Virus record (IMG/VR): IMGVR_UViG_3300044489_000068
Span: 1-38,477 of that record
From: a virus
DNA length: 38,477 nucleotides
Strand: one strand, 5' to 3'
In this document: in pieces, positions 1 through 38,477 of the stretch
Numbering within the stretch: position 1 is the stretch's first letter
How the letters are laid out: each line of letters opens with the position of its first letter
Translations under genes and position numbers: made by a program
Notes under the pieces: generated by a model
Database searches by the model: none
Told to the model about the DNA's origin: nothing
The model's input: only the letters and a program-made list of their open reading frames with translations

Positions 1-26
1 CTGCCTCCGAGAAATGGGGGTGTGAA

Positions 27-317
27 ATGAGCCTCGAAACCATCCTTAACGCTCTATTGGCCTTCATAGGTGGCGGCATCCTGTGGTTTGCTAATGATGT
101 GAGATCTCGCGTGATCAGACTGGAAGCGAAGATGGATAGGAAGATGGACGTAGAGGACCACGAGAAGCAGGCCGAGCAGTGCGTGAGGACGATAACCGAC
201 AGGTTCAACGACACATGGATGGGATTAAAGGAACGCTTCTCACGTAACGAAAAGTGCCTCATGGAACACACTCACGATGATAAGACTGGTAAAACCATAA
301 TTACGGTAGGACTGTAG
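27..317 (+). CDS. small membrane-anchored phage protein (holin-like or tail-end accessory)
   Basis: This 96-residue protein has one hydrophobic segment at about residues 5-22 (LNALLAFIGGGILWF), then a charged, probably coiled-coil stretch at about 25-75 and a polar tail. Its ATG follows a GGGGGTG ribosome site. A single N-terminal membrane helix with a cytoplasmic coiled coil is common in small proteins at the end of phage late operons, where holins and similar membrane proteins sit. It lies directly left of the attP site, so in a circular map it would follow the tail fibre genes at the right edge of the window. There is no catalytic motif. The function is not established, and holin is only one option. 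Confidence 0.6.
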   Translation: MSLETILNALLAFIGGGILWFANDVRSRVIRLEAKMDRKMDVEDHEKQAEQCVRTITDRFNDTWMGLKERFSRNEKCLMEHTHDDKTGKTIITVGL

Positions 318-552
318 GTTGAATTTTACCCACCGAAATCTTCTTGCATCGAGAGCACTGATAAAGTCCAGTTCCTTGATAAAGCCTTTTGCTACTAGAG
401 AACACTGTCACATCCAGGATGCGAATCCATTTGTGCGGGAAGAAAATGCAAAGCCAGCTCATGATTTGGTTCCTCATTTGGTGTTGCCTATGTGTTGATG
501 CTTCAAATTATTAACCGATTAATCTAGCAAAACCAATAGGTTATTATTATGA

Positions 553-582
553 GCGCGGGTTCAACTCCCGCCGCCTCCACCA
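553..582 (+). other. attP core: 3' end fragment of a tmRNA (ssrA) gene
   Basis: The segment has a T-arm (stem GCGGG 555-559, loop TTCAACT, stem CCCGC 567-571), then an acceptor strand CGCCTCC, discriminator A and an encoded CCA at 580-582. The 18 bases GCGGGTTCAACTCCCGCC equal those I know from the E. coli ssrA 3' end. Nothing upstream (318-552) resembles a tmRNA body or tag reading frame. Together with the adjacent integrase this marks a phage attachment site that rebuilds the 3' end of host ssrA on integration. A class II tRNA 3' end is the alternative. The rest of 318-598 shows no gene, only an AT-rich stretch at about 505-550 that could hold integrase arm sites. Confidence 0.75.
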
Positions 583-598
583 ATCTTATGTAGTTAAA

Positions 599-1135
599 TC
601 AATGTGTTGGTTTGCTTGGCACGCTTTTTGGCGTGTGTCCTGCGTGTTGCCTGGGGTCAATACCCCATCTTTCTATGATAAATTGCTCGGCATCTTGCCT
701 GTCAGTGAACTTTTCTCCACGATTGCCCTTGTTGTAAATTCTTCGTTTTCGATTTTTCCCGTACACATCACGAACTATATAGTGGATCTGCCATCCATCT
801 TTCTTTCCGTAAAATACCGTAGGGGCATAAACGGGGCTCTCTAAATCTTTTAGGATGATCTTGGTTTCCACCTTCTTTTGTTTCATGTGGTATGCAATGT
901 GATGATACCGTTGCATCAATGCCAGATTACTTGGGTCATCATTTGTTGGGTCATGATCCAAGTGGTGCACCAGGTATCCAGGAGGGATTTCTTCAAAAGA
1001 TGGATTATAGAGAAGCCAAATATAATTGGCATTTGCCATTGTGATTCTTTGGGAACCATTTTTCAAAGTGACTTCCCATCGATCTTTTCTGAATGTTTTG
1101 GAAAGAACATCCAAATCGTGTATCCACATTGTCAT
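599..1135 (-). CDS. HNH homing-type endonuclease
   Basis: This 178-residue protein carries an HNH nuclease core: His57-His58 (YLVHHLDHDPTNDD), Asn70 (PSNLALM) and His78-His79 (RYHHIAYH). These match the metal-binding and general-base positions of HNH enzymes. The C-terminal half (about 95-165) has the look of a small beta-rich DNA-binding region that reads repeated basic patches (KNRKRR). Its start codon overlaps the integrase stop as ATGA, so it is probably co-translated with the integrase. It lies between int and attP, a common landing place for selfish endonuclease genes. It probably acts as a free-standing homing nuclease. A role in integration is possible but unsupported. Confidence 0.8.
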   Translation of the reverse strand: MTMWIHDLDVLSKTFRKDRWEVTLKNGSQRITMANANYIWLLYNPSFEEIPPGYLVHHLDHDPTNDDPSNLALMQRYHHIAYHMKQKKVETKIILKDLESPVYAPTVFYGKKDGWQIHYIVRDVYGKNRKRRIYNKGNRGEKFTDRQDAEQFIIERWGIDPRQHAGHTPKSVPSKPTH

Positions 1136-2280
1136 TTGATCCTTTTTATTTTTGAATCTTTCGGAATTGCAGCTTCATACACGTTCAAAACCTGCTCCGG
1201 TTTCACGCGGTAATACCGCTCGAATGCCTTGTTCGTGGAATGGAAACTTGCCTGCTTGAGCTGTTCCGGGGTGAAGTCTTCCCCGAGGGCGATAACGGTA
1301 CTGTGCCGGGTCCCTCCGTAAAGATCTACTCCTTCGATTCCAAGATTTTCACATGCGCGCTTCCACCATTTATAAAGATACCTCTGGCCAAATCCATCAC
1401 CGGCTCTGGCACCCGAATGCGTGTGCAGATGTCGGAAGAAGGGCAGTCCCGGGAATGAGAGCGGCAACGAAGATATCAGTTGAACGTCACTTTCCAGGAG
1501 TGGGACGATTTTCGGTTTTTTCTCTTTCGGGTTCGGGATAAGCAGGAGTCCGTGCTCTCGGTTGATTTCCCCTTCTTTGATCTTTATCAACTCACCGGGA
1601 CGGATTGAAATGTACGTTGCAAGCCATTTGACAGCAATCCAAATTCTAGGATTAACCTCCCAGGAAATACTTCTAAGTTCATCAACAATCCTCTCCTGGG
1701 TATTCTTCTCGATGGTTTTTCTAAACGACAGTTCAAATGGTACTTCCGGCAATTCTGGTAGCTGAGACTGATGCAAAACCCTCCTGCGTGCAATCCAATT
1801 AAAAAATGACCGGAGAACTGAACGGGCATTGGATCGAGACTTGCTTGAAAGATCCTTAAGTGACTTATAGAGAAAGTCTTCCAGTTCAGCATAGCCGATC
1901 TCCTTGATGTTCCTGTCTCCCCATTCCAGTACAGCTTTCTGCATGTAGTTGTTGATGGAGTCCCAGGAGTGCCGTTTCACCTGTTCCCGCTTCACCTCCA
2001 GGAAACCGTTGGCAAGGTTTCTGAAACTCAACGGGTTGGAAGCCTGATAGTCTCGAACATCAAAGCTTCCCTCGTCGGTCTTGAAGCGTAACCCGGTAAG
2101 AAAGCGGGCTGCCTGATCATAGGTGCTGAACTTCTTCCAGATTTGCCGACCGAAGCGAACCACAAAATAGGTGGCCCGTTCCTTGGGATGCTTTGGACAA
2201 CAGACCGCATTTCGGCCATTGTCCTTCATTCCACTTCCGCAAATGACACATCTCTCAGATGAGTAAATGCCACCCAGCAT
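1132..2280 (-). CDS. int: tyrosine recombinase / phage integrase
   Basis: This site-specific recombinase would insert the phage at the ssrA-derived attachment site. With the start chosen here it has 382 residues. A zinc-binding-like knuckle (C11, C14, C27/C28, H31) is followed by an arm/core-binding region (about 40-190) and the catalytic domain. Arg227 (SIRPGEL), Arg325 (GTRHST), His347 and Tyr356/357 (FERYYR) fit the R...RxxH...Y set. The usual box II histidine is replaced (GGTRHS). The ATG at 2280 has a perfect AAGGAGGA six bases upstream. A longer frame beginning at 2382 has no such site and would run through a candidate promoter. The stop overlaps the HNH gene. Confidence 0.93.
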   Translation of the reverse strand: MLGGIYSSERCVICGSGMKDNGRNAVCCPKHPKERATYFVVRFGRQIWKKFSTYDQAARFLTGLRFKTDEGSFDVRDYQASNPLSFRNLANGFLEVKREQVKRHSWDSINNYMQKAVLEWGDRNIKEIGYAELEDFLYKSLKDLSSKSRSNARSVLRSFFNWIARRRVLHQSQLPELPEVPFELSFRKTIEKNTQERIVDELRSISWEVNPRIWIAVKWLATYISIRPGELIKIKEGEINREHGLLLIPNPKEKKPKIVPLLESDVQLISSLPLSFPGLPFFRHLHTHSGARAGDGFGQRYLYKWWKRACENLGIEGVDLYGGTRHSTVIALGEDFTPEQLKQASFHSTNKAFERYYRVKPEQVLNVYEAAIPKDSKIKRIK

Positions 2281-2302
2281 ACACAATCCTCCTTCTCTCT
2301 GT

Positions 2303-2347
2303 TGTCCGGACAGAAGGATTGTAGAGGATTGTGATGCAGGGAAGCAA
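2303..2347 (-). promoter_or_regulatory. candidate int promoter with TGTCCGGACA dyad
   Basis: On the minus strand a TTGCTT (-35, 2342-2347) and a TACAAT (-10, 2318-2323) are 18 bases apart. A perfect 10-base palindrome TGTCCGGACA (2303-2312) lies just downstream, where transcription would begin, followed by the integrase ribosome site. A protein bound there could block int expression. The -35 match is weak. No binding protein is identified. Confidence 0.4.
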
Positions 2348-2422
2348 CCGTTCATTCTTATGACTTTCGTCTGATCGGACACATCATTGGGTCATTGTTA
2401 AGCCCGCAGTTGGGACCATACC

Positions 2423-2490
2423 TCCACCTCCAGGCATTGCATGGAACGCCCCGCCACAGGCACGTGCGAGGCGCAAGCCATGGAGGTGGA
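2423..2490. repeat. inverted repeat in the int-exonuclease gap
   Basis: TCCACCTCCA (2423-2432) is repeated exactly in inverted form as TGGAGGTGGA (2481-2490). The loop is GC-rich, and a small AACCG-GCAA-CGGTT hairpin follows at about 2501-2514. The repeat sits between the exonuclease stop (2529) and the integrase promoter. It could slow or end leftward transcripts, though no T-run follows. The gap from 2348 to 2528 shows no gene. Confidence 0.4.
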
Positions 2491-2528
2491 CTGTCCGGCC
2501 AACCGGCAACGGTTTCCGGTGGTATGAG

Positions 2529-3617
2529 TCAAATATCCCGGTCCTTGGTGATCGTAAACGCTTTAGATGTTTTGATGTCCAACATGGCCTTTAGGGCCAG
2601 CTCGCGGTCCTTGATGCCGGCCTTCTTTATGATTTTTTCGAGACCCGCCTTGGTCAGCGATAGATTGTCCCACAGAAGCTCCTTGGAAACGCCCCAGGCG
2701 GACAAGGTCTTCATGAGCCCGGCCAGGTCCTTGGGTTTCCATGATTCTTTGTCGACAAGCCCCGCAGCCTTGCCCGCTGCATACACTGTCCCGTTTATTG
2801 CTGCATAACCCTTAAGGAGGCCTTTGATTTGGTCTACAATCGATTCTGCGAATAAGACGAACCGTAGGGCGGTTTCGGCTTCCTGTGGCGTAGAAACGGC
2901 ACATGGGACCCTTAAAATGGGTAGCTTCGATTCCTGCACAAGAGCGGTGCCTATTGAGTCCTTTTCGGGACACCCGGGAACTGTGCACCAATCACACAGG
3001 TTACATGCCACTGCAGGCCATTCGGTTCTGCTGTTGACATCCCAACATATCTCCATGAGTTCATCTCTGATTTCCTTTATCTCCTCACGGCTATAGGTGC
3101 GGCGTGTTACGGTGTTGGACGATACGTTGTAAACCACCGTTTCCACCTGCTCAGCCTCAGGTTCGTTGGCGAGAGCAAGAACCGCGTAGAATTCGGTCTG
3201 CTTGGGGTCGACCTCCCAATGTCCCGTCTTCCAATCAACCACGGTGGGCGTGAAACCATCGAGATAATAGTAGTCAAAAATGCCCCGTAGCACCGCTTCT
3301 GTGGAATCGAAATCACATTGACGTTCATGCGAGTCCATGGCAACCTTCACTTCCGGGCTGCCTCCAGATCGTGTGATAGTCGCAAACTCCGAAACCTTCC
3401 AGTTATAGAGCATGGCGTTGTATTTGTCTTCGTCAACCCCTTCAGGACACGCTATTTTATAGTTTGAGAGTAATAGCGCTTCAATTGCCTTGTGGGTAGC
3501 AGAACCCAGCTCCATTTCGGGAGTCTGTGGCTCCTTATGCGTTCGAGCGACCTGCATCTTGTGGAAACGGAACGGACACTCAAGGTTTTTCAACCCCGAA
3601 TAACTGAGCGTAATCAT
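2529..3617 (-). CDS. PD-(D/E)XK exonuclease, Cas4/AddB-like with iron-sulfur cysteines
   Basis: This is a RecB-type nuclease, expected to resect DNA ends for the annealing protein encoded just upstream. Visible active-site positions are His42 (GSATHKAIE), Asp115 (RGIFDYYY), Asp128-x-Lys130 (VVDWKTG) and Gln140 (KQTEFYAV). Cys14 together with the Cys205/208/211/216 cluster (CNLCDWCTVPGC) matches the split cysteine set that holds a 4Fe-4S cluster in Cas4 and AddB nucleases. About 130 further residues (230-362) form a helical tail of unknown role. Its start overlaps the bet stop (ATGA), which implies coupled synthesis of the recombination pair. Family assignment is firm. Its polarity and partner are inferred. 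Confidence 0.85.
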   Translation of the reverse strand: MITLSYSGLKNLECPFRFHKMQVARTHKEPQTPEMELGSATHKAIEALLLSNYKIACPEGVDEDKYNAMLYNWKVSEFATITRSGGSPEVKVAMDSHERQCDFDSTEAVLRGIFDYYYLDGFTPTVVDWKTGHWEVDPKQTEFYAVLALANEPEAEQVETVVYNVSSNTVTRRTYSREEIKEIRDELMEICWDVNSRTEWPAVACNLCDWCTVPGCPEKDSIGTALVQESKLPILRVPCAVSTPQEAETALRFVLFAESIVDQIKGLLKGYAAINGTVYAAGKAAGLVDKESWKPKDLAGLMKTLSAWGVSKELLWDNLSLTKAGLEKIIKKAGIKDRELALKAMLDIKTSKAFTITKDRDI

Positions 3618-4702
3618 ATGAGGTCCTCCCCTTCTTCCGGAGCTGTTTCACCGAGACCCGCGCACCAGCCGTCATTGACCCTGCGTTCGCATTGGTTGCG
3701 ACAGAACGATTCATAGACTGGCTCGGACTCGTATGGACACTGAATCTTAGCTCCGTTGGAGTCTTCTGTGGATTGAGGTGTGGTCTGAGCGGCGATGGCA
3801 AGCAGCAAATCCTTGGCCTCGTTTTCCCTAAGGAAGGAGAGCTCCTGGTGGCCGATGGACTTGAGGAATGCCTTAACCATGTCGGACGCTTCCTTGGTGT
3901 TGCCTCGGAGGATATCTCTGAGAGCAAGGAGTTGCTCTGGGGTGGCGCCACAAGTGGATAGTTCTGGACTTCCGAAGACGGTTGAGTCAACCTGGAATTT
4001 AATCCTGCGCCTTCTGCCCGATTGCTGAGACTCATCGTTAGCGGCCTGATCCGGGGGCGATGCGTCAGGTTTACCCACATCAACATAATCAGCCATCGGG
4101 ATTGGCGTGTGAGGCAGGTCCTCATTCGTACCTAGTTCCTCTGGGGAGTACATCCCGGCAAGGTCTTCGGGGAAAGCCTCCCGAAGCGCCTGAACCAGAG
4201 CAATCTTACGGATCATGGTCGCAGGTTTCTCCTGCCACATCTTATTGGGTGTTCCGTCGTTCTTTTTCGCTACATACTCCTGCAAAGAGACTTCCACCCG
4301 GAGAGGAAAGGCCCACCCTTCCCTATAGATTTCGGCCCACCCTCCAGCAAGTTTTGTCCCTGGAGGTAATACTCCATCCGTGTAGCCTATCGACCCCTGG
4401 TTGTCCGTGGAGTACCAGATGACCCCGGCCTTAAACCCGCGACAGTCCTTGGCTCGCATGGCACGCTTGAGGAATGCCTCCTTCCCGGTGATGATGGATG
4501 CCGGCTGGGTGCCATACTTGATCAGGTAGGCGTCCCGCAAAAACGGGTTGAGCTTTTGGAACTTGCACAGAGCCAGGAACATGGCAACCTCACCGTCTGA
4601 TACGGCCCCGTTGCCGTTTACCAGATACTTCCGGACTATCGAGGGAGACAGGGTGAGTTCCCCTGAGTCAGTGTTGATTTTTACCAGTCCTTTTTCATCC
4701 AT
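3614..4702 (-). CDS. bet: Bet/RecT-family single-strand annealing protein
   Basis: The N-terminal 190 residues match the Redbeta/Bet family: FLALCKFQKLNPFLRDAYLI at about 43-62, then ASIITGKEAFLKRA, and a conserved end ALVQALREAFPEDLAGMY. These proteins coat single strands and anneal them during phage recombination. At 362 residues it is about 100 longer than lambda Bet. The extension is acidic and low in complexity, ending in a Cys cluster (about 319-346: C..C...C.......C) that may bind zinc or touch the nuclease or host SSB. It lies between a zinc-ribbon gene (8-base overlap) and the exonuclease gene, forming a typical two-gene recombination unit. Confidence 0.93.
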   Translation of the reverse strand: MDEKGLVKINTDSGELTLSPSIVRKYLVNGNGAVSDGEVAMFLALCKFQKLNPFLRDAYLIKYGTQPASIITGKEAFLKRAMRAKDCRGFKAGVIWYSTDNQGSIGYTDGVLPPGTKLAGGWAEIYREGWAFPLRVEVSLQEYVAKKNDGTPNKMWQEKPATMIRKIALVQALREAFPEDLAGMYSPEELGTNEDLPHTPIPMADYVDVGKPDASPPDQAANDESQQSGRRRRIKFQVDSTVFGSPELSTCGATPEQLLALRDILRGNTKEASDMVKAFLKSIGHQELSFLRENEAKDLLLAIAAQTTPQSTEDSNGAKIQCPYESEPVYESFCRNQCERRVNDGWCAGLGETAPEEGEDLI

Positions 4703-4928
4703 GGTTCTTCTCCTTATTGTTGTGTCGGCTCCACACCCACACCTTGCGGCAGGTCCTGCACTCGAATTTAGCCAAGCCTAGGCCGGTAACCGGGTTCCAA
4801 TGGCCGGCGGTCAGATAGTTGCCGCCACCGTGACAGTAGGGACAAATTCCCGGCAGGCCATAGCCGGTGTCCTCCCTGCCTGCGCGGCGCCAGTCGCAAT
4901 AATCCTTCAGCTTCTTAACGGGGTTCAT
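4695..4928 (-). CDS. small zinc-ribbon protein
   Basis: The 77-residue product has CPYCHGGG and CRTC pairs, a classic CxxC...CxxC zinc ribbon, and a basic end (WSRHNNKEKNHG). The ATG at 4928 has a GGAGG nine bases upstream. A longer frame from 4970 would contain that ribosome site and is less likely. It overlaps the start of bet by eight bases, so it belongs to the leftward recombination operon. Such ribbons often bind DNA or a partner protein. No specific role can be read from the sequence. Confidence 0.7.
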   Translation of the reverse strand: MNPVKKLKDYCDWRRAGREDTGYGLPGICPYCHGGGNYLTAGHWNPVTGLGLAKFECRTCRKVWVWSRHNNKEKNHG

Positions 4929-5248
4929 GGTCGTGGACCTCCCTCCTGATGTTTGTTGAAAGTGCGGCACGGCCTCCTGGCTCCCGTTACCTACCCGATT
5001 CGCGGACGGCAGGCGGACGGACTTAGATTAGCCGCTCCCGTTCCCCAGCTCCCCTGTGAGGGAGCGCCGCGCTATTGCCTGTTTCTTCCACCGCTGCTGC
5101 CGCCCGCTGGATCTTTAGTCCCGAAGGCCCCCGCTTCGGATGCTCGGTGGGTAAAGGTTCACTTCATCAATCCCCGCTCATTGCGTCTCCACCTTGCCCG
5201 GTGCACCTGCTTCATGCGGGGCTGCCGGTGCGGGTAGATGGGGGGCAA
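4929..5248. other. GC-rich gap without a supported gene
   Basis: No frame here combines a start, a ribosome site and gene-like composition. Two hairpins are visible: GCTCCC/GGGAGC (5048-5053, 5060-5065) and CCGAAG/CTTCGG (5121-5126, 5134-5139). They lie between the methyltransferase stop and the zinc-ribbon gene on a leftward transcript, so they may act as processing or attenuation structures. Neither has a T-run in either direction. Confidence 0.4.
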
Positions 5249-6658
5249 TCATCCAAACATTGATATCTGTTTCCCCTTCTGATTTTCTTCGTCGAATATG
5301 TTTTTGACTGCCATTCTGAAGTATTCTTCCTTGAGTTCAATCCCCGTGAAGTGACGATTCAACTTGACCGCCACCACGCCTTCACTGCCAATTCCCATAA
5401 ATGGGCTCAGGATGTGCTCGCCAGGCCCAGACCACAACCGTATGCAGGCATCAATTACATCAAGCTGAAGCGGACAGATGTGGCGCACGTCGCCGTCACT
5501 CATTTCCTTAGTGCGCCTGTTTAGCGTATTCGTCTCATCAACCCAGTCCCAAATCGGAGAGGCCAACTTGATCCATTCTTCGTTTGATGTTTCTTGGTTC
5601 CTGATCGGGGGAGCTTCGCCTGGTTTCTGGAATTTCATCAGAAAGTCAGGGATGGCAAATCGGCTTTGCCTTGAATCCTTGCGAAGCGTTTTGAATAGGA
5701 GAGCATGAGCTTTCGTGCGAATCGCTTGCGCCTGTGGGTTTTTACCGATTGTGGCTTTACCATGATAGATGAAACCGGCACCCTCAAATAACTCCCGGCA
5801 CTCAGCCGGAAAGTCACGGATACCAGAAAAGCCTTGAATGCTCTTGAATATTGCCAGCGGGGCGATGTGCATAGCAACAATGCATCCTGGCTTGATTACA
5901 CGGTAGAGTTGATGGGCAAAGAAGCTGAAATGTAAGGCAAACTCATCATCCAGAGAATTGCAGTTCCCTATGTCCTGGTGCTTATCCGTGTAGGAATATA
6001 GATCCGCGAATGGTGGAGAGAATACAGCCAACTCAAACTGGTTCTCAGGCATCTGAGCCATAACCGAGATGCAGTCCCCGTGGATCAACCGGAATGATTC
6101 CCCATAAACATCAGGGAGAATTGTTTCAGTGGTGTTGATTTTGGCCGGGATATTCTTCGCAGCGTACTGTTTCAAATCGTCTAGTAGCGACTCAATGTAA
6201 AGGTGTTCCTGGAACGACGAATCTTCCAGATAATCTTTCTGTTTTCTCATCACATTTTCTAGCATAGGAAGTTCGGCCTTGGTGTATGGGATGTAAACCT
6301 TGACCTGCTCCGTCTGCCCGTATCTTTGTATGCGACCAACGGCCTGATAGTAGCTTTCGAATGAATCAGCAGACCAAGAGAATATGCAGATGTGGCAATG
6401 CTGGAGATTGAGGCCCATTCCGAGCAATCGAGGCTTGCTGATCAATATCCGCAGTTGCCCCTTTCTGAACTCATCCAATATTTTCAGCCTGAGAGATTGT
6501 TTTGTATTGCCGGTCAAGTGTATGGCATCCGGGATAAGTCTGACGAGAATGTCCCCTTCTTCATCATATTGAGTCCAGATGATGACCTGCTCATTCGGAT
6601 GGTCAGCAACTATGTCTGCAATCCTCGTTGGTTTATTGCTTTCGATTTGCGTCACCAT
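5249..6658 (-). CDS. SNF2 helicase C-terminal lobe fused to beta-class DNA methyltransferase
   Basis: Residues 1-125 are the second RecA-like lobe of a SNF2 helicase, with motif V-like GMGLNLQ and motif VI QAVGRIQRYGQ (105-115). Residues 185-469 are a DNA methyltransferase in beta-class order: catalytic SPPF at 214-217, then the AdoMet loop SPFMGIGSEG (418-427) and FTGIELKEEYF. SPPF favours N4-cytosine or N6-adenine methylation. The helicase N-terminal lobe is the separate overlapping gene just upstream. The ATG at 6658 has only a weak AAAGGGG site, so reinitiation or frameshifting may make this product. It would modify phage DNA, perhaps moving along DNA under helicase power. Confidence 0.88.
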   Translation of the reverse strand: MVTQIESNKPTRIADIVADHPNEQVIIWTQYDEEGDILVRLIPDAIHLTGNTKQSLRLKILDEFRKGQLRILISKPRLLGMGLNLQHCHICIFSWSADSFESYYQAVGRIQRYGQTEQVKVYIPYTKAELPMLENVMRKQKDYLEDSSFQEHLYIESLLDDLKQYAAKNIPAKINTTETILPDVYGESFRLIHGDCISVMAQMPENQFELAVFSPPFADLYSYTDKHQDIGNCNSLDDEFALHFSFFAHQLYRVIKPGCIVAMHIAPLAIFKSIQGFSGIRDFPAECRELFEGAGFIYHGKATIGKNPQAQAIRTKAHALLFKTLRKDSRQSRFAIPDFLMKFQKPGEAPPIRNQETSNEEWIKLASPIWDWVDETNTLNRRTKEMSDGDVRHICPLQLDVIDACIRLWSGPGEHILSPFMGIGSEGVVAVKLNRHFTGIELKEEYFRMAVKNIFDEENQKGKQISMFG

Positions 6659-7667
6659 ACAAAAACCCCTTTGAAATTTGGCTCAGTTTGTTCCGATTAG
6701 TGATTCCACCAGCTACCATTTTGAACATATTGAGTTGGCCGTTTTGTGTGTTCTCGTGGATCAATTTGATCTGATGATCCGTCAAACCAACATCCACCCA
6801 AATAACCTCTGGGGGTACAAGTCCGATCAGGTTGTCTTCAAATCCATAGCGAGCTGGATGCTTAAGAAAGATGCTCCAAGAGGCCAGGAATTGATAAAAA
6901 GCTCCTTTTGCATGGGGCTTGAGGAAGAAGTCGTTGCCGGACCCAGTATTGAAGAAGAACTTCGTGAAGAACTGTTTGGAATTGTCGATGTAATCAAGAA
7001 AGAGTGCATGGTTTGCGTATTCTTGGCGATCATTTGGTGCGGGTGTTGCGGTGCAGGCGAGTTTGAATGGAATCCCCTTGCAGGCATTGATGATATTCGT
7101 GCGAATCTTCCCGGTGTCGTTTTTGAGGCAGGACGATTCATCAAGGACCACCGCGCCCACTTCATCCTGTAACCGGAATATATCCCTGAACTTGTCTACG
7201 TTAACGATGCCGATGGGAGTCCCGTGCCATGCTGTGTTTTTGATAGACAAATACCTGTTGATGTTTCCATCGCAGATCATGTTGATGTCGGCAATATTGC
7301 TGTACCCATACCATTTCATTTGCTCTTCAAGTGTTTGTTTTATTAGGTGCAGTTGAGTGATGATGATGGTTTTTTTGGGATAGATGGCCCTTGAAACATG
7401 CCTTACCCATTCTAGGAACATGGCTGTTTTGCCAAGCCCGATGTCGGCGAATATGGCGAACCGTTGCTTTTTGAGGCAGAGCTTCACGATGAATTGTTGA
7501 TAGTCAAATAGATATGGAGCTAATTGAATGAAGCCTGAGACATCATTCCCATTGAAGTCCTCCACTAAGATTCGGTTTCCTTCTACCCGGTGAATTGCTG
7601 ATTTCTTGGCGGAAAGAAACGTCTGATAAGATTCCAGGGTGTAATCTTTTATTTCAATTTTCTGCAT
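6633..7667 (-). CDS. SNF2/DEAD-like helicase N-terminal lobe
   Basis: This 344-residue protein has the first RecA-like lobe of an SNF2-type ATPase: Walker A DIGLGKTA (75-82), motif Ia-like ITQLHLIKQ, Walker B VVLDESS (173-179) and motif III ACTATPAPND (204-213). It stops abruptly after GFLYGDANRKQ, where intact homologues continue into the second lobe. That lobe begins in the next gene after a 26-base overlap, in the +1 frame. It is the first gene of the leftward operon, with GGAGG just before the ATG and a promoter with operators 30-80 bases upstream. Alone it should lack full ATPase function, so the two products must associate or be joined. Confidence 0.88.
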   Translation of the reverse strand: MQKIEIKDYTLESYQTFLSAKKSAIHRVEGNRILVEDFNGNDVSGFIQLAPYLFDYQQFIVKLCLKKQRFAIFADIGLGKTAMFLEWVRHVSRAIYPKKTIIITQLHLIKQTLEEQMKWYGYSNIADINMICDGNINRYLSIKNTAWHGTPIGIVNVDKFRDIFRLQDEVGAVVLDESSCLKNDTGKIRTNIINACKGIPFKLACTATPAPNDRQEYANHALFLDYIDNSKQFFTKFFFNTGSGNDFFLKPHAKGAFYQFLASWSIFLKHPARYGFEDNLIGLVPPEVIWVDVGLTDHQIKLIHENTQNGQLNMFKMVAGGITNRNKLSQISKGFLYGDANRKQ

Positions 7668-7695
7668 ACCGCCTCCGTTGTGTGATCGTGGAGGC

Positions 7696-7745
7696 AGAAT
7701 ATCATCGAGTTTGCATCAATGCAACACAAAAATGCAGCGATGCAA
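7696..7745 (-). promoter_or_regulatory. leftward early promoter (PL-like) with two operators
   Basis: On the minus strand a -35 TTGCAT (7719-7724) and a -10 TATTCT (7696-7701) are 17 bases apart, pointing at the helicase gene. Operator TTGCATCAATGCAA (7711-7724) covers the -35. A second copy, ATGCAGCGATGCAA (7732-7745), starts exactly 21 bases further out, two helical turns. The same TTGCA-N4-TGCAA dyad recurs between the two regulator genes at 8200-8245. This is the layout of a phage repressor operator cluster. Confidence 0.7.
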
Positions 7746-7763
7746 CAATGAAATGAAAAAAAA

Positions 7764-8171
7764 TTAAGGAGTGTGATTTTTACTTCTTGTAGTCATATCT
7801 GACAGGTGATCTAAGTCTTTCATGAGAGTTTCTTTGAATGGTCCTGTAAGAACGTTGGCAAGTTTTTGGGTTACTGAAAGATCCTTTTCCAAAATGCCTA
7901 TAATATAGGCAAGATCCTTGGCTGTGGCGCTGCTTATGGCTTCGCTCATAGACCCTCCCAAAGCTATGATCAGTCCGATAGCGCCGGCGAGATCAGGAAT
8001 AGATCGCTTAAAATGCCACCTCCATACGGTTGACTTATCTCTTCCAACTTTCTCGCCAATCGATTGGTAGGTTTCACTATTTTCTACGATCACCTTAAGT
8101 TGAATTAGGCCGGACACATAATCAACAATTGCTTCCGTTAGTTTTTGGGAGAGTTCTACTTTTTTTCTCAT
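7764..8171 (-). CDS. helix-turn-helix regulator (candidate repressor)
   Basis: The 135-residue protein has a helix-turn-helix at about residues 34-55 (YQSIGEKVGRDKSTVWRW), followed by a helical C-terminal half (65-130) that could dimerise. It has no LexA-type Ser/Lys protease site. It is transcribed away from the 8259 regulator, and each gene is flanked by TTGCA-N4-TGCAA operators. It is therefore either the lysogeny repressor or its antagonist. The ATG lacks a ribosome site (GACTCACT precedes it). A GATAAA at about 8185-8190 with a TTGCAG 18 bases further upstream would give a very short leader. Which of the two regulators maintains lysogeny cannot be decided here. Confidence 0.75.
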   Translation of the reverse strand: MRKKVELSQKLTEAIVDYVSGLIQLKVIVENSETYQSIGEKVGRDKSTVWRWHFKRSIPDLAGAIGLIIALGGSMSEAISSATAKDLAYIIGILEKDLSVTQKLANVLTGPFKETLMKDLDHLSDMTTRSKNHTP

Positions 8172-8199
8172 AGTGAGTCAACGTTTATCACTTTTTTGG

Positions 8200-8249
8200 T
8201 TGCATAGCTGCAAAAAAGCCTTGCAATTTGGTTGCAGTGCTGCAACAAT
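8200..8249. promoter_or_regulatory. divergent immunity operators and promoters
   Basis: Two perfect dyads lie here: TTGCATAGCTGCAA (8200-8213) and TTGCAGTGCTGCAA (8232-8245). A lone half-site TTGCAA at 8221 is again 21 bases from the first. For the plus strand, TTGCAA (8221-8226) and AACAAT (8244-8249) are 17 bases apart and would start a transcript almost at the ATG at 8259. For the minus strand, TTGCAG and GATAAA fit the regulator at 8171. A repressor bound here would control both directions. Confidence 0.72.
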
Positions 8250-8258
8250 TTATGCGCC

Positions 8259-8480
8259 ATGGACAAATTATCCAGATACTTAAAGGAACAAGGTATTTCA
8301 GCGAGTAGGTTCGCAAGGGAACTTGGAATACAACCATCCACCCTTCTGCGAAATATCTCAGGGAAAACTGTTGTGAGCACTAAGCTGGCCTTAATGTACT
8401 CGCAAAAAACAGGAATTTCCTTGGAAGATCTCTTAAACGACAACGGTTCACTCCCCCATCCGGACGGGGCCTCTGGATAA
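8259..8480 (+). CDS. Cro/CI-like DNA-binding protein
   Basis: This 73-residue protein is mostly one helix-turn-helix domain (about 14-34: ASRFARELGIQPSTLLRNIS), with a short third part (ISLEDLLNDNG) typical of the XRE family. It is the size of Cro. It opens the rightward transcript and faces the 8171 regulator across shared operators. The ATG at 8259 has no ribosome site. The predicted transcript would begin about three bases before it, which suggests leaderless translation. An upstream TTG in frame at 8232 lies inside an operator and is unlikely. It probably competes for the TTGCA operators and sets the lytic/lysogenic choice. Confidence 0.78.
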   Translation: MDKLSRYLKEQGISASRFARELGIQPSTLLRNISGKTVVSTKLALMYSQKTGISLEDLLNDNGSLPHPDGASG

Positions 8481-8800
8481 GTCCGGGCATACCTCCCTCT
8501 CCTAAGGGTTGGCGTAGAGTCCCGCAAAGTAGGCTATGCTCACTCCGTCAGTGAGTATCCGAAGGGACAGCCGGAAACACGCTCCCAGGAATTTTGGTTT
8601 TCTTCGCCTGGGAGCACGAGGATGATGCGGGTTGGCCAAGTAGTAAGGCACCGGTCTCATAAGCCGGTGAGCGAGGGTGCAATTCCCTCACCCGCTCCCA
8701 ATAGTGTGTCCCTACCAGCCCAGGGACACAAACCCAAGGGGTGATGTCAAAACGGACTCTCATCATCCCCTGGGTTTCAATTAACCAGTAGGAGAACACA
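8481..8800 (+). other. structured non-coding region with four strong hairpins around a tRNA
   Basis: No gene is visible. Perfect or near-perfect stems lie at 8536-8544/8550-8558 (one G-T pair), 8581-8589/8607-8615 (GCTCCCAGG/CCTGGGAGC), 8705-8713/8722-8730 (TGTGTCCCT/AGGGACACA) and 8731-8746/8761-8776 (15 pairs with one bulge on each strand). The tRNA at 8626-8700 sits between the second and third. No stem has a T-run, so these look like RNA processing or leader structures rather than terminators. The last one ends 24 bases before the HNH start codon. Confidence 0.6.
8626..8700 (+). tRNA. tRNA with anticodon CAT (Met or lysidine-type Ile)
   Basis: A 75-base cloverleaf can be drawn. The acceptor is TGCGGGT/ACCCGCT (8626-8632/8690-8696), the D stem GCC/GGC, the anticodon stem CCGGT/GCCGG with loop CTCATAA (anticodon CAT at 8658-8660), the variable loop five bases, the T stem GAGGG/CCCTC and the T loop TGCAATT. 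The discriminator is C and CCA is encoded (8698-8700). Odd points are a T-T mismatch at pair 1:72, a D loop without GG, and a non-standard T loop. The 1:72 mismatch recalls initiator tRNA, but the anticodon stem lacks the three G-C pairs of tRNA-fMet. Confidence 0.75.
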
Positions 8801-9289
8801 ATGTCAGAGATGTGGCTTCCTATTCCGCATAATCCAGAATACTTAATTTCTGATATGGGGAGAATTTCTAGGGGCGGAAAACTTTTGAAGCCTTGCCTAA
8901 GTTCAAGGGGAAGATATTTCCAGATACACATCGGCTTAAAAGCTCGCTTTCTTATACATAGATTGGTTTTACAAACATTCATTGGAGACCCTAAACCAGG
9001 GTTTGAGTGCAACCACAAGGACGGGAATAAGCTGAACAATGCGTTGTCCAACCTTGAATGGGTGACTAGACGGGGAAATGTTCATCACGCTTTCTCGCTA
9101 GGACTTAGAAGCACTCCCACCTGTCAACTTCGTGGAGAGCAAAGCCCATCGGCACGCCTTAACGAAACCCAAGTATTAGAAATAAGAAGTTCTAAATCAA
9201 ACTTTGCAGTTTTATCAAGAAAATACAATGTTTCTAAATCCGCCATAGAGAGGGTTGTAAGAAGAAAAACCTGGAAACATATCCCATAA
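8801..9289 (+). CDS. NUMOD4-HNH homing endonuclease
   Basis: The 162-residue protein begins with a NUMOD4 module (EMWLPIPHNPEYLISDMGRI). An HNH nuclease core follows: His53 (FLIHRLV), Asn71-His72 (ECNHKDGNKLNN), Asn84 (LSNLEWVT). It ends in a helix-turn-helix-like repeat (about 118-158: SARLNETQVLEIR and LSRKYNVSKSAIERV) that should bind DNA. This order is typical of free-standing phage homing enzymes. A GGAG site precedes the ATG. The gene is visibly richer in A and T than its neighbours, in keeping with separate acquisition. It follows the hairpin/tRNA region, which may be its insertion target. Confidence 0.92.
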   Translation: MSEMWLPIPHNPEYLISDMGRISRGGKLLKPCLSSRGRYFQIHIGLKARFLIHRLVLQTFIGDPKPGFECNHKDGNKLNNALSNLEWVTRRGNVHHAFSLGLRSTPTCQLRGEQSPSARLNETQVLEIRSSKSNFAVLSRKYNVSKSAIERVVRRKTWKHIP

Positions 9290-9309
9290 ACTTCCAGTTA
9301 GGATTCAAC

Positions 9310-9372
9310 ATGTCATTACCCAGGACCACGGAAGCCGTTTCGATCTCCCTCCACGGGGGGCATCGGACATGA
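9310..9372 (+). CDS. possible 20-residue leader peptide
   Basis: An ATG six bases after an AGGA site opens a 20-codon frame (MSLPRTTEAVSISLHGGHRT). It ends inside the start codon of the next gene (overlap ATGA at 9369-9372). The coupling is suggestive of a small leader gene, but no relatives are known to me and the frame is short enough to be chance. Confidence 0.25.
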   Translation: MSLPRTTEAVSISLHGGHRT

Positions 9373-9569
9373 CCGGGAAGAAAGAGCACACCAAGAACTT
9401 CAAATGTGACGACGAGTTCCACCGGTTCCTGGCTGACCTGGTCATGAGCCTCCCCGATTACAACCTGAGCGAAATCATCCGGCAGTCTATTTTGATTGCC
9501 GCACCGTTCCTCAAAGAGCACCCCAGGTGCGCCAAAATGATAGGCATACCTCGGACTGATTGTCAGTAA
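9369..9569 (+). CDS. small ribbon-helix-helix-like protein
   Basis: This 66-residue protein has a short basic strand (KNFKCDDEF), a helix (HRFLADLVMSL), a turn and a second helix (LSEIIRQSILIAAPFL). That pattern is the Arc/MetJ ribbon-helix-helix fold. Such proteins are usually dimeric DNA-binding regulators, so an early-gene regulator is a reasonable guess. The ATG follows a GGGGGG stretch. The next gene begins 16 bases after its stop. The tail (HPRCAKMIGIPRTDCQ) carries two cysteines of unknown role. No target site can be assigned from the sequence. Confidence 0.6.
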   Translation: MTGKKEHTKNFKCDDEFHRFLADLVMSLPDYNLSEIIRQSILIAAPFLKEHPRCAKMIGIPRTDCQ

Positions 9570-9585
9570 TATGGAGGTAAGATTT

Positions 9586-9843
9586 ATGGATTACCAACAA
9601 TCGCTAACTCCCGTGTTTGACACCTGTCCGAAGGGTTGGGTTAATCCCTGCCTGGAAATTTGCACCAGAGACATCAGGACGTGCTGCTATTTCCGGCCAC
9701 GCGGACCCCAGCGCATCGCGCTCAAGTACAGAAGGGAGCTGTTCCGCTGCGACCGTTGCGGCGATACGAACGAGCGTAATTTCGAAGCGTCCTTGGTGCT
9801 GTGTGTCAAGTGCCAATCCGAGGTGCGGAAGGGTCGGCGGTAG
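9586..9843 (+). CDS. cysteine-rich zinc-binding protein
   Basis: The 85-residue product has nine cysteines. A CDRCGD...CVKC zinc ribbon fills the second half (about 54-77), and a looser set (CPKGWVNPCLEICTRDIRTCC) lies near the N-terminus. A GGAGGT site lies seven bases before the ATG at 9586, which argues against a start at 9571. It directly precedes the PAPS-reductase-like gene (8-base gap), so the two may work together. The cysteine set could bind zinc or an iron-sulfur cluster. No function is recognised. Confidence 0.6.
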   Translation: MDYQQSLTPVFDTCPKGWVNPCLEICTRDIRTCCYFRPRGPQRIALKYRRELFRCDRCGDTNERNFEASLVLCVKCQSEVRKGRR

Positions 9844-9851
9844 GAGAAGCA

Positions 9852-10700
9852 ATGCCTAGAGCACAGCAAATGTCCCTAACTCCCCTGCAAACGATGGTTG
9901 ATGAGGCCATCGATTTCATGCGGGCAAACGAGCCACCGGAAGGATATACCATGGCCGACTCGTTCGGCAAAGACAGTACGGTGCTTCTGGAGTTGGCGCG
10001 GATGGCTGGGGTTAGGTTTGTCCACATTCACAACCGCACTGGAATCGACCCGCCGGAACTGGTGGCCTTTGGGAAAAGGACCAGGCCAAACGTGATCTGG
10101 ATTCCGCCTCGCATGACCATGTGGGAGGGAATTAGGAAAAAGTTCCCTCCGACCATCCAACAGCGTTGGTGTTGTAGTGAACTCAAGAAACACAAGCTAT
10201 CAGGTCTGCCCACGTCAATATTGGTTGGTATCCGGACGGAAGAGTCGTGGAAGAGGAAAAGCAGGCCCAGGATTTCCAGTGTTCCCGCTGAACGAATTGC
10301 CCATTACAAGCCTATCTTCCACTGGAGTGAATGGCACGTGTGGGAATTCATTGAGTCGATGAACTTGCCTTATTGCCATCTTTACGATGAGGGGTTTGAC
10401 CGACTCGGATGCTGTGTATGTCCCATGATTACGAGTTCAAGTATGGCAAAGGTGAACCAACACCGTAAGCGTTGGCCTGGGTTCTATAAAGCGTTCGAAC
10501 ATGCTGTGACGTGGTGGTTCTGGAATAAGGCCTGGTGGGACAGGTTTGTCTGGAAGCGCCCCGAGCGGTTCCTAGATGCTTGGTATCGGAGCTTCAAAAC
10601 TGAATCGTCCAACAGCAGAACACAGTTAGCGGTGGAGTTGGACCACCACGGAAGTCAGTTGAGCTTCCTGAATGGGGCGCAGAATAGGAGGTTGTCATGA
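9852..10700 (+). CDS. PAPS-reductase-like / ATP-pyrophosphatase family enzyme
   Basis: This 282-residue protein has the PP-loop SFGKDS (37-42) of the adenine-nucleotide alpha-hydrolase superfamily. It also has Arg105-Trp-Cys107-Cys108 (RWCCSELKKHK) and a late cysteine group GCCVCPM (187-192), as in phage PAPS-reductase-like and DndC-like proteins. DndC members use such cysteines for an iron-sulfur cluster in DNA phosphorothioation, while PAPS reductases reduce sulfate esters. The chosen ATG follows AGGAGA, and an earlier start would overlap the previous gene. A C5-cytosine methyltransferase lies three genes on, so a part in DNA modification or defence evasion is possible but not shown. Confidence 0.85.
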   Translation: MPRAQQMSLTPLQTMVDEAIDFMRANEPPEGYTMADSFGKDSTVLLELARMAGVRFVHIHNRTGIDPPELVAFGKRTRPNVIWIPPRMTMWEGIRKKFPPTIQQRWCCSELKKHKLSGLPTSILVGIRTEESWKRKSRPRISSVPAERIAHYKPIFHWSEWHVWEFIESMNLPYCHLYDEGFDRLGCCVCPMITSSSMAKVNQHRKRWPGFYKAFEHAVTWWFWNKAWWDRFVWKRPERFLDAWYRSFKTESSNSRTQLAVELDHHGSQLSFLNGAQNRRLS

Positions 10701-10801
10701 CATGGGTTGCTTTCATCTTCGGCATACTGGTGGGTGTCGCTGCGGCATTCATAGCGATTGTAGTGACCTTGTGGCGTGTTGAAAGGGGATGGCGGCCATG
10801 A
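10697..10801 (+). CDS. 34-residue single-span membrane protein
   Basis: The start overlaps the previous stop as ATGA. The product is one hydrophobic helix (WVAFIFGILVGVAAAFIAIV) with a short basic tail (WRVERGWRP), giving an N-out, C-in membrane peptide by the positive-inside rule. It is preceded by AGGAGG ten bases upstream (10686-10691). It ends in another ATGA overlap with a second tiny membrane gene, so the two are probably made together. Function unknown. Confidence 0.55.
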   Translation: MTWVAFIFGILVGVAAAFIAIVVTLWRVERGWRP

Positions 10802-10911
10802 TCGACTTAATCAAGGACAACCACATGCTGGTGCTGGCGGTTTTGCTGGGCATAGGGTTCTACATCCCGCTTCGGGAGATTTGGAAGCACTGGAAGGAGC
10901 GCGACTGGTGA
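10798..10911 (+). CDS. 37-residue single-span membrane protein
   Basis: This tiny gene begins in an ATGA overlap and has one hydrophobic stretch (MLVLAVLLGIGFYIPL), followed by a basic, Trp-rich tail (REIWKHWKERDW). Its TGA is followed at once by the GTG start of the cytosine methyltransferase (TGATGTG), so it may drive translation of that gene. Paired small membrane proteins of this kind are common in phage early regions. No function is recognised. Confidence 0.55.
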   Translation: MIDLIKDNHMLVLAVLLGIGFYIPLREIWKHWKERDW

Positions 10912-10912
10912 T

Positions 10913-11833
10913 GTGAACCACCTGGACCTGTTCACTGGTATCGGAGGCTTCAGCCTAGCGGCATATGAGGTGTGGGGTGACGAACACGCAATTGTCAGCT
11001 TTTGCGAAATCGACAGACGATGCAGGGAGTTCCTCTCAAGGACATGGCCCGGAGTCCCGTGTTGGGATGACATCAAAACACTCGATGCTACAAAATGGAT
11101 CGGAACAGTTGACTTGCTTTCAGCGGGGGTTCCTTGTCAGCCGGCATCTAGAGCAGGCAAGCAAAAAGGCGAAGAGGACGACCGCTGGCTCTGGCCGGAA
11201 GCTCTGCGGATTGTTGAAGAGTGTAAGCCCACTTGGGTGTTGTTTGAGAACCCTCCTGGGGTACAAGACGTGGGACTCGACGGAATACTCGCTGAGTTGG
11301 AAGGCAAAGGCTACGAAATCGGGATACTTGATATTCCGGCTTGTGCCGTCGATGCGCCGCACATCAGGAGCAGATTGTGGATCGTGGGGTACTCCGAGAG
11401 CAGTACGAGGAGGGTATTGCAGCAACATGAACGATCCGGAAAATCCGATATTGACGCTAGAGGGTCAACTGAGGGTGGCGTGGCCGACACCCGATACCAA
11501 CAATCGAGGTGGACCACAGAATCCGAACGATGCAAAAGCTCAGGGACATTCCGTGCGCCTTCAAGACTATGTTGGGACTCCCACCTCTGGCTGCCTTGCG
11601 CTGACGGAAAAGTTCGCCGTGCGCCTGATGATACTCTCGGCCTGGCTCATGGGCTACCCATGGAACTACTTGAGGCACTGGGAACGGAAGGGCGACAAAC
11701 ACCGGAAGACTGCGAACCATCAAGAAGCCTCCTGGGGGCATTAGGAAACAGCATTGTCCCCCAGGTTGCGGTTGAGATTATGATGGCCATCAAAGCGGCA
11801 ATGAGTACGGGGATAAAGGACGGTCATGACTAA
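10913..11833 (+). CDS. C5-cytosine DNA methyltransferase
   Basis: This 306-residue enzyme has motif I DLFTGIGGFS (5-14), motif IV GVPCQP with catalytic Cys75, motif VI ENP (112-114), motif VIII RSRLW (152-156) and motif X GNSIVPQVA (279-287). The target-recognition part (about 160-270) carries CADGKVRRAPDDTLGLAHGLP, a form seen in other phage enzymes. The GTG start has no close ribosome site and probably relies on coupling to the preceding gene. Motif I begins five residues in, so the start cannot be much later. It would methylate phage DNA to evade host restriction. A second long frame runs through the same DNA. Confidence 0.95.
   Translation: MNHLDLFTGIGGFSLAAYEVWGDEHAIVSFCEIDRRCREFLSRTWPGVPCWDDIKTLDATKWIGTVDLLSAGVPCQPASRAGKQKGEEDDRWLWPEALRIVEECKPTWVLFENPPGVQDVGLDGILAELEGKGYEIGILDIPACAVDAPHIRSRLWIVGYSESSTRRVLQQHERSGKSDIDARGSTEGGVADTRYQQSRWTTESERCKSSGTFRAPSRLCWDSHLWLPCADGKVRRAPDDTLGLAHGLPMELLEALGTEGRQTPEDCEPSRSLLGALGNSIVPQVAVEIMMAIKAAMSTGIKDGHD
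10965..11744 (+). other. overlapping +1-frame open reading frame with methyltransferase-like motifs
   Basis: Inside the C5 methyltransferase gene the +1 frame stays open for 259 codons. Its text contains LRTLLGYKTW, SLSWKAKATKSGYLIF, SWGTPRA, AWPTPDTNNRGG and AWLMGYPWNYL. I know these phrase types from the C-terminal parts of other phage proteins annotated as DNA methylases. The same bases give VADTRYQQSR and LGLAHGLPMELL in the main frame. No strong ribosome site precedes the ATG at 10965. It may be a real overprinted gene, a relic of an ancestral frameshift, or a mutual shadow. Confidence 0.3.
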
Positions 11834-12158
11834 AGTCGAGTACTGCCAAAAGCGTATAGAAAAGCTCGGAGATCGAATAGCGACTAGAGATGACCTGTTC
11901 GATGCGTACAAGGCGATGCTGGTTCGCTCAGCAGAGTCCATGTCTATACTGGACAGATCAGGTCCATACGATCATGTCAATTATTGTTGGGAGCCAAAGT
12001 TCCTCTATTACATTGCAAGGGATGTGTTCCATTTCTTTAATGATAAGGAAATCCATTGTGTTCGACTAGAAAACGGCAGGATTCTCATGGACCAGCACCA
12101 GGCTGGAAAGTGTCCGTATTACGAATACCCAGACAAAGGGGGATGCAGTGACGGCTGA
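11826..12158 (+). CDS. hypothetical protein
   Basis: This 110-residue acidic-to-neutral protein has no motif I recognise. An N-terminal helical region (about 1-45: YCQKRIEKLGDRIATRDDLF) is followed by an aromatic middle (WEPKFLYYIARDVFHFFND) and a beta-like end (CVRLENGRILMDQ). The ATG follows AAGGA and overlaps the methyltransferase stop by eight bases. The 3' end overlaps the GTG of the next gene by eleven bases. Its place in the early operon suggests an accessory role in host takeover or DNA metabolism. Confidence 0.6.
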   Translation: MTKVEYCQKRIEKLGDRIATRDDLFDAYKAMLVRSAESMSILDRSGPYDHVNYCWEPKFLYYIARDVFHFFNDKEIHCVRLENGRILMDQHQAGKCPYYEYPDKGGCSDG

Positions 12159-12681
12159 ACCGGCGATTAAAATAATGTCGTGCAGGCTATGTGGTTCCGA
12201 ACTCGAAGAGGGATATCACCTGGAAGTGTGTGAGCTTTGCATGGGTGGAAGAAGCTCCTTTGAGTTACCTCCTACTTACCCTGCCAAGCCAGCCTACCGA
12301 GGCAAGAAAACAAAACCCGACAAGTGCTCAAAGTGCGGGAAGGGGACGGACGAAACGGATTTTTATGCCTCTGAGGTCTATGTCTGTAAGCCATGCCACC
12401 TTGCCAAGAGCAAAGCGAATAAGGCAAAGCAGAAAAAGCTGTGGACGTCTGTGAAAGAAACCCATACGATACCCGTCAATGGCCCCGTAACGACGAACGA
12501 CACTACTACCCTCCAGCAACACGTCATTCAATTGGATTTCAGAAAATGTCCCTGGGCCCTTGATTGGTTCCGGGAGCAGTTTGTTGAAAAGCACATCTCG
12601 GTGCTGGGGATCGCCAGGAAGGTGCCATCCGAGTGGCTTAAGGAACGAATGTTAAGAGAAATGTCCCAAGGGACACATTAG
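12148..12681 (+). CDS. double zinc-ribbon hypothetical protein
   Basis: The 177-residue protein has two zinc-binding regions. Residues 12-31 hold CRLCGSE and CELC, and residues 60-83 hold CSKCGKGTDETDF and CKPC, so two CxxC...CxxC ribbons. A Lys-rich linker (AKSKANKAKQKK) follows, then a helical C-terminal part (about 125-175). The start is GTG after GGGGG. The ribbons and basic linker suggest nucleic-acid binding. The second ribbon resembles those of phage HNH-type and late-control proteins, but no nuclease residues are visible. Confidence 0.65.
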   Translation: MTAEPAIKIMSCRLCGSELEEGYHLEVCELCMGGRSSFELPPTYPAKPAYRGKKTKPDKCSKCGKGTDETDFYASEVYVCKPCHLAKSKANKAKQKKLWTSVKETHTIPVNGPVTTNDTTTLQQHVIQLDFRKCPWALDWFREQFVEKHISVLGIARKVPSEWLKERMLREMSQGTH

Positions 12682-12706
12682 GGACATTGGGTAGAGGGGT
12701 GGTTTT

Positions 12707-13186
12707 ATGAGGGCTTCAGCGTTTGGGCATAGTGTTCCAAGAAAAAACCGAGAAAAATACAATCTTTACAAAACTTGGACCAAAATGATCGACAGGTGCT
12801 TTAATCCCCAAAATCCCCAATTCAAAAATTATGGTGGAAGGGGAATTTTTGTGTGTGCGAGGTGGATTAATAGTTTTTCTAATTTTTTTAAAGATATGGG
12901 GAACAAACCAGAACCCAACTCAACAAATAAACACCGCAAATACAGTATTCATCGAATAAATAACGATGGGTGGTATAGTCCAGATAATTGCAAGTGGGCT
13001 GATTCGGCAGAACAAAGTAGGAATAGAAGAAAACCCAATAGAAACAAGAAATGTCCATCATTCGAGGAGTTTGTTGAGTCTGTAAAGAGAGAAGATGAAG
13101 CCCTTTCCAGAATCTTGTATGGCATGCGTGAAATATCTGATCGAGTTGCCAGGTTGGAATTAATAATAGATGCAAAAACCCTTTAA
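12707..13186 (+). CDS. HNH-like phage endonuclease (GGRGI/SIHRINNDG family)
   Basis: The 159-residue protein matches a family of phage insert proteins. It has a YKTWTKMIDRCFNP opening, NYGGRGIFVCARW, NFFKDMG, and the metal-site-like YSIHRINNDGWYSPDNCKWA (about 85-105), where His and the Asn-Asp pair replace a standard HNH core. A coiled-coil tail follows (about 122-157). The gene is clearly richer in A and T than both neighbours and sits tightly between them, with a 17-base overlap with the VRR-NUC gene. This points to a mobile endonuclease gene. The ATG follows GAGGGG. Confidence 0.75.
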   Translation: MRASAFGHSVPRKNREKYNLYKTWTKMIDRCFNPQNPQFKNYGGRGIFVCARWINSFSNFFKDMGNKPEPNSTNKHRKYSIHRINNDGWYSPDNCKWADSAEQSRNRRKPNRNKKCPSFEEFVESVKREDEALSRILYGMREISDRVARLELIIDAKTL

Positions 13187-13517
13187 ATTTTCGAAGCGTA
13201 ATCAGAATCGGGAAAGTGAGTTCAAGCAAGCTGCACGCAGGTGGATCAAGTTGGCTTACGGTCAACACGCCTTCTGTCTTCCGATTGCCGGCGGACCCTA
13301 CCAGCGGGCTGGGAGTCCTGATGATGTGTGGTCGATACGTGGCCTTGCCGTGTTCATCGAATGGAAGGCGCCAGGAGGAAGAGTGGGGCCAAGGCAAGCG
13401 GAAGTCATATCAGAGATCCGGGCTGCCGGTGGCCGCGCCGGCGTGGTGTCGAGTTGGGAAGAACTGAAGGCGTTGTTGGAAGGAATTGAGACGGTGCAGA
13501 AGGGGATGGAGTTGTGA
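13170..13517 (+). CDS. VRR-NUC domain nuclease
   Basis: This 115-residue protein is a stand-alone VRR-NUC fold. The core GSPDDVWSIRGLAVFIEWKAP places Asp51, Glu64 and Lys66 as the PD-(D/E)XK metal and catalytic residues, followed by GPRQAEVI with Gln76. Stand-alone VRR-NUC proteins are frequent in phage replication modules and are thought to cut branched DNA. It overlaps the replication initiator start (GTGA at 13514-13517), so it is co-translated with it. That fits a role in resolving replication or recombination intermediates. The substrate is inferred from family members. Confidence 0.9.
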   Translation: MQKPFKFSKRNQNRESEFKQAARRWIKLAYGQHAFCLPIAGGPYQRAGSPDDVWSIRGLAVFIEWKAPGGRVGPRQAEVISEIRAAGGRAGVVSSWEELKALLEGIETVQKGMEL

Positions 13518-14308
13518 GGGCACGAAACATTAAGCCTGGGTTTTTCAAAAATGAAGAATTGGCCGAATGTGATCCGTTGGCAAGGATACTTTTTGCTGGC
13601 CTATGGTGCATGGCAGACAGGGAAGGAAGGCTGGAGGATAGGCCAAAACGAATCAAGGCCGAGATCTTGCCATATGACAATTGCAATATAGACAAATTAC
13701 TTTCACAACTTGAAACCCATCAGTTCATAAACCGATATTCTGTGGGTGATCGAAAATACATTAATATCCCAGCATTTAAACAGCACCAGCACATACACAT
13801 TAAAGAATTGGAAAGTTTGATTCCAGCACCGGGCCAGTCCGGTGCTAGAACCGACCAAGACATAAATGGTACCGACCCAAAACGCCTGAAAGCTTTAATC
13901 CCCATACTGAAAGCAGAGAGTGTTCCTAGCGGAACATTGTCGGGCAACGGCGAAGACGCCGCACCCGACACCGCACCCCTTGAACGCATCCCATATGCTG
14001 AAATCATTGGATATTTAAACCAAAAAACAGGCAAATCCTTCGATCCTCGAAGCAAGGAAACACGGAAACACATTCATGCCAGGTGGAACTCAGGATTCAG
14101 AGTTGACCAGTTCAAAAAGGTCATAGACAGAAAGGCAGAGGTGTGGGGGATAGACCCCAAGATGGTGGACTACCTCAGACCGCAAACCCTATTCGGCACA
14201 AAGTTTGAGGCATATCTCAACGAGTCGTCAACCGCGCCAAGTGGTGAGGATTGGGCAACCAGAAAGGAACGAGAGCTTGCAGCCAAAGGAATTACAATCG
14301 TTCCTTAA
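13514..14308 (+). CDS. phage replication initiator / replisome organiser
   Basis: The 264-residue protein has an N-terminal winged-helix-like domain (about 1-95: GFFKNEELAECDPLARILFAGLWCMADREGR). A variable linker (about 105-155) follows, then the conserved phage C-terminal domain YAEIIGYLNQKTGKSFDP...DYLRPQTLFG...FEAYLN (158-236). Related proteins bind the phage origin and recruit the replicative helicase or its loader. The start is GTG, overlapping the VRR-NUC stop. The linker-coding DNA holds three perfect inverted repeats, the position of oriLambda within gene O. The next gene probably supplies a partner. Confidence 0.88.
   Translation: MRARNIKPGFFKNEELAECDPLARILFAGLWCMADREGRLEDRPKRIKAEILPYDNCNIDKLLSQLETHQFINRYSVGDRKYINIPAFKQHQHIHIKELESLIPAPGQSGARTDQDINGTDPKRLKALIPILKAESVPSGTLSGNGEDAAPDTAPLERIPYAEIIGYLNQKTGKSFDPRSKETRKHIHARWNSGFRVDQFKKVIDRKAEVWGIDPKMVDYLRPQTLFGTKFEAYLNESSTAPSGEDWATRKERELAAKGITIVP
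13825..13970. other. candidate replication origin inside the initiator gene
   Basis: Three perfect inverted repeats cluster here. AGCACCGG/CCGGTGCT lies at 13825-13832/13839-13846 and TGTTCC/GGAACA at 13921-13926/13931-13936. TGTCGGG/CCCGACA (13938-13944/13964-13970) encloses GGCG/CGCC (13949-13952/13957-13960). They fall in the variable linker between the two conserved domains, where lambda-type origins lie. They are palindromes, not direct iterons, and no clear AT-rich unwinding element is adjacent. Confidence 0.4.
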
Positions 14309-14831
14309 GCGGATCTACAACCACTATGGGAGGAAAGGTCCGGACGGGGAAGTTCAAGATTTCATGATCGAGAAACTTGCACACATACCCCTTGTTGCAT
14401 CCGAGTGGATAGAAAACCGCTTCCTTTCAATCAACGACAAACTTCCGTCCAAAGTGATTTTGTCAATCCAGTCGTGCTGGTACGACTGGCGAAACTCACA
14501 CCCGGACAAAACCATAAGGAAGCAACATCAGTGCAAAAATCGAAACTGCCTCAACGGCGTGCTCTATCTCCAGCGATACGAGGAGATGTACTCCTGCGAC
14601 CAGGATTACACAGCTAATTGCGGCGATTGTAAATACATCGAGGGTTCGAAACTCCCATACATGACTATGGTTGAGGCTGGCAGACTCGGGTTCTTGCCGT
14701 CCGAACTGGAAGAACCGAAACCATCGAAGAGTCCGGATGGATTCTTTAAACATCTGGTTGATAATTGGGGAGCAACTGCTGCCAAGATTAGGCATGAGGA
14801 CATGGAACGGAGAAGAGAGCGACATGCCTGA
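14277..14831 (+). CDS. zinc-binding replication-module protein
   Basis: The product (about 184 residues from TTG at 14277) begins with a helical domain LQSFLKRIYNHYGRKGPDGEVQ...WIENRFLSINDKLPSKVILSIQSCW, then a zinc-like cluster HQCKNRNCLNGVLYL...CDQDYTANCGDC, and ends helical. It follows the initiator by overlap, the place of a helicase loader or origin-binding partner, but no ATPase motif is present. The start is unsure. The frame is open from TTG 14205, GTG occurs at 14241 and 14244, and TTG 14277 has an AGGA eight bases upstream. Homologous length would decide it. Confidence 0.65.
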   Translation: MQPKELQSFLKRIYNHYGRKGPDGEVQDFMIEKLAHIPLVASEWIENRFLSINDKLPSKVILSIQSCWYDWRNSHPDKTIRKQHQCKNRNCLNGVLYLQRYEEMYSCDQDYTANCGDCKYIEGSKLPYMTMVEAGRLGFLPSELEEPKPSKSPDGFFKHLVDNWGATAAKIRHEDMERRRERHA

Positions 14832-15054
14832 CGTAATCATGCTCAAGGCGTTCATCGGCCACAAGCAATACGACCTATGCCGGGACCTCGACCCAGACCT
14901 CCTCCGAGCCAGTCACGGCGTCCAGTCTCTGTGCTCGGCCATGATGTCAGCCGTATGGGAGATGACGATAGAGATTGCTCAGGAGGCGCACAGGGATCGT
15001 GGAAGCTTATATGGGCCTGTGGTTGTTGACGATACACAACCGGTAAAAACATGA
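14824..15054 (+). CDS. hypothetical small protein
   Basis: The 76-residue protein is mostly helical, with MPDVIMLKAFIGHKQYDLCRDLD at the start and ASHGVQSLCSAMMSAVWEMTIEIAQ as two amphipathic stretches (quoted here in separate parts). The ATG overlaps the previous stop by eight bases and its own stop overlaps the next start (ATGA). An upstream in-frame extension lies inside the previous gene and has no ribosome site. No family is recognised. Confidence 0.55.
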   Translation: MPDVIMLKAFIGHKQYDLCRDLDPDLLRASHGVQSLCSAMMSAVWEMTIEIAQEAHRDRGSLYGPVVVDDTQPVKT

Positions 15055-15329
15055 AATCTTGTCCCTACTGCGATTCCGCTGTCGAGGTAGAGCCAACATG
15101 GGAGCCACGGACATATGGGGATGACGAATGTCGCACCGGGGTCGTAAGCCAATGTGTTACGTGCGGCAGGTATTGGAGAGGTTCTGGTCCAGGATGCAAG
15201 CCGAAAGACCTCATTACCGATTTGGATGACATTATTCGGTTCAAGTCGTTGGAACCTAAGTCTATGGCTGAATACTGGAATAGGTTCGGCTGGCTGTACT
15301 ACGGAGTGGAATTATGGGGAGATAGTTGA
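15051..15329 (+). CDS. Lar-like zinc-ribbon protein
   Basis: This 92-residue protein has CPYCDSAVEVEP at the start and CVTCGRYW in the middle, a CxxC...CxxC ribbon. Near the end it has SMAEYWNRFGW, which resembles the AxxAWNRR ending of the Lar (restriction alleviation) family. Lar proteins of lambdoid prophages ease type I restriction, but many family members have no known role. The start codon overlaps the previous stop. Without the exact end motif the Lar link is tentative. Confidence 0.6.
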   Translation: MKSCPYCDSAVEVEPTWEPRTYGDDECRTGVVSQCVTCGRYWRGSGPGCKPKDLITDLDDIIRFKSLEPKSMAEYWNRFGWLYYGVELWGDS

Positions 15330-15357
15330 GTGGAATGTACATAAAGGGGGAAACCAA

Positions 15358-15522
15358 ATGACAATCGACGACTGCCGTAGAGACTACACGCTGAGGTGTC
15401 CGGTATGCAATGAGGTGCTCATGCGGACGTGGGACGGCACGGTCTGTCCTGAGTGCGGGTATTACAGTCGGTATGAGCGCGTGAGGAATATGACTGAGTG
15501 CAGGAAGATGGGGGAGGAGTAA
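15358..15522 (+). CDS. small zinc-ribbon protein
   Basis: The 54-residue product is essentially one zinc ribbon: CPVCNEVLMRTWDGTVCPEC with short flanks. The ATG at 15358 follows AAAGGGGG. A longer upstream frame overlaps the previous gene and lacks a site. Such minimal ribbons often serve as DNA- or RNA-polymerase-binding inhibitors in phage, but nothing here shows that. The next gene starts four bases after its stop, with its ribosome site (GGAGGAG) inside this gene. Confidence 0.6.
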   Translation: MTIDDCRRDYTLRCPVCNEVLMRTWDGTVCPECGYYSRYERVRNMTECRKMGEE

Positions 15523-15526
15523 GACT

Positions 15527-15916
15527 ATGCCTGATTTTAGAAATAGTCAAGTTGGGGACCGCGTTTGGTCGAGGTGTTGGGGGTGGGGGGAAATCATTGA
15601 TGTAATGGACCACGATGACTCGTATATGCCTATAGAGGTCGACTTTCCAGCAAAGGCATCAACGGTTGTGTATACACTGGAAGGGAAATTGGACTCTACA
15701 CATGCCAAGGCAGACTTGTTCCACAACGAAACAACCGAAGATGACCCGCCTCCTGCTAAACGGAAGGTGAAGAAAACGGTGTGGCAGAACTGGTATCTTC
15801 GGCGTGGTATGTTGTGGGCTGGCGGAGCTCACGAAAGCAAAATAAAAGCAATTGAGGGGCATGGGGTTAATGGATACATCGGAACATTCCCGACAGAACT
15901 CGAATGGGAGGAATAA
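15527..15916 (+). CDS. hypothetical protein with SH3-like start
   Basis: The 129-residue protein opens with NSQVGDRVWSRCWGWGEIID, a short beta-barrel pattern (VGDRVW...GWGxI) seen in many phage and chromatin-binding small domains. It ends in a more variable part with a basic stretch (PAKRKVKKTVW). GGAGG lies nine bases before the ATG. Its 3' end reaches to within two bases of the lysozyme-like gene and carries that gene's ribosome site. Role unknown; binding to DNA or to a host protein is plausible. Confidence 0.6.
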   Translation: MPDFRNSQVGDRVWSRCWGWGEIIDVMDHDDSYMPIEVDFPAKASTVVYTLEGKLDSTHAKADLFHNETTEDDPPPAKRKVKKTVWQNWYLRRGMLWAGGAHESKIKAIEGHGVNGYIGTFPTELEWEE

Positions 15917-15917
15917 C

Positions 15918-16361
15918 GTGGCCTACAACGTAAAGCAATTTAGCGACTTAATATCCAGGACCCTGGTCGAAATCGGACTACACTCCCAGGAGGCTGTCGA
16001 TCTACTCCTCGGGACAGCGGCGCAGGAGAGTCAATTCGGCACTTATCTCCGGCAGCTCGGTGGCGGTCCTGCTCTCGGAGCGTTTCAGGTGGAGCTGGTA
16101 ACATTCGATGACCTCCAGTTTCGGTATGCCAACTGGGTGCCGTTTGTCCTACAGGATCGCCACCACAAGGAACTCGAATGGGACCTGAAACTTGGGATTA
16201 TTGTGGCGAGACTCAAATACTACTCCTGTCCGGGTCCCGTGCCGCTCACACTCAGGGGGCAAGCAAGGTACTGGAAAAAATATTACAACACGGAGGCCGG
16301 CGCCGGGACTGTGGATGAATACCTGGAGAATTGGAAGCGGTATGTGGGAGTGGCCGAATGA
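15918..16361 (+). CDS. lysozyme-like protein (candidate endolysin)
   Basis: With the GTG at 15918 (GGAGG six bases upstream, just after the previous stop) the product has 147 residues. LLLGTAAQESQFGTYLRQLG resembles the lysozyme/transglycosylase fold, with Glu in AAQES as the likely catalytic acid, followed by GPALGAFQVE and a helical C-terminal half ending YWKKYYNT. No signal peptide is seen, so export would need a holin. It closes the rightward early/middle operon and meets the opposing genes at a perfect hairpin. A tail-associated lysozyme is the alternative. Confidence 0.55.
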   Translation: MAYNVKQFSDLISRTLVEIGLHSQEAVDLLLGTAAQESQFGTYLRQLGGGPALGAFQVELVTFDDLQFRYANWVPFVLQDRHHKELEWDLKLGIIVARLKYYSCPGPVPLTLRGQARYWKKYYNTEAGAGTVDEYLENWKRYVGVAE

Positions 16362-16370
16362 CCACTCCCA
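16345..16370. terminator. convergent hairpin terminator candidate
   Basis: TGGGAGTGG (16345-16353) pairs perfectly with CCACTCCCA (16362-16370) over an eight-base loop that contains the stop codon of the lysozyme-like gene. It lies exactly where the plus-strand operon meets the minus-strand gene at 16379. No strong T-run follows in either direction, so it may act as a roadblock or with a termination factor. Confidence 0.5.
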
Positions 16371-16378
16371 TTGATTGG

Positions 16379-16828
16379 CTATGTGGCGGGGGAGTTTGTC
16401 GGGGGAAGAAGGGTATTCATCCAATCCTCCATCCCCTTCTCTTCCTTCCAGTGGTCGCCAGCCCAAAAGCCGACGGCCCAAATCTCCAGACAGGCCAGGG
16501 TAAAGGGGTCAAGCTCTCGGAGTTTGGCGTTGAACGCCGGGCCGTCAATGGACCACTTCTGGTCGAGACGGTCAAGCGCGATCCCGTCCGACACGTTTGC
16601 GGCCAGGTGATGCCCGGTAGGCTGTGGAGTCAGCCAGGCGCCGTTCATCACATCGAGCATAAGGGACAGTTCGCCTATACTGAACCGGCCACGCAACTGG
16701 TGCATGGCGCGACGGTAGAGTTGAGGCAGCGAGTCGAGCAGATACTCGCCGCCGGCTGTTTTGTTGTCGAAAACCGAGAGGAGCCAACTCTCGGCCCTGT
16801 CTGTGATTCGGCAGGTGATTTTTGGCAT
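16379..16828 (-). CDS. conserved phage hypothetical protein
   Basis: The 149-residue protein is largely helical, with a conserved-looking core (SWLLSVFDNKTAGGEYLLDS and ELSLMLDVMNGAWLT) and CLEIWAVGFW near the end. It resembles proteins of unknown function from phages of sulfate-reducing and related bacteria, as far as I recall. GGGAGG eight bases before the ATG makes it a real gene despite a longer open frame on the other strand. It is the last gene of the minus-strand island. A regulator of late expression is one guess from position only. Confidence 0.7.
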   Translation of the reverse strand: MPKITCRITDRAESWLLSVFDNKTAGGEYLLDSLPQLYRRAMHQLRGRFSIGELSLMLDVMNGAWLTPQPTGHHLAANVSDGIALDRLDQKWSIDGPAFNAKLRELDPFTLACLEIWAVGFWAGDHWKEEKGMEDWMNTLLPPTNSPAT

Positions 16829-16831
16829 GGT

Positions 16832-17017
16832 TCAATCCTCCCGGATCACGGTGGAGTCGTTCAGCCCCTCCACCCAGTGACTCTGCCAGCTCCCGCATAT
16901 GGTGCATGCGGGGTCTCGACTGGCAAGGAACTCCCAGGCGTCTGTCTCGGTTTCGAAGTCGGTCGAAACCGGGACCTCGTCGCATCCTTTACAAAACTCA
17001 ATTGCTTGGTGGTTCAT
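16832..17017 (-). CDS. small CxxC protein
   Basis: The 61-residue acidic protein has two CxxC pairs (CKGC and CTIC), enough to hold one zinc ion, with an acidic middle (STDFETETDAWEF). The ATG at 17017 follows AAAGGA. A TTG six bases further upstream is a weaker choice. Its stop sits in the ribosome site of the following gene, so the two are coupled. No family is recognised. Confidence 0.6.
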   Translation of the reverse strand: MNHQAIEFCKGCDEVPVSTDFETETDAWEFLASRDPACTICGSWQSHWVEGLNDSTVIRED

Positions 17018-17068
17018 CTGCAATCCTTTCTGCCCGGATTGGCCGCCGGGCTCGGCGATGGGGTATGG

Positions 17069-17335
17069 TTAGTCGGTGTCGGCAACCTGCAATGCGTAGA
17101 CGCGATATTCACCAGCCGGCAACAGCAGGGGAGAGTGGCTGGTGTGGGTTACGGCGATTGCCGATGTGGACCTTATCCACTGGCCATTCCGTTCCAGGTC
17201 GGGACTGCTGACGGTGTGGGACTCACGGATCTCCCACGGGTCGGCCTGGGAGCGATAGCGCTGTACCTGGGAGCGCGACTGGGTTGCTCTTTGTCTAGTT
17301 GTGTGAGAGATGTTAGGTTCTTCCCTGCCATACAA
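17069..17335 (-). CDS. hypothetical small phage protein
   Basis: The 88-residue frame has a polar N-terminal half and a beta-rich end: SAIAVTHTSHSPLLLPAGEY and RVYALQVADTD. The phrase HxxHxxLxLPAGxYxV is familiar from small phage proteins of unknown role, which supports this frame over the overlapping one at 17173-17442. The ATG lacks a ribosome site, so the true start may differ. It is first in the three-gene minus-strand island and lies about 36 bases after the expected transcription start of a promoter with TACAAT. A GCCCGG/CCGGGC hairpin lies just downstream (17033-17052). Confidence 0.5.
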   Translation of the reverse strand: MYGREEPNISHTTRQRATQSRSQVQRYRSQADPWEIRESHTVSSPDLERNGQWIRSTSAIAVTHTSHSPLLLPAGEYRVYALQVADTD

Positions 17336-17377
17336 CCAACACGGACGGCAAGCCCGCGATATTTTCCCACATACAAA

Positions 17378-17439
17378 ATTGTAATTGGCTTACACCTTTC
17401 ACTAACCTGAGACACTTTTGTCTCAAGTAATATGAGACA
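17378..17439 (-). promoter_or_regulatory. island promoter with TGAGACA dyad
   Basis: On the minus strand TTAGTG (-35, 17400-17405) and TACAAT (-10, 17378-17383) are 16 bases apart. Immediately upstream is a perfect dyad, TGAGACA/TGTCTCA (17408-17414/17419-17425). A further TGAGACA half-site (17433-17439) ends three bases before the TerS start codon. A protein bound here could switch both the island and the late operon. The dyad is unlike the TTGCA operators of the immunity region, so a different regulator is implied. Confidence 0.5.
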
Positions 17440-17441
17440 CA

Positions 17442-18134
17442 ATGTTTGATCCCCAAAAAATCGAGAGACGACTCACAGAACTTCAGGCCATACTCAAAGC
17501 CTGGCAAGCGCTCAAGGCCAAGGACCCGGCCAAGCGCACCAAAACGGATAAGCGCCGCCAAGAAGAGATCGAATCTGAGCTTAATGCCATCCTGGAGCCC
17601 GCAACCCGCTCGGAGTTGATAGTTGACCACTTCATGGTGGCTCGCTTCTTTGGGGTATCTGTCCGCTCAATCCAGGGCTGGAGTCAACTCAAGGGCTGTC
17701 CACGGCTGAAGCGCGGCCACTACGACCTCCTGGCTGTCTTCCAGTGGTGGATTGAGAACATTAACGGCGGCGGATCTGAGGCTGAGCAGAACGTAAGGCT
17801 CGAATACTGGCGTTGGAAGACCGAGAACGAGCGGATGCGGGCGCAGCAGACCTCATCAGAATTGTTGCCGAAAGATGATGTTCTCACGATGTGGGCGAAC
17901 CGCTTAAGGGAAGTCTGGTCAGGGCTGTATCTTCTTGAACAACGTCTACCGCCTGAGTTGCATGGCAAAGACATCCCGGAAATGCAGCAAATCATCCACC
18001 GGGAGGTGAAGCGGATCAATGAGGCATACTGCAAAGACGGGAGGTTCTGCAAGGTGAAGCCGAAGAAGGGCGAGCCGGTCGAAGGAAAGCCGGAGATTGT
18101 TATTCGGAAAAGGGGGAGGCCGAAGAAGAAATGA
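17442..18134 (+). CDS. terS: terminase small subunit
   Basis: The 230-residue protein has a helical N-terminal region, then a winged-helix/HTH segment (about 60-105: DHFMVARFFGVSVRSIQGWS...LAVFQWW) like lambda Nu1. A long helical oligomerisation part (115-200) follows, and a basic tail RKRGRPKKK that looks like an AT-hook. It should recognise the packaging site and activate the large subunit. It overlaps TerL by ATGA. The ATG has no ribosome site, and the TGAGACA half-site lies right before it. It opens the late operon. Confidence 0.88.
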   Translation: MFDPQKIERRLTELQAILKAWQALKAKDPAKRTKTDKRRQEEIESELNAILEPATRSELIVDHFMVARFFGVSVRSIQGWSQLKGCPRLKRGHYDLLAVFQWWIENINGGGSEAEQNVRLEYWRWKTENERMRAQQTSSELLPKDDVLTMWANRLREVWSGLYLLEQRLPPELHGKDIPEMQQIIHREVKRINEAYCKDGRFCKVKPKKGEPVEGKPEIVIRKRGRPKKK

Positions 18135-20134
18135 CCCTCACCCACACCTCACCACAAGAACTCTTGGCTTCAGCGCTCCCAGAGGATCTATCCATCTCGG
18201 AGTGGGCCGAGAAGTACCGCGTTCTCACCGAACCATCTGCCGAGAAGGGGCAATTGCGCCTATCACGGACGCCATATCTCGTGCCAATCCTAGACTTTGC
18301 CGGAAGCCGTGAAGTGGAAACCATCGTGCTGTGCGCTTCCGCTCAGATAGCGAAGACTGAGTTCTTGATATCCACCATTGGCTATTACTCACACCAGGAG
18401 CCCTGCCCGATCATGTTCGTGTTCGCTGACCAGGATACAGCCGAGAGTATGAGCCGCGACCGGGTGCAGAAGATGTATCGATCATCACCCGACTTGGCAA
18501 AGCTCGTTGTCGAGGAGGAATTCAACCGGGGCGAGATCCGACTCGCCAACGGAGCCCACATCATCATGGGGTGGGCATCGTCCGTTGCCAGGTTGGCGTC
18601 ACGCCCGGTCAGGATTGTGATCTTTGATGAGGTTGACAAGCCGGGGTATTCATTGGCGACCGAGGAGAGCAGCGCGATAAGCCTTGGTGTTCAGCGCACT
18701 GAGACGTTCTACAATCGCCTGATCCTGATGACTTCCACGCCTACCACGGAAAGCGGGAACATCCTGAAGCATCTCTACGGCTACCAGAAGTCGGACGGCA
18801 CAGAGCATCGAGGATGCGACCTGATCTATGATTGGCATGTGCCGTGCCCGGAGTGTGGAGTGTATCAGCCTCTCAGGTGGGGACCTGAATTCTCGTATGG
18901 ATTCCCGGAGCATCAGTATCTTGACATGAATGGCGTTGTTTGCAACATCGGGAGTGTGGTGTGGGAAGGAGGCCGGAAGGCTTCGGCTGAGCAGATTGAG
19001 GCTGCCGGGTATCAATGCGGATCATGCCCGGCCATCTGGACAACTCAACGGAAGGACCAGGCTGTCCAGCAAGGTCAAATGGTAGCCAGGAGTGAGCCGG
19101 TGGGCAGGGTTCGCAAGGTCGGCTTCCATCTCAACAGGCTCTATTCGCTCCTGGGCAGGTCCGGGAATATCCCCAAACTGGTTGAAGACTGGCTTGGATG
19201 CTTCCAAGATCCGAAGGAACGACAGGCCTTCGTCAATTCAGCATTGGCCGAACCCTGGGTGCAGAAGATCCAGGCAAGCACTGAAGGACAGATCCTGAAG
19301 GCATGTTGCGAGTTGCCTGCTCAGACCGTACCGTCTGAGGCGGTGGCGCTGACGTGCGGTATCGACTGCCAGAAATACGGCTTCTGGTTCGTGGTGCGGG
19401 CATGGGCCAAGGATTACACGTCTTGGCTTGTTCATTACGGTCATCTGGCTACGTTTGAGGATATCGAGCAGCTCCTGTTCAATACGGTCTATCCCTCAGA
19501 AGAGGGCAAGGATCACCGAATATGGCGGGCGGCTCTCGATTCTGGTGGTGGGGATACTGACGAGGGCCTTACCATGACTGAGCAAGTCTACTTCTGGGTT
19601 AGAGATCATTCAATGGGCCGCTCTTGCCGGGTATGGGCAGCCAAGGGGAGCAGTAACCCGATAGCGGGCGCTATTGCGAAATACGGGGAGACACGGGATA
19701 AGACGCCTTCCGGGAAACCCCTTCGCGGAGGGCTGCAACTTGTATTGCTGGACGTATCGCAACTCAAGGACACGTTCTTTAAGCGGATCGAGAACGCAGC
19801 CACCGGAGGGACATGGCAACCGGCATACTTGCATTTAGGAACGGGGCCGGAATATGCACAGCAAGTCACCGCTGAGGAGAAACGGCGGGATAGGCGCGGT
19901 AAGGTTGAGTGGGTGAGAATCCGACGCGTCAATCACCTGCTCGATGCTGAAATAATTGCTGCGGCCTTGGCTGATCCATCATGGCCGGGAGGAGGAATAA
20001 ACCTTTTCAGACCAAATCCACGGACACCGGAGAGAAAAACATGGCAGGACGACCAAGAAAAAACACTAGCAAGGCATCAAAGCGCGTCGAATCCAAACCT
20101 ATCAGGCAGGACACTCAACCCGTGGAAACGGTAA
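18131..20134 (+). CDS. terL: terminase large subunit (lambda gpA family)
   Basis: This 667-residue motor-nuclease packages DNA into the prohead and cuts at cos. The ATPase part shows the variant Walker A CASAQIAKTEF (68-78) and Walker B RIVIFDEVDK (161-170). In the variant Walker A, Ile-Ala replaces the more usual Val-Gly/Gly-Lys spacing. A cysteine cluster (about 237-302, CPECG...CGSC) may bind zinc. The nuclease region begins near residue 410 (CGIDCQKYGFWFVV), with later ALDSGGGDTDEG as acidic metal ligands. Length and order fit gpA, which predicts a cos-type genome. Its last 94 bases overlap the next gene. Confidence 0.95.
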   Translation: MTLTHTSPQELLASALPEDLSISEWAEKYRVLTEPSAEKGQLRLSRTPYLVPILDFAGSREVETIVLCASAQIAKTEFLISTIGYYSHQEPCPIMFVFADQDTAESMSRDRVQKMYRSSPDLAKLVVEEEFNRGEIRLANGAHIIMGWASSVARLASRPVRIVIFDEVDKPGYSLATEESSAISLGVQRTETFYNRLILMTSTPTTESGNILKHLYGYQKSDGTEHRGCDLIYDWHVPCPECGVYQPLRWGPEFSYGFPEHQYLDMNGVVCNIGSVVWEGGRKASAEQIEAAGYQCGSCPAIWTTQRKDQAVQQGQMVARSEPVGRVRKVGFHLNRLYSLLGRSGNIPKLVEDWLGCFQDPKERQAFVNSALAEPWVQKIQASTEGQILKACCELPAQTVPSEAVALTCGIDCQKYGFWFVVRAWAKDYTSWLVHYGHLATFEDIEQLLFNTVYPSEEGKDHRIWRAALDSGGGDTDEGLTMTEQVYFWVRDHSMGRSCRVWAAKGSSNPIAGAIAKYGETRDKTPSGKPLRGGLQLVLLDVSQLKDTFFKRIENAATGGTWQPAYLHLGTGPEYAQQVTAEEKRRDRRGKVEWVRIRRVNHLLDAEIIAAALADPSWPGGGINLFRPNPRTPERKTWQDDQEKTLARHQSASNPNLSGRTLNPWKR

Positions 20135-20286
20135 CCGTATCAGTCATTCCAGAAAAACCAAAATGCCCGAGATGCCATGGAAGGCGAACCAAGGTCAACA
20201 ATGTGAAGCCTTGGGATGCGGGCTATAGAGTTCGCTATTGCCAGTGCGAATGCGGGATCAGGTTCAAGGTGGTTGAATCTTGTTAA
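20041..20286 (+). CDS. small protein with AT-hook and zinc ribbon
   Basis: The 81-residue product starts MAGRPRKNTSKASKRVESKP, an AT-hook-like basic arm, and ends in a zinc ribbon (CPRCHGRRTKV...CQCECGIRF). It therefore looks like a small DNA-binding protein. The ATG at 20041 follows GGAGAG. A longer frame from 19981 has no site. It overlaps the end of TerL by 94 bases in another frame. Its place between TerL and gpW suggests a packaging accessory, but that is a guess. Confidence 0.6.
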   Translation: MAGRPRKNTSKASKRVESKPIRQDTQPVETVTVSVIPEKPKCPRCHGRRTKVNNVKPWDAGYRVRYCQCECGIRFKVVESC

Positions 20287-20301
20287 GTGGGGACATCTAA
20301 C

Positions 20302-20997
20302 ATGAAAAATGAGTTCAAACTCAAAAGAGATGGTTTCAGAGCTACGTCATATTATCGAAGATATTCAACCTCTGAAGGGAATTTGCTTGGCGTTTTGGCC
20401 ACGGCAAGAAAAGATGGGGATGGACCTCCTTTTGTTGAGCTTAGAGGTAGAGGGAGTACCGGATTCGGCTATTATTACAAGGATGAGGACGTTTTTGGAT
20501 GGCTGGCATCAAAAGATATTGAATGGGAAGAAGCCCAGCCAAAAGAATCTTCAAATGGTTGCAATAGTTGCAATCTTCTCACAAAATATCCAAAAGAAAT
20601 AATCGAAGAAAACACCAAGTTGAGGATCAAAACAAGAGAGCTGGAATTGCGTCTGAGTGAATTATTGGAAGACATCGATGAAATGGGTCTCCTTTCCTTG
20701 GGGCAAATCCTATCAGCCAAGCAACCCCTCAAGTCATTCTGTGGCGTTTATTTTCTGATACACAAAAGGAAAATCGTCTATGTGGGGCAATCGGTCAATG
20801 TTTATGCCAGGGTTGCAACCCACGCCAACACTTTAAAAGAGTTCGATTCTTGGTCTTTCATTGAATCTGAGCCAGATCAGCTAAATGATTTGGAATCTCT
20901 TTATATTAGAAAATTCAATCCTCCTTTGAATTTGACGAAGCCAGTGACGATTGCGGTTCTGGGTGAAATCAGATCAAGGGTAATGGGTGATGCGTAA
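20302..20997 (+). CDS. GIY-YIG endonuclease (homing type)
   Basis: The 231-residue protein has a C-terminal GIY-YIG nuclease: GVYFLIHKRKIVYVGQS with GVY at 148-150 and YVG at 160-162, Arg170 (VYARVATH), Glu198 (DLESLYI) and Asn206 (KFNPPLN). The N-terminal part (1-85) and a coiled coil (about 99-130) should bind DNA. The gene is richer in A and T than its neighbours and interrupts the usual TerL-gpW order, so it is probably a mobile homing gene. The ATG at 20302 follows GGGG. Confidence 0.88.
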   Translation: MKNEFKLKRDGFRATSYYRRYSTSEGNLLGVLATARKDGDGPPFVELRGRGSTGFGYYYKDEDVFGWLASKDIEWEEAQPKESSNGCNSCNLLTKYPKEIIEENTKLRIKTRELELRLSELLEDIDEMGLLSLGQILSAKQPLKSFCGVYFLIHKRKIVYVGQSVNVYARVATHANTLKEFDSWSFIESEPDQLNDLESLYIRKFNPPLNLTKPVTIAVLGEIRSRVMGDA

Positions 20998-21014
20998 AGC
21001 ATCAAAACGAAAAC

Positions 21015-21041
21015 ATGCTAAAAATGCTAAAAATGCTAAAC
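21015..21041. repeat. three tandem 9-base repeats
   Basis: ATGCTAAAA occurs twice and is followed by ATGCTAAAC, directly abutting, with a further GTGCTA after. The array lies just after the GIY-YIG stop in the gap before gpW. It may be a binding array, or the scar and target of the homing gene. The rest of 20998-21117 shows no gene. Confidence 0.6.
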
Positions 21042-21117
21042 GTGCTACCAACCCGATTGATTTCTTGATTTTTCCTGCATTACCATAGCGCTGTACGGGT
21101 GATTCTCCTTTTGGTTC

Positions 21118-21160
21118 AAGCCCTGGCGGGGGCCGCCACCTTCGCCGGGGCTTTTATTTG
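21118..21160 (+). terminator. rho-independent terminator
   Basis: AAGCCCTGGCG (21118-21128) pairs with CGCCGGGGCTT (21143-21153, one mismatch) and is followed by TTTTATTT. It lies 11 bases before the gpW start inside the late operon. It must therefore be leaky, or overridden by an antitermination system, or it belongs to the inserted GIY-YIG cassette. Confidence 0.7.
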
Positions 21161-21170
21161 TGGGGGATGA

Positions 21171-21386
21171 ATGCCAACAGCAGCAGAGATTCTAGCGGCA
21201 ATTGATACCGCAATCCTTGATATTCTTCAGAACGGCCAAGAAGTCACCTTAAATGGCCGGCGCTACACAAAGGCCAATATCCTCGAACTTCAGAAACTGC
21301 GATCAGAATATGCCTCACTGACAACCATGTCATCATCGGGCGGCATCTTCGACCGTGCAAAAACGGGGGTGCCGTATCGTGCTTAG
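21171..21386 (+). CDS. head-tail joining protein gpW family
   Basis: The 71-residue protein matches lambda gpW: two helices (AAEILAAIDTAILDILQNGQ and NILELQKLRSEYASLTTM) around the beta hairpin EVTLNGRRYTKA, and a flexible tail. gpW is added to the filled head at the portal before tail joining. The position right before the portal gene is conserved. The portal start lies inside its last codons. A terminator hairpin ends just upstream, so its expression depends on read-through. Confidence 0.9.
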   Translation: MPTAAEILAAIDTAILDILQNGQEVTLNGRRYTKANILELQKLRSEYASLTTMSSSGGIFDRAKTGVPYRA

Positions 21387-22947
21387 CTCCTTCGTGCCTT
21401 CGTTTCTTCGCAAGAAAGCCACTGCAAGCCCCAAAATAAAAGCTGGAGCAACCGGCAGGTGGTTCAAACGGTCGGGTGCCAGCATCCAGGGCACTTTGTC
21501 AAACTGGACCTCTCAAATCATCAATAACCGGATTGCCGAATCCGAAAAACGCCGGGTGTCAGATCGATCCTGGGACCTCTACCTTAATGACGCAATGGCG
21601 CATGGGATCATCGAGGGGCTTGTCACTCAGATCGTCGGGACCGGACTCACCCCCCAGGCACAACCCATGCTTTCGTGGCTGAATCAGAGCATTGAATGGC
21701 AAACCCAATATCAACAGCGCGTATATGACCTCTTCGAGATTTGGGGCTTGGACCCGCGCAATTGGTGCGACGCAACTGGGAGGCAGAACATCTACATGAT
21801 GCAGGCGCTCGCGGCCTTCCACTGGAAGTTGGACGGCATAGGGGTCTTCCAAGTCCTTTCCAAGCGCGATGCGCTACGACCGTTCGCACTCTCCCTGATG
21901 CCGATAGACCCTTCACGGTTGATCACGCCTTCAGACAAAAACGCGGCAGATATTTATGACGGCCTCGAACTCGATAGTGATGGGAAGCCGGTAGCGGCAT
22001 GGATCATAAAGAACCAGAAAGGTGGCTCGTATTCCAAATCCTATGTGTCGGCGCGGTCGGATGAGTGCTACCGGATTCCCGTCTATGATCCTTCAACCGG
22101 GCTTCCAAATCTGCTTCTGGTTTGCGACGTTCGAAATATCGCCGAATACCGACAAGATTCCATCCTTGGAAGCATGATCAAGGAGCTTCGAGACAATAGC
22201 GATTTCGTTGAAGCAGCACTCGTCAAGGCACTCCTCAGCAACCTTTTCTCGGTATTCGTTGAAGACACCCTCGGAACTCAGATGAGCAGCTCGACTGACT
22301 GGGCCGATAGGATTCAGGAACTGGAAAAGGGCACCATGATCATAGGCCGGGCTGGCGAGAAACCGACAATCATCAGCGGAGATGCTCCGGGTCCCAACTT
22401 CGACGTGATGTTCCAATCAATCATCAAGCGTCTTGGCATGGCAACTTGTCGGGGTCCTGAAAACGTATCCAGGGAATATAAAGCCAGCTATTCAGCCAGC
22501 CAGGCAAGTATCGAGAACGCTTCCAACTTTGATGATACTGATCGGGCGGTATTGGTCAATCGATTCTGTCAGCCGGCGCTCATGTGGCTGGAATACGAAG
22601 CTGTTTTGCGCGGGCTCCTGCCGGTGCAATCGGTAGAGCAGTTTCTTTCCAACATGCACGCCTACACCCGAACTGAATGGCTCAAGCCTCCCGTGAGGCC
22701 CATCGACAAGCTCAAGATGGCGAATGCCGATGAAGTCCGGCTTAACAATCTCACCAGAACCTACTCAGACATCTACGGCGAGCAGGGGCAGGATTGGCGG
22801 GTGAAGCTGCGACAGAGATATATTGAGGCGGCTTTCGAGCAAGGATTGAAAGAAGAATATGGTGTTGATTTGAGACCAGAGAAGGCGGAAACGCCAGAAC
22901 CTGAACTTGAGCAGAAGGATGGCGGGACCGATGCCGAAACCAACTAA
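21379..22947 (+). CDS. portal protein (lambda gpB family)
   Basis: The 522-residue product matches the lambda-type portal family: ESEKRRVSDRSWDLYLND..., AHGIIEGLVTQIVGTGLTPQ, IYMMQALAAFHWKLDGIGVF, and LLVCDVRNIAEYRQDSILGS in the stem/clip region. It forms the dodecameric ring through which DNA passes. GTG at 21379 has GGGGGTG at good spacing. GTG at 21355 is an alternative and adds eight residues. The protease gene starts inside its 3' end. The acidic C-terminus (EPELEQKDGGTDAE) is typical. Confidence 0.93.
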   Translation: MLSSFVPSFLRKKATASPKIKAGATGRWFKRSGASIQGTLSNWTSQIINNRIAESEKRRVSDRSWDLYLNDAMAHGIIEGLVTQIVGTGLTPQAQPMLSWLNQSIEWQTQYQQRVYDLFEIWGLDPRNWCDATGRQNIYMMQALAAFHWKLDGIGVFQVLSKRDALRPFALSLMPIDPSRLITPSDKNAADIYDGLELDSDGKPVAAWIIKNQKGGSYSKSYVSARSDECYRIPVYDPSTGLPNLLLVCDVRNIAEYRQDSILGSMIKELRDNSDFVEAALVKALLSNLFSVFVEDTLGTQMSSSTDWADRIQELEKGTMIIGRAGEKPTIISGDAPGPNFDVMFQSIIKRLGMATCRGPENVSREYKASYSASQASIENASNFDDTDRAVLVNRFCQPALMWLEYEAVLRGLLPVQSVEQFLSNMHAYTRTEWLKPPVRPIDKLKMANADEVRLNNLTRTYSDIYGEQGQDWRVKLRQRYIEAAFEQGLKEEYGVDLRPEKAETPEPELEQKDGGTDAETN

Positions 22948-24088
22948 GGGTGAATCCAAACAAGACTATCTCGCTCGCTGTACCCGAGACCTCATCTCGA
23001 ACGAAGGCCGCGACTCTGACCAGGCTTTTGCCATGTGCAACGCCTATTGGGATGATGCCAAAGCCAAAGCGAGTAAGCCAATTACGCTTACCGCTGAGCT
23101 CAGCATGGAGCTTGCCAAGAGTGATGACGGATCAGACGGCAATGGCTTCATGATGACTGCCTATACCGGCCAAATCCTCGATTTGGGATGGTTCGGGCGC
23201 TACGTTTTCTCCATTGACGGCATGAAAGCCAAGGCCAAAATTCCAATCTTGCGCGAACACAAGCGTGATCGGGTGGTCGGCTACAGCAAAAAAGCCTGGG
23301 CTGACAATGGCAACTTCCTCATCTCCGGCGAGTTCAGCAAATCAACCCGTGATGCCAAGGAAGTCAAAGCACTGGCCGAAGAAGGTTACCCCTGGCAAGC
23401 ATCCGTTGGGATCGCTCCAAGTAAAATCAAGACCCTCGACAGCGACAAGGAATCGATGGTTGTCAACGGGCAGGAAGTTAGCGGCCCGATAGAGATATGG
23501 CTCGAAAGCAAAGTGGGAGAAGTCTCCTTCGTGAGCTTGGGGGCCGATGACGATACAGCAGCCATTGCGCTGCGAGAACAACCTTTCCAAGAGGCGGGAG
23601 TGCCGCCGGAAGGAGAAATCAAGATGACGTTACAGGAACTGCAATCAAAACACCCTGATATTTATCAGGAGGTCTTCAGCCTTGGGGCAGCATCAATCGA
23701 TACTGGCAAGCTCCAGGCGGAAGCCAACGAAAATGGCGTGAAGGCCGAACGGGAACGTGTGACAAAACTCCTCTCAGCAAAGGCCAATGCTGAAGTAACC
23801 GCCAAGGCCATTCAGGAAGGAACATCTGTCGAGGCTGCCGGATGGGAGTTCTTCCAGGCTGAGAAGCAGGAGCAAGAAGCGCGGGCGAAGAAATTGGCCG
23901 AGATGGAATCTCAGAAGCCTGAATCAGCGGGTCATGGCGCGAAAGAAGCCAAGAAGCCGGATGGCGACTTCGCAAAGCTCCGGGAAGCCTATCAGAAAGA
24001 ACATAACTGCGGCCTGGGTACGGCTACATCGGCAATCGCCCGGCAATATCCAGAAATCCATAAAGCCTGGCTCGACAGCCAGAACTAA
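22931..24088 (+). CDS. prohead protease with scaffold-like tail
   Basis: The product (about 385 residues) opens with KGESKQDYLARCTRDLISNE, a motif found at the front of phage prohead proteases. A protease-like domain follows (about 60-215), with His in REHKRDRVVGYS and Ser in PWQASVGIAP as candidate catalytic residues. The last 140 residues are helical and charged (ERERVTKLLSAKANAEVTAK), as expected for a scaffold. Fused protease-scaffold genes are normal before the decoration and capsid genes. ATG 22919 is an alternative start. Confidence 0.8.
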   Translation: MPKPTKGESKQDYLARCTRDLISNEGRDSDQAFAMCNAYWDDAKAKASKPITLTAELSMELAKSDDGSDGNGFMMTAYTGQILDLGWFGRYVFSIDGMKAKAKIPILREHKRDRVVGYSKKAWADNGNFLISGEFSKSTRDAKEVKALAEEGYPWQASVGIAPSKIKTLDSDKESMVVNGQEVSGPIEIWLESKVGEVSFVSLGADDDTAAIALREQPFQEAGVPPEGEIKMTLQELQSKHPDIYQEVFSLGAASIDTGKLQAEANENGVKAERERVTKLLSAKANAEVTAKAIQEGTSVEAAGWEFFQAEKQEQEARAKKLAEMESQKPESAGHGAKEAKKPDGDFAKLREAYQKEHNCGLGTATSAIARQYPEIHKAWLDSQN

Positions 24089-24100
24089 GGAGGGAACAAT

Positions 24101-25096
24101 ATGAGCGGCGGAATCAATGAAAGTGGAGTGGTCACTTTTACCGCAAACGGTGCTTTGAGTGCTAAGGTTCGTGTCAAGCTTACATCTGCAAGTACGACAA
24201 CTCCTCCTCAGGTGGAGGTTGCCGGTGCGGGAGAACAGCACATCGGCATTACTGAGTATGCAGCGGCTGACGGAACGGCTGTTGGTGTGCGCCTAAGAAC
24301 GGCGCCCGGAATCCATGAGGGTATCGCTTCGGAAGCTATTTCCGTTGGGGCCACGCTTTATGGTGCGGCATCTGGAAAGGTCAAGGATACCTCGGACGGA
24401 ACAGCAATCGGAATTGCTGTCGATGAAGCTACGGCCAACAACGATGTCATACGGTTCATCGACTTCACCGTTATCAGCACCACGGCGGCCACGGTGAGTA
24501 TTGCCGACTCTGGAAGCCTGATCACTGGAGTTACCGTTGAAGCGGCCCTGGCTGAAATCATGCAGGGCATCAAAACGGTGCAATACCAGTTACAGCCTGA
24601 TTGGATATGTCTGGAAGCCGGAACAGCCGTCACTGCCTTTTCGGACGGCGCAAGCACTGTCCCAGGATACACCCAGGTCAGCAACAAGGATGTTGGAATC
24701 CGATGGAACAACCACGCAACTCCAGGAGAGTTGTGCTTCCATTTCACCATGCCTCAAGATCTGGATGACACGGCAAATCTCGTTGTGCATCTCCTTGGCA
24801 CCATAATTAAGGTGGGCGGCTCTGTTGTTGATTCACCGGTTTGTTCGGTCGAGGCCTACTTTAGCGGAGTCGGAGACGCAATCAGTGCCGATACTAATTG
24901 CGGTGGCGATTCAACGGAATTCACGGCTGATGGAACTTTGGAAGAGGCAACGCTCACGCTTGCTGCCTCGAATGTTCCGGCATCTCCACAATCACTCACC
25001 CTCCTGATCAATCCCAAGGATGGTGAACTTGGAACAGATGATTTCTTCCTGGCCGCCGTGTGGCTGGAAGGTAAACGCAAGTGCTTGACCTCATAA
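24101..25096 (+). CDS. head decoration protein with extra jelly-roll-like domain
   Basis: Residues 1-125 look like the DUF2190-type decoration protein: VVTFTANGALSAKVRVKLTS, HIGITEYAAADGTAVGVRL, AISVGATLYGAASGKV. The remaining 200 residues (PDWICLEAGTAVTAFSDGAS...DVGIRWNN...PQDLDD...DDFFLAAVWL) resemble beta-sandwich domains found on phage fibres and capsid surfaces. The fusion would display an outward domain on every decoration spike. AGGAGG precedes the ATG. The capsid gene follows 26 bases on. Confidence 0.75.
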   Translation: MSGGINESGVVTFTANGALSAKVRVKLTSASTTTPPQVEVAGAGEQHIGITEYAAADGTAVGVRLRTAPGIHEGIASEAISVGATLYGAASGKVKDTSDGTAIGIAVDEATANNDVIRFIDFTVISTTAATVSIADSGSLITGVTVEAALAEIMQGIKTVQYQLQPDWICLEAGTAVTAFSDGASTVPGYTQVSNKDVGIRWNNHATPGELCFHFTMPQDLDDTANLVVHLLGTIIKVGGSVVDSPVCSVEAYFSGVGDAISADTNCGGDSTEFTADGTLEEATLTLAASNVPASPQSLTLLINPKDGELGTDDFFLAAVWLEGKRKCLTS

Positions 25097-25122
25097 GCCT
25101 ACGAGAAAGGAGGATTTAAGAA

Positions 25123-26091
25123 ATGCCTAGACCCACTTCAGGAACAACGATTCAACGCCCCGATCTCGGCGCAATTGCTTATGAGTATGCGCTTGATGGG
25201 CCGGATAGAGGTTTTATCGCACAGCAGATCATGCCGGTGTTCGAAACTCCGTTGCAATCGTCTGACTATCCGGTCATACCCATCGAGGCGCTATTGAAGC
25301 CGCAAGACACCAAGCGTGCGCCCCGCTCCGGATATAACCGGGGTGATTACGCATTCGAGACCGGGACCTATGCATGCGAAGAGCATGGGTGGGAAGAGCC
25401 GGTCGATGATGTCGAGCGTAAGCTGTATGCGAGATTCTTTGATGCGGAAGAGGTAGCAACAAAGCGCTCCGTCGATTTCCTGCTCAGGAACTATGAGCGG
25501 CGCATGCAGGCGATTGTGCAGTCAACATCCGTTATTACCAATACGGCTGCTGTCACAACTGAGTGGAGCACGGCTGCTACTTGCACTCCCAAGAGTGACG
25601 TTAAGACGGCCAAGCGCGCCATGAAGGCTGCAACTGGAATCGTGCCCAACGTGATAATTATCTCGGAGAAGGTGTTTGAGAACCTCATGATCACCGCAGA
25701 ACTCAAGACATACCTCCAGTACACCAACCCACATCTCATCCAGACCAGGGAAGCGCAAAGAAAGCTGCTTGCTCTGTATCTTGACCTCGATGACATCCTG
25801 GTTGGTGGCAGTCAATACGACAGCGCAAAAAAGGGACAGAGCTTTAGCTTGGCGGACATCTGGGACGATGAATATGCCACACTTGCCCGAGTGAGTCGAG
25901 GCGGTCCGGATCTACGGGAGCCATGCCTTGGCCGTACGATGTTGTGGATCGAAGACAGCCCGCAAATGCTTGTAACGGAACAATACCGCGAAGAGCAAAT
26001 CAGGAGTGATGTTTACAGGGTCCGCCACAACGTTGATGAGGCCATTATCTTTGCCGGTGCAGGGTATATCTTGAGCAACATTACTGCGTAG
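25123..26091 (+). CDS. major capsid protein (lambda gpE family)
   Basis: The 322-residue protein matches the gpE/HK97-fold capsid family: YALDGPDRGFIAQQIMPVFE at the start, YACEEHGWEEPVDDVERKL in the E-loop region, MKAATGIVPNVIIISEKVFE, and GRTMLWIEDSPQMLVTEQYR near the end. It has a strong AAAGGAGG ribosome site, as expected for the most abundant product. It follows the decoration gene and precedes the head-tail joining gene, the lambda order. No inteins or frameshifts are visible. Confidence 0.92.
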   Translation: MPRPTSGTTIQRPDLGAIAYEYALDGPDRGFIAQQIMPVFETPLQSSDYPVIPIEALLKPQDTKRAPRSGYNRGDYAFETGTYACEEHGWEEPVDDVERKLYARFFDAEEVATKRSVDFLLRNYERRMQAIVQSTSVITNTAAVTTEWSTAATCTPKSDVKTAKRAMKAATGIVPNVIIISEKVFENLMITAELKTYLQYTNPHLIQTREAQRKLLALYLDLDDILVGGSQYDSAKKGQSFSLADIWDDEYATLARVSRGGPDLREPCLGRTMLWIEDSPQMLVTEQYREEQIRSDVYRVRHNVDEAIIFAGAGYILSNITA

Positions 26092-26101
26092 GCGGCCAAA
26101 T

Positions 26102-26470
26102 ATGGGTTTCCAAGATAATTTTACCACCATGAGGGCGGTCGAACAGGCCGCCTTTGGGGTGGATATTACCTACACCCCCGCAGGGGGATCACCATTTGAT
26201 ACAACCGGGATCTTCGATTCGATTTCGGTTGATCAGATGGATAGCCACGTCCTGCGCGATTCTATCTCCTGCACAGTCACCCATGCTGCTCTGGTTGCCG
26301 GTGGGATCACAGCACCAACCGAGCAGACCAGTGGGCAGGCGGGAGATACGATCACGCGGGAAGATATCAATGGCAGTGACGAAATATGGACGGTGACTCA
26401 GGCTCAACCGGATGTTGATTTGGGAGTGTGGGAGCTAACCTTAGAGCGAGCGCTGCGGATCGTGCCGTGA
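26102..26470 (+). CDS. head-tail joining protein (FII-like)
   Basis: The 122-residue beta-rich protein (AAFGVDITYTPAGGSPFDTT, ITREDINGSDEIWTVTQAQPDVDLGVWELTLER) has the length and pattern of lambda gpFII-type stoppers, which close the head and bind the tail. It sits directly after the capsid gene, ten bases apart, and before the tail module. Sequence similarity alone is modest, so the call leans on order and fold pattern. Confidence 0.7.
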   Translation: MGFQDNFTTMRAVEQAAFGVDITYTPAGGSPFDTTGIFDSISVDQMDSHVLRDSISCTVTHAALVAGGITAPTEQTSGQAGDTITREDINGSDEIWTVTQAQPDVDLGVWELTLERALRIVP

Positions 26471-26480
26471 TGGAGTGGAG

Positions 26481-26708
26481 ATGCTTCGGTTTTGGTTATG
26501 GTGGCAAGCGAGGTCTCGACAAGAAATCCAGAATATCGAGGATATGCGCCATGAGATCCGCAATGCCATGGCGGGAATCGAATATCATCGCAGGATGTGG
26601 CTCAAGGCAATAAGCCAACAGTCTAAGTCCTATTTGGCGATGAATGAGCATATGGAGCGGATAGAGCGGGCGCTGGAATGCCACCCAGAAAACACCACCG
26701 CATCCTGA
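26481..26708 (+). CDS. small coiled-coil protein with hydrophobic start
   Basis: The 75-residue product begins with a short Trp-rich hydrophobic stretch (MLRFWLWWQ), followed by a charged helical region (about 13-70) that should form a coiled coil. GGAG lies five bases before the ATG at 26481. It starts a cluster of four small genes, mostly membrane-associated, placed between head and tail genes. A spanin-like or assembly role can be imagined, but nothing specific supports one. Confidence 0.5.
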   Translation: MLRFWLWWQARSRQEIQNIEDMRHEIRNAMAGIEYHRRMWLKAISQQSKSYLAMNEHMERIERALECHPENTTAS

Positions 26709-26741
26709 TGTCCCATGTCCAGATAGGGGAATGAGGGAATT

Positions 26742-27035
26742 ATGGATCGATATGACCGAAGAGAGTTGAGCAGAAGTTCCCTGGTAGTATTGGCAGCAAT
26801 CATAATCACAAGCATTTGCATTGTTGGTGGTCTGTTTGGTTGTGCAACAGCGAATTTGCCACAGAACGCAACACTAGATCAGCGCAATGCTGCACTATGC
26901 AAGGATGCACAGTTCGGAGTGACTTTGGCAACGGCGATGCTCAATGATACTCCGACCCCGGAATACAGTATCTACTGGCAGAAGTATCTAAAGGGGGCAT
27001 CTCTTGCGATGCAGACTTATTGCCTTAGTAAGTAG
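26742..27035 (+). CDS. membrane protein or lipoprotein, spanin-like candidate
   Basis: The 97-residue protein has a basic N-terminus (DRYDRRELSRSS), a hydrophobic segment at about 14-33 (LVVLAAIIITSICIVGGLFG) and then Cys34. LFGC is a near-lipobox whose second position is unusual. The rest is soluble and holds two more cysteines. It may be a lipoprotein or a signal-anchored protein facing the periplasm. A second lipoprotein frame overlaps its 3' end, as in Rz/Rz1 pairs, though here the upstream partner lacks a long coiled coil. Confidence 0.6.
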   Translation: MDRYDRRELSRSSLVVLAAIIITSICIVGGLFGCATANLPQNATLDQRNAALCKDAQFGVTLATAMLNDTPTPEYSIYWQKYLKGASLAMQTYCLSK

Positions 27036-27183
27036 CCTGCTGATGGTGTCGATCCTTGGAGGATGCATGACGGTGCATATTGAGCTTTGGCAGCGTGATG
27101 GAAACCAAACGGTATCGGCAACGGTCGACAAGCGAACAACCACAAGCGCACCCGTAAATATCCCTCTGATTCCTGGACTGTGA
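27004..27183 (+). CDS. overlapping small lipoprotein (Rz1-like candidate)
   Basis: A TTG start at 27004 with GGGGG seven bases upstream opens 59 codons that overlap the previous gene by 32 bases. The product has a clear lipoprotein signal (CRLIALVSSLLMVSILGG, then Cys21; lipobox ILGGC) and a 38-residue periplasmic part (VHIELWQRDGNQTVSATVDK...PVNIPLIPGL). Nested small lipoproteins near a holin-like gene recall Rz1 outer-membrane spanins. ATG 27043 is an alternative start but shortens the signal. Confidence 0.6.
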   Translation: MRCRLIALVSSLLMVSILGGCMTVHIELWQRDGNQTVSATVDKRTTTSAPVNIPLIPGL

Positions 27184-27362
27184 TGATGTGGAGCGAGCTT
27201 TTGACTATCATCGGGCTTGTGGCAATGGCAATCGTTGCCATGATTGTTTTGCCAGATTCAGCTAAGGATATCGCGTTGACGATAGCAGCCGGACTGATCG
27301 GATACCTAAAGGGGGTGCACGATGGGCAAAAAGAAAAAGGGCAAGAAATCAAAGCCGACTGA
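27183..27362 (+). CDS. small two-helix membrane protein (holin candidate)
   Basis: The 59-residue product has two hydrophobic segments (ELLTIIGLVAMAIVAMIVLP and DIALTIAAGLIGYLKGV) separated by a short charged loop (DSAK), and a Lys/Glu-rich tail. This is the shape of class II holins. A double ATG (27183, 27186) might give two start products, as in several holins. It follows the lipoprotein gene, whose stop overlaps its start, so a lysis cassette inside the late operon is plausible. The candidate endolysin is about 11 kb upstream. Confidence 0.6.
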   Translation: MMWSELLTIIGLVAMAIVAMIVLPDSAKDIALTIAAGLIGYLKGVHDGQKEKGQEIKAD

Positions 27363-27387
27363 CCAAGGGAAAAAGGGCAAGAAGTAA
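27322..27387 (+). CDS. 21-residue lysine-rich micropeptide
   Basis: An ATG six bases after GGGGGTG opens 21 codons: MGKKKKGKKSKPTDQGKKGK then K. It overlaps the holin-like frame by 41 bases and ends TAATG on the next start codon. A good ribosome site and the tight coupling suggest it is translated, perhaps only to load ribosomes onto the minor tail gene. About half of the residues are Lys. Confidence 0.45.
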   Translation: MGKKKKGKKSKPTDQGKKGKK

Positions 27388-28040
27388 TGGCGAACACTCA
27401 GACCGGGCTTGTTACAATCAAAATAGATCAAGGGCAACTCGCAGGGGTGCGGGCGATGCTGTCGGAGATCAAGAACGGTGCTGAGTTGGCGCTAAGGAAT
27501 GCCCTCAACAAGACTGTTGACGGATGCACGACGGACACGGCCAAGGCAGTTTATTCCGAGATCAATTTGACTCAGACCAGGATCAAAAGGGACATCGGAC
27601 AGAAGAAGGCCACGCTTCAGGTCTTGAGCGCCCAGGTTTATTCGAGAGGGAAGAAAGTTCCACTGATCGAATATGGCGCCCGACAGGTAAAGCAGGGCGT
27701 GACGTTCCAAATCAAGCGCACAGGCGGACGGTCAGCGATGCACTACGGATTTATCCAGATGACGAATAAGGGTTTGCAGGTCCTGCACCGGAAGACGGTT
27801 CAAGTTGGAACCGGGAAACCAATAGGAGTGCCGAAAGCCGGATACCTTTACACGTTCCCGGCGCGATGGCCCGACGTCTACCGGGCAGAAACGCGGATTA
27901 TGTATGGCCCGAGTATCCCTGACATTTGGGGACGCAATGACATTTTCCGGGATGTTGAGACGAAAGCCATAGATCGGCTTGTCAAAAGGCTAGACGAAGA
28001 GGCTAATTACATCCTTCTGAAATCACAGGGACTGGCGTAA
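27387..28040 (+). CDS. minor tail protein Z family
   Basis: The 217-residue protein matches the lambda gpZ family: LRNALNKTVDGCTTDTAKAV, TRIKRDIGQKKATLQVLSAQ, and the end YTFPARWPDVYRAETRIMYG with IPDIWGR. gpZ acts at the head-proximal end of the tail during joining. The start overlaps the lysine-rich micropeptide stop (TAATG) and its stop overlaps the next start (TAATGG). It opens the tail module. Confidence 0.85.
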   Translation: MANTQTGLVTIKIDQGQLAGVRAMLSEIKNGAELALRNALNKTVDGCTTDTAKAVYSEINLTQTRIKRDIGQKKATLQVLSAQVYSRGKKVPLIEYGARQVKQGVTFQIKRTGGRSAMHYGFIQMTNKGLQVLHRKTVQVGTGKPIGVPKAGYLYTFPARWPDVYRAETRIMYGPSIPDIWGRNDIFRDVETKAIDRLVKRLDEEANYILLKSQGLA

Positions 28041-28756
28041 TGGCTGACACCATCCGGGAACTCATCATCGCAGCAATCGCTTCCAAGCTGGTGGAGGTTC
28101 GAACGGCCAACGGATACCTCACCGAAATGGGTCAGCATGTCTATCGGGCGGCGGCGGATGTATCATCGAGCCTACTTCCGGCGATATCGATCTTCCCGCG
28201 CGTAGAGGAATCAGAGCGGCAGCAGTTTGGTAAGCAGGCCAATATCATGCCGGTGGAACTCAAGGGTCTATCGCTCCTCGGGACAACGAATTCCTCGGTC
28301 CTTGGTGAAAAGATGCTTGGGGATCTCATTTCCTGCATGCTTGGAACAGAGTACACCCGGACCTTCACCAGTGGGGGAACCTATCAAATTGTAGCAGGCA
28401 ATACCATCACCGGGGCAACATCCCACGCAACGGGCGTTGTCCAGGCAGTAACGCTCACAAGTGGGTCATGGGCAGGAGGGAACGCAGCGGGGACAATCCG
28501 ATTCAGAAATCAGACAGGAACCTTTCAGTCTGAAAATCTCGATGTCGGCACGAATCTCAATGTCGCAACCATCGCGGGCGCGGCAACTCAAATCCAGGCA
28601 AAGGACATCAGCGGCGGAGGTTACGTCGATGACATATTGTATGCGGGGGGCGGGGTGGAAGATTACCCGGCAACCAAGGAAGAGGCGTTGATTGTGACGG
28701 CCATCTTCAACGTCGCATACTCAACGAATATCGGCAATCCATACTCTCAAGCATAA
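28040..28756 (+). CDS. tail terminator (gpU-like) with inserted beta domain
   Basis: The 238-residue protein has the start of a tail terminator (TIRELIIAAIASKLVEVRTA...LPAISIFPRVEESE...ELKGLSLLG) and its end (DYPATKEEALIVTAIFNVAY). In between, about 75 residues (108-182: TFTSGGTYQIVAGNTITGAT...SGSWAGGNAAGTIRF...TGTFQSENLDVG) form a Gly/Thr-rich beta repeat domain seen in other phage surface proteins. Usual terminators are about 130-150 residues. The order Z-U-V supports the call. Confidence 0.75.
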   Translation: MADTIRELIIAAIASKLVEVRTANGYLTEMGQHVYRAAADVSSSLLPAISIFPRVEESERQQFGKQANIMPVELKGLSLLGTTNSSVLGEKMLGDLISCMLGTEYTRTFTSGGTYQIVAGNTITGATSHATGVVQAVTLTSGSWAGGNAAGTIRFRNQTGTFQSENLDVGTNLNVATIAGAATQIQAKDISGGGYVDDILYAGGGVEDYPATKEEALIVTAIFNVAYSTNIGNPYSQA

Positions 28757-28770
28757 GAGGAGGGCATAAA

Positions 28771-29790
28771 ATGCCAACAGCAGAAAATGCAAAATTGCAA
28801 TACGAATCAGGACAGGTACTGCATACTTACGAGTTGATGACCGCCGCCAGTGGGAACCAGCATTTCACGGCATCGGAAGAGGTCTGGTCGGGTGCTTCGG
28901 GGTTTACTCCAATCGTCAGGCCCAATGGTCTTGTTACTGGTGGGAGCGTAACTGTTGGCGTATCGGGAAGTAACGACAAGATTGATGTCGCGGCGCTCAC
29001 CTGCTATCTGGCGGGCGTGCTAACAACGGTCAATGCTGCGGCTGACCAGACCGTTTTGCGTGGGCTCACGACCGATATTTGCCGTATCAATTCAGTACAG
29101 GTCACATCGGCGGGAGCTATTTCTATCGTGAGTGGAACTGACGGAGTGGCCTTCAGTGAAACCCGAGGGGCTGACGGCGGCCCGCCATTTATCCTCGTGG
29201 GTTCTATTGAAATCGCCCAGGTGAGATTGGGCAGCATTACCAATGCCCCGGTTACCGCTGATGAAATTTATGACGTTGTTGGCCAGCACTGCGAGCGTTG
29301 GGATTATCCGACGTGGACAGAGAACAACATCGGGCTTGGGCAGAACTACAGTGTCGCTGCTGAAGAGCACGCCCATATCAAGTTTGCCAGTGCATTGCCT
29401 TCAAGTCATACAGGGAGTCTTGCTAAGCGCGTTTACATCCAGTTTTATCTTCCGACAATGGCGGACTTCCAGAAGGTTATGGACTTCAAACCGGTTGAAA
29501 ACACGCACTCTGTAACCTCGACACAGTATTACGGGGGAACGGCGGGCGCAAGATCGGCAAGCATCGGCCAGGGGGCTTTTACGGCATTGCTTCAGACTGG
29601 CGTTTCTGACGACTTGATCAAGAGCAAAGATAAGGTGATGACCTTCAAGTTCTTCCCGGATCGGCTCAAGTCCCATTACATTCTGACTCAGGGGGCTCTT
29701 GGTGTTACAAGGACCTTTCCCGTGGCTGGGCAGATCCAGGCGGCTTGTACGATCACGGCCGAGGTCATAAGCGCGGAATTTGAAGCGTAA
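28771..29790 (+). CDS. major tail (tube) protein
   Basis: The 339-residue beta-rich protein lies between the terminator and the G/GT chaperones, the invariant place of the tail tube gene. Features include ASEEVWSGASGFTPIVRPNG, a Thr/Val-rich middle and MADFQKVMDFKPVENTHSVT. It has a good AGGAGG site. Sequence motifs alone are not diagnostic, so order is the main evidence. It is longer than lambda gpV (246), perhaps because of an extra outer domain in the middle. Confidence 0.75.
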   Translation: MPTAENAKLQYESGQVLHTYELMTAASGNQHFTASEEVWSGASGFTPIVRPNGLVTGGSVTVGVSGSNDKIDVAALTCYLAGVLTTVNAAADQTVLRGLTTDICRINSVQVTSAGAISIVSGTDGVAFSETRGADGGPPFILVGSIEIAQVRLGSITNAPVTADEIYDVVGQHCERWDYPTWTENNIGLGQNYSVAAEEHAHIKFASALPSSHTGSLAKRVYIQFYLPTMADFQKVMDFKPVENTHSVTSTQYYGGTAGARSASIGQGAFTALLQTGVSDDLIKSKDKVMTFKFFPDRLKSHYILTQGALGVTRTFPVAGQIQAACTITAEVISAEFEA

Positions 29791-29802
29791 AACACCGAAT
29801 GT

Positions 29803-29860
29803 CGTGGCAGGCGGTAAGGGTCGGACTCTCCCTCGCTAAAGCCTGCTGAGGCCGACCACG
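29803..29860 (+). other. structured RNA between tail tube and chaperone genes
   Basis: CGTGGCAGGC (29803-29812) can pair with GCCTG (29841-29845) and CCACG (29856-29860). GGTCGG (29819-29824) can instead pair with CCGACC (29852-29857). The two folds exclude each other, so this 93-base gap may act as a switch or attenuator lowering chaperone expression relative to tube protein. No T-run is present. Confidence 0.4.
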
Positions 29861-29883
29861 CAAAATCAACTCATAGGGGAGTT

Positions 29884-30357
29884 ATGGGATTTGATGCAAA
29901 GCGGTTTCAGAAAGCAAAGTTCGTGCATCGCATGGAAGCGGTTCCGGTCCCAGACCTGAAGGAATGGTTTGGGGCTAATGACAAAGCGGAATGGACGGTG
30001 CGCGGGCTTGAGGGTTCAGAGCTTGGATATGTCAACGAGACGGCGCAGCGGAACAAGAACATCGCCGCCATCCTGGAGGGGATCATCTCTTCGGATGATC
30101 ATGCCAAGATCCAGGGCATTAAGGATATGCTTGGCATGGCCGGTAATACCCCCGAAGACATTGCGCGCCGTCTAGAGATGTTGGTGATAGGTTCGGTTGA
30201 CCCGAAGTGCGAAATTGACCTTGCCATCAAGCTGTGCAAGGTCTACCCGATAGAGTTCTTTCAAATCACGAACAAGATCACGCAACTTACCGGGCAAGGT
30301 CATGTTGTGGGAAAACCGAAAGGCTCTGGCGAGACCCCGCCGTCAGGGCCTCAATGA
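29884..30357 (+). CDS. tail assembly chaperone (gpG-like)
   Basis: The 157-residue helical protein (DAKRFQKAKFVHRMEAVPVP, NIAAILEGIISSDDHAKIQG, EDIARRLEMLVIGSVDPKCE) sits just before the tape measure gene, the place of gpG. It coats the tape measure during tail assembly. A lambda-like slippery heptamer G-GGA-AAA lies 42 bases before its stop in the correct phase, allowing a -1 shift into the T frame. The stop overlaps an ATG of that frame (30354). Confidence 0.82.
   Translation: MGFDAKRFQKAKFVHRMEAVPVPDLKEWFGANDKAEWTVRGLEGSELGYVNETAQRNKNIAAILEGIISSDDHAKIQGIKDMLGMAGNTPEDIARRLEMLVIGSVDPKCEIDLAIKLCKVYPIEFFQITNKITQLTGQGHVVGKPKGSGETPPSGPQ
30309..30315 (+). other. -1 programmed frameshift site GGGAAAA
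   Basis: The heptamer is in phase as GTG-GGA-AAA in the G frame, i.e. X-XXY-YYZ. After a -1 slip (GGG-AAA) the ribosome reads ACC GAA AGG onward and meets no stop until 30482. In lambda the equivalent heptamer is GGGAAAG. Position, phase and an open downstream frame all agree. Confidence 0.8.
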
Positions 30358-30482
30358 ATATCTGCCATATCAACCGGGCCTTCTTGTTCGAGGCACGCCC
30401 GGACCTCCTCCCGGAGGGGTTCTTGACTGAAACAGAATTGGGGCTCTGGAGTAGGTTCTACGAGGAATTGGACCACAAATAA
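30315..30482 (+). CDS. T-frame extension of the tail chaperone (gpGT)
   Basis: Read after a -1 shift, this adds 55 residues to the first 144 of G, giving a 199-residue fusion. It runs TERLWRDPAVRAS, then NICHINRAFLFEARPDLLPE and GFLTETELGLWSRFYEELDH. In lambda the T part binds the tail tube protein. An ATG at 30354 in this frame overlaps the G stop, so a short 42-residue product could also be made. It ends 11 bases before the tape measure start. Confidence 0.72.
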   Translation, partial: TERLWRDPAVRASMNICHINRAFLFEARPDLLPEGFLTETELGLWSRFYEELDHK

Positions 30483-30493
30483 GGACTCTTCCA

Positions 30494-33163
30494 TTGGCAT
30501 CGATAGAAAAAACCATAGCTATCATTTTCGAGGGTGTCGATAAGGTTGGCGCAGGCGTAACCAGTGCGACCAATCAGTTTAACAAGCTCGATGCCGCTGT
30601 AACTGCCGTCGCCGATCCCCTTGCTAGGGTCGCTGATGGAGTTTTGAAGGTTGACGCGGCACTTGCAGCGATGGCAGCCGGTGCGCTTGCTCTTGCTGTG
30701 GATCAGGCCAGCAAATTCGAAACATCCTTCAACGAGATCGTTACGGTATCCGGGGCAACCGGGACGGCCATAGAAAAATTCAAGGGCGATATCGTCGCCT
30801 ATTCTCAAGACTCATCCAAAAGCATCCAGGACATCACAGATTCCGTCTATCGTGCAATCTCGGCAGGGGTGGATTACAGCAAGTCCCTGGATCTCCTGAA
30901 GGTCGCAGAGAAACTTTCCGTCGCAGGCCGCGCAGAACTCAAAGATACGACCTTGGCTTTGGTCGGAACGCTTAACGCATATGGCGCAAGTACGGATCAG
31001 GCGGCCAAGTATTCAGACATCCTTTTTACTGCGGTTAAATCGGGGCAGACGACCCTTCCCGAACTGGTGCAGAGTTTATCCCAGGTGACGGGTATCGCAG
31101 CGGGCAGTAAGGTGCCATTCGAAACCTTGGCGGCGGCGATCTCGGCACTTACGGCTTCCGGTCTCCCAACCTCTCAGGCCATTACCGGCATCAAACAGGC
31201 CATCGAGAACATAATCAAACCCACGTCGGAAGCTGAGAAGGCGGCGGCGGCACTCGGGATTCAATTCAATGCGTCGGCATTGCAAACCAAGGGTTTCGAC
31301 GGGGTCCTGAAGGATGTTTACCGGGCGACCGGCGGCAATATCGACAAGATGGGTGAACTGTTCGGCTCGGTCGAGGGGTTGAATGCCGTGATGGTGCTTG
31401 CCGCGGATCGTAACGGCAAATTCAAAGACACATTGCTTGCCATGAAGGATGCTACAGGGGCCACTGCTGCGGCTTATGATATCATGGCTGCAAATTTCGA
31501 GCTATCAACTCAGCGATTAAAGAACAACGTCAGCGTGGTATTGATGGAGATCGGAGAAAAGATCCTTCCGGCTGTTGGGGCTGATGTCAATGCACTCTCC
31601 GATGTGTTCAAAAGTACGAAGTTCGCGCTTGATGCCGGTGCGTTTGACGACGTGTTCACCCTCCTGAATTCAGCAATGGCGAAGCTGGAGGCAGCATTTA
31701 AGGACATTGCCGTCAACCTTCCCGGCGCCTTGGAATTGGTCAACTTTGATGATTTATTGAAGTCCCTCAAGGAGCTTGGCGGGAGCATCAGCGAGATATT
31801 CAAGGGAGTGGATGTTTCCACGCCCGAGGGACTCGCCAAGGCGATTCAATTCGTTGTCGATTCCATAACGAGCCTGATCCATATCACTGACGGCATGGTT
31901 GAAGCCTTCAGGCCGATGATCGAAACCATTGTTAATGCAGTGGAAAGCTACAACAGCCTTGACGTTGAAGCGCAGAAGGCGGGCGGCAATGTGCTGGGGG
32001 CGGCCAAGATGGTTGTCGAGGCAGGTGTTGCCATCGCTGCGGCTGTTGTGGGTATTGCATCAGCGGGAGCTGACCTCAAGGGCGTTTTTGAGGTTGTCAT
32101 TGGATCGATCCAAGTACTATGGCACGGCGCGAAGATGACTGCTGAAACCATAGTGCTAGGTGTTACCGAGATGGTGCGCCAATTGGTGACGGTACTTGAC
32201 ACCTTCACTCTTGGGGCCTTCGGAAGTGAACTGCAAGATCTCCAGGGCAAGCTCGCCACATTTGAGGGGAAGATAAAGACTTCGCTCATCAGCGACGCGG
32301 CGAAGGTCAATCAAGACCTTGGACTTATTGGTTCGGGATTCTTGGACATAGCATCTTCAGCGGCGGAAGCGGCTACGAAGGTTACCGATACTGAGAAGGC
32401 CATTGACGCCTTGCCGGAAAAGAAAGAAACCAAGGTTGAGCTTTCGTATGAACAGTGGATGGATTCCATAAAGAAAGTAACTACCGGCCTTGATTCCATA
32501 CAAAACAGAAGCGTTACCGTTTCTGCTCAACCAGATGAAGTGTCATTCAGGGATGCCAGGAGAAAGCTCGACGATTACATTAAGACCGAACAGGATATAA
32601 TCGTCATAACTCAGCCCGATGTGGGCAGGCTCGCAGAAACCAAGAAACTTATCGAAGAAAACATCCCGGCTGAAAAGCGGTTACAGATCCAGGCCGAACT
32701 AGATAAAGAGCGCATCAAGGCGGCCACCGATCAGGTGAAAGCCTATTTCGATTTTAAAGCAAAAGTGGACGTGGCGCAGATCGAAGCGGCAGCCAAGACA
32801 ACCCAGGCAGCATTCGAATCGATCAATGTGACCATCAGCACCAGTGGTAAGCTGCTCGACTCCCTTTTCGGCATGTGGATGAAGGCCGATGTGTTCGAGC
32901 AGGGGCAAATAGGCCAATGGATTAAACAGCAATATGAGTTGCAATTGAGAGGAGTCGACCAGCAGGAAAAGCTGGTCAATGCTCAAATCAAGTATCTTGA
33001 ATCCAAAGCCAGCGCAATCCAGGCGGGTCAAGCCATGATCGAGATTAAGGGCGACGGGCTTGCCCCGGAATTGGAAGCGTTCATGTTCAAGGTGCTTGAA
33101 TTGGTGCAAGTGCGAGTAACTGAAGAGCACGCGGAATTCCTTCTGGGGATAGGGGTTGCCTGA
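30494..33163 (+). CDS. tape measure protein
   Basis: At 889 residues it is the longest gene, as expected for the protein that sets tail length. An N-terminal TP901-type core (about 60-320: ASKFETSFNEIVTVSGATGT, SISAGVD-like repeats, LTASGLPTSQAITGIKQAIE) is followed by helical repeats, a hydrophobic segment (about 500-535: VEAGVAIAAAVVGIASAGAD) and a charged coiled coil (640-770). It starts with TTG after AAGGA. The lambda-type rule of about 1.5 angstrom per residue would give a tail near 130 nm, as a rough inference. Confidence 0.92.
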   Translation: MASIEKTIAIIFEGVDKVGAGVTSATNQFNKLDAAVTAVADPLARVADGVLKVDAALAAMAAGALALAVDQASKFETSFNEIVTVSGATGTAIEKFKGDIVAYSQDSSKSIQDITDSVYRAISAGVDYSKSLDLLKVAEKLSVAGRAELKDTTLALVGTLNAYGASTDQAAKYSDILFTAVKSGQTTLPELVQSLSQVTGIAAGSKVPFETLAAAISALTASGLPTSQAITGIKQAIENIIKPTSEAEKAAAALGIQFNASALQTKGFDGVLKDVYRATGGNIDKMGELFGSVEGLNAVMVLAADRNGKFKDTLLAMKDATGATAAAYDIMAANFELSTQRLKNNVSVVLMEIGEKILPAVGADVNALSDVFKSTKFALDAGAFDDVFTLLNSAMAKLEAAFKDIAVNLPGALELVNFDDLLKSLKELGGSISEIFKGVDVSTPEGLAKAIQFVVDSITSLIHITDGMVEAFRPMIETIVNAVESYNSLDVEAQKAGGNVLGAAKMVVEAGVAIAAAVVGIASAGADLKGVFEVVIGSIQVLWHGAKMTAETIVLGVTEMVRQLVTVLDTFTLGAFGSELQDLQGKLATFEGKIKTSLISDAAKVNQDLGLIGSGFLDIASSAAEAATKVTDTEKAIDALPEKKETKVELSYEQWMDSIKKVTTGLDSIQNRSVTVSAQPDEVSFRDARRKLDDYIKTEQDIIVITQPDVGRLAETKKLIEENIPAEKRLQIQAELDKERIKAATDQVKAYFDFKAKVDVAQIEAAAKTTQAAFESINVTISTSGKLLDSLFGMWMKADVFEQGQIGQWIKQQYELQLRGVDQQEKLVNAQIKYLESKASAIQAGQAMIEIKGDGLAPELEAFMFKVLELVQVRVTEEHAEFLLGIGVA

Positions 33164-33519
33164 TGAAGCGAGTGTTTATTTCCACGCCCACTTTCAACAT
33201 CAACGGTGCTGTGTGCCTGAAATTGGCAGATGCGAGCGAACTCAAAACCAACGCTCGGCGCATATCAAGAACTGCAACACTCGACGGAGGAGCCTTGATC
33301 GTGGACGGCGGATTCTCCGATGCTGACCGAACATTCGCTGTTAATTATCAGGATCTTTCAGAGGCTGACGAATTGGCTTTGTGGGAGATCTTCAAGGATT
33401 ATCCTCTGGTGACCATGAGCACTGATGAAGGGTGCTTCAGCGTAGCAATCGAAACAATGCGCGCCAAGAATGGATCAGGAAGCCTGAACATATTTTTCAA
33501 GGAAAGGATGTCACAATGA
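33163..33519 (+). CDS. distal tail-region protein, unknown
   Basis: The 118-residue protein is beta-rich at the start (FISTPTFNINGAVCLKLADA) with a middle RTATLDGGALIVDGGFSDADRTF (quoted in parts) and an acidic helix (LSEADELALWEIFKDYP). It follows the tape measure in a one-base overlap, the place of the lambda M/L tail tip genes. Size and pattern fit a small tip adaptor. No definite family is recognised. Its stop overlaps the next ATG (ATGA). Confidence 0.6.
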   Translation: MKRVFISTPTFNINGAVCLKLADASELKTNARRISRTATLDGGALIVDGGFSDADRTFAVNYQDLSEADELALWEIFKDYPLVTMSTDEGCFSVAIETMRAKNGSGSLNIFFKERMSQ

Positions 33520-34085
33520 GCAAGGGACTAATGAGATCAAGGTGCGAATGCGCGTGCGAACGCAACGCCACGGCGGAACGACCCAGATTCTTAGTTGAGA
33601 GCATCTGGGATGTTGAGCATTGGCGCGGCGATAAGATGCTCAAAAAGACACAGGACAAGAACCTGTGCACTTACGAGGGTCTTGATGCGCTGCTCAATAT
33701 CATGTTTCACGCATCAACCCAGATCACAACCTGGTATATCGCCATCTTTGAAGACAACTATACCCCGGTTAATGGTGACACCTACGCCACGCCTGGATAC
33801 AACGAAAGCACGGCCTATGATGAGGCGACTCGACCTGCATTTGTGGAGGCTGCTGCATCAAGCAGAAGCATTACCAATAGCGCAAACAAAGCTAGTTTCA
33901 CCATAAGTGCCACCAAGACAATTTACGGTGCTGCGCTTGTAGGTGGTGGCACGGGGGCCAGCACCAAGGACGATACAGCGGGAGGCGGCACGCTCTATTG
34001 CTCCAGCAAGTTCTCATCCAGCAAGGCCGTTGAGGATGACGATGTCTTGAAAATCACTGTGACATTGACCGCTGCTGATGCGTAA
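33516..34085 (+). CDS. tail-associated structural protein, unknown
   Basis: The 189-residue protein has a Cys-rich N-terminus (RSRCECACERN), then TYEGLDALLNIMFHASTQIT and WYIAIFEDNYTPVNGDTYAT. This phrase (GLDxLLxxMF...WYIxxFEDNYxP) is familiar from small phage tail or head-surface proteins. The second half is a Ser/Thr/Ala-rich beta region. The ATG at 33516 follows AAAGGA and overlaps the previous stop. Earlier in-frame codons back to 33432 lie inside the previous gene. Confidence 0.6.
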   Translation: MSKGLMRSRCECACERNATAERPRFLVESIWDVEHWRGDKMLKKTQDKNLCTYEGLDALLNIMFHASTQITTWYIAIFEDNYTPVNGDTYATPGYNESTAYDEATRPAFVEAAASSRSITNSANKASFTISATKTIYGAALVGGGTGASTKDDTAGGGTLYCSSKFSSSKAVEDDDVLKITVTLTAADA

Positions 34086-34097
34086 TGGTGGACATAG

Positions 34098-35600
34098 ATG
34101 GCTGGGATAGACACATATTCAAAATTGGTGCTCCATTGCGATGGCGTTGATACGACCTTCACAGATAGCTCGTTGGCACCTAAAACGATTAATTCTTATG
34201 GGGGAGCGACGCAAAGCGCTACCGAGAAGAAATTTGGAGCAAAAAGTGCCTATTTCGATGGAAGCAATGACCGTCTTTATTGGGATTATGATTCCGATTT
34301 CAACCTTTCCTCGGGTGATTTCACGATTGATCTGTGGTTCAACGCGAGTGGATTTGGGTCTACTCAATACCTATTCGCCAAGGATTATTACGGGTCTTAT
34401 CACGATTACAGCATCAGCATCCTGAGTTCTACTCAAATCAGACTATGGACAAACTACGGATCGAGCACATTGACAGCGACTGTGCCCACCATGTCCACAG
34501 GGACTTGGTATCATGTTGCTGTGGTGAAAAATGGCTCCAGGATAGACATTTATCTGGATGGTACCTCCTATGCCAATTCGTCATCGATGACGATGACGAA
34601 CAATCCAGCTAATCATCTGTGTATCGGATGTTCTAGCCATGACAACAACGCCAACGGTTTCTTTGCCGGGTACATAGACGAAGTAAGATTCTCAAAGGGT
34701 ATAGCCAGATGGACAAGCAACTTCACTCCTCCTTCCGAGGCGTATTCAGCGGTGGAAGTAGAGGGTGAAATCACTTCATCTTGTGCGATTGGAGACTCGA
34801 TTGATGTTGTAAATCTTGGCGAATCACTCCTTGAAGCATTCGTCATCAATGATAGCTTATGGGTCTCCTTGCCAAAAGAATCGGTCTCCGCTGGTTCCGG
34901 TTTGGGGGATTCCATAAGCGGCGGCATCGAATATCAAGATTCCATAGGGGATGATTCCGCGTTAGGGGATTCCGTTGATGCAGGCTTTGAGTTCGAGCTT
35001 GATAATGATTCGGGAGTCGCAATAGGGGATTCTGTTGATGCATTCAATTGGGGTCGGTGGCACAGGGAGAATGCAAGTCAACTCACCAGATTGTTCTATT
35101 TCACGCTCACCGGCGATCCAGATGGCGAATCTGATGCAATAATCCCGATATCATCCTTCAGTTTTCGACGGCGCAACGATGAACCATCTTATCTGTCGGT
35201 GGTCGTGCCGGGTTTTGATTACGCGGGGGTTATCAATGACCGCCTGAACGGGGAAATGGTCTTGGAGATTGTCTACGAGATCCTTGGCAGTGAGGCGTTG
35301 AGGGAGGAGGTAATCAGGGTTGATTTTGAGGAGATCCGCACTGACGAAGGAACAAGAAGCAAGTCGATCACTCTCGCGGGGCACAGGACGGAAGCGTGGG
35401 CCGGCCAAATCTGCGAGCCCAAAGGGGTCAGTTACAAAAGCCTGTCAGCATCCGGAAAGTGGACTGTGAGAAGCGACTTGGAGCCATATGTGCGGCCCGG
35501 AGACACAATCAGAATTGATGGAGTGGATCTATTCGAGGCTGGCATGGTATCGGCCTATGCGTCACCCGGACGTGGAGCGATGGAGATCACTGAGGCTTAA
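34098..35600 (+). CDS. tail protein with LamG-like sugar-binding domain
   Basis: Residues 1-215 are a concanavalin/LamG-type domain: KFGAKSAYFDGSNDRLYWDY, GDFTIDLWFNASG, TGTWYHVAVVKNG, DIYLDGTSYANS, FAGYIDEVRFSKGIARW. A linker (225-315) repeats short GDS units (AIGDSID, GLGDSIS, ALGDSVD, AIGDSVD). The C-terminal 185 residues (FYFTLTGDPDG..., YVRPGDTIRIDGVDLF) look like a baseplate/tip beta-sandwich. It is likely a tail-tip adhesin that binds host glycans, with the LamG part as a replaceable head. Confidence 0.8.
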   Translation: MAGIDTYSKLVLHCDGVDTTFTDSSLAPKTINSYGGATQSATEKKFGAKSAYFDGSNDRLYWDYDSDFNLSSGDFTIDLWFNASGFGSTQYLFAKDYYGSYHDYSISILSSTQIRLWTNYGSSTLTATVPTMSTGTWYHVAVVKNGSRIDIYLDGTSYANSSSMTMTNNPANHLCIGCSSHDNNANGFFAGYIDEVRFSKGIARWTSNFTPPSEAYSAVEVEGEITSSCAIGDSIDVVNLGESLLEAFVINDSLWVSLPKESVSAGSGLGDSISGGIEYQDSIGDDSALGDSVDAGFEFELDNDSGVAIGDSVDAFNWGRWHRENASQLTRLFYFTLTGDPDGESDAIIPISSFSFRRRNDEPSYLSVVVPGFDYAGVINDRLNGEMVLEIVYEILGSEALREEVIRVDFEEIRTDEGTRSKSITLAGHRTEAWAGQICEPKGVSYKSLSASGKWTVRSDLEPYVRPGDTIRIDGVDLFEAGMVSAYASPGRGAMEITEA

Positions 35601-35603
35601 GGG

Positions 35604-37799
35604 ATGGGCAAGGGAACGATTATAGCCAATTTGGGGAACGGTCAATACTCGATCACGCTCAATCGGGACATCAGGAGAATAACGACCAGATTGACCAGGG
35701 TGAATGCGCGGATCTCGGCCCTGGAAACGATCATTGTTGACCTCACCGCCTCTATGTATGCAGCTGAAGCCGATTATAACGCTGCCCTTGCAGAAATGAA
35801 CCAGATCATTGCTGACATGAAGGATCATCCGGAGCAATTGAAAGAGTTACAAGCTCAATTGATCGTCAAAACCAAGGAAACATTGGAAAAGCAAAGAGTA
35901 TGGCAGGGGTGGATTGCCGCATTGAATGCTGCGACGATAGAGAAGGCATCTCTTGCCAAAGAGAAGACAGCATTGGAGGACCCAGGACTTGCTGATCCAA
36001 CTGTAACAGCTTGGTGTTCTGACAGGTCGCTCACGCTATCGGGCGAGGTGGGCACCATCGAAGTCCCAGGTGAACGTGGAAGCGTGAATATCAAGCCGGG
36101 GTATCAGGGAGGCCAGGTTTATGCGGCCAATACAGACGGGAAACTTCAGCCAACAAAAGCTGGCACGCCATCCTCGGTATTTTACAATTGGGCGATGTTT
36201 CCTGGATGGCAGAAATGGAAACCAACCTACCGCTATGGGACTATTGTCGCCAAGGATGGCAATTCCTGTACTGTATTACTTGATACAGCCGTGAGCTCGG
36301 CTCAAGACCTGGCGATCAATGCATCATCAACCCTTACCAGTGTGCCGATCGAATATATGAGTTGCAATGGAGCGGCCTTCAACGTTGGTGATGCTGTGAT
36401 TGTTAAGTTTGCGAGTCAAGATTTGGCGCAACCGAAAGTTATTGGATTCAAGAGTAATCCAAAGGAATGCCCCGGCGGAGTCTTTTGTGCCATGTTTGAA
36501 AAACCATGGCAAACGGGATGGTTGGCGAGCCCTTACCCTATAACTGCTGGCGATATGTTCATGAGGTTCTATTTCAAGTTTGGCGAGGATGGGAAACCGT
36601 TCTGGATCACTGAGGCTCAAGCCGAATCTGAAGCATATCTAACGGATAGCTGGTCAAGCCTTTTGTATCGTGATTGGATCACGGGACCGAGCAATGTTTC
36701 GCCTGCGGCTGAGGATAATCCATGCCAGTATTATGACGTTGCCGGACGTGGCAGAGATCGGACGCAACCTTGGTTTGAGTATACCATTCCATTGAGTGTT
36801 ACGGTCAAACTGGTGATAGCTTCCTGCTGGGCGGGATTGGCGGCATGGACGAAGGAGGGGTCCTCTTGCGTAGTGCCCAAAGGCGGGTACTGCTACAAGT
36901 ATTCGCCAATGATCGAGAACGTGGAATCCGTTGGACGTTGGAACGTCAGTGGAACGGTCGATAAATACTGGCGCGGATACTTCGTGAGTTCTGAGCCATT
37001 CTCATACTGGTCCGACAATGACGACAAATTAGATTCTTCTTCGCTTCGGTCAAAAATGCGATATGGGCTTCCTGGAGGCTGGGACGGTTCGAGCGATCCT
37101 CCATCGGCTGAGTTTGGGCAATTTTGCACCTGGGCGCTCGATCCTCAAAATCCGTATTGTACGCCGATCACCGGCACGTTCAACGAGGTAACCGCTGAAT
37201 ATTATCCACCTGGATCGGGCGGGCAGTACAACTGTTATCAGGAGGTCGTTGACAATCAGGTCTATGGAAAAAACTCATCGGGCGATAGCGATGTTTACCG
37301 CAATGAGACAACTTGGCCTTATTACAATTACCTTCTGAACATCCTCTGCATGACCGAGTTGCATTCCGAACCCAATGAGGTTGGGTTATTCCTGAGAGTC
37401 GAGCGTACTGCTGGGGGATCGTTCAACGTCTACATCAAGCAGTTTGAAGAGTATTGGATTGACGGCGAAGGAGTTTACCAAGGGGCAGATCATCTGGTCA
37501 GGATCGTTGTCGATTCCTCTGGGAATATCACAAGCATGGGATATTGGTCGGGATCGTGGCCGGAAGGGGTGACTGTGCTATATGATGTATCGGGAGGGAT
37601 CTACGCGCTCGATCTGCAAACGACCGATTTGACTTCGGTGCAGATGAGCGCACTGGTAGAGCCGGGATCTGGGTATCCTTACGATATATCGACGTTCGCT
37701 GGGAGTAAGTTCGATGAGGTATATGGAAGTGGATGGGTCGAAGATCCGCTGACATATATGGCATTGTTCGATGGGGTTTGTAGGTTGCTTTCAAAATAG
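35604..37799 (+). CDS. large tail tip protein
   Basis: The 731-residue protein starts with a beta hairpin (GTIIANLGNGQYSITLNRDI), then a coiled coil (about 25-130). OB-like beta modules follow (YGTIVAKDGNSCTVLLDTAV, AFNVGDAVIVKFASQDLAQP). The last 430 residues are rich in Trp, Tyr, Cys and Gly. It follows the LamG gene by three bases and is probably the central tip or baseplate-hub-like protein. The aromatic C-terminal half may contact the cell surface. No enzyme motif is visible. Confidence 0.65.
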   Translation: MGKGTIIANLGNGQYSITLNRDIRRITTRLTRVNARISALETIIVDLTASMYAAEADYNAALAEMNQIIADMKDHPEQLKELQAQLIVKTKETLEKQRVWQGWIAALNAATIEKASLAKEKTALEDPGLADPTVTAWCSDRSLTLSGEVGTIEVPGERGSVNIKPGYQGGQVYAANTDGKLQPTKAGTPSSVFYNWAMFPGWQKWKPTYRYGTIVAKDGNSCTVLLDTAVSSAQDLAINASSTLTSVPIEYMSCNGAAFNVGDAVIVKFASQDLAQPKVIGFKSNPKECPGGVFCAMFEKPWQTGWLASPYPITAGDMFMRFYFKFGEDGKPFWITEAQAESEAYLTDSWSSLLYRDWITGPSNVSPAAEDNPCQYYDVAGRGRDRTQPWFEYTIPLSVTVKLVIASCWAGLAAWTKEGSSCVVPKGGYCYKYSPMIENVESVGRWNVSGTVDKYWRGYFVSSEPFSYWSDNDDKLDSSSLRSKMRYGLPGGWDGSSDPPSAEFGQFCTWALDPQNPYCTPITGTFNEVTAEYYPPGSGGQYNCYQEVVDNQVYGKNSSGDSDVYRNETTWPYYNYLLNILCMTELHSEPNEVGLFLRVERTAGGSFNVYIKQFEEYWIDGEGVYQGADHLVRIVVDSSGNITSMGYWSGSWPEGVTVLYDVSGGIYALDLQTTDLTSVQMSALVEPGSGYPYDISTFAGSKFDEVYGSGWVEDPLTYMALFDGVCRLLSK

Positions 37800-37813
37800 A
37801 AAGGATAACCAAC

Positions 37814-38104
37814 ATGGGAAGCACAGATGTTGTTCAAAGGGTCCATGTGATCACTTCAGCTCAAACAATTGCGGCAAGCTATGCCAGGGTGATGGTCCAT
37901 CAATTCGTGTGGCATCCTTCGGCGGCCAACGATGATTTGCTCATAACAGATACCGATGGCAACATACTTTACAAGGTGAGGGCGCAGGGTGCAGCCCCAA
38001 ACGGGGAAGCTGCGTATGTGTGTTGGCAGAGCATCAATGCAATCTGTCGGGGGTTGATTGTGGCGACCATCGACGGCGGGACTCTCTATGTTTTTACCGG
38101 ATAA
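37814..38104 (+). CDS. small beta-rich tail-region protein
   Basis: The 96-residue protein reads as alternating strands (VVQRVHVITSAQTIAASYAR, DDLLITDTDGNILYKVRAQG, GLIVATIDGGTLYVFTG). Small proteins of this pattern occur between the tip and fibre genes of many siphoviruses and may be adaptor or capping pieces. AAAGGA precedes the ATG. The function is not known. Confidence 0.6.
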   Translation: MGSTDVVQRVHVITSAQTIAASYARVMVHQFVWHPSAANDDLLITDTDGNILYKVRAQGAAPNGEAAYVCWQSINAICRGLIVATIDGGTLYVFTG

Positions 38105-38122
38105 CGACAGGAGTAAGCGAAA

Positions 38123-38477
38123 ATGAAACGGATTCTGATTGGCATTGTGCTTCTCATGGCCTGTTCCGGCATTGCCTTGGGTCAGATGTCGAGGGGGCCC
38201 ATTGGACCTATAATTCCCAACATGAGCGGGCAAAGCGGCAAATATCTCACCAACAATGGAGTTGAAGCGAATTGGGCATCTGTAACCGAGATGGTGGCTC
38301 CTGGGAGTGACACGCAAGTCCCGTTCAATGATGGGGGTTTTTGGGGTTCTGATGGCAACTTCACCTGGACCAAGGCCACGGATACGCTGGGGACTGGTGC
38401 GAGTGGGAAGGTCAAGACAACAAAGATAATCGCTCCCGCCGACTCCACCAGTGCGATCCAGGTACAGAATGCCGCAG
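38123..38477 (+). CDS. tail fibre-like protein with signal peptide (cut by window edge)
   Basis: The 118 visible codons begin with a typical Sec signal (MKRILIGIVLLMACSGIALG, then Q). A collagen-like/flexible stretch follows (RGPIGPIIPNMSG), then the phage fibre phrase SGKYLTNNGVEANWASV and a beta-helix-like region (TDTLGTGASGKVKTTKIIAP). AGGAG precedes the ATG. The frame stays open to the last base, so the gene continues past the window. A signal peptide on a virion fibre is unusual, because tails assemble in the cytoplasm. Confidence 0.8.
   Translation, partial: MKRILIGIVLLMACSGIALGQMSRGPIGPIIPNMSGQSGKYLTNNGVEANWASVTEMVAPGSDTQVPFNDGGFWGSDGNFTWTKATDTLGTGASGKVKTTKIIAPADSTSAIQVQNAA

Follow-up and report, generated by a model that had tools for sequence, protein, structure and literature searches.

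A TTGCA-N4-TGCAA dyad array flanking a repressor-position gene as the candidate lysogeny switch of an uncultivated phage

Do the TTGCA-N4-TGCAA dyads that flank a small regulator gene of this virus represent the operators of a lysogeny switch, and which proteins would read them? We addressed this question for the complete IMG/VR record IMGVR_UViG_3300044489_000068, i.e. the whole stretch of 38,477 bases analysed here (the window), so that any statement on the whole genome refers to the window.

Dyads, half-site and neighbouring genes

The earlier note had proposed a genome-wide scan for the motif, occurrence at chance level being the outcome that would speak against an operator array. Our pattern scan of all 38,477 bases identified the exact dyad TTGCANNNNTGCAA (TTGCA-N4-TGCAA) at three sites, i.e. 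7711-7724, 8200-8213 and 8232-8245, with no further exact copy elsewhere in the record and 0 matches of the reversed control pattern. In 300 dinucleotide-preserving shuffles of the record the exact dyad was found 0.09 times on average and once at most, and 5000 shuffles of positions 7668-8258 likewise resulted in a maximum of one exact dyad, compared to three observed. Allowing up to two mismatches, the whole window contains 31 dyads with 24 expected, which is near chance. We therefore regard the dyad array as a genuine feature that clearly exceeds chance and can be given a functional interpretation.

The three exact dyads, together with a one-mismatch copy and a half-site, are confined to two short intergenic gaps flanking the gene of the regulator P1. 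Within the left gap, the putative left operator 1 (TTGCATCAATGCAA, 7711-7724) is an exact dyad, while the putative left operator 2 (ATGCAGCGATGCAA, 7732-7745), 21 bp apart from it, carries one mismatch, both being located upstream of a leftward gene starting at 7667. The right gap lies between the divergent gene starts at 8171 (minus strand) and 8259 (plus strand) and contains the putative right operator 1 (TTGCATAGCTGCAA, 8200-8213), an exact dyad close to the P1 start, a TTGCA half-site on the plus strand (8221-8225) and the putative right operator 2 (TTGCAGTGCTGCAA, 8232-8245), an exact dyad directly 5' of the gene for the second regulator, P2. The half-site is 21 bp apart from right operator 1 and 11 bp apart from right operator 2, the two full dyads being separated by 32 bp. 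These positions agree with the earlier description of sites at the leftward promoter and between divergent regulators. Of the four dyads plus half-site counted previously, three dyads are exact and the half-site at 8221 is real, but the copy at 7732 has one mismatch; the 21-base spacing described for both sites is half right, because it holds for the left pair whereas on the right it separates the dyad at 8200 from the half-site at 8221.

The left operators probably control the leading gene of the leftward early operon, a gene (6633-7667, minus strand) for the N-terminal half of a helicase; the remaining operon (1132-6658, minus strand) encodes the C-terminal helicase half with a methyltransferase, RecT, a PD-(D/E)XK exonuclease and an integrase. 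A strict scan returned no consensus promoter; reading by eye, we found the leftward promoter candidate TTGCAT-N17-TATTCT, in which an arm of left operator 1 may double as the -35 element. The helicase (5249-7667, minus strand) is split, its N-terminal half (6633-7667) and its C-terminal half (5249-6658), the latter fused to an N6/N4 methyltransferase, being encoded in different frames with an overlap of 26 bases. Four helicase relatives (L004-L007; 36-41% identical) have the helicase in a single frame of 535-652 amino acids and the methyltransferase, in L004-L006, as a separate gene; none of the four shows a repeated dyad of the TTGCA-N4-TGCAA kind upstream. RecT, used as a query in viral and genome contigs, pointed to neither a host nor close kin. 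To the right, a tRNA-Met (anticodon CAT; 8626-8700, plus strand) is located directly 3' of P2 and ahead of an HNH endonuclease gene, followed by methyltransferase, terminase, portal, protease and tape measure genes. At 9801-10700 (plus strand), a gene of the phosphoadenosine phosphosulfate reductase family precedes a DNA methyltransferase gene.

Candidate regulators P1 and P2

The 73-residue protein P2 (8259-8480, plus strand) is a Cro-like HTH protein containing Thr28 and Arg31, as judged from its matches to HTH_3 (2e-6), to repressor PHROGs and, as its best solved relative among the PDB sequences, to HigA of the Proteus vulgaris plasmid Rts1 (1.3e-5). Its divergent neighbour P1 (7764-8171, minus strand; 135 amino acids) occupies the position of cI. 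Its matches are limited to HTH families and the scores are weak (HTH_23, 0.004; repressor PHROGs, approximately 0.01), with no solved relative below E 0.3 among the PDB sequences; it aligns, however, with Cro/C1 HTH proteins adjoining the same dyad in other phages. These data suggest a Cro/C1-like HTH around residues 33-80 containing Thr48 and Arg51, followed by a helical C-terminal half. The predicted structures of both proteins are of low confidence (mean pLDDT of 62 for P1 and 60 for P2). Protein queries against phages, viral contigs and genome contigs yielded no close relatives of P1 or P2, the only matches of P2 being Lactobacillus phage regulators with 39% identity, and the DNA of positions 7600-8600 had no match among phage isolates.

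Neither P1 nor P2 matches an S24 peptidase or the CII family in Pfam. As P1 is devoid of an S24 domain, induction would probably not proceed via RecA-stimulated self-cleavage, and we infer a route via an antirepressor or another mechanism.

Recurrence of the dyad and a shared recognition helix

Searching viral contigs for two TTGCA-N4-TGCAA dyads separated by a gap of 5-35, we found such tandem pairs in at least 120 stretches, compared to 18, 7 and 18 for three control palindromes with arms of the same base composition as TTGCA, i.e. the pairs are at least 6-7 times commoner than the controls. The operator had been called distinct before, which is correct in that its word differs from that of lambda, but it is not unique, more than 100 other viral-contig stretches carrying the tandem dyad. 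A good part of these pairs is located between divergent Cro/C1 regulators, some adjoin non-regulatory genes, and among 99 frames flanking the pairs the top Pfam families are HTH_3, HTH_31 and HTH_26 (15, 15 and 11 members). Spacings of 21-23 and 31-33 bp are the most frequent within the pairs, and an additional group at 41-46 bp derives partly from related contigs; when related contigs were merged into 61 groups, the helical clustering persisted, although at a modest level (Rayleigh p of approximately 0.003 at 10.5 bp). The tandem sites of the window are helically spaced, as would be expected with cooperative binding. A literature search for the literal motif TTGCA-N4-TGCAA returned no match.

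Larger arrays were also observed: L013 contains a run of five exact dyads, for the most part spaced by 21 bp (7039-7156), L078 three exact dyads exactly 31 bp apart (6570-6645), and L113 and L042/L118 have three or more sites. In about 20 marine contigs (e.g. L126, 1929-2480; also L010, L021, L046, L048, L054, L067, L072 and others) pairs spaced by 21-22 bp lie upstream of an HTH protein of 180-200 amino acids resembling, by eye, a small terminase subunit, so that the pair there may serve in packaging or autoregulation. In L020, L029 and L111 the layout of the window is repeated: two exact dyads separate divergent Cro/C1 genes, and another exact site lies past the small leftward regulator, immediately ahead of the following leftward gene. 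These three contigs differ from the window by a low G+C content, other gene content, an integrase-like gene on the opposite side, a single distal site and a pair spacing of 29 bp.

At the HigA promoter, upstream of higB, we found TTGCACATCGTGTAA and TTACACACCATGTAA, TTRCA-N5-TGYAA dyads 30 bp apart, which we read as putative HigA operators. HigA Arg40 reads a YpG step, Thr37 being the other key residue (PMC6987408), and Thr28/Arg31 of P2 as well as Thr48/Arg51 of P1 align with this pair. The HigA sites resemble the window dyads in the half-site TTRCA/TGYAA and in their separation by approximately three helical turns; they differ in having an N5 instead of an N4 centre, TTGCA-N4-TGCAA itself being absent from the HigA promoter. 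Furthermore, HigA is a toxin-antitoxin autoregulator, whereas we noticed no HigB-type partner toxin gene next to P2 or elsewhere in the window. The arginine is present in 12 of 13 motif-adjacent HTH families of other phages but in only 8 of 20 HTHs elsewhere in viral records (Fisher p 0.003 when counted by family and 0.018 when counted by phage group). This association is suggestive only, because we scored the alignments by eye, applied the test post hoc and used a search profile that derived in part from the same proteins.

In a diverse set of phages, one operator word thus appears tied to a single signature of the recognition helix. We tentatively propose, while considering it somewhat less probable than the opposite, that TTGCA-N4-TGCAA is a recurring operator type of many unrelated temperate phages, read via a conserved Thr-x-x-Arg helix of small Cro/C1 regulators. 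If true, immunity specificity would be partly predictable from sequence, distant phages would possibly be cross-immune, and the phage studied here would represent a compact form, its arrays being separated by 0.5 kb and a self-cleaving repressor being absent. If the link between word and helix holds in binding, metagenomic sequence could allow superinfection immunity to be predicted within this phage group. Whether the dyad and the Thr-x-x-Arg helix constitute a general operator code of temperate phages is the most interesting question arising from this locus.

A proposed switch and its relation to lambda and 434

Considering the sites, their neighbouring genes and the recurrence of the dyad, we regard it as highly probable that the locus serves a temperate tailed phage as its lysogeny/immunity switch, in which dimers of P1 and P2 bind 14-bp TTGCA-N4-TGCAA operators at the early promoters. 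According to this model, both regulators, P1 in the place of cI and P2 in that of cro, would occupy these sites, those at 7711 and 7732 covering the leftward early promoter and those at 8200 and 8232 together with the half-site at 8221 covering the divergent promoters of P1 and P2. As the sites are approximately two and three helical turns apart, dimers would be placed on the same face of the DNA and neighbours could cooperate. Occupied sites would shut off transcription in both outward directions, and the decision between lysis and lysogeny would be set by the competition of P1 and P2 for the shared sites. The sites and their positions, the order of the surrounding genes, the excess over chance and the recurrence beside Cro/C1 regulators elsewhere were observed directly; the pairing of proteins with sites, the cooperativity and the role of P1 as lysogenic repressor are those parts of the model that we infer. 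The switch, and hence likely the immunity determinant, is thereby located in an uncultivated temperate phage for which we found no close isolate relative.

Binding of the dyads by both P1 and P2 is likely, as judged from homology. A single reader, most plausibly the HigA/Cro-like P2 with P1 having another role or site, is a possibility of clearly lower rank: it would fit the clear HTH_3 and HigA matches of P2 and the marginal HTH of P1, which is without a solved relative below E 0.3, but P1 has a Ser-Thr-x-x-Arg recognition helix as well and can be aligned with HTH proteins that adjoin the dyad in other phages. About equally doubtful is a reversal of roles, with P2 as the lysogenic repressor and P1 as the Cro-like protein. 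The best small matches of P1, found in L031-type phages, are indeed located at the Cro position facing a 273-residue S24-type repressor; P1 is, however, situated between both arrays like lambda cI, and the 73-residue P2 heads the rightward structural side, so that by analogy position favours P1 as the lysogenic repressor.

Cooperative or looped repression over about 490 bases had also been suggested for this locus. We consider a DNA loop of approximately 0.5 kb that contains P1 and bridges both arrays, as between oL and oR of lambda, rather unlikely. The same site does occur in two separated arrays flanking the regulator gene, L020, L029 and L111 share this layout, and the helical C-terminal half of P1, in a model of low confidence, could support oligomers; yet no oligomerisation domain was identified, the centre-to-centre distances of the arrays (468-521 bp) come close to whole turns if 10.4 bp per turn is assumed but to half turns with 10.5, so that the helical phase argues neither way, and two promoters each requiring an operator account for two arrays without a loop. 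That the dyads are bound by a host factor or an activator of the CII type, and not by the phage's own repressors, is very improbable. The lambda CII site is TTGC-N6-TTGC and has the TTGC word in common with the dyad, but the repeats of the dyad are inverted around an N4 centre, P1 and P2 lack a match to the CII family, and Cro/C1 genes of varied phages have the dyad next to them. The CII-type direct repeat TTGC-N6-TTGC has 0 matches in the window.

The preferred model with P1 and P2 as competing regulators places the locus beside the switch of lambda, in which the order is PL operon, oL, cI, oR and cro. The window shows the corresponding order of leftward early operon, operators, leftward P1, operators and rightward Cro-like P2, the leftward operon encoding a RecT-type recombinase, an exonuclease and an integrase. 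As in lambda, a second array of the same operator is present at the leftward early promoter (7711, 7732), and a divergent pair of small HTH proteins, P1 being weakly scored in this respect, encloses the dyads at 8200 and 8232. The earlier proposal of a design like oL/oR of lambda is thus borne out by the arrays around the repressor-position gene and by the integrase, RecT and exonuclease genes of the leftward operon. The operator of 434 is a 14-bp dyad with a spacing of approximately 21 bp, similar to that of the window. Differences from lambda concern the operator word, the number of sites, with two dyads per array and a half-site in the right one compared to three full operators, the distance between the arrays of approximately 0.5 kb versus approximately 2.4 kb in lambda, and the 135-residue protein without an S24 peptidase at the position where lambda has a self-cleaving S24 repressor. 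By its layout the switch belongs to the lambdoid repressor/operator class, but it has neither the three-operator arrays nor the self-cleaving repressor of lambda itself.

Follow-up and report, generated by a model that had tools for sequence, protein, structure and literature searches.

The locus described here raises the question of whether a long reading frame lying inside a C5 cytosine methyltransferase gene is itself a gene and, if so, what its product does. The window, by which we mean the whole stretch of DNA analyzed, is a 38,477-base virus record whose genes include those for terminase, portal, capsid, and tape-measure proteins. Within its C5 ORF (10913-11833) lies a 259-codon ORF (10965-11744) in a phase of exactly +1, in which SWKAKATKSG (nt 11295), WGTPRA (11385), WPTPDTNN (11481), and WLMGYPWNYL (11643) can be read; VADTRYQQ and GLAHGLPM are the C5-frame reading of bases shared with these motifs. 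The initial annotation proposed that the same DNA, read in two frames, yields two protein styles already known, and considered overprinting, an ancient frameshift that created a second lineage, or systematic misannotation of shadows as possible meanings. We refer to the C5 frame as alpha and to the +1-frame protein as beta, with the following features in the window:

10913..11833, + strand: alpha, the C5 cytosine methyltransferase frame, 306 aa from a GTG start, with motifs I-VIII and X
11085..11744, + strand: beta, the +1-frame protein, 219 aa, matching phrog_1008 (1e-18), its ATG start inferred from homologues
11132..11143, + strand: alpha motif IV, PCQP, with the catalytic Cys, invariant in the relatives' alignment
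11292..11360, + strand: beta LSWKAKATKSGYLIFRLVPSMRR segment, a predicted beta-hairpin kept in 84 relatives (AF2 pLDDT ~86-89)
11360..11374, + strand: alpha motif VIII, HIRSR
11378..11677, + strand: alpha variable region in its C5-frame reading (VADTRYQQ...GLAHGLPM), a shadow of beta; 2.2% of the relatives' silent C5 sites vary here versus 45% upstream
11385..11480, + strand: beta WPTP-type unit 1 (WGTP...), with homologues among the units that single-chain enzymes carry in frame in their variable region
11481..11600, + strand: beta WPTP-type unit 2 (WPTPDTNN...), likewise homologous to single-chain units
11601..11672, + strand: beta motif-IX-like segment LTEKFAVRLMILSAWLMGYPWNYL, assigned by consensus and by a position like that of EWMMGWP ahead of motif X in single-chain enzymes
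11744..11770, + strand: alpha motif X, GNSIVPQVA, at whose start the beta stop (11742-11744) falls

Alpha is a C5 cytosine DNA methyltransferase by its PF00145 match (7e-32, confined to residues 1-173) and by PCQP at 11132, HIRSR at 11360, and GNSIVPQ at 11744; it also matches phrog_363 (2.7e-64), and AGGAG precedes its GTG start. Beta gave no match in Pfam or NCBIfam, and the window beta and 84 of 84 relatives match phrog_1008, a separate family labelled "DNA methyltransferase". The proposal that one stretch of DNA gives both protein styles in shifted frames is correct. The first +1 ATG of homologues lies mostly 11-27 codons ahead of motif IV and, because conservation begins at EQLTCF, beta probably starts at ATG 11085 (219 aa) or at ATG 11067; the ATG at 11085 is without a clear Shine-Dalgarno sequence in the window. 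The preceding bases, 10965-11066, look like a passive open frame rather than beta coding sequence.

Two features of the window's gene content are also recorded here. Directly upstream of the methyltransferase is a PAPS-reductase-domain gene (9801-10700; PF01507, 3e-25); a PAPS-reductase-like gene adjoins the methyltransferase in locus L003 (2649-3323) and seemingly also in L009 (3944-4777), and a functional link of this neighbor to DNA modification is possible. On the minus strand (5249-7667), a helicase is found in two ORFs, DEAD (6633-7667) and Helicase_C (5249-6658), the second of which is fused to an N6/N4 DNA methylase domain (PF01555).

The arrangement is not peculiar to this virus. Single-protein scans for close relatives gave few loci and alignment searches were needed; in all, 170 loci were gathered with the +1 and C5 proteins, most of L092-L170 through a generic C5-motif query. 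Both frames are present in all 171 phage or viral loci, window included, and the best-scoring pair is exactly +1 in 170 of them, the exception being L156 with two adjacent copies. When bacterial loci were found by the +1 profile alone, alpha was in the matching phase in 80 of 80 (the best 80 of 192 relatives); these 80 span many phyla and are probably mostly prophages. The alpha/beta arrangement recurs in hundreds of phages, where annotation usually records a single gene or a pair of unrelated methyltransferases; both genes are listed in two annotated phages and only one in others, and Paenibacillus phages and E. coli phage K1G are among those with both annotated. No description of this phage overlap was found in the literature covered, subscription journals lying outside that coverage; the out-of-frame HNH insertion of mycobacteriophage ShiLan (PMC11855218) is different from the alpha/beta overlap.

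The openness of the +1 frame exceeds what the C5 protein imposes on it. None of 100 synonymous-codon shuffles of the window C5 gene reached its longest +1 run, and the window +1 frame scored 152.5 bits against a +1-family HMM built without the window, compared with a mean of 55.6 bits (SD 11.5, maximum 96.8) for 2000 shuffles preserving the C5 protein and codon usage; the resemblance to beta is therefore partly a shadow of alpha but mostly not. We extended the shuffling of codons among synonyms to 55 testable genes found via the C5 frame only, with test regions set by C5 motifs, since a region defined by the open frame would be circular. Between motifs IV and VIII these genes have no +1 stops against 173.9 expected, and between motifs VIII and X they have 11 against 158.9; before motif IV and after motif X, +1 stops are in excess rather than depleted. 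The +2 frame of the same genes, used as a control, is near expectation (310 versus 301 stops for motifs IV-VIII; 544 versus 618). Ten other plasmid C5 genes had 135 +1 stops against ~144 expected, with no clear depletion, so C5 genes do not in general come with an open +1 frame. The C5 gene of the cyanobacterial plasmid pAQ5 of Picosynechococcus PCC 7002 (L299, 1394-2608) was kept out of these negative controls because it has a divergent +1 ORF, of 404 aa with a YMGFPWHL motif, a relative outside phages. The window +1 frame is a real gene.

Substitutions show which frame is under selection where. We compared related genes, 116 of them in independent pairs, using only blocks aligning at >=72%. 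Before the overlap, change per site at C5 codon positions 1, 2, and 3 is.105,.061, and.322, with the third position dominating; the first third of the variable region gives.286,.066, and.043, the dominant first position being the +1 wobble base; and at motif X the C5 pattern is back (.067,.036, and.278). The boundary at which +1 takes over as the main frame falls just after motif VIII. The proportion of four-fold C5-frame sites that vary is 45% upstream and 20% in motifs IV-VIII, falls to 2.2% in the variable region (Fisher 9e-68), and is 3.4% in the motif-IX region; four-fold sites of the +1 frame mirror this at 10% (start), 16% (motifs IV-VIII), and 31% (variable region). These patterns imply that both frames are constrained in the catalytic part and that +1 is dominant in the recognition part; in the variable region +1 is the selected frame and the C5 reading is its shadow. 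We also looked for selection confined to the main frame with +1 stops common, and found +1 stops absent and +1 selection strong. Overprinting, as the initial annotation had suggested, is thus borne out by a +1 frame that is free of stops in motifs IV-VIII and strongly selected, and its suspicion of misannotated shadows was misplaced for the +1 frame, the shadow in the variable region being the C5 frame.

The architecture of beta suggests what it is. Its consensus runs from an N-terminal part over motifs IV-VIII through LTWK..ATP.GRLLFQL and WPTP-type units, usually 1-9 per beta among relatives, to LNPxFVEWLMGYPxGWTD; in the window the LSWKAKATKSGYLIFRLVPSMRR segment overlaps alpha between motifs VI and VIII. 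The last segment resembles C5 motif IX of M.HhaI and its relatives, and we treat it as motif IX by position and by homology to the single-chain form; the motif-IX-like pattern was found in 133 of 149 relatives. Single-chain enzymes of actinophages carry motifs I-VIII, LPTP units, EWMMGWP, and GNGV in one C5 frame, and profile comparison (hhalign probability 97.9%, E 4e-13) shows the units and motif IX of beta to be homologues of the variable region and motif IX that this form carries in frame. Natural split forms also exist: in L070 and L233 alpha ends past motif VIII and beta runs in frame into motif X, and split pairs that overlap by 23-239 bp are annotated in Arturo, Catdawg, and Andrew. 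The sequences of L204 and L191 agree at 99.1% over 1.8 kb, and a single one-base indel makes the difference between split and fused; the indel in L204 is within motif VIII and could be a lesion. Single-chain genes retain LPTP units out of frame just past motif VIII, indicating that the unit array has changed frame, and motif IX is in the alpha frame in L212, L237, and L260, indicating that the allocation of pieces between frames is fluid. The idea that an ancient frameshift created a second lineage gains partial support from the homologous domains and from the one-base indels that separate split and single-chain actinophage forms.

Beta also appears to be made as a protein of its own. A Shine-Dalgarno-like sequence of 4+ bases precedes 57 of 75 in-frame +1 ATGs situated just ahead of motif IV versus 72 of 317 internal +1 ATGs, and one of five or more bases precedes 34 of 75 versus 5 of 317; by computation, beta is a selected coding frame with start signals in relatives. 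It continues beyond the alpha stop, for 397 nt in L009-L011 and 694 nt in L167, and carries further WPTP-type units there in single-coding DNA. In L156 the two adjacent copies are a tandem duplicate (133-1955) in which the second beta is intact and the overlying alpha copy is without motifs I-IV and has a damaged motif X, a survival expected if beta works in trans. We considered whether programmed ribosomal +1 frameshifting near motif VIII might instead join the catalytic domain, recognition units, and motif IX into one chain, made beside the in-frame alpha. This would fit the switch of main frame just past motif VIII and the occurrence of fused single-chain homologues, but it is quite unlikely, given that +1 is open and constrained from motif IV, far ahead of any shift site, that beta start codons with Shine-Dalgarno sequences lie near motif IV, that split forms have a separate beta, and that in most genes the shifted chain would be without motif X.

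Three insertions or extensions were noted in passing. The +1 ORF of L009-L011 ends (~2900-3300) in an extra C-terminal extension past the alpha stop that is DNA-binding-like by eye. L058 (1-1362) has an HNH-like insertion ahead of motif IV in alpha, with a stop just before SCQPF and the +1 ORF intact, and the C5 methyltransferase of Propionibacterium phage B22 (L172, 1-1983) has an intein-like insertion at the catalytic Cys of motif IV (PCFVAGTSVLTHDG...VVHNCQDLS).

Structural comparison adds little to the sequence homology. AlphaFold models are of low confidence (pLDDT 63 for beta and 59 for a single-chain homologue, with units mostly <60); a Foldseek search with the beta model, itself weak, matched no solved structure, PDB sequences searched with the +1 profile gave no match, and the single-chain model matched M.HhaI across only ~160 columns. 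Since some betas (L009-L011) carry a C-terminal extension, one could suppose that beta is real but has another job, as an anti-restriction protein, nuclease, or DNA-binding factor overprinted on alpha by chance. We regard this as very unlikely: beta is homologous to the single-chain variable region and motif IX, it can be fused in frame to motif X, and it always occurs with the alpha frame (171/171 loci; 80/80 bacterial loci, the best 80 of 192). The weakest alternative, in which the +1 ORF is open only passively, as a shadow of the conserved C5 frame, and was annotated by similarity, can draw on the ~55 bits that shuffled alphas still score against the +1 profile, but it is almost certainly wrong, being already ruled out by the substitution pattern and opposed by the +1 stop depletion, the 152.5-bit score, and the plasmid C5 controls.

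These comparisons make it very probable that the two overlapping frames of the locus specify the two subunits of one C5-cytosine DNA methyltransferase. Alpha, in frame 0, would provide cofactor binding and catalysis through motifs I-VIII, plus motif X, with its variable region serving as a free-running linker. Beta, in +1 with its own start near motif IV, would contribute motif IX and variable target-recognition WPTP units, possibly with one target apiece. We infer that beta binds alpha, completing the DNA-binding half, or small domain, and sets specificity, and that the DNA methylated by the enzyme is probably the phage's own, e.g. as protection against host restriction. The initial annotation had not seen the +1 protein as a likely recognition subunit of the same enzyme; also new are the breadth of the arrangement, the tandem units, the assignment of the recognition region to a frame, and the switching of split and fused forms by a single base.

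More broadly, we lean toward the view that a very large share of phage C5 methyltransferases would carry specificity in +1 as an exchangeable WPTP array on a separate subunit, with the alpha variable region a meaningless linker, single-base indels turning split forms into single-chain ones and the reverse, and one alpha able to serve more than one beta. If true, this would be a very widespread same-strand overlap in DNA phages in which both frames are selected and function can be inferred, and it would account for two unrelated-looking families that are both named DNA methyltransferase. The C5-frame variable region would then be unfit for predicting specificity, since the sequence that bears it lies in the frame that annotators usually drop. 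The single-chain, split, and overprinted natural forms offer a ready series on the origin of overlapping genes.

Among known systems, M.EcoHK31I reportedly has a beta subunit read from an alternative frame within alpha. M.EcoHK31I and M.AquI are both two-polypeptide C5 methyltransferases (PMC3404938). The former (YGGCCR) is a heterodimer in which alpha holds motifs I-VIII and X and a smaller beta holds motif IX (PMC3404938, citing Lee et al. 1995 NAR 23:103), with the recognition domain predicted in alpha, not beta (PMC3404938). By this described motif layout the locus in the window is alike, with motifs I-VIII and X and a shadow variable region in alpha and the motif-IX-like WLMGYP in beta. 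In the present family, by contrast, selection in the recognition region acts on beta, which argues for beta as its carrier. Beta here has 1-9 WPTP-type units, occurs mostly in phages and next to no identified nuclease partner, and comes in split, fused, and overrunning forms. M.AquI (CYCGRG) has motifs I-VIII in one chain and the distal variable region with motifs IX-X in the other (PMC3404938), a two-chain division resembled by L070, L233, Arturo, and Catdawg; in the window, by contrast, the frames overlap over most of the gene and motif X remains with alpha. Single-chain actinophage enzymes of the Phasih type share the kind of catalytic domain, the LPTP units, the EWMMGWP motif-IX segment, and motif X, but unlike the window they are all in one frame, with some units out of frame just past motif VIII. 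PMC12707154 cites Trautner et al. 1996 on multispecific phage C5 methyltransferases. In those of the SPR and phi3T type, exchangeable recognition units reportedly lie in tandem on a single chain, between its motifs VIII and IX. As described, these tandem units are like those of beta, except that they belong to one chain.
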